Shown here one piece after another: positions 1 through 37,475 of a DNA stretch of 37,475 nucleotides. Under the pieces are notes generated by a model. It did no database searches. It saw only the letters and a program-made list of their open reading frames with translations, and was not told the DNA's origin. The position numbers and the translations under genes are program-made. How positions within the stretch are numbered: position 1 is the stretch's first letter; each line of letters starts with the position of its first letter. Origin of the DNA: an uncultured Bacilli bacterium (lineage in GTDB: Bacteria; Bacillota_I; Bacilli_A; RFN20; CAG-449); assembly GCA_947632435.1 (NCBI GenBank), contig CANRPC010000013.1:1-37475 (forward strand), in the 5' to 3' direction.

Positions 1-59
1 ATGCTCGTTTTTAATGATTTTTGTATAAAAAAACGCATTTTTGTATTTTTATTTCATTT

Positions 60-992
60 TCATGCGTAATTACTAAACTTTTTTACATCATACTTGTATG
101 TTTCTTTCATCCATGATGGAAATAAAACAGCCAACCCTGCTCCATGTGCAATTTCTTGATGTTTGCCTGATAACACATGTTCTAATTGATGTACAGGCAT
201 TTTGATATCTTTCATAATAGATGTAAAACCATTATGTGAAAACGAAGATGCTAAATATAATACTTTTCTAGCTTTCATATTATAAAAATCATGACAAATT
301 ATATCTGTAGCATCCACGACACTTTTTATTAAAGCCAATGCTTGATAATCAGAAAATTCTATTTCATCAGATGGTGAAAAATATCGTTCCATAGAATGAG
401 CTAAAATATCACAGATTCCAAATGCTATTTGTGAAAATGGTAAACTAATACTTAACAAAGGATTTTCTATTACAAATAAAGGTCTATTACTTTCTGCATT
501 AAATCCACTTTTAATTTTACTTTTTTTATCTTGAATGACACAAGAAGTAGAAAGCTCACTCCCCGCGGCAGGAATTGTTAAAATTACTCCAATAGGTAAA
601 GCTTTTTGAGGCTTAACTTTATGTAAATTAAAATCAAAAGGATTTCCCTTATAAAAAACTCCATGTGCAATAAGTTTACAAGTATCTATGACACTTCCTC
701 CACCGATAGCTAAAATAAATTCAAAAGGATTATCGAGGTAAATTTTAATACCTTCTTCTACTTTTTCTAAAGTTGGATTGGCCTCTATTCCACTTAATTC
801 TAAAAAACTTATATCCGCATTATTTAAAGAATCAACTACTTTATCATATAATCCACTTTTTTTAGCGGAATTTTTTCCATATACCATTAATATTTTTTTA
901 AAACCATATTCATTGATATATTTTCCTATATTATTTTCTTCATTATCACCAAAATAAATACGTGTCGGTGATTGAAATATATAATTATTCAT
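60..992 (-). CDS. Iron-containing alcohol dehydrogenase (BDH/YugJ type), C-terminally truncated
   Basis: Group III (iron-dependent) alcohol dehydrogenase, which would reduce aldehydes to alcohols with NAD(P)H in fermentation. The GGGSVID nucleotide-binding motif is present near residue 97. The metal ligands are also visible: Asp and His of DILAHSMERY, His in PVHQLEH, and His of HGAGLA near the end. The protein stops with TGA right after KKFSNYA at 310 residues, while the family is usually about 385. The missing part is the last helices of the C-terminal domain. No frame in the remaining 59 bases restores recognisable family sequence, and reading TGA as Trp does not either. It is the last gene of the leftward cluster and starts inside the Nudix gene (8-base overlap). 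It is probably a decayed or truncated gene, but the metal site is intact, so residual function cannot be excluded. Confidence 0.85.
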   Translation of the reverse strand: MNNYIFQSPTRIYFGDNEENNIGKYINEYGFKKILMVYGKNSAKKSGLYDKVVDSLNNADISFLELSGIEANPTLEKVEEGIKIYLDNPFEFILAIGGGSVIDTCKLIAHGVFYKGNPFDFNLHKVKPQKALPIGVILTIPAAGSELSTSCVIQDKKSKIKSGFNAESNRPLFVIENPLLSISLPFSQIAFGICDILAHSMERYFSPSDEIEFSDYQALALIKSVVDATDIICHDFYNMKARKVLYLASSFSHNGFTSIMKDIKMPVHQLEHVLSGKHQEIAHGAGLAVLFPSWMKETYKYDVKKFSNYA

Positions 993-1407
993 CTTTACCC
1001 CTTTTTATATATTCATAAGCTTCTTTTAATACTTCTTTATCTTGAGGATAAGTTAGTAATTCATATGCTTTATCAAAAGTATGAAATTCAAGTTTTTTAA
1101 CTTCATTATCATGTTTATCAACTGGCTTAGTATTTTCAGAACAATAGCCAATGAAAAATACAACATCTTTTATTATTCCAATATATGGAGAATAAGTAAT
1201 TACTTTACGAAAAGAAGTATCAAGTTTTACATGTAAATTTGTTTCTTCTTCTATTTCTCTTAAGGCTGTTTCTTCTTCGCTTTCATTATTTTCAACATGA
1301 CCTTTTACTAAGGATATATGACCTAAACTCATATATTCAATTAAAAATAAGATTTTTTCTTTTTCTAATTTATATATTACAGCGCCGCAACTTTTTTCTC
1401 TTATCAT
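985..1407 (-). CDS. Nudix hydrolase
   Basis: Cytosolic Nudix-fold pyrophosphohydrolase of 140 residues, a single domain of normal length. The Nudix box runs from GHVENNE (residue about 36) to REIEEETNL. The Gly, Glu, Arg and Glu-Glu residues that bind Mg2+ or Mn2+ are in place, and the usual Gly near the end of the box is Asn. The overall look (MIREKSCGAVIY start, SLVKGHVE before the box) resembles the diadenosine-tetraphosphate hydrolase / NudT2 branch rather than MutT, but the substrate cannot be fixed from sequence. The start codon overlaps the psuG stop as ATGA, so translation is likely coupled. The next gene starts within its last codons. Confidence 0.9.
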   Translation of the reverse strand: MIREKSCGAVIYKLEKEKILFLIEYMSLGHISLVKGHVENNESEEETALREIEEETNLHVKLDTSFRKVITYSPYIGIIKDVVFFIGYCSENTKPVDKHDNEVKKLEFHTFDKAYELLTYPQDKEVLKEAYEYIKRGKDE

Positions 1408-2309
1408 AATTTTACATACTCTTTAGCAATTTCAGCGCCTAATTTCGCATTATTCAAAATTAAAGAAATATTCGCTTTTAAAGATTCACCATCAGTAAGT
1501 TCCACGATCTTTTTTAATAAAAATGGTGTGCATTCCTTGCCTTTTATATTTTTTTCTTCCATTTCCTTTATTGCTATTTCAATCGCTTCATCTATTTGCG
1601 TTTTATCCGCAGCATTATTTTCTTCTATAGGATTAGAAACTAATATTCCTCCCCTTAAATTATATTCTTCTTTAACTTTCATCGCTTTGGCAATTTCTTG
1701 TGCTGAATTCATGTTTCTATCAACTTTTAATCCTGAATCTGGAGTATAAAAATCCGCAAGATTATCTGATTTATAACCAACAACACTTACCCCTAAAGTC
1801 TCTAATACTTCTAAACTCTTTTCTAAATCTAAAATAGCTTTAATTCCTGCACATACAACAATTAATGGAGTGGTTGCAAGCTCTATTAAATCTGCAGAAA
1901 TATCAAAAGTTTTTTCTGCATTACGATGAACTCCACCTACTCCTCCTGTGACAAATATTTTTATACCTACTTTGGAAGCAAAAATCATCGTGGTAGCCAC
2001 TGTTAAAGCGCCATATTCTTTTTTAGCAATAACATATGGTAAATCACGTCGCGAAACTTTTAAAACATCTTTTCTTTTACCAAAATCCTCAATTTCTTCT
2101 TTTGACATACCAATGGTAGGAACACCATTTATAATTCCTATAGTCGCAGGAATTGCACCATTTTTACGTATTGTTTCTTCAACAAGTAAAGCTGTTTCAA
2201 CATTTTGAGGATAAGGCATACCATGTGCAATAATTGTTGATTCTAACGCTACAACAGGAAGATTATTTTTTAAAGCATTTAATACTTCTTCGCTAATTTT
2301 CATTTCCAT
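1404..2309 (-). CDS. psuG: Pseudouridine-5'-phosphate glycosidase
   Basis: PsuG reversibly cleaves pseudouridine 5'-phosphate into uracil and ribose 5-phosphate. It is 301 residues, close to the E. coli enzyme (about 312). Typical segments are VALESTIIAHGMPYPQN near the N terminus (with the family Glu), VSRRDLPYVIAKKEYGATT-like sequence near residue 90, FVTGGVGGVHR near 135, and the Pro/Asn-rich LVSNPIEEN near 225. The protein begins MEMKIS; the second Met (position 2303) is an alternative start. The gene overlaps the upstream MFS transporter by 17 bases and the Nudix gene by 4, so the three look co-translated. No PsuK pseudouridine kinase is visible in this window, so the source of the phosphorylated substrate is unknown here. 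Confidence 0.95.
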   Translation of the reverse strand: MEMKISEEVLNALKNNLPVVALESTIIAHGMPYPQNVETALLVEETIRKNGAIPATIGIINGVPTIGMSKEEIEDFGKRKDVLKVSRRDLPYVIAKKEYGALTVATTMIFASKVGIKIFVTGGVGGVHRNAEKTFDISADLIELATTPLIVVCAGIKAILDLEKSLEVLETLGVSVVGYKSDNLADFYTPDSGLKVDRNMNSAQEIAKAMKVKEEYNLRGGILVSNPIEENNAADKTQIDEAIEIAIKEMEEKNIKGKECTPFLLKKIVELTDGESLKANISLILNNAKLGAEIAKEYVKL

Positions 2310-3459
2310 TTTCTAATTTCTTCTTTCTTAATTTATATAATAAATTATAGCTGAAATAAAAAGTAAAAGAAATAGTCATACAAATTACAATAAGAAAGAA
2401 AAAAGATTTAAATCCGTAATTTTCAATAATTGTACTACCAAACATATTTAAAATACTTGCAATAGTACCTTGACCAACACATAAAACTAAAATAGCTATT
2501 GTTTTTTGCGTTTTGTTTAAAAATGTAGATAATAATCGCACGTGAATAGCTAAAAACGTTCCCCAGCCTATGCCACGACTAATTAATAAAATCGCTAAGA
2601 CATATGGAGGTAAATTTGAAATTAAAAATAAAGAACTTCTTAAAAGCAAGAAAAATAAAGCAAATAACAAAAAGTATTTATAATATTTTTCTTTAGAAAT
2701 TTTACCAACAAATATTATTACTATTAACTCTAAAAAAACAGCAAGAGCATAAAATAAAGAATATTCATTCTTTTTAAAAAATGTAATCATATAATCAGGA
2801 ATGTAATAATCAAAAGAATTAAATGCTCCAAAAAATAAAAAATACATAACAAAATATATTATAAAGGGTTTAATTTTAATTAATTCTTTAATACTAGCCT
2901 TTTCGTTTATATCTAAATTTAAATTTGGTAAAAAGCACCAAATAATTGAAAGAATTAAAATTATTAAAGAACTCACTAAAAATATATTTTTATAAGCTAC
3001 ATTATCAGGAAGAAAATAAATTAATAATAAAGCCAATAAATAGCCGACACTACCAAACATTCTTGTAAAGGAATAATTTGCTTTTTCTTGTTCTACATAT
3101 TGTGAATTTAAACCTTCTTCTAAATTAAAAGATGGCCCATTAGCAAAAGAAATTAAAGCCACTGAAATGATAGTTAAAATAAAATTATTACTTACAAAAA
3201 CAATTAAAAATAATCCTAAGGAAAACATTAAAAGTAAAATAATTAAAATAATTTTATTTCTTTTAAATGTATTTGCTATTAAAGATAAAAGAATATTACC
3301 TAAAATATTAAACAATGGAACAATTGCTAAAAGAAAACCTAATTTATATCCATTATAACCTTCATTTTTTAAATAAAGTATTAAAAATGGTGTATATAAT
3401 GCATCTGCGAAAAATTTTAAGAAAGTTATAAATTTAATTTTAAAAAGTGTTGTCCTCAT
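2293..3459 (-). CDS. MFS transporter (MFS_1-like; possible nucleoside permease)
   Basis: Integral membrane protein of about 388 residues with twelve predicted hydrophobic segments and short charged loops, including KNEGYNGYKLG after the first helix. It looks like the MFS_1-like/LacY-NupG branch. An upstream in-frame ATG at 3486 exists but has no ribosome binding site and would overlap the ATPase gene by 47 bases. The ATG at 3459 (MRTTLFKIKF) is preferred, with a 20-base overlap and a weak AAGAAG upstream. It overlaps psuG directly, so import of pseudouridine or another nucleoside is a reasonable guess. That is inference from context only; the sequence itself does not give the substrate. Confidence 0.75.
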   Translation of the reverse strand: MRTTLFKIKFITFLKFFADALYTPFLILYLKNEGYNGYKLGFLLAIVPLFNILGNILLSLIANTFKRNKIILIILLLMFSLGLFLIVFVSNNFILTIISVALISFANGPSFNLEEGLNSQYVEQEKANYSFTRMFGSVGYLLALLLIYFLPDNVAYKNIFLVSSLIILILSIIWCFLPNLNLDINEKASIKELIKIKPFIIYFVMYFLFFGAFNSFDYYIPDYMITFFKKNEYSLFYALAVFLELIVIIFVGKISKEKYYKYFLLFALFFLLLRSSLFLISNLPPYVLAILLISRGIGWGTFLAIHVRLLSTFLNKTQKTIAILVLCVGQGTIASILNMFGSTIIENYGFKSFFFLIVICMTISFTFYFSYNLLYKLRKKKLENGNEN

Positions 3460-5899
3460 CGTTATCGTTTTCTTCTTTGTAAACATTACTAATAAGCTTA
3501 CTAATATTATTTGCTCTTCTTTTAATAATTATATCTAAAATTATATAAAGTGCTATTGAAACAAAACTAGAAAATAATATTGCCAAAAAATTATGCATAT
3601 CAAGAGCATTTAAATTTAATCCATTTAATTTTGAAGGTAAAACAAAAATTATAATTAAAGATAACATTATCATGCCAATGTATACAAATAAACGATAAAG
3701 ATTAAATGGTAAACACATTTTTAAAAGAATTAATAATCCCGTGATTGAAAGAGCAAGACAAGCAGTAGATGTAATATTTGCATCATTTAAATTAAAAAAA
3801 GGAATAAATTTTTCTACATATAAAACCAAAATAACACTTGTCAATATTGCAATGCCTCCAGGAATTGCTTGCATAATAATATTTTGAAAAAAGTTTTTAG
3901 GAACTAATTTTTTATTTGGTTGTAATGCCAAAAAGAACGAAGGAATTCCAATAACAGCAAATTCAAGAATATATAAATGTTTTGGTTCAAATGGATAAGT
4001 TGCGTTTGTTTGAGCAAAAGCTAAAATTAAAATTAAAATCGATAAAAGTATTGCATATAAAGTTTTCATTAAAAATAAAGATGAAGAATATTGAATGTTA
4101 TTAATAACTTTACGTCCTTCTTCAACTATTTTAGGCATTGAAGAAAACGAAGAATCCATTAATACAATATGAGAAACATTTCTTGCTGCTTCACTTCCAG
4201 AAGCCATAGCAACAGAGCAATTTGCTTGCTTTAATGCTAAAATATCATTGACTCCATCGCCTGTCATAGCAACTGTTTTTTCATGTTTTTTTAATGTCGA
4301 AATAATCGTGGCTTTTTGTTCTGGATTAACTCTTCCAAAAATAGTATAATCCATAGCAATAACGCTTACTTGTTCTAAAGACATACCTTCTAATGATATA
4401 AATTTATCAGCATTTTTTATTCCAACTTTTTCGGCAATTTTACATACAGTTTGAGGATTATCTCCTGAAATAACTTTTAATTCCACATCGTTATCTTGAA
4501 ACCATTTAATAGTTTCAAAAGCATCATCACGAATATGATCTTCTAAAACAAAGTAACATATTGCTTCACCTTTTTTAGCAAGAGAAGGATCATAATTACC
4601 TTCATATTTGCTAAATAATAAAACTCGATTACCTTTTAATAATTCATTTTGTAAAATGTTTAAAAGTTCTTGATCTTGACTTAAAAATTCTGGTGCACCT
4701 AAAAAGTAAGTAATATTATTATTAAAAGTAACTGCAGAATATTTTTTTTCACTTGAAAAAGGAATGATAATATTTGCAGCATAAGTTGCTTCTTTATCAT
4801 ATTTTCTTTTTAAGGCATCCGAAGTCAAATTGCTTTCTTTAAAAGATTTTAAAAATGAAGATATCAAATCATCAATATCAGCTATATCTTGTAAAGGAAC
4901 AGTTTTTGTTAAATGCATTGTGCCATCAGTTATTGTTCCTGTCTTATCTAAACAGAGAACGTTTGCTCTTGCTAAAGATTCTATAGAATATAATTCTTGA
5001 ACCATCGCATGTTTTTTTCCTAATGTTGTTACACTTACATATAAAGCTGTAGATACTAGCAAAAATAAACCAGATGGTATCATTGAAACCATACTTCCTG
5101 CTGTTTGAGCTATCGAAGTAGATAAACTCTGATGCTGTAATAAACTATTTATTAACATTATTGCCCCTAAAGGGATAATGATAAATGAAATATATTTAAT
5201 AATTTTATTAAGAGAAGTTAAAAGAACAGATTTAACTTTTTTCTGTTTTTTAGCAATAGCTTGAAGTCTACTTATGTAGGTATTATCACCAATTGTTTCA
5301 GCACGTATATAAATAGTTCCAGAAACTACAAAAGAACCTGCTAAAACTTTATCGCCTTTAATTTTTTTTAAAGCTACACTTTCACCTGTTAAAAGTGATT
5401 CATTTACTTCGCTAATACCATCTATAACTTCTCCATCAACTGGTATTTCTTTACCTGCAGTAACAATAACTACATCATCTAAAACAATTGCATCACTTGG
5501 AATTTCATCTTCTTTACCATCTCTAATAATTCCACTTGTTGGAGCAGTAAGAAGTTTTAATGATTCAATCATTTTTCTAGCTTTGTTTTCTTGATAAATA
5601 TTAATACCTGTATTTAAGCTTATAATAACTAAGAAAAATAAATTTGAATAAGAACCAACATAAATTAAAGCAAGTGCAATAGACAATAAAAGTATATTAA
5701 AAAAAGTAAATATATTACGAAAAATAATTTGTGGTAATGTCTTAGATAAGCTTTTCTTTTTAACATTTACTAAATTATGTTCTTTTCTTTCTGCTACTTG
5801 AAAAGAACTTAATCCCTCTTTACTGTTTGGAAAATATCGTTCAATATTTTCCATACTTTCTTCTATGCTTTTTTTATTACTACTTGAATTATTTTTCAT
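3440..5899 (-). CDS. Cation-translocating P-type ATPase, CtpE-like
   Basis: Membrane ion pump of 819 residues. Order of features: cytosolic N terminus; first helix pair; actuator domain with LLTGES near residue 171; helix 4 with MIPSGLFLLVS near 275; phosphorylation motif DKTGT with Asp318; nucleotide-binding domain; hinge MTGDGVND near 548; then six C-terminal helices. The VQELYSIESLARANVLCLDKTGT-type run before the aspartate matches the CtpE group (mycobacterial CtpE exports Ca2+). No N-terminal heavy-metal domain is present. Helix 4 carries PSGL, where Ca2+ and Mg2+ pumps have PEGL, so the ion is uncertain. It starts 18 bases after the SpoVIF-like gene and overlaps the MFS gene, so it is probably part of the same transcript. 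Confidence 0.9.
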   Translation of the reverse strand: MKNNSSSNKKSIEESMENIERYFPNSKEGLSSFQVAERKEHNLVNVKKKSLSKTLPQIIFRNIFTFFNILLLSIALALIYVGSYSNLFFLVIISLNTGINIYQENKARKMIESLKLLTAPTSGIIRDGKEDEIPSDAIVLDDVVIVTAGKEIPVDGEVIDGISEVNESLLTGESVALKKIKGDKVLAGSFVVSGTIYIRAETIGDNTYISRLQAIAKKQKKVKSVLLTSLNKIIKYISFIIIPLGAIMLINSLLQHQSLSTSIAQTAGSMVSMIPSGLFLLVSTALYVSVTTLGKKHAMVQELYSIESLARANVLCLDKTGTITDGTMHLTKTVPLQDIADIDDLISSFLKSFKESNLTSDALKRKYDKEATYAANIIIPFSSEKKYSAVTFNNNITYFLGAPEFLSQDQELLNILQNELLKGNRVLLFSKYEGNYDPSLAKKGEAICYFVLEDHIRDDAFETIKWFQDNDVELKVISGDNPQTVCKIAEKVGIKNADKFISLEGMSLEQVSVIAMDYTIFGRVNPEQKATIISTLKKHEKTVAMTGDGVNDILALKQANCSVAMASGSEAARNVSHIVLMDSSFSSMPKIVEEGRKVINNIQYSSSLFLMKTLYAILLSILILILAFAQTNATYPFEPKHLYILEFAVIGIPSFFLALQPNKKLVPKNFFQNIIMQAIPGGIAILTSVILVLYVEKFIPFFNLNDANITSTACLALSITGLLILLKMCLPFNLYRLFVYIGMIMLSLIIIFVLPSKLNGLNLNALDMHNFLAILFSSFVSIALYIILDIIIKRRANNISKLISNVYKEENDNDEDNTF

Positions 5900-5917
5900 T
5901 TTTTCATTTTTTATCCT

Positions 5918-6154
5918 TTATAATATATTTTTAAAATCTTTTGGTACTTTATCTTTTTTTACTGCTTTAATAATACTTTCCTCTTTTTCTTTAGAAACAT
6001 CTTTACCAGCAAGTTTTGCAACTTCCTTAATTAATTTTCTTAAATTTTTTTCATCATTTAAATCTTGCCCAGAAACCGATTTAGCAAGTGCAATAATGTC
6101 CTCCTTTTTAACTTTTGTCTTTGCCTCAACTTTATCAAAGATACTATCATTCAT
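5918..6154 (-). CDS. SpoVIF-like small protein (stage VI sporulation protein F family)
   Basis: Small soluble helical protein of 78 residues. Segments KVEAKTKVKKEDIIALAKSV, LIKEVAKLAG and KVPKDFKNI match the pattern I know for the SpoVIF family (Bacillus YjcC, about 88 residues), a spore-coat/late-sporulation protein. The ATG at 6154 is preferred because GGGTGAT, complementary to the 16S tail, lies just before it. The ATG at 6181 has no such site. It lies between gpsA and the ATPase gene. No other sporulation gene is visible here, so it may be retained in a non-sporulating lineage or the family may have a wider role. Family recognition is by memory of the motif, not by search. Confidence 0.7.
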   Translation of the reverse strand: MNDSIFDKVEAKTKVKKEDIIALAKSVSGQDLNDEKNLRKLIKEVAKLAGKDVSKEKEESIIKAVKKDKVPKDFKNIL

Positions 6155-6203
6155 GTAAATCACCCAATTAATGATATGCAAAATTCTTCATGAGGTGATT
6201 TAT

Positions 6204-7202
6204 TTATTCTGCTTTTAAACTTCTTTTCATTATTTCTTGAATAACATCTTTAGGTCTTGCATTTTCAAATAAAACTTTATAAACGCCCTCTACAATAGGC
6301 ATATCTATATGTTCACTTTCTGCTATTTCATGTACAACTTTAACCGTTTTAATTCCTTCAACTGTTTTAGTATTGGTCTTTAAAAATTGCGCCGCGGAAT
6401 TTGCTTTACCTATTTCTTCTCCAGCAATAAAATTACGTGAATGTCGTGAATTACAAGTAACCATTAAATCACCAAGACCAGTCAAACCTAAATATGTTCT
6501 TTCTTCACCACCAAAGTGCATACCAAATCTAACAATTTCTCTTAATCCTCTAGTTACTAAAGCCGCGCGCGCATTATCGCCTAATCCAATGCCAGAAAGC
6601 ATACCCGAAGCAAGAGCAATAGCGTTTTTTAAGGCAACACCATATTCTGCGCCTATTTCATCTGTTTGAGTATATACTCTAAAATAATCATTAGAAAATA
6701 ATTTTTGAATCTTTTGAGCAGCTTTTAAATCTAGTGAAGTAGAAGTAACACAAGTTAAAAGACGTAAAATTACTTCTTCAGCATGTCCTGGACCTATCAA
6801 AGAAACTATTTCTTGTCTTAAATTTGCATCTATTTCTTCACGTATTACTTCTGACATTCTTTGATGGGTTTGTTCATCAAAACCTTTAGCAACACTTACA
6901 ATATATGGTTTGTTTTTTAATAAAGGTTTAATTTCTTTTAAAAGGGACCTAATAGCAAATGTTGGAACTGCTAAAACAATAACTTCAGCATTTAATAATG
7001 CTTCCTTTAAATTCATTGTTGCTTTTAAATCAGCAGGGAGCAAAATATCAACGCCAAAATATTTAGAATTTTGGTGATTTATATTAATATCATCTACTTC
7101 TTGCTTTACAATACCATACATAATTACTTCATTAGAATTATCAACAAGTAATTGAGCAAGCGCAGTTCCCCATGTACCTGTACCTAAAACAGCAATGCGC
7201 AT
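6204..7202 (-). CDS. gpsA: Glycerol-3-phosphate dehydrogenase [NAD(P)+]
   Basis: Soluble enzyme that reduces dihydroxyacetone phosphate to sn-glycerol 3-phosphate for phospholipid synthesis. It has 332 residues, normal for the family. The N-terminal Rossmann fold begins with GTGTWG (residues 7-12), SVAKGFDEQT follows near residue 107, and the conserved GPGHAEE lies near 140 (more often GPSHAEE). The catalytic Lys is in EYGVALKNAIALASG, followed by NARAALVTRGLREIVR and GLTGLGDLMVTC. It lies two bases after der, the classical der-gpsA order of Firmicutes, and is followed by the SpoVIF-like gene. Confidence 0.97.
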   Translation of the reverse strand: MRIAVLGTGTWGTALAQLLVDNSNEVIMYGIVKQEVDDININHQNSKYFGVDILLPADLKATMNLKEALLNAEVIVLAVPTFAIRSLLKEIKPLLKNKPYIVSVAKGFDEQTHQRMSEVIREEIDANLRQEIVSLIGPGHAEEVILRLLTCVTSTSLDLKAAQKIQKLFSNDYFRVYTQTDEIGAEYGVALKNAIALASGMLSGIGLGDNARAALVTRGLREIVRFGMHFGGEERTYLGLTGLGDLMVTCNSRHSRNFIAGEEIGKANSAAQFLKTNTKTVEGIKTVKVVHEIAESEHIDMPIVEGVYKVLFENARPKDVIQEIMKRSLKAE

Positions 7203-7204
7203 TT

Positions 7205-8512
7205 TTATTGTTTCCTTTCTCTTTTAATAATTTTTATTGGTGTACCATCTAAATCAAAAGATTCTCTTAATCTATTTTCTAAATATCTTTCATATGAAAA
7301 ATGCATAAAGGAAGGATTATTTACAAAAAGGACAAATGTAGGTGGCAAGCTTTCTGCTTGTGAAGCATAATAAATTTTTATTCTTCCTCCATTAAAATCA
7401 GGAGCAGGATTCATAATTTGGGCATCTTGTATTACATCATTTAAATAAGATGTAGCGATTCTTAAATGATATGCTGCATATACTTTATCAATTTCTTGAA
7501 AAATTGTCGTTAATCGAGAACGATTTTTTGCTGAAACAAACACTACTGGTGCATATTCTAAAAATTTAAACTCTGTGCGAATTTTTTTTAAAAATTCTTG
7601 CATAGTATTTTGATCTTTTTGAATTAAATCCCATTTATTAACAACAATTATAATAGGCTTAGATGCTTCATAAGCATAACCTGCGACATGTTTATCTTGT
7701 TGAGTTACACCTTCACTTGCATCAATAACTAATAATACAATTTCACTTCTTTCAATCGCATTAAAAGCTCTTAATGCAGCATATTTATCTATCGATTCAT
7801 AAATCTTTCCACGTCGTTTTAAACCTGCTGTATCAATAACAACATAATCTTGTTCATCACGTGAAAAATATGTATCAATTGCATCTCTAGTTGTACCTTC
7901 AATTTCACTCGAAATAACTCTATTAATACCTAAAATTGCATTAACTAAAGATGATTTTCCTACATTTGGTCTTCCAATAACACAAAACGGAATAATATTT
8001 TCAAATTTTTCTTCTTCTTTGTATGGTAATAATTTGACAATATTGTCTAATAAATCACCTATACCTATACCATGAGTTGTGGAAATAGCAATAACATCTT
8101 TTATTCCTAAAGAATAAAAATCATTTACTAAACCCATTTTTTCTATTTCATCTATTTTATTAACGGCTAAAATAATTGGTTTTTTAGCTTTATAAAGCAT
8201 TTTTATAATCATTCTATCATCGCTTGTTACACCTAAAATACCATCTGTAACATAAACAATTACATCTGCTTCTTCTATAGCAATTTCTGCTTGCATACGA
8301 ATCTCTTTTTGAAAAGGAGCATCTATTATTTCAATACCACCTGTATCAATAATGGTAAATTCTTGATCAAGCCATTTACATTTTCCATATAGTCTATCTC
8401 TTGTAACACCTTTTTCATCATCGACAATAGCTTTTCTTTGTTCAACTAAGCGATTAAACAAAGTAGATTTGCCAACATTAGGCGCACCAACTATACAAAC
8501 AGTGCCTCTCAT
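7205..8512 (-). CDS. der: Ribosome-assembly GTPase Der (EngA)
   Basis: Essential double GTPase acting in maturation of the 50S ribosomal subunit. It has 435 residues, the normal length. The first G domain has GAPNVGKS at residues 9-16, DTGGIE (G3) and NKID (G4). The second has GRPNVGKSS near residue 180, DTAGLKRRGKI and NKWDLI. A C-terminal KH-like domain follows, ending in the family-type LRESFDLDGTPIKI. The start overlaps the cmk stop as ATGA, with GGTGAT about eight bases upstream serving as ribosome binding site inside cmk. It forms a cmk-der-gpsA run. Confidence 0.98.
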   Translation of the reverse strand: MRGTVCIVGAPNVGKSTLFNRLVEQRKAIVDDEKGVTRDRLYGKCKWLDQEFTIIDTGGIEIIDAPFQKEIRMQAEIAIEEADVIVYVTDGILGVTSDDRMIIKMLYKAKKPIILAVNKIDEIEKMGLVNDFYSLGIKDVIAISTTHGIGIGDLLDNIVKLLPYKEEEKFENIIPFCVIGRPNVGKSSLVNAILGINRVISSEIEGTTRDAIDTYFSRDEQDYVVIDTAGLKRRGKIYESIDKYAALRAFNAIERSEIVLLVIDASEGVTQQDKHVAGYAYEASKPIIIVVNKWDLIQKDQNTMQEFLKKIRTEFKFLEYAPVVFVSAKNRSRLTTIFQEIDKVYAAYHLRIATSYLNDVIQDAQIMNPAPDFNGGRIKIYYASQAESLPPTFVLFVNNPSFMHFSYERYLENRLRESFDLDGTPIKIIKRERKQ

Positions 8513-9183
8513 AATAAATCACCAATTTGTTGATTAATAATTTTTAAAATTTCATCAACCACTTGGGAAACATCTAAATTTGAAGTATCTAATTCGAATG
8601 CATCTTCAGCTTTTTTTAAAGGAGCCATTTCACGATGAGAATCAATATAATCTCGCTTCTTTAATTCTTCTTCTATATCATTATAAGAACATTCAATATT
8701 TTTAGAAATATTTTCCTTATATCTTCGATTTGCTCTTGTTGATATTGAGGCAACTTGAAATATTTTTACATCGGCATTAGGTAAAACATAACTACCTATA
8801 TCTCTACCATCCATGACCACTGAAGAGCATGAAGCTATTTTTCTTTGTTGTTTTACTAAAAAAATACGTACTTCTTTATATGAAGCTATATATGAAACAT
8901 TTTCCGCGACTTCGCGTTCCCTAATTTCTTTATTAACATTTTTTCCATTCAAAAAAACATTATTATTTTCATCAAGCATGATTTCAATTTGAGGAATTAA
9001 AGCACATACTGCCTTTTCATCTTGAGGATTAATTTTATTTTTAAGCACAAAAAAAGTAACTGCTCGATACATTGCTCCTGTATCAACATACGTAAAATTT
9101 AATTTTTTAGCAACTAACTTTGCTACTGTAGATTTACCAGCCGCGGCAGGTCCATCAATAGCAATAGAGATATTTTTTTTCAT
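8509..9183 (-). CDS. cmk: Cytidylate kinase
   Basis: Phosphorylates CMP and dCMP with ATP. About 224 residues, normal for the bacterial enzyme. P-loop GPAAAGKS at residues 11-18, then YVDTGAMYRAVT, and VMDGRDIGSYVLPNADVKIF with the CMP-binding Arg-Asp. The family-type Arg-rich lid appears as ISTRANRRYKE. The ATG at 9183 (MKKNISIAIDGP) is one base after the stop of the upstream gene and gives the usual family start. The ATG at 9195 would add MGYN and overlap the previous gene by 11 bases. Neither has a strong ribosome binding site, so coupling to the upstream gene is likely. The rpsA homologue often found next to cmk is absent. Confidence 0.97.
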   Translation of the reverse strand: MKKNISIAIDGPAAAGKSTVAKLVAKKLNFTYVDTGAMYRAVTFFVLKNKINPQDEKAVCALIPQIEIMLDENNNVFLNGKNVNKEIREREVAENVSYIASYKEVRIFLVKQQRKIASCSSVVMDGRDIGSYVLPNADVKIFQVASISTRANRRYKENISKNIECSYNDIEEELKKRDYIDSHREMAPLKKAEDAFELDTSNLDVSQVVDEILKIINQQIGDLL

Positions 9184-9184
9184 A

Positions 9185-9517
9185 TTATAACCCATTTACA
9201 ATTAAAAGAGTAATGCCAACAATTAAAGATAAAGCAATAACAACTAAAAGGCCATACAATATACCTAATTTAATTTTGCGAATACGTAATTGTTTTTTTC
9301 TTCTTTCAGCAAGTAAAGCCTTTTCTGCTACTTCAGTACTATCAATCAATACAGTATATTCATCGTACTTGTCTAATAAATCTTGAACCGATGTTTCAGA
9401 TAAATTTTTATCTTTTCGTTCTTGTTCTTCTTTTTCATTAAGGTTCATTTCATTAGAGGACATTTTATCAATTTCTGCACGATATTCTGCAAATTTTTCT
9501 ACGCGTGTCTCTTTCAT
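9185..9517 (-). CDS. Small single-pass membrane protein, unknown function
   Basis: I do not recognise a family. It has 110 residues. Residues 1-75 are charged and probably helical or coiled coil, rich in Glu and Lys. A basic stretch RRKKQLRIRKIK follows, then one strongly hydrophobic helix (about residues 87-109) ending VNGL. This suggests a tail-anchored protein with its bulk in the cytosol. The ribosome binding site AAGGAGAGG lies eight or nine bases before the ATG and is one of the better ones in the cluster. It is the first gene of the leftward run and abuts cmk, so it is transcribed with the cmk-der-gpsA set. Confidence 0.75.
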   Translation of the reverse strand: MKETRVEKFAEYRAEIDKMSSNEMNLNEKEEQERKDKNLSETSVQDLLDKYDEYTVLIDSTEVAEKALLAERRKKQLRIRKIKLGILYGLLVVIALSLIVGITLLIVNGL

Positions 9518-9564
9518 TTGTTCCCTCTCCTTTAATATTTTATATTAAGTTGCCAAATAATCAT

Positions 9565-9595
9565 AGTATAATTTTTAAATTTTGCTTTTTCTTAA
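9565..9595 (-). promoter_or_regulatory. Candidate promoter of the leftward cmk-der-gpsA cluster
   Basis: On the minus strand TTAAGA (9590-9595) and TATACT (9565-9570) are separated by 19 bases, about 48 bases upstream of the first start codon. The -10 is good, while the -35 and spacing are poor, so this is only a candidate. Confidence 0.35.
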
Positions 9596-9849
9596 TTTAT
9601 AAAATTCATCTAATTTAAATTTGTTTATAAGATATTTTAAAAAGTCTTAAATAAATCTTAATTTATATTTATAATGCCATTTATATTTGCTTTTTAACTA
9701 TTAAAAGATTTCCATAACTTTATGTAGATATTTATCTTCAAAATTAATTATATTTATAACTTATTATTTTTTATATTTTAATTTCCTTAATTTAAAATAT
9801 TAACGTAATTTCTTTTAAAACTGTATATTGATAAAATTGTCTATTTAGA

Positions 9850-9878
9850 TTGAATTTTATATTCTTTTTATTTATAAT
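9850..9878 (+). promoter_or_regulatory. Ferredoxin promoter (sigma-A type)
   Basis: TTGAAT at 9850-9855 and a perfect TATAAT at 9873-9878 are separated by exactly 17 bases. The predicted RNA start near 9885 leaves a very short leader with the ribosome binding site AAAGGAGG at 9888-9895, nine bases before the ATG. This is the strongest promoter plus ribosome binding site pair in the window and suggests high expression. Confidence 0.8.
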
Positions 9879-9904
9879 TAGAAAAACAAAGGAGGATTTG
9901 CAAA

Positions 9905-10093
9905 ATGGCAAAAAAATGTAGAGTTAATGAAAATTGTATCGGATGTGGCTTATGCGAAGGTACATGTCCAAGTGTATTTGAATTAGTTGATGGAACTGCT
10001 CAAGCAAAAATGGAAGAAATTCCAGAAGATTTAGAAGCTGAAGTTGAAGATGCTGCAGCATCATGCCCAGTTCAAGCAATTGAAGTAGAATAA
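9905..10093 (+). CDS. Ferredoxin, [4Fe-4S]
   Basis: Small soluble electron carrier of 62 residues. Cysteines at 11, 14 and 17 (CIGCGLC) and 54 (SCPVQAIEVE) are the four ligands of one [4Fe-4S] cluster. The sequence between them is acidic, as in Bacillus and Thermotoga type single-cluster ferredoxins. Two more cysteines, at 5 and 21, are not part of a second full motif. The gene stands alone between its own promoter and terminator. The likely partner in this genome is the pyruvate:ferredoxin oxidoreductase at 32771-36340; that pairing is inference from the families. Confidence 0.96.
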   Translation: MAKKCRVNENCIGCGLCEGTCPSVFELVDGTAQAKMEEIPEDLEAEVEDAAASCPVQAIEVE

Positions 10094-10114
10094 AATAAAA
10101 TTACAAAAATTGTT

Positions 10115-10156
10115 AAAAAGGAATTAATTTTTTATTAAATCAATTCCTTTTTTTTG
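10115..10156 (+). terminator. Intrinsic terminator of ferredoxin
   Basis: AAAAAGGAATT (10115-10125) pairs with AATTCCTTTTT (10142-10152) over 11 bases, with further pairing in the loop, and is followed by a run of T. It begins 22 bases after the ferredoxin stop codon. Confidence 0.85.
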
Positions 10157-10178
10157 TTTAAATTCTTAAAGTTAATCT

Positions 10179-10212
10179 TAAAAAAAAAAACAGGTTTTTC
10201 AACCTGTTTTTA
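10179..10212 (-). terminator. Intrinsic terminator of the small membrane protein gene
   Basis: AAAAACAGGTT (10186-10196) and AACCTGTTTTT (10201-10211) form an 11-base stem with a four-base loop. On the minus strand it follows the stop codon of the 10213-10455 gene at once and ends in a U run of about twelve (A run 10179-10190). It may also act as a second terminator for ferredoxin. Confidence 0.85.
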
Positions 10213-10455
10213 TTAATCAATCCACCAAATTTTTTTGCCTAAAATTACCATTACAACATCGATAATCCAAAGAATGAAAAATCCACCTGTAAATAATAAA
10301 ATTACAGCTAAAACAATACCAAGAATATCTTTCTTTCCAAGAGATCTAAATAATCTCAAAAGATTTGAATAGATACCAAGAAATACTGTTAATAATACTC
10401 TTGCAATAAATGGTAAGTTTTCTAAAGTATCAGCTAAGTTTTTAAAAGAATCCAT
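10213..10455 (-). CDS. Small two-helix membrane protein, unknown function
   Basis: I do not recognise a named family. It has 80 residues: a short amphipathic N terminus (MDSFKNLADTLENLPF), one hydrophobic helix (about 17-36), a basic turn RLFRSLGKKDI, and a second long helix (about 47-72) ending KKIWWID. The size and the basic turn recall Pmp3/YqaE or TM2-domain proteins, but their motifs are not clearly present. The ribosome binding site AAAGGAG is ideal, and the gene has its own terminator, so it is a monocistronic real gene. Confidence 0.75.
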   Translation of the reverse strand: MDSFKNLADTLENLPFIARVLLTVFLGIYSNLLRLFRSLGKKDILGIVLAVILLFTGGFFILWIIDVVMVILGKKIWWID

Positions 10456-10630
10456 TTTTTTCTCCTTTCATTTTTGCTTTCTTTTATAAATTAATTTTAG
10501 CATTAAATTTTTATAAAAACAATATGACATAATTATTAAACGAATAATTTTTTTATTAAATTTTATAAACTTATTTATATTAAATTCATTTTATATACAA
10601 TTAGTAAAACTATTAACTTTGATTTTATCA

Positions 10631-10639
10631 TGATATAAT
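10631..10639 (+). promoter_or_regulatory. Extended -10 promoter of the SGNH lipoprotein gene
   Basis: TGA followed by TATAAT (10634-10639) is a complete extended -10 element. No good -35 is seen 17 bases upstream (TTAACT at 10613-10618 is at 15). The ribosome binding site AAGGAGA lies at 10649-10655, eleven bases before the ATG. Confidence 0.65.
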
Positions 10640-10666
10640 ATTTTTATTAAGGAGACTAACTATCAA

Positions 10667-12556
10667 ATGAAAAACAAATTAATAAAATTAAATCTTATAC
10701 TTTTAGTTTCTTTATTTGCTTGTACATCAAATAATGTAAAAAATTCTTCAAGCAGTATATCAAATTCTGAAACTTCTGAAAATAATGAAATTACAAAAAA
10801 AGAAAATCCTAACATTTATCTTGCAGGGGATTCCACGGTAAAAACATATCAAGAAAATCAATTTATCGGTGGCTGGGGACAATATTTAGATTATTTTTTA
10901 GATGATAATGTAAAAGTTTATAACTGCTCTAATGGAGGAAGAAGTTCACGTTCTTTTATTAATGAAGGTAGACTTTATGATAATGAAGGGGCAAGTTACA
11001 CATTCTCTGAAAATAATGGAAATTCTATTGGCGATGTTATTGAAGCAGGAGATTTTCTTTTAATTCAATTTGGTCATAACGATGATGATACAAAATTAAA
11101 TGATTATTCAACATTATATGATCGCATGGTACCTCTTGGAACACCAGATGAAAATGGTATTTATCCTGTTAATGAAGCGACAAAAGTCCCAACAGATCAT
11201 TTACCTGATCTTTATGTAGAAAATGTTGATTCTACTTCCAAAGCACTTTCTGAAATTGCTAAATATGGTTCTAGTTATTATGCTTATGATTCAGGTGGAA
11301 CTTATAAATGGTATTTAAAACAATACATAGATTTTGCTCGTGAAAAAAAGGCAATTCCTGTTCTTGTAACTCCAGTTCCAAGAGTTAAATTTTCATCAGA
11401 TGGAAAGGAAATTATTGGTGGTCCTGGTTTACATGGTGAAAATTTTGCTTATGTTCAAGCTGTAAGACAATTAGCCCAAGAAGAAGATTGTTTATTAATT
11501 GATTTATTTAAAGATGTAAAAGATATATTAGAAACCGCGACTAGTAAGTACGCAAATTACTTAATGGCATTAAAACCTAATTCTTTAACTGGTACTTGGC
11601 CATTAGATTATGATAAAACATACAATAATCCTAGTTTAGGTTGTACAGGTATTGAAGCAACTCATTATAATAAATATGGTGCTTTTATTACCGCGGCTAA
11701 AGTTGCAGAAGCAATTAAATCTGATGAATCAATACACAAAAATGAATATTTTTATTTCCGTGATAAAGTAAAAACATCTCCAAAAGAATATATAGATCCA
11801 TCTAATTTTATTTCTAAAACTGTAGTTAATAATATTGAATCATTATTTAAAATTTGTAATGTTAAAAATAGCAATCGCGTTTATAAAGATCCTTTAGAAG
11901 TTGTTGAAATGATTAACAAACTTCAAGAATCTGGAGAAGTAACAAATGAAAATTATTTAACATATCAAACACAATGCCAAGAAATTCGTGATGCTTATAA
12001 TTCTTTAAATGTTGATGATCAAGATAAAGTTACTAATATAGCTATTCTTGAACAATATGAAGCAAAAGTCGCAGAGTTTATCGAAGCTAATAGACCTAAA
12101 CCAACTTCAAAAACAATTATAAGATTTGATGATTTAAATTTAAGCACAATTAGTGAAACTCTTACTTATGATAATTTTAAAATTGTAGGTAATGATTCCC
12201 ATACTATTACTTATAAAGCCACAAAAGCAACATTTAATTATAATTTAGAACAATATGATTTTTTAGGTGGTTTAAGTTTAGGAGGAAGTGCTTCCTTTAA
12301 TTCTTATAGATATGTCGAATTTACAACCTCAAGTAATTGCACCATAACTGTTGCCGCCCAATCAAGTTCTAATAGCGAAGATCGAAAATTATCACTTGTC
12401 AATTCTTCAAGTGTTACAACTCCTGTTCATAGTTTTGATGCAAATAGTTCTTTAAGTGTAACATCTTTTGAAAATGCTCCTGCTTCCACATATCAAATAG
12501 GCTCAACAAATAAAGGTGTTTACCTTTTTGCAATCATAATTGAATATTTTGACTAA
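10667..12556 (+). CDS. SGNH-fold lipoprotein esterase (rhamnogalacturonan/pectin acetylesterase-like)
   Basis: Predicted extracellular lipoprotein of 629 residues. Signal peptide with lipobox LFAC, lipidated at Cys19, then a Ser/Asn-rich tether (to about 47). The SGNH hydrolase domain has block I GDST (Ser56), block II NGGRSSRSF, block III GHND (136-139) and block V EATHYNKYGA with His333. The position usually held by the catalytic Asp three residues before this His is Glu330. A helical linker follows (380-480), then a C-terminal beta-sandwich-like domain (about 490-629) starting IIRFDDLNLST. That domain resembles the carbohydrate-binding tails of clostridial pectate lyases. The likely role is deacetylation of plant pectin or other glycans at the cell surface. 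The gene is monocistronic, with its own promoter and terminator. The enzyme class is fairly sure; the substrate is inference. Confidence 0.85.
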   Translation: MKNKLIKLNLILLVSLFACTSNNVKNSSSSISNSETSENNEITKKENPNIYLAGDSTVKTYQENQFIGGWGQYLDYFLDDNVKVYNCSNGGRSSRSFINEGRLYDNEGASYTFSENNGNSIGDVIEAGDFLLIQFGHNDDDTKLNDYSTLYDRMVPLGTPDENGIYPVNEATKVPTDHLPDLYVENVDSTSKALSEIAKYGSSYYAYDSGGTYKWYLKQYIDFAREKKAIPVLVTPVPRVKFSSDGKEIIGGPGLHGENFAYVQAVRQLAQEEDCLLIDLFKDVKDILETATSKYANYLMALKPNSLTGTWPLDYDKTYNNPSLGCTGIEATHYNKYGAFITAAKVAEAIKSDESIHKNEYFYFRDKVKTSPKEYIDPSNFISKTVVNNIESLFKICNVKNSNRVYKDPLEVVEMINKLQESGEVTNENYLTYQTQCQEIRDAYNSLNVDDQDKVTNIAILEQYEAKVAEFIEANRPKPTSKTIIRFDDLNLSTISETLTYDNFKIVGNDSHTITYKATKATFNYNLEQYDFLGGLSLGGSASFNSYRYVEFTTSSNCTITVAAQSSSNSEDRKLSLVNSSSVTTPVHSFDANSSLSVTSFENAPASTYQIGSTNKGVYLFAIIIEYFD

Positions 12557-12561
12557 TTCTT

Positions 12562-12679
12562 AAAAGAGGAAGCAAACGATATTCATTTAAACTTCTTATA
12601 CCTTTATAAAGTTGTAATTTATTCTAATGATTTGAAACTCCTATTAACATATTTTACTTCTTAGTTTGCTTTCTCTTTT
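12562..12679. repeat. Long inverted repeat downstream of the SGNH gene
   Basis: A 16-base arm at 12562-12577 (AAAAGAGGAAGCAAAC) is complementary to 12664-12679 at 15 positions plus one G-T wobble, enclosing 86 bases. It sits in the 3' region of the lipoprotein gene, before the shared terminator. It could be a structured 3' RNA, an RNase-processed stem or the remnant of a small non-autonomous element. No target duplication is evident. Confidence 0.65.
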
Positions 12680-12694
12680 CGCTTTATTGCAATT

Positions 12695-12726
12695 AAAAAC
12701 GACGTGTGATTCAACGTCGTTTTTTT
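12695..12726. terminator. Bidirectional intrinsic terminator
   Basis: AAAAACGACGT (12695-12705) and ACGTCGTTTTT (12714-12724) form a perfect 11-base stem with an eight-base loop, flanked by A and T runs. It lies between the convergent SGNH gene (+) and the DUF368 gene (-), so it can serve both. Confidence 0.9.
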
Positions 12727-12745
12727 ATAACTTATTTAAAATATA

Positions 12746-13660
12746 TCAATCTTTATTCTCTAAAGAATTATTTTTCTTTTTATTGATTTTATAAATACCA
12801 ATATATATTCCTCCATTTGATAAAGAATAAGAAAAAGAAAAACCAATAAATAAAAGAATAATTCCAATAATAAATTCAATAACATTAAAATTATAATTAG
12901 TTAAATTGTTTGTGAAAATAATTATTAATGAAGCAAAAATAAAGCCAAATATAGCAAAATATGTTTTTACTTCAAAATGTTTTAAAAGATAATTTATTAA
13001 TTTTGCCACTATAACTAAACCAAATATACATCCTATTCCAAAAGGAATTAAAACTTGAAGATGAAAAACAAGATGATCAAAATCTAAAATATTTTTTACA
13101 CAATCTCTAACTATTAAATCATAATATCCCATAGCCATTAAAGTTAAAGAACCACTTATACCTGGCATTAACATAGTTGCAGCACCTACAATACCAACAA
13201 GGAAGAAAATAAGATAATGATACCATTCAATATTTTGAACAGATATTGTATGTTCTTTAGCAAATAAAGAATATAGCAAAAATGCCACAAATATAATGAT
13301 AAAGATTATATAATTAGAAAATGATTTTAAAGAGGTATTAATCTTTTTAAATAAAAGAGGAATACCACCTATTATCATGCCAACAAAAAGCAATATGGTG
13401 GCTAAAGGAAATTTGGATAAACCAAAATCAACAACTTTTGCCCCTAAAATTATACCTATTCCCATACCAATTAATACTAAAATCAAAAAAACAAAATTCT
13501 CTTTGAATTTTTTAATAATTGATGATATAGCAGCAATAAGTTTATCATATATTCCTAATATAATTGCTAAAGTTCCTCCTGATACACCTGGAATAACATT
13601 AGCAAGTCCCATCACAATACCTTTAATTATTAATAAAAATTTATCTAATATTTTTTTCAT
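12746..13660 (-). CDS. DUF368 family protein, candidate undecaprenyl-phosphate translocase (PopT-like)
   Basis: Polytopic membrane protein of 304 residues. The two family motifs are present: NVIPGVSGGTLAIILGIYD near residue 21 and its inverted-repeat counterpart LMPGISGSLTLMAMGYYD in the middle. Established knowledge: DUF368 members (PopT) and DedA members return undecaprenyl phosphate across the membrane for reuse in envelope glycan synthesis. The ribosome binding site GGAAGGAAA lies inside the end of the upstream gene, and the start overlaps that gene's stop as ATGA. It is the last gene of the leftward envelope cluster, followed by a terminator. Its place next to a GtrA flippase and a GT-C enzyme fits a lipid-carrier role. 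Confidence 0.9.
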   Translation of the reverse strand: MKKILDKFLLIIKGIVMGLANVIPGVSGGTLAIILGIYDKLIAAISSIIKKFKENFVFLILVLIGMGIGIILGAKVVDFGLSKFPLATILLFVGMIIGGIPLLFKKINTSLKSFSNYIIFIIIFVAFLLYSLFAKEHTISVQNIEWYHYLIFFLVGIVGAATMLMPGISGSLTLMAMGYYDLIVRDCVKNILDFDHLVFHLQVLIPFGIGCIFGLVIVAKLINYLLKHFEVKTYFAIFGFIFASLIIIFTNNLTNYNFNVIEFIIGIILLFIGFSFSYSLSNGGIYIGIYKINKKKNNSLENKD

Positions 13661-15294
13661 TTTTGTTTCCTTCCCGCTTCATAAAGAGTATGAGTAATAT
13701 AATTTAAATGATCTCCTGCTCTTTCTAGATTTGAAACAAGATTAATGTATATTGTGTTTAATGCTGGTAAACATTTACCTTCTTCCAATCGAGCTATATG
13801 CTGAGAAATCATATTACTTCTTAAATTATCTATTCTTTCTTCTATTTCATCAGATTTTTTTAAATCAACTTTATTAATTTTAATAAGTGCATTTAAAACA
13901 CAATTTAATTGTAAATTTAAACATTCTTTTATTTCATTTATGCCTTCAAGTGCATTTGAAGAAAAAACATAATTTTCTTCAATTTCTTTTTTTGTATACT
14001 TCAAAAGATTATCAGCAAGTTCAGCTTCACGAGATAAATCGATTAAAATTCTATGTAAAGCCGAAATATATTTTTCTTCTTTTTCTAAGATATTTAAAGA
14101 ACTTATTTTTAAAAGATAATCAAGTATTTGTTGATTAATTAAATCTACAGAATTTATATTATTTCGAATACTTTCTTCATCTTTTAATGTTTTATTTAAA
14201 AATCCATCAATTGCTTTATTTAAACTATCCATTACTAATGAAGCAAAATTACTTACTTCTTTTGTTGCTTGTTCAATAGCTACAGAAGGTGTTTTTAAAA
14301 ATCTTTCATCTAATTGAGTAAGGATTAACTTTTTACTATGATCATGAATAATAAATTGCGATATTTTAACAAATACATTTATAAAAGGTAAAAATAATAT
14401 TGTGGCAATTAAATTAAATGCAGTATGGAACATAGCTATTTGTGTCGAAGGATTTTTAAAGACTTTTTGAAATATAATTTCATTAAAATTAGGGAAAATC
14501 AAAAGCACAATAAAGAAAATTAAAACGCCAAATAAATTAAACAATAAATGTATAAATGCGGCTCGTTTAGCATTTACATTAGTGCCAACAGAAGAAAGTA
14601 AAGCTGTAATACATGTTCCAATATTTGAACCTAATATCAAATAAAGGGCCGCATTACCTTTTAAAGCATCTCCCCCACTTATACTTACCATAACTATTAT
14701 TATCGAAGTAACCGCGGAAGAAGATTGTAATAATGCCGTAAATAATATACCTATTAATAAAAGCAAAAAAGGGTTAGAAATCTCTAATAAAAAATTTTGA
14801 ACTTCTGGTAATTTAATAATAGGTTCCATACCAGTTTTCATTAAATCTAAGCCAATAAAAACTAAACCTAATCCAGCGATAATAAGACCGATAGTTTTAA
14901 TTTTTGTTTTTTTAGCAAGCATATTAATAAAAGCACCAATCATGGATAAACTCATCGCATATAAAGTTACATCAAAAGCACCTAAAGCTACAATTTGAGC
15001 AGTAATTGTTGTTCCAATATTAGCACCCATAATTATCGCAGTGGCTTGATATAAAGTTATAATTCCAGCATTTACAAAACCAACAACCATAACAGTGGTC
15101 GCAGCACTCGATTGAATAATAGCAGTAGATGCTGCACCTATACCAACGCCCACGAAAGGATTTTTAGAGGTTTTATTAAAAATTTTTTTTAATCCAGTAT
15201 TGGCTATTTTTTCAATATTTTCTGATAATAATTTAAAACCAATTAATAAAACACCAAGACCTGCGAATAACAATATTACATTTTTTACATCCAT
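13657..15294 (-). CDS. Na/Pi cotransporter family protein with PhoU-like domain
   Basis: Membrane protein of 545 residues. The N-terminal half (about 1-310) has hydrophobic segments containing the twin QSS repeats of the family: AIIQSSAATTVM near residue 60 and LLQSSSAVTS near 190. These form the Na+/phosphate pore in the NptA/YjbB type. The C-terminal part (about 330-545) is soluble and helical, like PhoU, with the ERAGDHLNYITHTL segment near the end. The expected role is sodium-coupled phosphate transport or its control. It begins twelve bases after the hydrolase gene and its stop overlaps the DUF368 start, so these are one transcript. Confidence 0.9.
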   Translation of the reverse strand: MDVKNVILLFAGLGVLLIGFKLLSENIEKIANTGLKKIFNKTSKNPFVGVGIGAASTAIIQSSAATTVMVVGFVNAGIITLYQATAIIMGANIGTTITAQIVALGAFDVTLYAMSLSMIGAFINMLAKKTKIKTIGLIIAGLGLVFIGLDLMKTGMEPIIKLPEVQNFLLEISNPFLLLLIGILFTALLQSSSAVTSIIIVMVSISGGDALKGNAALYLILGSNIGTCITALLSSVGTNVNAKRAAFIHLLFNLFGVLIFFIVLLIFPNFNEIIFQKVFKNPSTQIAMFHTAFNLIATILFLPFINVFVKISQFIIHDHSKKLILTQLDERFLKTPSVAIEQATKEVSNFASLVMDSLNKAIDGFLNKTLKDEESIRNNINSVDLINQQILDYLLKISSLNILEKEEKYISALHRILIDLSREAELADNLLKYTKKEIEENYVFSSNALEGINEIKECLNLQLNCVLNALIKINKVDLKKSDEIEERIDNLRSNMISQHIARLEEGKCLPALNTIYINLVSNLERAGDHLNYITHTLYEAGRKQK

Positions 15295-15305
15295 AAATTA
15301 ACCCT

Positions 15306-16310
15306 TTAATCGATGATGATTTCTTTATCGATTGTTTCTCCTAAGATAAATTTATCGATGACATTCATGACTTTTTCATCTAATTCAACCATAAGTTTGT
15401 AATCTAATGATTCATAATATTCATGCAATTTATCTTCAGGTATAGTTTTATATTCTGAAGCCAATTTATTAAAATCATCTCTTGTTTTTTTGAAATAATT
15501 TGCACTTTCTTTACTAACATATGGATTATGAAAACGATCTTTAACTAGCATAAAATGTGTGGTTTTCAAATTATAAAGTTTATTTTTAAAAACATCATAT
15601 GTAGTTTCTTTTTTTACAACCTTATCTTTTTCGCCATGAATAAATAAAATATTTGGACTAGTTTCTAAAATCACTTTGTCCGTAGATAAATGATATTCAG
15701 GTGCATTTTTTTTATCTTGTTTTGCCAAATCTTTAGCGATAAATTTACCAATAAATTTTAAAGAAGGTACTAATTTATCTTCCATCAATTGTTTAACATT
15801 ATTAAATCCAGAAAAAGAAACAATATAAGATATATCTTGAGAATGAAATTTGGAAATTACATTAACAGCATATCCTCCTAATGAATGTCCAACTAAAACA
15901 AATTTTTCATTTTTTAATTCTTCTTTAGTTTTTAAATAATTAAAAAAGTCATCAAGATTACGAATATAGTTAGAAAAGAAATCCATTGTTCCTTCAGATG
16001 CTAAACAACCTTGTCCATCAAAAGTATAAACATCATATCCTAATTTACAATAATGGTGAATATCGTTAGTGTATTGAATATGTCCAACACCCATACCATG
16101 AACAAATATTAAATTTCCCTTATGTAATTTAGGATTTACTTGATATAAATATCCTTGTAATTTTAAACCATTGGAAACAAATTCAAATTTTTCTTGTACC
16201 ATATTTTCATAATCATCACAAGAAAAATAATGTAACGTATGATTGTCATCAAATCTAGTACCTAGTACCATTTTTCTAATTTTTGTAGCAATGTTATTAA
16301 AAATACTCAT
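15306..16310 (-). CDS. Alpha/beta hydrolase (serine aminopeptidase S33 / lysophospholipase-like)
   Basis: Probable serine hydrolase of about 334 residues. The oxyanion-hole motif FVHGMGVGH is followed by the nucleophile elbow GHSLGG and by FIHGEKDKV with the likely catalytic Asp. The catalytic His is probably in KDRFHNPY. No signal peptide is seen when translation starts at MSIFNN (16310), with GGGTAAG as ribosome binding site just after the stop of the GT gene. The open frame extends up to 16367, but that start would overlap the upstream gene by 47 bases and lacks a site. Esters of lipids or of envelope glycans are possible substrates; the operon context favours envelope lipid work, which is inference. 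Confidence 0.85.
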   Translation of the reverse strand: MSIFNNIATKIRKMVLGTRFDDNHTLHYFSCDDYENMVQEKFEFVSNGLKLQGYLYQVNPKLHKGNLIFVHGMGVGHIQYTNDIHHYCKLGYDVYTFDGQGCLASEGTMDFFSNYIRNLDDFFNYLKTKEELKNEKFVLVGHSLGGYAVNVISKFHSQDISYIVSFSGFNNVKQLMEDKLVPSLKFIGKFIAKDLAKQDKKNAPEYHLSTDKVILETSPNILFIHGEKDKVVKKETTYDVFKNKLYNLKTTHFMLVKDRFHNPYVSKESANYFKKTRDDFNKLASEYKTIPEDKLHEYYESLDYKLMVELDEKVMNVIDKFILGETIDKEIIID

Positions 16311-16320
16311 AATTCTTACC

Positions 16321-17931
16321 CTACCTACAAGAAATAAAATATAAAATAGAAAATGCGACAAAGCCAATAATTAAGCTTAATGTAATTATACGCATAATTT
16401 TATATTTGCTTAAAGTATAATATTTTGCAACAAAATAAGTACCTGGAAGCAAAATTAAAGTCATATAACGGAAATCCTGAGTGCATGTAACAGGATATAA
16501 AATTTGGAATATAATATAAGAAATAATGCTCATTATAAAAATTATTATCATCGCAATATTTATTATTTTTATAAGTCCTTTTTCTTTTCTTTCTTTGATA
16601 AAAACATAAAACATACAAAATAAAGAGAATAAAGAAATTAAAATATTAAAAACTAATAAAAAGTATGCAAAAATGTCACCTTGCCAATAATTATACTCTC
16701 CAAAAACTGAACATTTAAAAGTATACATCCAGACATTATAATCTTGATAAGCATTTTCATTAGGTCTTAAAATACAAAATACTGATTCGTTTATTCCTTT
16801 AAAGATATTTGGAATACCAAATCTTTGCCAATAAGAATATTGAACTACACCTAAAGAATTATTATATGGATCAATACCTGGCACAGAAATTGATGGATCA
16901 TTAAATTTTATTAAATTTCGAATTGGAAACCATGTTGCTATTGGTAAAACTATAACTATAAAAACTAAAGCTTTAAGTAAAATATTATATTTTTTTTGTT
17001 TCAAATCATCAATTAAATCCATTAAGAAAATAAATCCTAAAGGTAAACAAATAAGTGCCGCGGATATTTTTGATGTTGCTCCTAATCCTAACATTAAAGC
17101 GCATAAAATAATATCACTAAATTTTCTATTTATATGAAATTTTATACCATATAATAAAGAAAAAGCCATGAACAAAAAGGCTAATCCTTCATTATTCATC
17201 CAACCTGCCATTACAAAAAATTGGGAATGAAACGCTAATAAAAAGAAACACAAAACTATAATTATATTGTTTTTAAATTTTAAATCGTTTTCATCTTTTT
17301 GATAAAAAATGGTAAATAATAATTCTTTAAAACCATATAAAGTTAAACATGCTACATAACTTGATACTACAATACTTTCATTGAATAATTGCTCAACATT
17401 ATAAGAAGGATGAATAAGTTGCATTACCTTCATAAATAATGCCACAAGAGAATGCCATAAAGGTGGATGATAAAATTGCCATTCTATTTTTGAAGGTAAT
17501 TTACCTGTAGAAAAAATAGTATATATGTAAGAAAAATGACCATGCCCATTAAGATTTAATTCCGATCCATTAAACATTTCTACATCATGTTGTCTAGTAT
17601 TTACTCCCGTATAAAAAGCATATCCTATACGCATAGAAAAACCTGCTAAAAGGATTAAAAAACAAAGTGTTTTTACATTTAATTTATTTTTACCTTTTAA
17701 ATAACAACCTAATCCAAAACATAAAATGGGAATAATAATCATCAATGTTCTAATTGTTTGAAGATTATCGGTGCTTGCTCGTCCTAATTTATAAAAAAGT
17801 TCATAACTTATTAAAATAACAAAAAATAAACCAATGAAAAAAATGGCTTTTTTTAAAACTTCATGTTCTTTTTTCATTGATTCATTTTTATCATGTAAAA
17901 ACAAAGCAAAAAAATTCTTTATTTTTGACAT
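16321..17931 (-). CDS. GT-C glycosyltransferase, ArnT/GT39-like (PMT_2 superfamily)
   Basis: Polytopic membrane protein of 536 residues with about eleven to thirteen hydrophobic segments. The first large outer loop carries NTRQHDVEMF, with the Asp expected for GT-C enzymes that use polyprenyl-phosphate sugars, and FYHPPLWHS, typical of the ArnT/GT39 group. It would transfer a sugar from a lipid carrier to an acceptor on the outer face of the membrane. The ribosome binding site AAAGGA lies in the end of the upstream gene and the two genes are directly adjacent (TAA then ATG). Acceptor and donor sugar cannot be told from the sequence. Confidence 0.87.
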   Translation of the reverse strand: MSKIKNFFALFLHDKNESMKKEHEVLKKAIFFIGLFFVILISYELFYKLGRASTDNLQTIRTLMIIIPILCFGLGCYLKGKNKLNVKTLCFLILLAGFSMRIGYAFYTGVNTRQHDVEMFNGSELNLNGHGHFSYIYTIFSTGKLPSKIEWQFYHPPLWHSLVALFMKVMQLIHPSYNVEQLFNESIVVSSYVACLTLYGFKELLFTIFYQKDENDLKFKNNIIIVLCFFLLAFHSQFFVMAGWMNNEGLAFLFMAFSLLYGIKFHINRKFSDIILCALMLGLGATSKISAALICLPLGFIFLMDLIDDLKQKKYNILLKALVFIVIVLPIATWFPIRNLIKFNDPSISVPGIDPYNNSLGVVQYSYWQRFGIPNIFKGINESVFCILRPNENAYQDYNVWMYTFKCSVFGEYNYWQGDIFAYFLLVFNILISLFSLFCMFYVFIKERKEKGLIKIINIAMIIIFIMSIISYIIFQILYPVTCTQDFRYMTLILLPGTYFVAKYYTLSKYKIMRIITLSLIIGFVAFSILYFISCR

Positions 17932-19500
17932 TTATTTTTTTCCTTTACTTACTTCGTGATAATCTTTTTCGGTATTGACATTCCATAGATCATCCATCGT
18001 GTATTTGTTTTCTTCTTGACACATTGATGAAGCAATTAAAGCAGAAGCCATAGAATGGTCCATATTATTGTAACGATGTTGACCATTACGCCCAACGCAG
18101 AATAAATTTTTAATACCTTTTAAATGATCTTGAACTTCATTAAAGTCTTTATAAACACCAAAATAAGCAGGATATGCTTTCTTAATATTTAAACGACAGG
18201 CATCAATAACATCTTTTTTATCAATAATATCAATTTTTTCTAATTCATCTTTGGCAAATTCTATAAAATCATGATCAGACATATTCCAAAGCTCATCGCC
18301 TTCATTAACAAAATATTCTAAGCCAATAAATACAGTATTTTCTAAATCTTTAACCATATATGGTGACCAGTTATTAAAGATTTGTAAACGACCTACTTTT
18401 ACATCTCTTTCTTGAATATAAATCCAACAATCTGGAACAATATTTGATACTGTTTTCATTTTTGTTTGATTTTTAAGTTTTAATTTTGGTAATAAAAGAC
18501 CAACAGTTATAAAATCTCTATAAGGTAAATTAGTTGCAATATCATAAACTTTTTCAGGAACTTTTTCTTTGCCAATAGCTTCATAAAGATCTTTTATAGC
18601 CATTGATGAAACATAATAATCACCTTCAAATTTTTCTCTAACACCATTTGATTCGGTTTCTAAATATGTAATTTTATCATTTTCATAACCAATTTTGACA
18701 ACAGGATGATCAAAAAGTATTTTCCCACCCATTTCTACAACTTTTTTTGCCATCGTTTCATAAAGTTGACCTGGTCCAAATTTAGGATAATAAAATTCTT
18801 CGATTAATGATGTTTCAACATTTTTAGAATGAAATAATTTTTTAAAAGGTTTAGTAAAAACAGATAAAATTGCTTTTGATAAGCTTAATCCTTTAACTCT
18901 TTGAGCTCCCCAATCTGGAGAAATTTCCGATGGTTTTAAACCCCAAACTTTTGTTGTGTAATCTTCAAAAAACATTTGATATAAAGGCTTACCAAAACGA
19001 TTAATATAAAAATCTTCCAAATTATTTTCTTTTCTTTTATGAATTGTTGAACCAATATAACCAAATCCTGCTTTCATAGTTCTTGAAAAACCCATATTGA
19101 TAAAAGTTCTTGGTTTCATAGAAATAGGATAATCAAAAAATTTACGTAAAAAGAATATTCTCGATACTCTTGTTCTAACTAGCATTACCTCATCTTCTTT
19201 TTCAGGATTTGGCCCTTTAGAAGCTATTTTTCTTTCGCGATTAAGCATTAAATCATCTTTGGATTTAGAACCTTGTAAAGGCATAATTTCATTCCATAAA
19301 TCCATTATTTCTTGATCTTTAGAAAAAAATCTATGTCCTCCAATATCCATTCGATTGCCTTTATAATTGTAAGTACGTGAAATTCCTCCAATAACAGAAG
19401 ATGCTTCTAAAATGGTCACATCATATTCACCCTTTTTTAAAAGATCATAAGCACAAGTTAATCCTGCAGGTCCTGCTCCGATAATAACGATTTTTTTCAT
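17932..19500 (-). CDS. FAD-dependent oxidoreductase, UDP-galactopyranose mutase/amine oxidase-like
   Basis: Soluble flavoprotein of 522 residues. The N-terminal FAD-binding fold has [13 protein letters not shown] (residues 8-20) and the second conserved box [23 protein letters not shown]. Further segments are [20 protein letters not shown] near residue 185, and the C-terminal [22 protein letters not shown] that closes the flavin site. This is the family annotated as NAD(P)/FAD-dependent oxidoreductase, related to protoporphyrinogen oxidase and UDP-galactopyranose mutase. It often lies beside GtrA and GT-C genes, as here. It may alter a nucleotide or lipid-linked sugar for the GT-C enzyme, but that activity is not shown by the sequence. 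Confidence 0.85.
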
Positions 19501-19518
19501 AATTTTCCACTTACCTTT

Positions 19519-19989
19519 CTATTTAAAAATTAAGACTTTTCTTCCAATATAATTGATTACTAAACCAATCGCAGTCATAATTGCTCTTGCGATAATATAA
19601 GGAATATTAATAAGATCAGATAATATGTAAACTCCTAAATATGATACTCCTAAAGTGAAAACTCCTATTATTGTAAATATGACAAAATCTTTGATTGATT
19701 TTCCTTCATTTTCATCTTTTTTATTTTTGTATACAAAAATTATGGATAAGATATAATTTACAATTAAGCCCACGACAAAGCCACATGTTGTGGCAATAGC
19801 CTTTTCAATATGCCAATTACCTAAAATAATTTCTGGCAAAAAATATTCAACAATAAAGCAAATGCTCCAATCGATAATCGTGGCTAAACCGCCTACAAGA
19901 AGAAAACGAAAAATTTCCCAAAATAAATCTTTTGAAATTAAACCATTAGTTTTTTTTTCGTTATTTTCTTTTTTAAATTCATCATTCAT
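19519..19989 (-). CDS. GtrA family membrane protein
   Basis: Membrane protein of 156 residues with four hydrophobic helices and the family segments FLLVGGLATIIDW near residue 32 and AIMTAIGLVINYIGRKVLIF at the C terminus. GtrA proteins are thought to flip polyprenyl-phosphate-linked sugars across the membrane for GT-C enzymes. It is the first gene of the leftward cluster behind a good promoter at 20035-20063 and has AAAGG ten bases before the ATG. With the UGM-like protein and the GT-C enzyme next to it, the three-part flippase/sugar enzyme/transferase arrangement is complete. Confidence 0.92.
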   Translation of the reverse strand: MNDEFKKENNEKKTNGLISKDLFWEIFRFLLVGGLATIIDWSICFIVEYFLPEIILGNWHIEKAIATTCGFVVGLIVNYILSIIFVYKNKKDENEGKSIKDFVIFTIIGVFTLGVSYLGVYILSDLINIPYIIARAIMTAIGLVINYIGRKVLIFK

Positions 19990-20034
19990 AAAACTTAACC
20001 TTTTTTTAGCTTCTAAGATTTTTTATACTTTATT

Positions 20035-20063
20035 ATTTTAAATGTTACATATTTTATTTTCAA
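20035..20063 (-). promoter_or_regulatory. Promoter of the gtrA envelope cluster
   Basis: Minus strand TTGAAA (20058-20063), 17 bases, TAAAAT (20035-20040), 45 bases upstream of the gtrA start. No clear terminator separates it from the end of uvrA, so read-through from uvrA is also possible. Confidence 0.7.
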
Positions 20064-20100
20064 GAAAAACACTTTTATAGCAATAATTGAAAATATTCAA

Positions 20101-22941
20101 TTATTTTGACATTCTTTTATAATCTCTATCTAAAATTGGTTTTAAAAATTGCCCAGTATAAGATTTTTCACATTTTGCCACTTCTTCTGGAGTTCCAGTT
20201 ACAACTATATTTCCTCCATTTATACCACCTTCAGGTCCTAAATCAATAATATAATCAGCATTTTTTATAACATCTAAATTATGTTCAATAACTATAACTG
20301 TATTACCTAAAGTAACAAAAGATCTTAAAACATTGATTAATCTTTTAACATCATCCATATGTAAACCTGTCGTAGGTTCATCAAGAATATATAAAGTCTT
20401 TCCTGTAGACTTTTTGGATAACTCATATGCAAGTTTAACTCTTTGTGCTTCACCACCAGATAAAGTCGTAGATGATTGTCCAAGACGAATATAGTTTAAT
20501 CCAACATCATCAAGTGTTTTTAATTTATTATAAATTTGAGCGTTATTTTCAAAGAAAGTACATGCTTCCTCAACAGTCATATCTAAAATATCAGCAATAT
20601 TTTTTCCTTTATAAGTAACTTCTAACGTATCGTAATTATAACGTTTTCCATTACATTCATCACAGGTAACATATACATCTGGTAAAAAATTCATGGTAAT
20701 ACGTTTAACACCATCACCTTCACATTTTTCACATCTTCCTCCTCTTACATTAAAGGAAAATCTACCTTTATCATAGCCTTTTGCACGAGCAAGTTTAGTA
20801 CTAGCGAATAATTCTCTTATGCTATCAAAAACTCCTATATATGTTGCAGGATTTGATCGAGGCGTTTTACCTATTGGATCTTGAGAAACATTAATTACTT
20901 TATCAATTTCTTGTATACCTAAAATATTATCGCATTTGCCAGGAGCAATTTTGCTTCCATTTAAGTCTTTATATACTCTTTTATATAAAACTTCTGTAAT
21001 TAAAGAAGATTTACCACTTCCTGAAACACCAGTAACTAAAGTTAAAGTATTTAAAGGAATTTTTACTGTTATATTTTTTAAATTATTTTCTTTAGCCCCT
21101 TTTATGGTTATATATTTTCCATTACCTTTACCTCGATATAAAGGATAAGGTATAAATTTTTCTCCTTTTAAATATGCTCCAGTTAAAGAATCTTTATTTT
21201 CCATTACTTCTTGAGGTGTTCCTTTAGCAACAATATAGCCTCCATGTTCACCTGCACCTGGTCCTATATCCACAAGATAGTCCGCGGCAAGCATAGTATC
21301 TTCATCATGCTCTACAACAATTAAGGTATTACCTAATTCAACCATATTTTTTAAAGTATTAATAAGGCGATTATTATCTCTTTGATGCAAACCAATTGAA
21401 GGTTCGTCTAATACATATAAAACACCTGTTAATTTAGAACCAATTTGAGTTGCTAAACGTATTCTTTGTGATTCACCGCCTGAAAGAGTCATCGCCATTC
21501 TTGATAAAGTTAAATATTCTAATCCGACATCAATTAAAAAATTAACCCGATTAATAATTTCTTTTAAAATTAAATGAGCAATGTTTTGTTCTTCTTCATT
21601 AAGTTTTAAATTACTTAAAAATTGTTTTAACTCATCAAGAGATAAATTACACATTTCAAAAATATTTAAACCACCTACTTTTACAGAAAGGACTTTATCA
21701 TTTAATCTTGCTCCATGACAAGTAGGACAAATACTATCACGCATAAAAGAAGAATAATATTCACGCATAAATTCTGAATTTGTTGTTAAAAACAAACGAG
21801 TAATTTTATCGATAATTCCTTCAATGCCAACTCGATGCATAATATTTCCTGAACTTGATTTAAGACTGTAATGAATTTCTTCTTTAGAGCCATGCATCAA
21901 AATTTGTCTTTGTTCTTTTGTTAATTTACGATAAGGAATATCGCGTGGAATAGCATAATAATCACATAAATATTTAAATTCTTGCCATTCAATATTACTG
22001 GTGCCAACTTGATTTTTAAAATAAGAAATGGCTCCTTGATCAATAGAAAAATTATCATTAGGCACGACTAATTCTTCACTAGCTTCTTGTTTAATTCCAA
22101 GTCCACGACAATCAGGGCAACATCCAAGTGGTGCATTAAATGAAAATAAACGTGGTTCTAAATTTGGAACAGAAAATCCACAATAAGGACAAGTTGCTTT
22201 TTCACTAAGCAATTTTTCTTCTTCTTCATCTTTAACTATAACAAGACCATCACTTGCATCAACCGCAGATTCAATAGATTCATGAAGTCGAGGTAAATTT
22301 TCTTCTTTTAAAATAAGTCGATCAATTACGATTTCAATAAAATGCTTTTTGTTTTTATCAAGCAAAGGAACTTCACTGATTCTTTTTATCTCGCCATCTA
22401 CACGAACTCTTTCAAATCCTAATCGAAGAAATTTATCTAAAGTGTCTTTATGAGTACCTTTTTCATTTTCTACGACAGGTGCTAAAATAGTGATTTTACT
22501 ACCTTCTTTTTTTTGACGTATAAATTCAACTATTTGATAAGTTGTACTTTTTTGAATTTTCTCATTATGAATTGGACAATAAGGAACACCAATTCTCGCA
22601 TATAAAAGTCTTAAATAATCGTATATTTCTGTGACTGTTCCAACTGTAGAACGAGGATTATGAGAAGTTGTTTTTTGATCTATTGCAATCGCTGGTGATA
22701 AACCTTCGATAGAATCGACATCTGGCTTTTCTACATTTCCTAAGAATTGACGCGCATAACTTGATAAAGATTCTACATATCTTCTTTGTCCTTCATTATA
22801 TATAGTATCAAATGCCAATGTGGATTTACCACTTCCTGAAACACCTGTAAAAACTACTAATTTTTCTTTTGGTATTGAAATATCTATATTTTTTAAATTA
22901 TTTTCTCTTGCCCCTTTAACAACAATAAATTTTTGCTCCAT
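20101..22941 (-). CDS. uvrA: Excinuclease ABC subunit A
   Basis: DNA damage-recognition ATPase of nucleotide excision repair. It has 946 residues, full length. First ATPase half: Walker A GVSGSGKS at 33-40 and signature LSGGESQR near 485. The first zinc module is CPYCGF...CCPDCRGLG near 255-285. Second half: Walker A GVSGSGKSS near 640, zinc module CEKCEGDG...CDECNGKRYN near 735-765, and signature LSGGEAQR near 827. The insertion domain RSTVGTVTEIYDYLRLLYARIG is typical. The start has GAGGTAA about eight bases upstream. uvrB and uvrC are not in this window, so it is a lone gene. Confidence 0.98.
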   Translation of the reverse strand: MEQKFIVVKGARENNLKNIDISIPKEKLVVFTGVSGSGKSTLAFDTIYNEGQRRYVESLSSYARQFLGNVEKPDVDSIEGLSPAIAIDQKTTSHNPRSTVGTVTEIYDYLRLLYARIGVPYCPIHNEKIQKSTTYQIVEFIRQKKEGSKITILAPVVENEKGTHKDTLDKFLRLGFERVRVDGEIKRISEVPLLDKNKKHFIEIVIDRLILKEENLPRLHESIESAVDASDGLVIVKDEEEEKLLSEKATCPYCGFSVPNLEPRLFSFNAPLGCCPDCRGLGIKQEASEELVVPNDNFSIDQGAISYFKNQVGTSNIEWQEFKYLCDYYAIPRDIPYRKLTKEQRQILMHGSKEEIHYSLKSSSGNIMHRVGIEGIIDKITRLFLTTNSEFMREYYSSFMRDSICPTCHGARLNDKVLSVKVGGLNIFEMCNLSLDELKQFLSNLKLNEEEQNIAHLILKEIINRVNFLIDVGLEYLTLSRMAMTLSGGESQRIRLATQIGSKLTGVLYVLDEPSIGLHQRDNNRLINTLKNMVELGNTLIVVEHDEDTMLAADYLVDIGPGAGEHGGYIVAKGTPQEVMENKDSLTGAYLKGEKFIPYPLYRGKGNGKYITIKGAKENNLKNITVKIPLNTLTLVTGVSGSGKSSLITEVLYKRVYKDLNGSKIAPGKCDNILGIQEIDKVINVSQDPIGKTPRSNPATYIGVFDSIRELFASTKLARAKGYDKGRFSFNVRGGRCEKCEGDGVKRITMNFLPDVYVTCDECNGKRYNYDTLEVTYKGKNIADILDMTVEEACTFFENNAQIYNKLKTLDDVGLNYIRLGQSSTTLSGGEAQRVKLAYELSKKSTGKTLYILDEPTTGLHMDDVKRLINVLRSFVTLGNTVIVIEHNLDVIKNADYIIDLGPEGGINGGNIVVTGTPEEVAKCEKSYTGQFLKPILDRDYKRMSK

Positions 22942-23121
22942 AAGATTACCTCACTGCTTTTAGTTTGAAATAAATACTAAATATTATTATCTCATAATTT
23001 AAATTTTATTACATTGAATAATTTTAAATTTTATTTTTTAATACATCATCTTTATTAAGAACATTTTTAAATAATTTAAATTTTACTTTTTTTATCTTTT
23101 TAGCTATATCTATTAAAAATT

Positions 23122-23130
23122 TGTTATAAT
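23122..23130 (+). promoter_or_regulatory. Extended -10 promoter of the DUF4832 lipoprotein gene
   Basis: TGT then TATAAT (23125-23130) is a perfect extended -10. The ATG at 23129 overlaps it and so cannot be the start of the protein. The real start is 23156, with GAAAGG eight bases upstream. No good -35 is visible. Confidence 0.65.
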
Positions 23131-23155
23131 GGTAAATATAAGAAAGGCTAAAGAA

Positions 23156-25507
23156 ATGAAAAAACGAATCCTTTTAACATTATTTCTATTATTTGCTTGC
23201 AATGGAAAAGTTGTTAATACCTCATCTACTAATTCTTTAAACTCACAAAATAGTATTCAAAATCAAGACAGTAATGAAGAAAGTTCTTCAAGTTCATCTT
23301 TTAACCAGGATACAAATTTTCAAGAAACTTCTTCAAGTGAAGAAAAGGTATCATCAAATAAATCTACTTCTTCACAAAGTTCAACAAGTTTTTCTAGTAC
23401 AAGTGAAAATAAAAACGAATTAATTTTAAGCCCTAGTGATTTAGAATATGTTGAAGAAACAAATATTTTAAATCCCGAAAGAGGATTTTATAAGCATTTA
23501 TCAATTGATTTAAAAACTAAAAATAGTTCTTCAAGAAGTACTATTCCAAACGATATTGCACAAAATTTTGGTATTGTTCATTTAAGAGTTAATCTTAAAG
23601 AATTTTCTAAAAATGCTGGTGGTTCGGATAGTTTAATTTCTGAAGATGCTTTAAATTATTTAGATAAAACAATAAAAGATTTAAAAGCAAAAAATGTCCC
23701 TATTATCCCTCGTTTTTCTTACAATTTAGATGGGACAAAAACTAATGGTAACTATATTGAAGCTGAGCCTAGTATGTCTTTAATAAAAGAACATATGAAA
23801 CAAATTGCCAATGTCTTAAATAACAATAAAGAAGCTATTTTATGCTTAGAATCTGGAATGTTAGGCCCTTGGGGTGAACAACATTCCACAGCAATGGCTA
23901 CAAATAAAGATTATTTAGTTGAAGTAATTGATACTTGGTTATCACTTCTTGATAAAGATATAAAAATTAATGTTCGTCGTCCTTTATATTTTGTTTATTG
24001 GATGAACGCTCATGGTTATAAAGAATGCACTGTTCATAATTTAAAAGATTATGATTATGAAAATATTGCTAACGCTTATCGTATTGGAGTGTTTAACGAT
24101 GGCTATTTAGGTTCTGATGATGATTTAGGAACTTATGATGATAGAGAAAATGAAATTCTTTGGCTATTAAATCATAGTGAAAAAACACTTTTTGGTGGTG
24201 AAGTTGAAACTGGAATGGCAGTTACTCAAAATCAATATTGCACCTCCTCTTATATGATTAACGAAGCGTTTAAAACTCATACTTCATATTTAAATATTGA
24301 TTATAATACTGAAGTTATTAATACATGGAAGAATCAATCATATGAAGGTGAAGATCCTGCATTTAAAAACAAAACTGGTTATAATTATATTGCTAATCAT
24401 ATGGGATATCGCTTTTTTATTAAAGATTGCAAATTAACAAAAGAAATTATAAATAGTTCGCAAGGAAAAATTGAATTTGTTATAGAAAATAATGGATTTG
24501 CAAGTGTTACTCGTGATAAAAAAGTAAAATTACTTTTAGAAAACAATAATAATCTAACTCCAATTGATGTAAATTTAGATGTTAAAGAATTTAGTTCACT
24601 TACTCAAACAAAGGTTACAATTAACTTTGATTTATCTTCTTCTCTTGAGGATGGTAATTACAAAATTTATTTAAAAATTAGTCAAGATGGTGAAGATTAT
24701 TTACCAATAAAATTTTCTAATAAAAATATTTATAATGACAAATATAACGCTAATTATTTAGGAAGTTTTACTTTAAAAAATGATAAATTACATCAAGAAA
24801 ATAAGACTTCTATAGCAATATTAAAAAGTAAATCCCCACTTAAAGTTAATGGTCATGAAGTTTTACAAAGATCATCAAATGTAATCTTCAATAAACCTCA
24901 AGTAACAGGAAACTTATTATCTTTAAATAGTAATGATGCTACCCTTGTAGATTTAAATTTAAATAAAGGAAGTTACGCTTCAGAACAATATGTTGATATT
25001 CCTCTTACAAATTATAAAGATGAATATGTAAATTTAGAAATTAATTTTGAAGCAAGTCATGATATAACATTATCTTTATATATTGGCTGGGATAATGCCA
25101 TCTTTTATCAAAAATCATTTGCTAAAGGTAAACAAGTGTTTAATATGAATATTTCCTCTTCTGATGCTTATTTAAATCAAATGAAAGGTAAATCTTCCTT
25201 TGCATTGCGTTTCTTTATACAACATAATAAAACAATTAATGAAGCTCAAACTTTAAAAATTCAAAATATTTCTTTATATGGCAATAATTCTAAGCAGCAT
25301 AAAATAACTTATATCTCAGAAGGTGCTTTAGGTGTTAATTATGTTTCTTATTTTCCAGAAGGTAATCTTATCAGTTTATTAGATAATTATTTTGTTAATG
25401 AAAATAAAACATTTATAAATTGGATTGATCAAAATAATAAAACTTATCAAGCTTTACAATCGATAAATTTAAATGAAGATTTAATTCTTAAGCCAAATTT
25501 TAATTAA
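23156..25507 (+). CDS. Surface lipoprotein with DUF4874 and DUF4832 domains (glycosidase-like)
   Basis: Predicted extracellular lipoprotein of 783 residues. Signal peptide with lipobox LFAC (Cys15 when started at 23156), followed by an 80-residue Ser-rich tether. DUF4874-like domain from about 100 with LNPERGFY (106 onward), then HLRVNLKEF, PIIPRFSYN and LGPWGEQHS. The DUF4832-like domain follows from about 310 with GVFNDGYLGSDDDLGTYD, GGEVETGM and a later beta-sandwich. The C terminus (about 725-783) resembles an InlB B-type repeat, ITYISEGALGVNYVSYFP to KPNF. The domain pair is found in TIM-barrel-like proteins suspected to be glycoside hydrolases. The conserved acidic residues fit this, but no substrate is known. 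Confidence 0.85.
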   Translation: MKKRILLTLFLLFACNGKVVNTSSTNSLNSQNSIQNQDSNEESSSSSSFNQDTNFQETSSSEEKVSSNKSTSSQSSTSFSSTSENKNELILSPSDLEYVEETNILNPERGFYKHLSIDLKTKNSSSRSTIPNDIAQNFGIVHLRVNLKEFSKNAGGSDSLISEDALNYLDKTIKDLKAKNVPIIPRFSYNLDGTKTNGNYIEAEPSMSLIKEHMKQIANVLNNNKEAILCLESGMLGPWGEQHSTAMATNKDYLVEVIDTWLSLLDKDIKINVRRPLYFVYWMNAHGYKECTVHNLKDYDYENIANAYRIGVFNDGYLGSDDDLGTYDDRENEILWLLNHSEKTLFGGEVETGMAVTQNQYCTSSYMINEAFKTHTSYLNIDYNTEVINTWKNQSYEGEDPAFKNKTGYNYIANHMGYRFFIKDCKLTKEIINSSQGKIEFVIENNGFASVTRDKKVKLLLENNNNLTPIDVNLDVKEFSSLTQTKVTINFDLSSSLEDGNYKIYLKISQDGEDYLPIKFSNKNIYNDKYNANYLGSFTLKNDKLHQENKTSIAILKSKSPLKVNGHEVLQRSSNVIFNKPQVTGNLLSLNSNDATLVDLNLNKGSYASEQYVDIPLTNYKDEYVNLEINFEASHDITLSLYIGWDNAIFYQKSFAKGKQVFNMNISSSDAYLNQMKGKSSFALRFFIQHNKTINEAQTLKIQNISLYGNNSKQHKITYISEGALGVNYVSYFPEGNLISLLDNYFVNENKTFINWIDQNNKTYQALQSINLNEDLILKPNFN

Positions 25508-25590
25508 GACAAAAATATTAAAAATATGCATATATTTAAGCAAGTAATTATTTTATATATTAAAAGCATATTTTAATTTAAAGGGACAAA

Positions 25591-26799
25591 ATGAAAAATT
25601 TTTTAATCAAATTATTTATCAAAGATTATAAAAATGTAAAAGATGCTAAAGTCAGACAAAAATATGGTACTCTAGCTTCTATTTTTGGTATCATTTCTAA
25701 TTTTATAATTTGTATTATGAAAATAATTTTAGGAATATCTTTTCATCTAATTTCTATTTTAGGTGATGGTATAAATAATCTTTCTGATGCTTTCACAAGT
25801 ATTGTTTCTTTAATAGGTTTCAAATTAGCGGCTAAACCTGCCGATAGAAAACATCCTTTTGGTCATGCCCGTATTGAATATATCGCTAGTTTTATTATTG
25901 CTATTTTTATTGAACTAATGGGATTTGAATTAGTAATTCAATCTTTTGATAAAATCTTAAAAAATGAATCCTTTATTAAAGATCAATTATATTTTATTAT
26001 ATCGATAATTATTTTGGTGTTTTCAATAATTATTAAATTATATCAATGCTATTTTAATTATTCTCTTGGTAAAACAATTAAATCCTCGACATTAAAATTA
26101 ACTGCAACAGATTCACGTAATGATGTTATAACCTCTTCCATTGTCCTTTTAGGTTTAATTATTTCCTATTTTACAAATATTAATCTTGATGGATATCTTG
26201 GTATTGTCGTAGGAATTTTTATTATTATTTCTACTTTAAAATATATTATGGAAATAATAAATCAGCTTATTGGAAAAAGTCCAGATCAAGAAATAATCGA
26301 TGAATTTATTAAAAAAATTAAAAGTTATGATGAGGTATTAGGAATTCATGATTTACAAATACATGCTTATGGTTTAAGTAGTATTTTTGCTACTTGTCAT
26401 GTAGAAATTGATGCTAAAAAAAATGTATTAGAATCTCATGAATTATTAGATAATATCGAAAATGCTATGCTTGAAGAATTTAACATTCATACCGTTTTAC
26501 ATATGGATCCTGTTATTTTATTTGATGATGAACAAGAAAAAATAAAAAATGATTTTCTTAGTGTTTTAAAATCATTTCCATTTAAATTATCTTTACACGA
26601 TTTTCGTTTAGTTAAAGGTCCTACTTTTGTAAATGCAATATTTGATTTAGTAATTCCTGATGATATGCCTATTTCTAATGAAAAATTAATCCAAGAAATA
26701 AAAGCTAAAGCTAAACAAATTAATCCTCGATATAATTGCACAATTAAAATTGATCAAGATTTTTTAGATTTAATTAAAGAGGATGAATATGGAAAATAA
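25591..26799 (+). CDS. Cation diffusion facilitator exporter, MneP/MntE-like (probable Mn2+)
   Basis: Membrane metal exporter of 402 residues with six N-terminal helices. Helix 2 carries LGDGINNLSDAFTS with Asp59 and Asp66, then KPADRKHPFGHARIEYIASF. Helix 5 carries TATDSRNDVITS, that is DxxxD where Zn2+ exporters have HxxxD. This DxxxD and the DGxNNxxD pattern are those of the manganese exporters MneP and MntE. The cytosolic tail (about 210-400) holds a ZT_dimer domain and an extra, second ferredoxin-like half (FKLSLHDFRLVKGPTFVNAIFD), longer than the 300-residue norm. Ribosome binding site AAAGGGA. The manganese assignment is inference from the motif. Confidence 0.85.
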   Translation: MKNFLIKLFIKDYKNVKDAKVRQKYGTLASIFGIISNFIICIMKIILGISFHLISILGDGINNLSDAFTSIVSLIGFKLAAKPADRKHPFGHARIEYIASFIIAIFIELMGFELVIQSFDKILKNESFIKDQLYFIISIIILVFSIIIKLYQCYFNYSLGKTIKSSTLKLTATDSRNDVITSSIVLLGLIISYFTNINLDGYLGIVVGIFIIISTLKYIMEIINQLIGKSPDQEIIDEFIKKIKSYDEVLGIHDLQIHAYGLSSIFATCHVEIDAKKNVLESHELLDNIENAMLEEFNIHTVLHMDPVILFDDEQEKIKNDFLSVLKSFPFKLSLHDFRLVKGPTFVNAIFDLVIPDDMPISNEKLIQEIKAKAKQINPRYNCTIKIDQDFLDLIKEDEYGK

Positions 26800-27052
26800 A
26801 TTAAATATAAATGATGCCTTATCTTTTTTAAAAAAATATTATGTTCTTTTTTCAGATATTAATAATGAAAAAATATATTTTTTATATCGTGATAATCATA
26901 TTTTAATAAGAACGCCTAAAGCATCTTTTAAACTAAATGAAAATGATTTTCTTCTTTTATATAAAAATACCAAATTTTCTTTTAATAACGTTAATGAAAT
27001 TTCAGAAATCGATGTAGAAAAAGATAAAGAATATTATTCTTGGAAACAATGA
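26789..27052 (+). CDS. Small soluble protein, unknown function
   Basis: I do not recognise a family. It has 87 residues starting MENKLNINDALSFLKK, mixed alpha/beta, charged, with no signal peptide or membrane segment. AAAGAGG lies six bases before the ATG at 26789. The ATG six bases earlier (26783) is too close to that site to be used. It overlaps the end of the CDF exporter gene by 11 bases, so the two are translated together and it may assist or modulate the exporter; that is inference. The stop codon is two bases from the end of the convergent permease gene, with no terminator between them. Confidence 0.6.
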   Translation: MENKLNINDALSFLKKYYVLFSDINNEKIYFLYRDNHILIRTPKASFKLNENDFLLLYKNTKFSFNNVNEISEIDVEKDKEYYSWKQ

Positions 27053-27054
27053 TA

Positions 27055-28158
27055 TTACACAATTAATAGCGTCATTGATAATAAAATAATTAAAAAACTA
27101 AAATTAAAGGCCGAAAATAATAAGATGTAAGAAAACATTTTATTATGATAATGTTTTACATATTCTTTAAATGTAATTAAACTAGCTAATGATGAAATTA
27201 AAGTTCCCACACCTCCTATATTAACTCCAAGAAGCAATTCTTTATAATTTGTAGTGAATTGCGATAATAAAATCGCTGAAGGAACATTAGAAATTACTTG
27301 GCAAGATAAAGCACTAAATAAAAGAGTATTAATATTTAACAAATTAGATAATAAGTTTCTAACTTGATTTATTCTCGCCATATTACCAGCGAAAATAAAA
27401 AAGAAAACAAAAGTTAATAATAAAGCATAATCAACTTTTAATAATGCTTTATAATCTAGAAATAATAAACAACTAGGAATAACAATTAATCCAACCCAAA
27501 AAGGAATGATACGAAAAACAATAACAATTGATAAAGCAAAAAGTAAAAGATATATAATAGTTTTTATTTTATTAAGCTTTATAGGTTGATCAGATATTGT
27601 CAATGATTCTTTTTTGACAAAGATAAAACAACAAATTGTCATCAAAAAAATAGAGGTAATAAAAGGCAAAAACATTATGTTAATGAATTCAGCATTAGGG
27701 ATTTTAAATTTATTATATAAATAAAGATTTTGAGGATTACCAAATGGTGTTAACATGCCACCTAAATTAGCTGCAATATTTTGCATGATAAAAGTAAAAG
27801 CTAAGTATTTTTCTTTTTTAGTTGAAGTTAAAACTAAATATCCTAAAGGCAAAAAAGTTAATAAAGCCATATCATTTGCAATAATCATCGAACCGATGAA
27901 AGTTATATAAACTAACGCTAAAACACAAAATCTTGTATTTTTAAAAAAATGTACGACTTTATATGCAAGCATATAAAAAAAATTAATATTTTTTAAAGCA
28001 CAAATTACAGCAAGAGTGCAAAATAAACATGTTAAAGTTTTATAATCAAAATATTTTAAATATTGTTTATCAATAGGTACTATAAACATCGTAATTAAAG
28101 CTAGAAAAAAGGCAATAAACATTACGATATTTTTTTTTACAAAGTGTTTTACTTTCAT
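27055..28158 (-). CDS. Anion permease of the SLC13/ArsB/CitM (ion transporter) superfamily
   Basis: Polytopic membrane protein of 367 residues with about ten to twelve hydrophobic segments. Two half-signatures of the superfamily are visible: NIAANLGGMLTPFGNPQNLYLY near residue 128, and NVPSAILLSQFTTNYKELLLGVNIGGVGTLISSLASL near 300. These re-entrant loops bind substrate in NhaD/ArsB/CitM/DASS proteins. Typical members carry dicarboxylates, citrate, sulphate or arsenite; the substrate is not clear here. It is shorter than most SLC13 members (about 430-470). The ribosome binding site TTGGAG is good and a promoter follows the SPFH terminator. Confidence 0.85.
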   Translation of the reverse strand: MKVKHFVKKNIVMFIAFFLALITMFIVPIDKQYLKYFDYKTLTCLFCTLAVICALKNINFFYMLAYKVVHFFKNTRFCVLALVYITFIGSMIIANDMALLTFLPLGYLVLTSTKKEKYLAFTFIMQNIAANLGGMLTPFGNPQNLYLYNKFKIPNAEFINIMFLPFITSIFLMTICCFIFVKKESLTISDQPIKLNKIKTIIYLLLFALSIVIVFRIIPFWVGLIVIPSCLLFLDYKALLKVDYALLLTFVFFFIFAGNMARINQVRNLLSNLLNINTLLFSALSCQVISNVPSAILLSQFTTNYKELLLGVNIGGVGTLISSLASLITFKEYVKHYHNKMFSYILLFSAFNFSFLIILLSMTLLIV

Positions 28159-28194
28159 TTTTTAACTCCAAAGAATTATTTCTTTTAAACACCT

Positions 28195-28222
28195 TTAATA
28201 TCCTAATCCTATTTAAATTCAA
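28195..28222 (-). promoter_or_regulatory. Candidate promoter of the anion permease gene
   Basis: Minus strand TTGAAT (28217-28222), 16 bases, TATTAA (28195-28200). The -35 box overlaps the U run of the SPFH terminator, so the permease gene is a separate unit. Confidence 0.45.
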
Positions 28223-28260
28223 AAAAAAGAACTATTTGAATTTTCGCTCAAATAGTTCTT
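28221..28260 (-). terminator. Intrinsic terminator of the SPFH gene
   Basis: AAGAACTATTTGA (28227-28239) and TCAAATAGTTCTT (28248-28260) form a perfect 13-base stem with an eight-base loop. On the minus strand it starts seven bases after the SPFH stop codon and is followed by a run of eight U. Confidence 0.92.
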
Positions 28261-28267
28261 ATAAAAT

Positions 28268-29485
28268 TTATCCGTTTATTGAAGGAATAATAACATCTAC
28301 ACCACTTGAAGAAGTAACAACATTTGGTAATTCACCATTCCACTTTTCAAGATATTCTAAATATTTAACTAATTCTGTAACTATATTTAGATCTTCTTTA
28401 GTATGTGTTTCATCAAATACAATAGAATACTTAGTACTAGAGATTGAAGTTGTTATCGTGGTTAATTGTTTTGTTTCTTCATCTAAATTTGTTACCACAC
28501 CAACTTCTGGTTTTTCTATTACTTCTTCTTCTAAAGTAGTTTCCGAAATAACTTCTTTAGTATCATAATCCATTACTGTAGTTTCTATTTTTTTAATATA
28601 AGTTTCATTTACTTCAAAACCAATAGATTTAGCAAGTTCTACAAGTTTAATTGCCATAGCTTCCGCGGATGCACTAGCAATAATTTTTTGACTTTCTGCA
28701 TCACCACGAGCAGCTTCAATTTTCGCTTGTGCTTCAAGTTTTGCTACTTCTAATTCTTGTTCAGCTTTAGTAATTGCTGCTTCTTTTTGTTGTTCCGCAA
28801 TAACTTTATCCTCAACAGATTTTTCAAATTCTGCGGTAAAATCAATATTTGTTAAGTTAACCGCGGTAACCGAAACATAATATTTATCACCAACTGCTTC
28901 TTTAACCGCTTGTTCAACTTCTAAAGATATTGTTGAACGAGTTTCAATAATCTTCATCGCGGTATATCTAGATAATACTGCTTTTGTTTTATCATCAGTA
29001 ACTTTCTCAATACGTTTGCTTAATGAATCCATATTGTTATATTCAACTAAAATGTCTTTAGCTTTATCAGCATCTATTTTATATTGCACTGTCATTTTAA
29101 TATTCATAGTTTGAGCATCAGAAGAATAAGAAGCCGTATCAATATCTAACTGTTGCACTGTAGTATCAAAATAAATATATTGCGATACTAAGCAAAAGTC
29201 AAAATGTGTTCCTGGAAATCTAATACCCTTTACTTGACCTAATGTTTTTACAACTGCGACTTGTCCTGCTTCAACTTGATAAAATGAACCTGGAACAAAT
29301 ATAGCAAATATAGTGCTGATAATGATTGTTGCTGCTAATAATTTATTCTTATTTCCTTTCTCTTTCTTGTCTTTTGTAAAATCCTTAATATCTTTTTTTT
29401 CTTTATTAGCATTATTGATAATAAGGAAAACAACACTTAATCCTAATACCACAAAACTAATAATAAATAAAATTGTTCTAATCAT
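28268..29485 (-). CDS. SPFH/Band-7 (prohibitin-like) membrane protein
   Basis: Membrane-anchored scaffold protein of 405 residues. N-terminal helix (about 1-24), a Lys-rich stretch, then a second hydrophobic segment near 45-60 leading to PGSFYQVEAGQVAVVKTLGQ. The SPFH domain spans about 60-240 and ends in FEKSVEDKVIAEQQKEAAITKAEQELEVAK, a long coiled coil with Ala-Glu repeats (to about 290). The prohibitin-type C-terminal motif EKWNGELPNVV is present, but about 80 extra residues (about 300-380) of Thr- and Val-rich sequence separate it from the coiled coil. Start chosen at 29485 because AAGGAGG lies six bases upstream. It is transcribed alone behind a riboswitch-like leader and ends at a strong terminator. 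Related proteins form large rings or membrane microdomains; the role here is unknown. Confidence 0.88.
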   Translation of the reverse strand: MIRTILFIISFVVLGLSVVFLIINNANKEKKDIKDFTKDKKEKGNKNKLLAATIIISTIFAIFVPGSFYQVEAGQVAVVKTLGQVKGIRFPGTHFDFCLVSQYIYFDTTVQQLDIDTASYSSDAQTMNIKMTVQYKIDADKAKDILVEYNNMDSLSKRIEKVTDDKTKAVLSRYTAMKIIETRSTISLEVEQAVKEAVGDKYYVSVTAVNLTNIDFTAEFEKSVEDKVIAEQQKEAAITKAEQELEVAKLEAQAKIEAARGDAESQKIIASASAEAMAIKLVELAKSIGFEVNETYIKKIETTVMDYDTKEVISETTLEEEVIEKPEVGVVTNLDEETKQLTTITTSISSTKYSIVFDETHTKEDLNIVTELVKYLEYLEKWNGELPNVVTSSSGVDVIIPSING

Positions 29486-29526
29486 AATTTTCCTCCTTAT
29501 AAAACTAAAACAATAATTCGCTAAAT

Positions 29527-29565
29527 AAAAAGACCATGGCACTTTTCATTTAGCTCCATGATCTT
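29527..29565 (-). terminator. Terminator of the riboswitch expression platform
   Basis: Minus strand AAGATCATGG (29556-29565) pairs with CCATGGTCTT (29530-29539) over ten bases with one G-U, followed by U5. It lies between the aptamer and the SPFH ribosome binding site, so it decides whether the gene is transcribed. Confidence 0.82.
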
Positions 29566-29640
29566 GCGAAATCTTATTAGATTAGTTAATCCGGTTTACA
29601 CGTGATGACGAATTAACTCGAGTACGCTACTCCTCATGTA
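29527..29640 (-). ncRNA. yybP-ykoY (Mn2+-type) riboswitch in the SPFH leader
   Basis: The leader has the signature parts in the right order. P1 5' strand CATGA (29634-29638) is followed directly by GGAGUAGC (29626-29633). CGUCA (29606-29610) then sits within a helix AGUUAAU/AUUAACU, followed by a helix AAUCU/AGAUU. CGCAAGA (29562-29568; consensus GGCAAGA) is followed directly by P1 3' strand UCAUG (29557-29561). The 3' strand of P1 is also the 5' arm of a terminator, so folding of the aptamer would prevent termination (an ON switch). That is how Mn2+-sensing members of this class work. Recognition is from memory of the consensus; no covariance model was run. The usual targets are Mn exporters, TerC proteins and P-type ATPases; an SPFH gene is unusual. 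Confidence 0.78.
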
Positions 29641-29645
29641 CTTAT

Positions 29646-29674
29646 AAATTAGCACATTTTTCCAAAATTTGCAA
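29646..29674 (-). promoter_or_regulatory. Promoter of the riboswitch/SPFH transcript
   Basis: Minus strand TTGCAA (29669-29674), 17 bases, TAATTT (29646-29651), with TGC making an extended -10. The predicted RNA start at about 29640 falls immediately before the first strand of the aptamer, as expected for a riboswitch leader. Confidence 0.65.
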
Positions 29675-29704
29675 TATATTCATATCAATATTTGAATATG
29701 TTTT

Positions 29705-30166
29705 TTAAAACAAGAATTGATTATCTTGATATATTTTTATTGCTTTATTAGATCCTTTTTCTATTGCCTCTAATAAATATTTTTTTATCTTTTCATCTTT
29801 ATCATTTATCTTTAATGCAAGTTCAGCATATTTTATCATTCCTTTGATATATTTTAATTCTGCTGCTTTTTCATAATTTCTTAAGGCTTTTATCTTATCT
29901 TCTTTTACTTCTATTCCTTTTTCATAGAATTCTCCTAGAAAATAATATCCTTCTCCTATTTCTTTTTTACTTGCTAATTGATAATATTCTATAGCTTTTT
30001 CTAAATCTTGTTTTATTCCTCTTCCTCGATGATACATCTTTGCTAAAGATATATATGATAATTCATATCCTTCTTCACTTGCTTTTTTAAAGTATTCATA
30101 TGCTTTTTCATATTCTCTTTTATGATAATATTCATATCCCTTTTCATAATTAATATTTTTATTCAT
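29705..30166 (-). CDS. Sel1-repeat (SLR/TPR-like) protein
   Basis: Soluble helical-repeat protein of 153 residues. An N-terminal TPR-like helix pair (YEKGYEYYHKREYEKAYEYF) is followed by Sel1-type repeats with the A..W/Y..KAA...G...A...LG.xY..G pattern: ASEEGYELSYISLAKMYHRG, then ASKKEIGEGYYFLGEFYEKG, then AAELKYIKGMIKYAELA. No signal peptide is seen, so it is cytosolic as read. Its ATG overlaps the end of the small lipoprotein gene by 8 bases, and the ribosome binding site is weak (GGTTAAGAT), so coupling is likely. Sel1 repeats bind other proteins; a partner role to the neighbouring small peptide or lipoprotein is inference. Confidence 0.85.
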   Translation of the reverse strand: MNKNINYEKGYEYYHKREYEKAYEYFKKASEEGYELSYISLAKMYHRGRGIKQDLEKAIEYYQLASKKEIGEGYYFLGEFYEKGIEVKEDKIKALRNYEKAAELKYIKGMIKYAELALKINDKDEKIKKYLLEAIEKGSNKAIKIYQDNQFLF

Positions 30167-30422
30167 ATCTTAACCATGGTAATTCTACTGAATGTTGATT
30201 ATCTTTTATTGAAGTAGAATCTTCATTACTTGTTGTTTCAGATATTAATGATGAAGTATTATCACTAGTACTATTTATACTTGATGTATCGATATTATTA
30301 CTTATTGAAGAAGTATTATTACTATTATTGCTACTTGAAGTATTATTATTTACACATGATATTAAAATGATTGATAAAATTATTATTGATATTTTAGAAA
30401 TTATCCCAACCAATTGTTTCAT
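30159..30422 (-). CDS. Small Ser/Asn-rich lipoprotein
   Basis: Predicted lipoprotein of 87 residues. Hydrophobic signal, lipobox LISC with lipidated Cys23, then about 45 residues made almost only of Ser, Asn, Thr, Ile and Asp. A short non-repetitive tail HSVELPWLRYE follows. No enzyme domain is visible; it looks like a tether with a small exposed C-terminal peptide. The ribosome binding site AGGAGAAG lies inside the preceding small ORF and the gene overlaps that ORF by 29 bases in another frame. Its stop overlaps the Sel1 gene. Confidence 0.72.
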   Translation of the reverse strand: MKQLVGIISKISIIILSIILISCVNNNTSSSNNSNNTSSISNNIDTSSINSTSDNTSSLISETTSNEDSTSIKDNQHSVELPWLRYE

Positions 30423-30531
30423 CAGGCTCTTCTCCTAAGAAACCATTAAATTTTCTTTCTGCTGATTCAAGTATTACTTCTTTAAGATTTAATTTTTCTA
30501 TATTTAATTCTGGTTTAATATATGTTTTCAT
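30394..30531 (-). CDS. Small ORF of 45 codons, possible precursor or signalling peptide
   Basis: Short gene that is easily missed. AAAGGAG lies at 30541-30547, nine bases before the ATG, one of the best sites in the window. The peptide starts MKTYIKPELNIEKLNLKE and ends EEPDETIGWDNF. It is acidic, has no signal peptide and no cysteine. The MK-Y--PE start recalls short peptides of gut Firmicutes thought to be RiPP-type precursors or leader-like peptides, but I see no modification enzyme nearby. It begins 18 bases after the InlB-repeat gene and its last codons overlap the lipoprotein start, so it is translated within the same transcript. Real coding status is likely; function is unknown. Confidence 0.65.
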   Translation of the reverse strand: MKTYIKPELNIEKLNLKEVILESAERKFNGFLGEEPDETIGWDNF

Positions 30532-30549
30532 TATTTTTTACTCCTTTAT

Positions 30550-32439
30550 TTATAATCCTAAATCAATTTCACATGACAAAGCTAAATCAGATAAACTAAC
30601 TGATGAACCATCATCAAATTGAATTTGTTCACCTTCCATATCTAAATATCCATCTAAAATATCTTTTACACTCATTAACTTATAATTATTAAAATAATAT
30701 TGATTATTATTATCTTTCATATAAGAAACTGCGAATACTTTATCTATTAATTTGTCATTAGGTACATTTAAAGCAATTAAATAATTATCTTTTAAACTTG
30801 TATTAACTGATTTATGAGCATTTAATCCAGTAACTATACTATTAAAATCAGTTTCAGAATAGGATTGTTTTAAATTTTTAATTTTAACTATATTTTCATT
30901 AGTTTCATCATTAATTTTACTTAATAAAATTCCTGTTTCAGCAATCTCTGATTTATTATCTTCTGTTATAGTAAATGAATTTTTAAATCTTATTGATATA
31001 TCTTTAAAGTTTTTAAATGTACTACTTGCAATTTCTTCTTTATGTGTAAGAATTTCAATTTTCTTTAATCCAAAATTATAATTTCCAGCTATATAATGCA
31101 ATTCAATTTTTGTAACTTTTTCATTTATTTGTGATAAAATTAAATCAAATGTTTCTGATGCTTCTAATTCTTTTGTACAATTTTCAATTTCTTTATTTTC
31201 GTTATCATAAGAAATTAATTTTAAAGTTGAAGAACCTGATTGTTGTGATGAATTTTTATCACTAGATAAAGTAATTTGAATTTTAAATTCATTATCTATA
31301 ATATGATCTTGTTCTTCTAATTTATATGTAAGTATTGGATTCTTACTAATGTTGTTATTTAATTTGAGTGCACCGCCATTACCATAATAAGATATATTTG
31401 TATTTACTAGAATAGCTTTCTGATTATCCTTTTGTTGTAAATCTGAATCAGTTAACCCCTCTTTATAAGTTTCTGTAATTTTAGAGTTAAATTCTGCACA
31501 ATATGAAACAAATTTTGTTTTTTCTTCTTTCCCTTCTGTAAACGAAAATGCTAAAGAAGCTTGTGTTTCTGAATTTTGAAAGTCTTCGTTGACTGGAATT
31601 TTACTACTAGTCCAATGAGCAAAAACTTCTAGGTTGCTTGTAATAGGTGTCTCTTTAGTAAATGTATCATTACCATCACTTGCTAAATACCAACCTGCAA
31701 ATTCATATCTTAATCCATTTTCATCATCTTTTTTTGGTTCTGGTAATTCCTCAACTAATTTTTGATCTTTAGTTGTTAGTGTTTTTGTTTCAGATTGATC
31801 TTCTTCAAAATAACCTCCATTAGCGTTAAATTTTACTGTATACTCTGAAGAAGCAGAATTTAATTTAAATAATGATATAGGTTGCTGATTCATATATGAA
31901 GTTGATTTATAGTATCTAAATCTTGTTCCATTTTTTTTGTCATTATTATATCTAAGATAAGTATTGTTGCTAATAATATCTACACTACCATCGCTATTAA
32001 TAGTAATGGTATTTGAGTACTTTTGATTATCAGATTCTTCTAAATTATTTTTTGTTGTAGTATTCCCAATATATTTACCACTGCTACTTTTTATATAATA
32101 TTTACTACTTCCTGCATCTTCAATGGTAAAAGTACTTTTATTTAATTCTTCAGAATAATCAATTTGTTTAGAATCATTAATTGTAACATCAAATTTGTTT
32201 CCCTCTACATCCAATGTTTGTAAAGATCCATCAAATATAAGACTGTCTCCAATTGAAGCAATTAAATATTTTTCTCCTTCACCACAAATTAATTCTTCCT
32301 TACTAGTAATTTGCTTAAAATATTTTTCTTCTTCCGCTCTAACCTCTTGTACATCTTCCTTAGTTACGTTACGAACTAAAGCAAAACCTGTTAGCATTAA
32401 ACATGATGAGAGTAAGATTAATTTTTTCTTGATATTCAT
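30550..32439 (-). CDS. Secreted surface protein with InlB B-type repeat
   Basis: Exported protein of 629 residues. The Sec signal peptide is hydrophobic to about residue 22, with a likely cleavage after EVRA (about 36). An SSC in the signal is probably not a lipobox because the hydrophobic core continues past it. An N-terminal beta domain follows (about 40-195), with SSGKYIGNTTTK, INSDGSVDII and YLRYNN, a type seen in other surface proteins of gut Firmicutes. Next comes one InlB B-repeat (about 198-278: YTVKFNANGGYF to LRYEFAGWYLASDG and LEVFAHWT), then beta-rich domains to the C terminus. No LPXTG or C-terminal anchor is visible. Ribosome binding site AAGGGAG. It is preceded by a leader with a G10 tract and a terminator hairpin. 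Adhesion or glycan binding is likely but unproven. Confidence 0.82.
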   Translation of the reverse strand: MNIKKKLILLSSCLMLTGFALVRNVTKEDVQEVRAEEEKYFKQITSKEELICGEGEKYLIASIGDSLIFDGSLQTLDVEGNKFDVTINDSKQIDYSEELNKSTFTIEDAGSSKYYIKSSSGKYIGNTTTKNNLEESDNQKYSNTITINSDGSVDIISNNTYLRYNNDKKNGTRFRYYKSTSYMNQQPISLFKLNSASSEYTVKFNANGGYFEEDQSETKTLTTKDQKLVEELPEPKKDDENGLRYEFAGWYLASDGNDTFTKETPITSNLEVFAHWTSSKIPVNEDFQNSETQASLAFSFTEGKEEKTKFVSYCAEFNSKITETYKEGLTDSDLQQKDNQKAILVNTNISYYGNGGALKLNNNISKNPILTYKLEEQDHIIDNEFKIQITLSSDKNSSQQSGSSTLKLISYDNENKEIENCTKELEASETFDLILSQINEKVTKIELHYIAGNYNFGLKKIEILTHKEEIASSTFKNFKDISIRFKNSFTITEDNKSEIAETGILLSKINDETNENIVKIKNLKQSYSETDFNSIVTGLNAHKSVNTSLKDNYLIALNVPNDKLIDKVFAVSYMKDNNNQYYFNNYKLMSVKDILDGYLDMEGEQIQFDDGSSVSLSDLALSCEIDLGL

Positions 32440-32461
32440 TTTATTCTCCCTTTCTTATTAC

Positions 32462-32500
32462 AAATAAAAATGTCAAGAGGCAAAAAGTCCCTTGACATTT
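32462..32500 (-). terminator. Attenuator-like hairpin in the leader of the InlB-repeat gene
   Basis: Minus strand AAATGTCAAG (32491-32500) pairs with CTTGACATTT (32468-32477). Three more inner pairs follow around one mismatch, with a loop of U5. A U-rich tail leads to the ribosome binding site of the next gene. It lies between the small G10 ORF and the structural gene, so it can cut off transcription of the latter. Confidence 0.75.
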
Positions 32501-32545
32501 AAATTCATAATCTTATTTATTTTAGAGTGGTTAAAAAGATTTGTC

Positions 32546-32617
32546 TTATTTATTCGAGTAGAGTACCCCCCCCCCGTTTATATTAATGCTATTTAAATAA
32601 GTCTTTAAATTAAACAT
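32546..32617 (-). CDS. Small ORF (23 codons) containing a G10 tract, candidate leader peptide
   Basis: ATG at 32617 is preceded at nine bases by GAGAGG. The peptide as sequenced is MFNLKTYLNSININ, three Gly from the tract, then VLYSNK and stop. The G10 run (32566-32575) is a likely slippage site. With nine or twelve G the frame stays open for thirty more codons (YSTRINK...NVKGLFAS) and ends with TGA inside the 3' arm of the downstream terminator. With eight or eleven G it stops at once. Whether it is translated is not known; the ribosome binding site and its position ahead of a terminator support a leader peptide. Confidence 0.45.
   Translation of the reverse strand: MFNLKTYLNSININGGGVLYSNK
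32566..32575. repeat. Homopolymer C10/G10 tract
   Basis: Ten C in a row on the plus strand in a genome where runs of four C are already rare. Such tracts undergo slipped-strand mispairing and are typical of phase-variable genes. The exact length could also be a consensus artefact of assembly. Confidence 0.95.
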
Positions 32618-32716
32618 TATTTTTAACCTCTCTTTACTTTTAACTTACTAGATAGGCTCTAATTTTGCAATATTTTTTAAAAAATTTACTTAAATTGTCA
32701 TAGATTTATTTTTTAA

Positions 32717-32753
32717 TAAAAAAAGAGAGATTAAAAATTAATTTAACCTCTCT
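32717..32753 (-). terminator. Intrinsic terminator of nifJ
   Basis: Minus strand AGAGAGGTTAAA (32742-32753) pairs with TTTAATCTCTCT (32724-32735) over twelve bases including one G-U, with a six-base loop and a U7 tail, 17 bases after the nifJ stop. The first arm is repeated exactly at 32622-32633. Confidence 0.9.
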
Positions 32754-32770
32754 AAATATTAATTTAACAA

Positions 32771-35700
32771 TTAGTCACAAAGTCTTTTGAATCTCTTGTA
32801 ACGGAGTTGAGCATATTCTTGTGATTTTGTTAATAATTCTTCAGCATGAGCAGGATTGACCTTTGGAAGTTGAGAGAATCTTGTTTGAGTCATAACAAAA
32901 TCTCTGAATTTTGTAAAGTCTGGTTCTGCACAATCCATTTGCATTGGGCATTTGCCTTCTTTTTCAAGACGTGGATCATATCTGAAGATTGGGAAGTATC
33001 CGCATTCGACAGCTTCTTTTTCTGTTTTTTGAGCATTTGCTAATCCACCTTTTAATCCATGAGCTTGACATGGTGAATAACAAATAATTAATGAAGGTCC
33101 ATCGTAGCTTTCTGCTTCTTTCATAGCTTTAATAGCTTGCATTTTATTAGCACCCATAGAAATTTGAGCAACATATACATTTCCATAGCTGATTGCCATC
33201 ATTGCAAGATTCTTCTTTGCTGTCTTTTTACCAGAAGCAGTGAATTTAGCAATAGAACCTGTTTGAGATGATTTAGATGATTGTCCACCAGTATTTGAAT
33301 AAACTTCTGTATCAAGGACTAAGACATTTACATCTTCTTCATTTGCAAGAACATGATCTAAGCCACCATAACCAATATCGTAAGCCCAACCATCGCCTCC
33401 GACAATCCATACAGATTTATCAACTAAATCTCTTTCATATTCTAAGACTTCTTTAACTTCTTGACATTTACTTGCTTTAACTAAAGAAACTAAATTTTTA
33501 ACTATGCCACGAACATAATCTCTATCTTTAATATGCGATACATAATCATCAATAGCTTTTTGTAATTCTTCTTCACAATTTGCTTTATTTGTTTCTAAAA
33601 TACGAATAATTTGAGTAAGTTTATAGTCTGTAGCAACACGCATACCATAACCATATTCAGCATTATCTTCAAATAAAGAGTTTGCCCATGCAACACCATT
33701 TCCATCTTTATCGGTACAGAAAGGTGTTAATGGAGTTGAACCATTGTAAATTGAAGAACATCCAGTAGCGTTAGCCACTAACATATCTTTACCAAATAAT
33801 TGAGTTGCTAAACGATAATATGGAGTTTCACCACATCCAGCACAAGCACCAGATACTTCAACATATGGCATTAAGAATGATGCACCTTTGACAGTTTTAA
33901 CATCAAAATATTCACTCTTATATGTTACATGTTTATATAAGTAGTCTGCTGCAGGTTCTTGTACATCAAATTGAGATTTAGCTTCAACCATTTCCAAAGC
34001 TTTTTTAGTAACCATGTTACCATTTTCATCTTTGACTTTCTTACCTGGACATTCAACAACACATAATCCACAACCAACACAGTTTTTAGGTGTAATTTGA
34101 ATTCTGAATTTTAAATCTCCAACTTTTGGTCCCATTGCTTTTAAAACATCATCTTTAACATTTTCTGGAAGACCTTTTACTTCTTCATCAGTTAATAAGA
34201 AAGGACGAATTGTAGCATGTGGACAAACAAAAGCACATTGATTACATTGAATACAATTTTCTTTATGCCAAAGTGGAACACGATCAGCAATAGAACGTTT
34301 TTCCATAAATGTTACATCATTTCTCATAGTTCCATCAAGTAATTCATAATCTAAGAATTTGCTTGTTGGTAAATCATAACCATCTAAGGAACCAATTACA
34401 TTGACATATGAATCAAAATATTCATCGCCTGTTTTTGCATAAACTCTTGATCCATCAAGATTTTTCCATTCTTCTTTAACTTTAATTTCAATTAAACCTT
34501 TTGCACCTTCATCGATAGCCATATAGTTCATTTGAACAATATCGTCACCTTTTTTAGCATAGGATTTCTTAGCAAATTTTTTCATCCATTCTTGTGCTTC
34601 ATCATATGGCATAATATTTTGATTTAAATAGAAGAAAGATGATTGAAGAATAGTATTTGTTCTACGACCAAGTCCAATTTTTGCTGCAATTGCATTAGCG
34701 TCAATAATATAGAACTTAGCATTCTTTTCAGCGAGTTGTTTTTTAACTCTATTTGGAAGTCTTGCTTCTAATTCTTCAGCAGGAATATCAGTATTTAATA
34801 AGAATGTTCCACCTTTTTTCAAACATTTAATCATATCAAATTTGAAAAGATAGGAATCAAGTGAACAAGATAAGAAATCAGCATGTTCAACATAATATGT
34901 AGAATGAATAGGATTCTTACCAAATCTTAAGTGTGATCTTGTAACACCACCAGCTTTTCTAGAATCGTAAGCAAAATAAGCTTGAGCATATTGATGAGTT
35001 GCATCACCAATAATCTTAATAGATGATTTGTTCGCAGAAACTGTACCATCAGATCCTAAACCATAGAATAAGCATGATGTGTAATCTCCACTTACATGGA
35101 ATGAATCATCAACAGGAATTGATAAATGAGTTACATCATCAACGATTCCAACAGTAAATCCTGTCCATTGTTTTTTAGCATCTAAGAAATCATAAACTGC
35201 TTTAATGTGTTTTGGTTGAGTATCTTTAGATGAAAGTCCATATCTACCACCTAAAATAACATCAAATTTTCTTCCAACTTGTTGTAATGCAGCGACAACA
35301 TCAAGATATAAAGGTTCTCCAGATGCACCAGATTCTTTTGTACGATCTAATACAGCGATTTTCTTAACTGAATTAGGGATTACATCTGCTAAATGTTTCG
35401 CAGAGAATGGTCTATATAAATGAACTTTAACTAAACCAACTTTTTCTCCATTTTTATTCATTTCATCGACTACTTCACGAGCAGTTTCAGTAACTGAACC
35501 CATAGCAACGATGACTTTTGTAGCGTCTTCTGCACCATAATAAACAAATGGAGCATATGTTCTACCAGTTAATCTTGAAGCTTCTTTAAACATTTCTTCA
35601 GCAATTGGTAAAACAGCATCTAAATGAGCATTTTGAGCTTCTCTACCTTGGAAATAAATGTCATCATTTTCCGCACCACCTCTTGTAACTGGATGAGTAT

Positions 35701-36340
35701 GTGGATTTAATGCTCTCTTACGATATTCTTCTAATTTTTCTTGATCAATTAATTTATTCCAATGTTCATTATCAACAAATTCAACATTTTGAATTTCATG
35801 TGATGTTCTAAATCCATCAAAGAAATGAATAACTGGACTTTGTGATTTAATAGCAACTAAGTGAGCAACTGGAGCTAAATCAGCACATTCTTGTACTGAA
35901 TGAGCACAAATCATTGTCGCACCAGTTTGACGACAAGCATAAATATCTTGATGATCACCGAAAATTGATAATGCTCTTGTAGCAAGGGATCTTGCAGAAA
36001 CATGTAAGACTGCTGGCAAACATTCACCAACCCATTTATATATATTTGGAATCATCAATAACAATCCTTGAGATGCAGTATATGTTGTAGCTAAAGCTCC
36101 AGCTTGTAAAGCACCGTGAACTGTTCCTGAAGCACCAGCTTCAGATTGCATCTCAACAACTTTTACTTGTGTTCCAAAGCAGTTTTTCATTCCTTCTGCA
36201 GCGTATTGATCAACAAGTTCAGCCATTGTTGAAGATGGCGTAATTGGGTAAATACTTGCTACTTCAGTAAAATTATATGAAGCTAAAGCAGTCGCGGTAT
36301 TACCATCAACGGATAGAAAAGTTTTTTTGATTTCTTCCAT
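32771..36340 (-). CDS. nifJ: Pyruvate:ferredoxin (flavodoxin) oxidoreductase
   Basis: Oxidises pyruvate with CoA to acetyl-CoA and CO2 and passes electrons to ferredoxin, the central step of anaerobic fermentation. A single-chain enzyme of 1189 residues, full length. Domains in order: pyrimidine-binding domain I starting YPITPSSTMAELVDQYAAEG; gamma domain; the two-cluster ferredoxin insert CIQCNQCAFVCP and CVGCGLCVVECP near 685-750; then CAGCGETPYYR with a further cluster ligand. The TPP-binding motif is DGWAYDIGYGGLDHVL followed by TEVYSNTGGQSSKSS. The oxygen-labile type is consistent with strict anaerobiosis. AGGAGG lies eleven bases before the ATG, and the gene ends at a strong terminator. 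A TATAAT is present upstream at 36378-36383 on the minus strand. Confidence 0.98.
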   Translation of the reverse strand: MEEIKKTFLSVDGNTATALASYNFTEVASIYPITPSSTMAELVDQYAAEGMKNCFGTQVKVVEMQSEAGASGTVHGALQAGALATTYTASQGLLLMIPNIYKWVGECLPAVLHVSARSLATRALSIFGDHQDIYACRQTGATMICAHSVQECADLAPVAHLVAIKSQSPVIHFFDGFRTSHEIQNVEFVDNEHWNKLIDQEKLEEYRKRALNPHTHPVTRGGAENDDIYFQGREAQNAHLDAVLPIAEEMFKEASRLTGRTYAPFVYYGAEDATKVIVAMGSVTETAREVVDEMNKNGEKVGLVKVHLYRPFSAKHLADVIPNSVKKIAVLDRTKESGASGEPLYLDVVAALQQVGRKFDVILGGRYGLSSKDTQPKHIKAVYDFLDAKKQWTGFTVGIVDDVTHLSIPVDDSFHVSGDYTSCLFYGLGSDGTVSANKSSIKIIGDATHQYAQAYFAYDSRKAGGVTRSHLRFGKNPIHSTYYVEHADFLSCSLDSYLFKFDMIKCLKKGGTFLLNTDIPAEELEARLPNRVKKQLAEKNAKFYIIDANAIAAKIGLGRRTNTILQSSFFYLNQNIMPYDEAQEWMKKFAKKSYAKKGDDIVQMNYMAIDEGAKGLIEIKVKEEWKNLDGSRVYAKTGDEYFDSYVNVIGSLDGYDLPTSKFLDYELLDGTMRNDVTFMEKRSIADRVPLWHKENCIQCNQCAFVCPHATIRPFLLTDEEVKGLPENVKDDVLKAMGPKVGDLKFRIQITPKNCVGCGLCVVECPGKKVKDENGNMVTKKALEMVEAKSQFDVQEPAADYLYKHVTYKSEYFDVKTVKGASFLMPYVEVSGACAGCGETPYYRLATQLFGKDMLVANATGCSSIYNGSTPLTPFCTDKDGNGVAWANSLFEDNAEYGYGMRVATDYKLTQIIRILETNKANCEEELQKAIDDYVSHIKDRDYVRGIVKNLVSLVKASKCQEVKEVLEYERDLVDKSVWIVGGDGWAYDIGYGGLDHVLANEEDVNVLVLDTEVYSNTGGQSSKSSQTGSIAKFTASGKKTAKKNLAMMAISYGNVYVAQISMGANKMQAIKAMKEAESYDGPSLIICYSPCQAHGLKGGLANAQKTEKEAVECGYFPIFRYDPRLEKEGKCPMQMDCAEPDFTKFRDFVMTQTRFSQLPKVNPAHAEELLTKSQEYAQLRYKRFKRLCD

Positions 36341-36377
36341 AAATTTTAATTCCTCCTGTTTTTTTCATCCATTTTTC

Positions 36378-36383
36378 ATTATA
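36378..36383 (-). promoter_or_regulatory. Candidate -10 box of nifJ
   Basis: A perfect TATAAT on the minus strand 38 bases before the nifJ start, in the 66-base gap after galU. No convincing -35 is seen at 16-18 bases, so nifJ may have its own promoter, read-through from galU, or both. Confidence 0.4.
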
Positions 36384-36406
36384 AACAATTTAAATATAAA
36401 AATCTA

Positions 36407-37288
36407 CTAAGATAAATGCTTAGCTAATTCTTTAATATATTTAATAGTGTTATCTTTTAAATCATCTCTATCTAAGGCAAAATCAATCGTGGCTCTAACA
36501 AAACCAAATTTATCGCCAACATCATATCTAAAGCCTTCGAAGTCATAAGCATAAACTTTTTCTTGATCCATCAAAGTTCTTATGGCATCAGTAAGTTGAA
36601 TTTCTCCTCCTTTACCAGGGGTTTGATTTTCTAAAATTTCAAAAATTTTTGGTGTTAAAACATAACGCCCTAAAACTGCATAATTACTTGGTGCAACTTC
36701 TACAGCAGGTTTCTCTACAAAATCAGATATTTGAATAAGTCTTCCATCTTGTTTTACAGGTTTAACAACACCATATTTAGAAACATTTTTTCTTTCTACT
36801 TCTTGCACACCTACGACAGAACTTCCTGTTTTTTCATAAGCATCTATTAATTGTTTTAAGACTGGTTCTCCTTGTTTATTAATGATTAAATCATCTCCAA
36901 GTAAAACCGCGAAAGGTTCATCACCAACAAAAGCTTTTGCACAACTAACTGCATGTCCTAATCCTTTAGGTTCTTTTTGACGAACATAATAAACTTGTGC
37001 CATAGAGGCAATATCTCTTATTTGTTGAGCCTCTTTAATTTTATTACCAGCAAGTAAACGTGATTCAAGTTCATAATTAACATCAAAATGATTTTCCATA
37101 ACATGTTTACTAGAATTAGTAATAATCAATATTTCCTCAATTCCCGATTTAACAGCTTCCTCAACAATATATTGAATTGTAGGAGTGTCCACGATTGGTA
37201 ACATTTCCTTAGGTAGTGATTTAGTAGCAGGTAAAAATCTTGTACCAAGTCCTGCGGCAGGAATAATAGCTTTTCTAATTTTTTTCAT
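36407..37288 (-). CDS. galU: UTP--glucose-1-phosphate uridylyltransferase
   Basis: Makes UDP-glucose from UTP and glucose 1-phosphate, the donor for glycolipids, teichoic-acid type polymers and other envelope glycans. It has 293 residues, normal length. The nucleotide-binding start is PAAGLGTRFLPATKSLPKEMLPI, followed by GLGHAVSCAKAF near residue 103, LLGDDLI near 120, and the sugar-binding segment VEKPAVEVAPSNYAVLGRYVL near 190. The C terminus matches the bacterial GalU group (KFGFVRATIDFALDR). A good promoter lies upstream at 37345-37373. The start codon has no adjacent ribosome binding site; a perfect AAAGGAG lies 36 bases upstream with a hairpin in between. Confidence 0.97.
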   Translation of the reverse strand: MKKIRKAIIPAAGLGTRFLPATKSLPKEMLPIVDTPTIQYIVEEAVKSGIEEILIITNSSKHVMENHFDVNYELESRLLAGNKIKEAQQIRDIASMAQVYYVRQKEPKGLGHAVSCAKAFVGDEPFAVLLGDDLIINKQGEPVLKQLIDAYEKTGSSVVGVQEVERKNVSKYGVVKPVKQDGRLIQISDFVEKPAVEVAPSNYAVLGRYVLTPKIFEILENQTPGKGGEIQLTDAIRTLMDQEKVYAYDFEGFRYDVGDKFGFVRATIDFALDRDDLKDNTIKYIKELAKHLS

Positions 37289-37299
37289 ATTAAATTTTC

Positions 37300-37331
37300 T
37301 ATTATAAATTAAGTTTATAATAAACTCCTTT
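37300..37331 (-). promoter_or_regulatory. galU ribosome binding site followed by a hairpin spacer
   Basis: Minus strand AAAGGAG (37325-37331) is followed after two bases by TATTATAAA (37314-37322) and its complement TTTATAATA (37300-37308), a perfect nine-base stem with a five-base loop. Folding of this stem would bring the ribosome binding site to an effective distance of about 13 bases from the ATG at 37288. Confidence 0.55.
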
Positions 37332-37344
37332 CCAACTTGTTTTT

Positions 37345-37373
37345 ATTTTACATAATATTCAAATTTTTTACAA
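37345..37373 (-). promoter_or_regulatory. galU promoter
   Basis: Minus strand TTGTAA (37368-37373), 17 bases, TAAAAT (37345-37350). The predicted start near 37338 gives a leader of about 50 bases. Confidence 0.7.
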
Positions 37374-37405
37374 TCTAAAAAATATTTAAAAAAGCCCAAT
37401 GTTAA

Positions 37406-37433
37406 TTATTAATCTAAGTGCAACAAATATAAT
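37406..37433 (+). promoter_or_regulatory. Candidate rightward promoter leaving the window
   Basis: TTATTA (37406-37411), 16 bases, perfect TATAAT (37428-37433). It would drive a transcript to the right, divergent from galU; only about 35 bases of it are inside the window and no gene can be called. Confidence 0.4.
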
Positions 37434-37475
37434 GAAAAAAATTTTCAACTGTTGCGAAACGAATTAAAAGTTCGT

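Follow-up and report, generated by a model that had tools for sequence, protein, structure and literature searches.

At homopolymer contingency loci, slippage in a run of G residues switches a surface or defence gene, acting either on the spacing of a promoter or on the frame of the gene itself; at the locus described here, such slippage would instead alter the frame of a leader on which a terminator depends. The coupling of a leader frame to a terminator is itself familiar from the pyrBI operon of Escherichia coli, in which the leader ORF (pyrL) overlaps the terminator, a translating ribosome that follows RNA polymerase closely keeps the hairpin from forming, and UTP is sensed through pausing of the polymerase. 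While leader frames reach the terminator both in pyrBI and in the locus described here, pyrBI has neither a repeat tract nor phase variation.

The combination of phase variation with an attenuation-like form of control was genetically proven for the pil1 and pil3 loci of Streptococcus gallolyticus (Danne 2014, PMC3894217). In pil1, a promoter, a ribosome binding site (RBS) and an ATG are followed by a short leader ORF that contains GCAGA repeats (22), by a premature intrinsic terminator, and then by surface genes; the short frame ends 49 bp before the terminator, longer frames end near or in the hairpin and raise transcription, and, at pil1 and pil3, mutation of the leader ATG or RBS lowers expression (PMC3894217). 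A search of the literature returned pil1/pil3 as the one described case, and found no further slip-prone leader-peptide repeat that gates a terminator.

The DNA analysed here, a stretch of 37,475 nucleotides from an uncultured gut Bacilli bacterium that is referred to throughout as the window, is contig 13 (C13) of a 1.68 Mb draft genome of 42 contigs and approximately 26-27% GC. At the sequence level, the window contains the features of the pil1 type: an upstream RBS and short leader ORF, a frame-setting repeat inside that ORF, and a terminator-like hairpin that lies between leader and gene and within which a longer frame ends. Both loci carry a slip-prone repeat in the leader ORF, and their short frames stop at comparable distances from the hairpin (49 bp in pil1 and 48 nt in the window). 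They differ in several respects: (i) the repeats of pil1 are GCAGA pentanucleotides, whereas that of the window is a G10 mononucleotide tract; (ii) both out-of-frame states of pil1 are ON, whereas one of three phases is predicted to be ON in the window; (iii) pil1 is a pilus operon and the window holds a single secreted-protein cassette; and (iv) the window leader has a stem (P1) over its RBS, as well as a tract-less relative with an open long frame, found in a genome (G007) of another genus of the same family. No sequence relatedness between the two loci is claimed, and function was proven for pil1, whereas we infer it for the window. While the principle is already known from S. gallolyticus, the mononucleotide tract, the lineage, the extra stem over the RBS and the paralogous cassette with variable bodies are new here, and the version in the window apparently arose independently.

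The leader and the gene behind it

A first-pass annotation, made from the nucleotide sequence alone, had placed an RBS, an ATG, a G10 tract and a terminator hairpin on the minus strand in front of a gene for an InlB-repeat surface protein, and the positions of all of these leader elements proved correct to the base (Table 1). The protein itself, 629 residues in length, carries, besides a signal peptide, one Listeria-Bacteroides (InlB B-type, List_Bact) repeat (PF09479, E=4e-9, Pfam), and that part of the description stood; neither an LPXTG motif nor a C-terminal membrane anchor was seen in it, however, and 'secreted' is therefore a safer label than 'surface'. A small gene downstream probably lies on the same transcript.

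Since the pyruvate:ferredoxin oxidoreductase gene upstream has a separate terminator, the hairpin in front of the secreted-protein gene belongs to the leader transcript. The gap between that hairpin and the gene amounts to only 28 nt and is without a -35/-10 pair; because no promoter fits there, transcripts should arrive at the gene by reading through the hairpin. A TTGACA in the 3' arm of the hairpin was considered as a -35 element of the gene and rejected, since no -10 is suitably spaced from it and the hexamer reads TTGGCA in G007. Comparison of the window with Rfam gave no leader or riboswitch match at or above the gathering score.

Table 1. Positions of the leader elements, the putatively regulated gene and neighbouring features in the window.
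Feature	Position	Strand	Basis or remark
Pyruvate:ferredoxin oxidoreductase gene (upstream)	32771-36340	minus	
Own terminator of that gene	32753-32722	minus	sequence
Predicted leader promoter	TTGCAA 32670-32665, 17-nt spacer, TAAGTT 32647-32642	minus	sequence
Leader ORF RBS, AGAGAGG	32633-32627	minus	sequence; lies in 5' strand of stem P1
Leader ATG	32617	minus	sequence
Long leader frame (9 or 12 G), MFNLKTYLNSININGGGYSTRINKTNLFNHSKINKIMNLNVKGLFAS	32473..32617	minus	ends in terminator 3' arm; predicted ON
G10 tract, predicted slip site	32575-32566	minus	inside leader ORF
P1 3' strand, TTTTTAACCACTCT	32524..32537	minus	folds
Intrinsic-terminator-like hairpin, AAATGTCAAGGGACTTTTTGCCTCTTGACATTT	32500-32468; with U run to 32466	minus	sequence and folds
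Structural gene RBS, AAAGGGAG	32446..32453	minus	sequence
629-aa secreted-protein gene (ATG 32439)	30550..32439	minus	predicted regulated gene
87-aa gene	30159..30422	minus	conserved region next to paralog C40

Reading frames, related leaders and RNA folds

The frames of the leader were computed for tracts of 6-14 G. With the 10 G of the assembly, a 23-aa peptide (MFNLKTYLNSININGGGVLYSNK; 32546..32617, minus strand) ends 48 nt short of the hairpin, at a TAA at 32548, and with 8 G or 11 G the stop falls at 32552, 52 nt before it; with 9 or 12 G, the frame extends for 47 or 48 aa to a TGA at 32475, which lies 25 nt into the hairpin and thus in its 3' arm. The long frame is found only with 9+3n G. 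Early stops with 8, 10 and 11 G and a stop in the 3' arm with 9 or 12 G were what the first-pass annotation had described, and these claims were borne out; its figure of approximately 8% for the chance of a long open frame was conservative, in that dinucleotide shuffles leave the post-tract part of the long frame open in 3.5% of cases and the complete 47-codon ORF in 1.2%.

Two homologous leaders bear on this arrangement. Within the same genome, C26:20363 encodes a paralog whose leader and signal peptide are 97% identical to those of the window over 363 nt. The first-pass annotation had proposed a search for the same leader before other surface genes, and this paralog carries it with an interrupted tract (GGGGAGGGGG), having the same length as that of the window and, as assembled, leaving the leader in the short frame. 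The long frame of this copy opens once one G is taken out. The second homologous leader is that of G007, in which a gene on contig C3 is 30% identical to that of the window over its full length, and is preceded by a leader with the same promoter pattern, GAGAGGTTA, ATG, CTTTTTAACCACTCTAAAATAA and terminator, without a G tract. In the alignment of the leaders, C26 and G007 both retain a TTGCA...N17...TAARTT promoter pattern, and GAGAGGTTA forms an invariant core at the leader RBS in 3/3 leaders (window, C26 and G007). G007 likewise retains the terminator hairpin, which there differs by one G-U change and has a loop of greater length.

On the proposal made at the outset, a homologous leader should keep the hairpin and a long frame without stops, and that of G007 does both: its ORF (MLKIYFNNIKRNWISSSWIKETTLFNHSKISDIMNLNVKGTF) runs uninterrupted in the frame matching the 9 or 12 G frame of the window, and its stop lies in the loop of the hairpin, 19 nt from where the hairpin begins. 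The other two frames of the G007 leader close after 1 and 5 codons, and its 39-codon frame is open by chance in 2.2% of dinucleotide shuffles. The window and G007 have the permissive frame in common, and it is the tract that interrupts this frame in the window. Inside the leader ORF, one indel that separates the two sequences has 6 nt, and the stretch that holds the tract has 33 nt in G007 and 37 nt in the window, where 9 G would make it 36. Counted from 9 or 12 G, each length difference within the ORF is divisible by three, which does not hold outside it, and a 4-nt indel in the loop falls at or after the stop. Most of the base differences within the ORF alter the amino acid, so that there is no clear sign of selection on the peptide itself; across these genera, the alignments indicate that the reading frame and the RNA structure are what is kept in the leader.

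When 279 genomes of the order were searched at the DNA level and with a covariance model, the leader was recovered only in its own genome and in G007, and tests of covariation and of codon-level selection are weak because only two species carry it. One weak DNA match, in genome G129, was set aside as chance, with no leader lying before a gene on that strand. A pattern search with TTTAACCACTCTNAAATAA, covering genome and viral contigs, gave only one match that looked relevant by origin, the G007 contig (CANQAG010000003.1, from an uncultured Bacilli MAG), the other matches, in unrelated taxa, being taken as a group to be chance; a protein-pattern search for homologs in genome contigs yielded none that was confirmed.

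The leader of the window folds with a z of -5.1 relative to shuffled sequences, 0/200 of which folded as well. The core of the hairpin has an energy of approximately -13.7 kcal/mol, its outer stem reaches 32511-32456, and its U run in the window comprises only five residues. In the same folds, a stem of approximately 13 bp, P1, is formed by pairing of AGAGAGGTTAAAAA (5' strand, 32633-32620) with the 3' strand given in Table 1, and covers the leader RBS once the RNA reaches approximately 110 nt; the probability of this pairing is 0.88 in the window and weaker, at 0.27, in the register tested for G007. Neither P1 nor the pil1/pil3 precedent had figured in the first-pass annotation. When a ribosome-sized footprint was placed at each stop codon in a fold simulation, terminator pairing fell from 1.00 to 0.00 at the long-frame stop (9 or 12 G) and from 0.97 to 0.01 at the stop of the G007 leader, and stayed at 1.00 at the short-frame stops (8, 10 and 11 G). 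A scan of 498 genes found a hairpin-plus-T site immediately in front of 11 of them, and a long G run accompanies it at the window gene alone.

A proposed leader switch and its alternatives

We consider it likely that a phase-variable, translation-coupled transcription attenuator controls the secreted-protein gene. Transcription would start at the promoter approximately 25 nt upstream of the leader ATG. With 8, 10 or 11 G, the ribosome on the leader would stop approximately 50 nt before the terminator, the hairpin would form and most transcripts would end (OFF); with 9 or 12 G, the ribosome would cross the 5' arm and loop of the hairpin and stop within it, the hairpin would not form, and the polymerase would read on (ON). 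Replication slippage in the G tract would toggle the gene between these states, and P1, by lying over the leader RBS, would probably limit late or repeated initiation. The assembled 10-G allele is accordingly only a predicted OFF state; the leader of C26 is likewise predicted to be OFF and little able to slip, and that of G007 to be permanently permissive. Slippage at the G10 tract, termination at the hairpin and ribosome-mediated antitermination are steps that we infer, and the model that joins them is well supported by the comparison of leaders.

This attenuator is favoured by several sets of observations: (i) the logic of frame by tract length, the open long frame of G007 in a leader without a tract, and the in-frame indels; (ii) the simulated folds, the excess of runs of 9-11 G, and the occurrence elsewhere of tracts in mixed frame states; and (iii) the promoterless gap of 28 nt, the combination of hairpin and G run that is unique among 498 genes, and the precedent of pil1/pil3. 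Counting against it are the leader of C26, which is tolerated in the short frame and with a tract that is broken and not slip-prone, the presence of the leader in two species only, the amino acid changes that most differences in its ORF cause, and the window's short U run. The tract, too, is represented by one assembled length only (10 G), with one genome per species.

The absence of a tract from the G007 leader, the interruption of that in C26 and the conservation of the leader fold would also suit an ordinary attenuator or regulatory RNA that is not phase-variable and that uses P1 and the terminator to respond to translation rate or some other signal, with the G tract a neutral, recent insertion that breaks the ORF; this is nevertheless unlikely, given that runs of 9-11 G are maintained genome-wide and that the tract sits where the conserved frame is toggled. 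A related candidate, in which the ribosome would stall at glycine (GGG) codons, was ruled out on the grounds that the GGG codons are missing from the G007 leader. It is also quite improbable that the tract is a promoter-spacer switch, in which slippage would alter the distance between -35 and -10 elements and hence transcription directly. Such switches are common in the genome and the order, and the window tract matches the promoter switch on C29 at 21/21 positions (AATATAAACG10TA), but the window has AGCATT at the place of the -35 (1/6 of TTGACA) and TACTCT at that of the -10 (3/6 of TATAAT), whereas true spacer switches have TTGACA at 6/6 and a -10 mostly at 4-6/6; furthermore, the AAAC before the tract is already found in the tract-less leader of G007, and a transcript that started at the tract would still meet the terminator before the gene. 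A search for a promoter through the tract, on both strands, gave no acceptable -35/-10.

Homopolymers of at least nine residues are slip sites for RNA polymerase and for ribosomes, and either machine, by slipping on the G10 tract, might bring some of the long frame into use without a change in the DNA, which would give graded expression, including basal expression from the 10-G allele; we give little credence to this reading, since the genome's other tracts have the look of contingency loci that act at the level of DNA. That the tract length or the arrangement of the leader is an artefact of collapsed paralogs might be suspected in a draft of 42 contigs, in which a third paralog (C40) ends at a contig end in this same repeat. 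The leaders of C13 and C26 were assembled separately, however, with distinct flanks and several base differences, and the leader recurs in the genome of another species (G007), all of which makes an artefact exceedingly improbable.

With the phase-variable attenuator as the preferred reading, the tract-less relative and its permissive frame suggest that such switches can arise by insertion of a tract into an existing translation-coupled attenuator. The class becomes searchable in genomes, with the predicted ON or OFF state readable from sequence.

The leader heads one of three paralogous cassettes (window 30001-32800, C26:20000-22075 and C40:1-7978), the third of which is truncated in its signal peptide, where the contig ends, so that its leader was not assembled. 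Near-identical leaders (where assembled) and signal peptides are followed by divergent bodies and conserved 3' ends; in the paralogs and G007, the bodies diverge (about 30%) and the C-terminal ends converge again, and the region at approximately 30001-30600 is conserved beside C40 at 88.7-92.5% (blastn), and in G007 at 74%. This layout raises the possibility that bodies are exchanged by recombination behind one leader. A more speculative and rather doubtful extension is that the leader serves as the shared expression head of a small antigenic-variation system, in which the attenuator, carried between cassettes by recombination, would choose whether a protein is made and which, with some copies parked OFF by an interrupted tract.

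Long G runs in the genome and the order

In 844 kb of the genome, G/C runs of 4, 5, 6, 7 and 8 residues numbered 362, 54, 5, 1 and 0, and those of 9-11 residues numbered 11, as against approximately 0.33 runs of at least 8 expected under a first-order Markov model and approximately 0.02 under a second-order model; the whole genome has 12 long tracts. A G10 tract in a genome of 26-27% GC is beyond chance.

At least five long tracts (on C2, C3, C21, C29 and C32), and probably also that on C16, are flanked by a perfect TTGACA on one side and a -10 on the other. Tracts of 9-10 G are found exactly nine bases after TTGACA at C2:114391, C3:29, C16:13458, C21:10402, C29:11119 and C32:10135, with a TATAAT-like box directly after the tract in most; a G7 at C2:88493 is also placed nine bases after TTGACA. 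These promoter-spacer switches precede genes for a DUF4190 protein, an acyltransferase-3 protein and a lipoprotein-like product, among others. Across the order, the pattern TTGACA-N7-11-G7+ was present in 44/279 genomes (a reversed control pattern gave 1 match), and a TATAAT-like box (at least 4/6) followed within two bases of the tract at 34 of the 37 distinct sites inspected, which suggests promoter-spacer phase variation throughout the lineage. The leader in the window adds to the indications that phase variation is a major way of regulating genes in this uncultured Bacilli lineage; a literature search returned no report that pairs RF39 with phase variation.

Additional tracts in the same genome (G000) lie inside genes. 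A gene for a PglX / type IIG-like methyltransferase (C1:104434-107028) is split by a G11 at 106284, with 12 G rejoining its frames, and has the appearance of a defence-type gene that is phase-variable and was assembled in its OFF state. A 785-codon ORF (C1:95892-98248), the post-tract part of which has no Pfam match, is split by a G10 at 96228 and would be open at 9 G, and a family 2 glycosyltransferase gene (C19:28905-30033) carries a G9 at 29146 in frame (ON state). This mixture of in-frame and out-of-frame tracts is the pattern of putative contingency loci in mixed states. A further G9 (C9 on the other strand), at C1:75637-75645, stands immediately in front of a TTGACA with which a cre-like AAGCGCT site overlaps; the position of this tract relative to the promoter is unlike that at the other switches.
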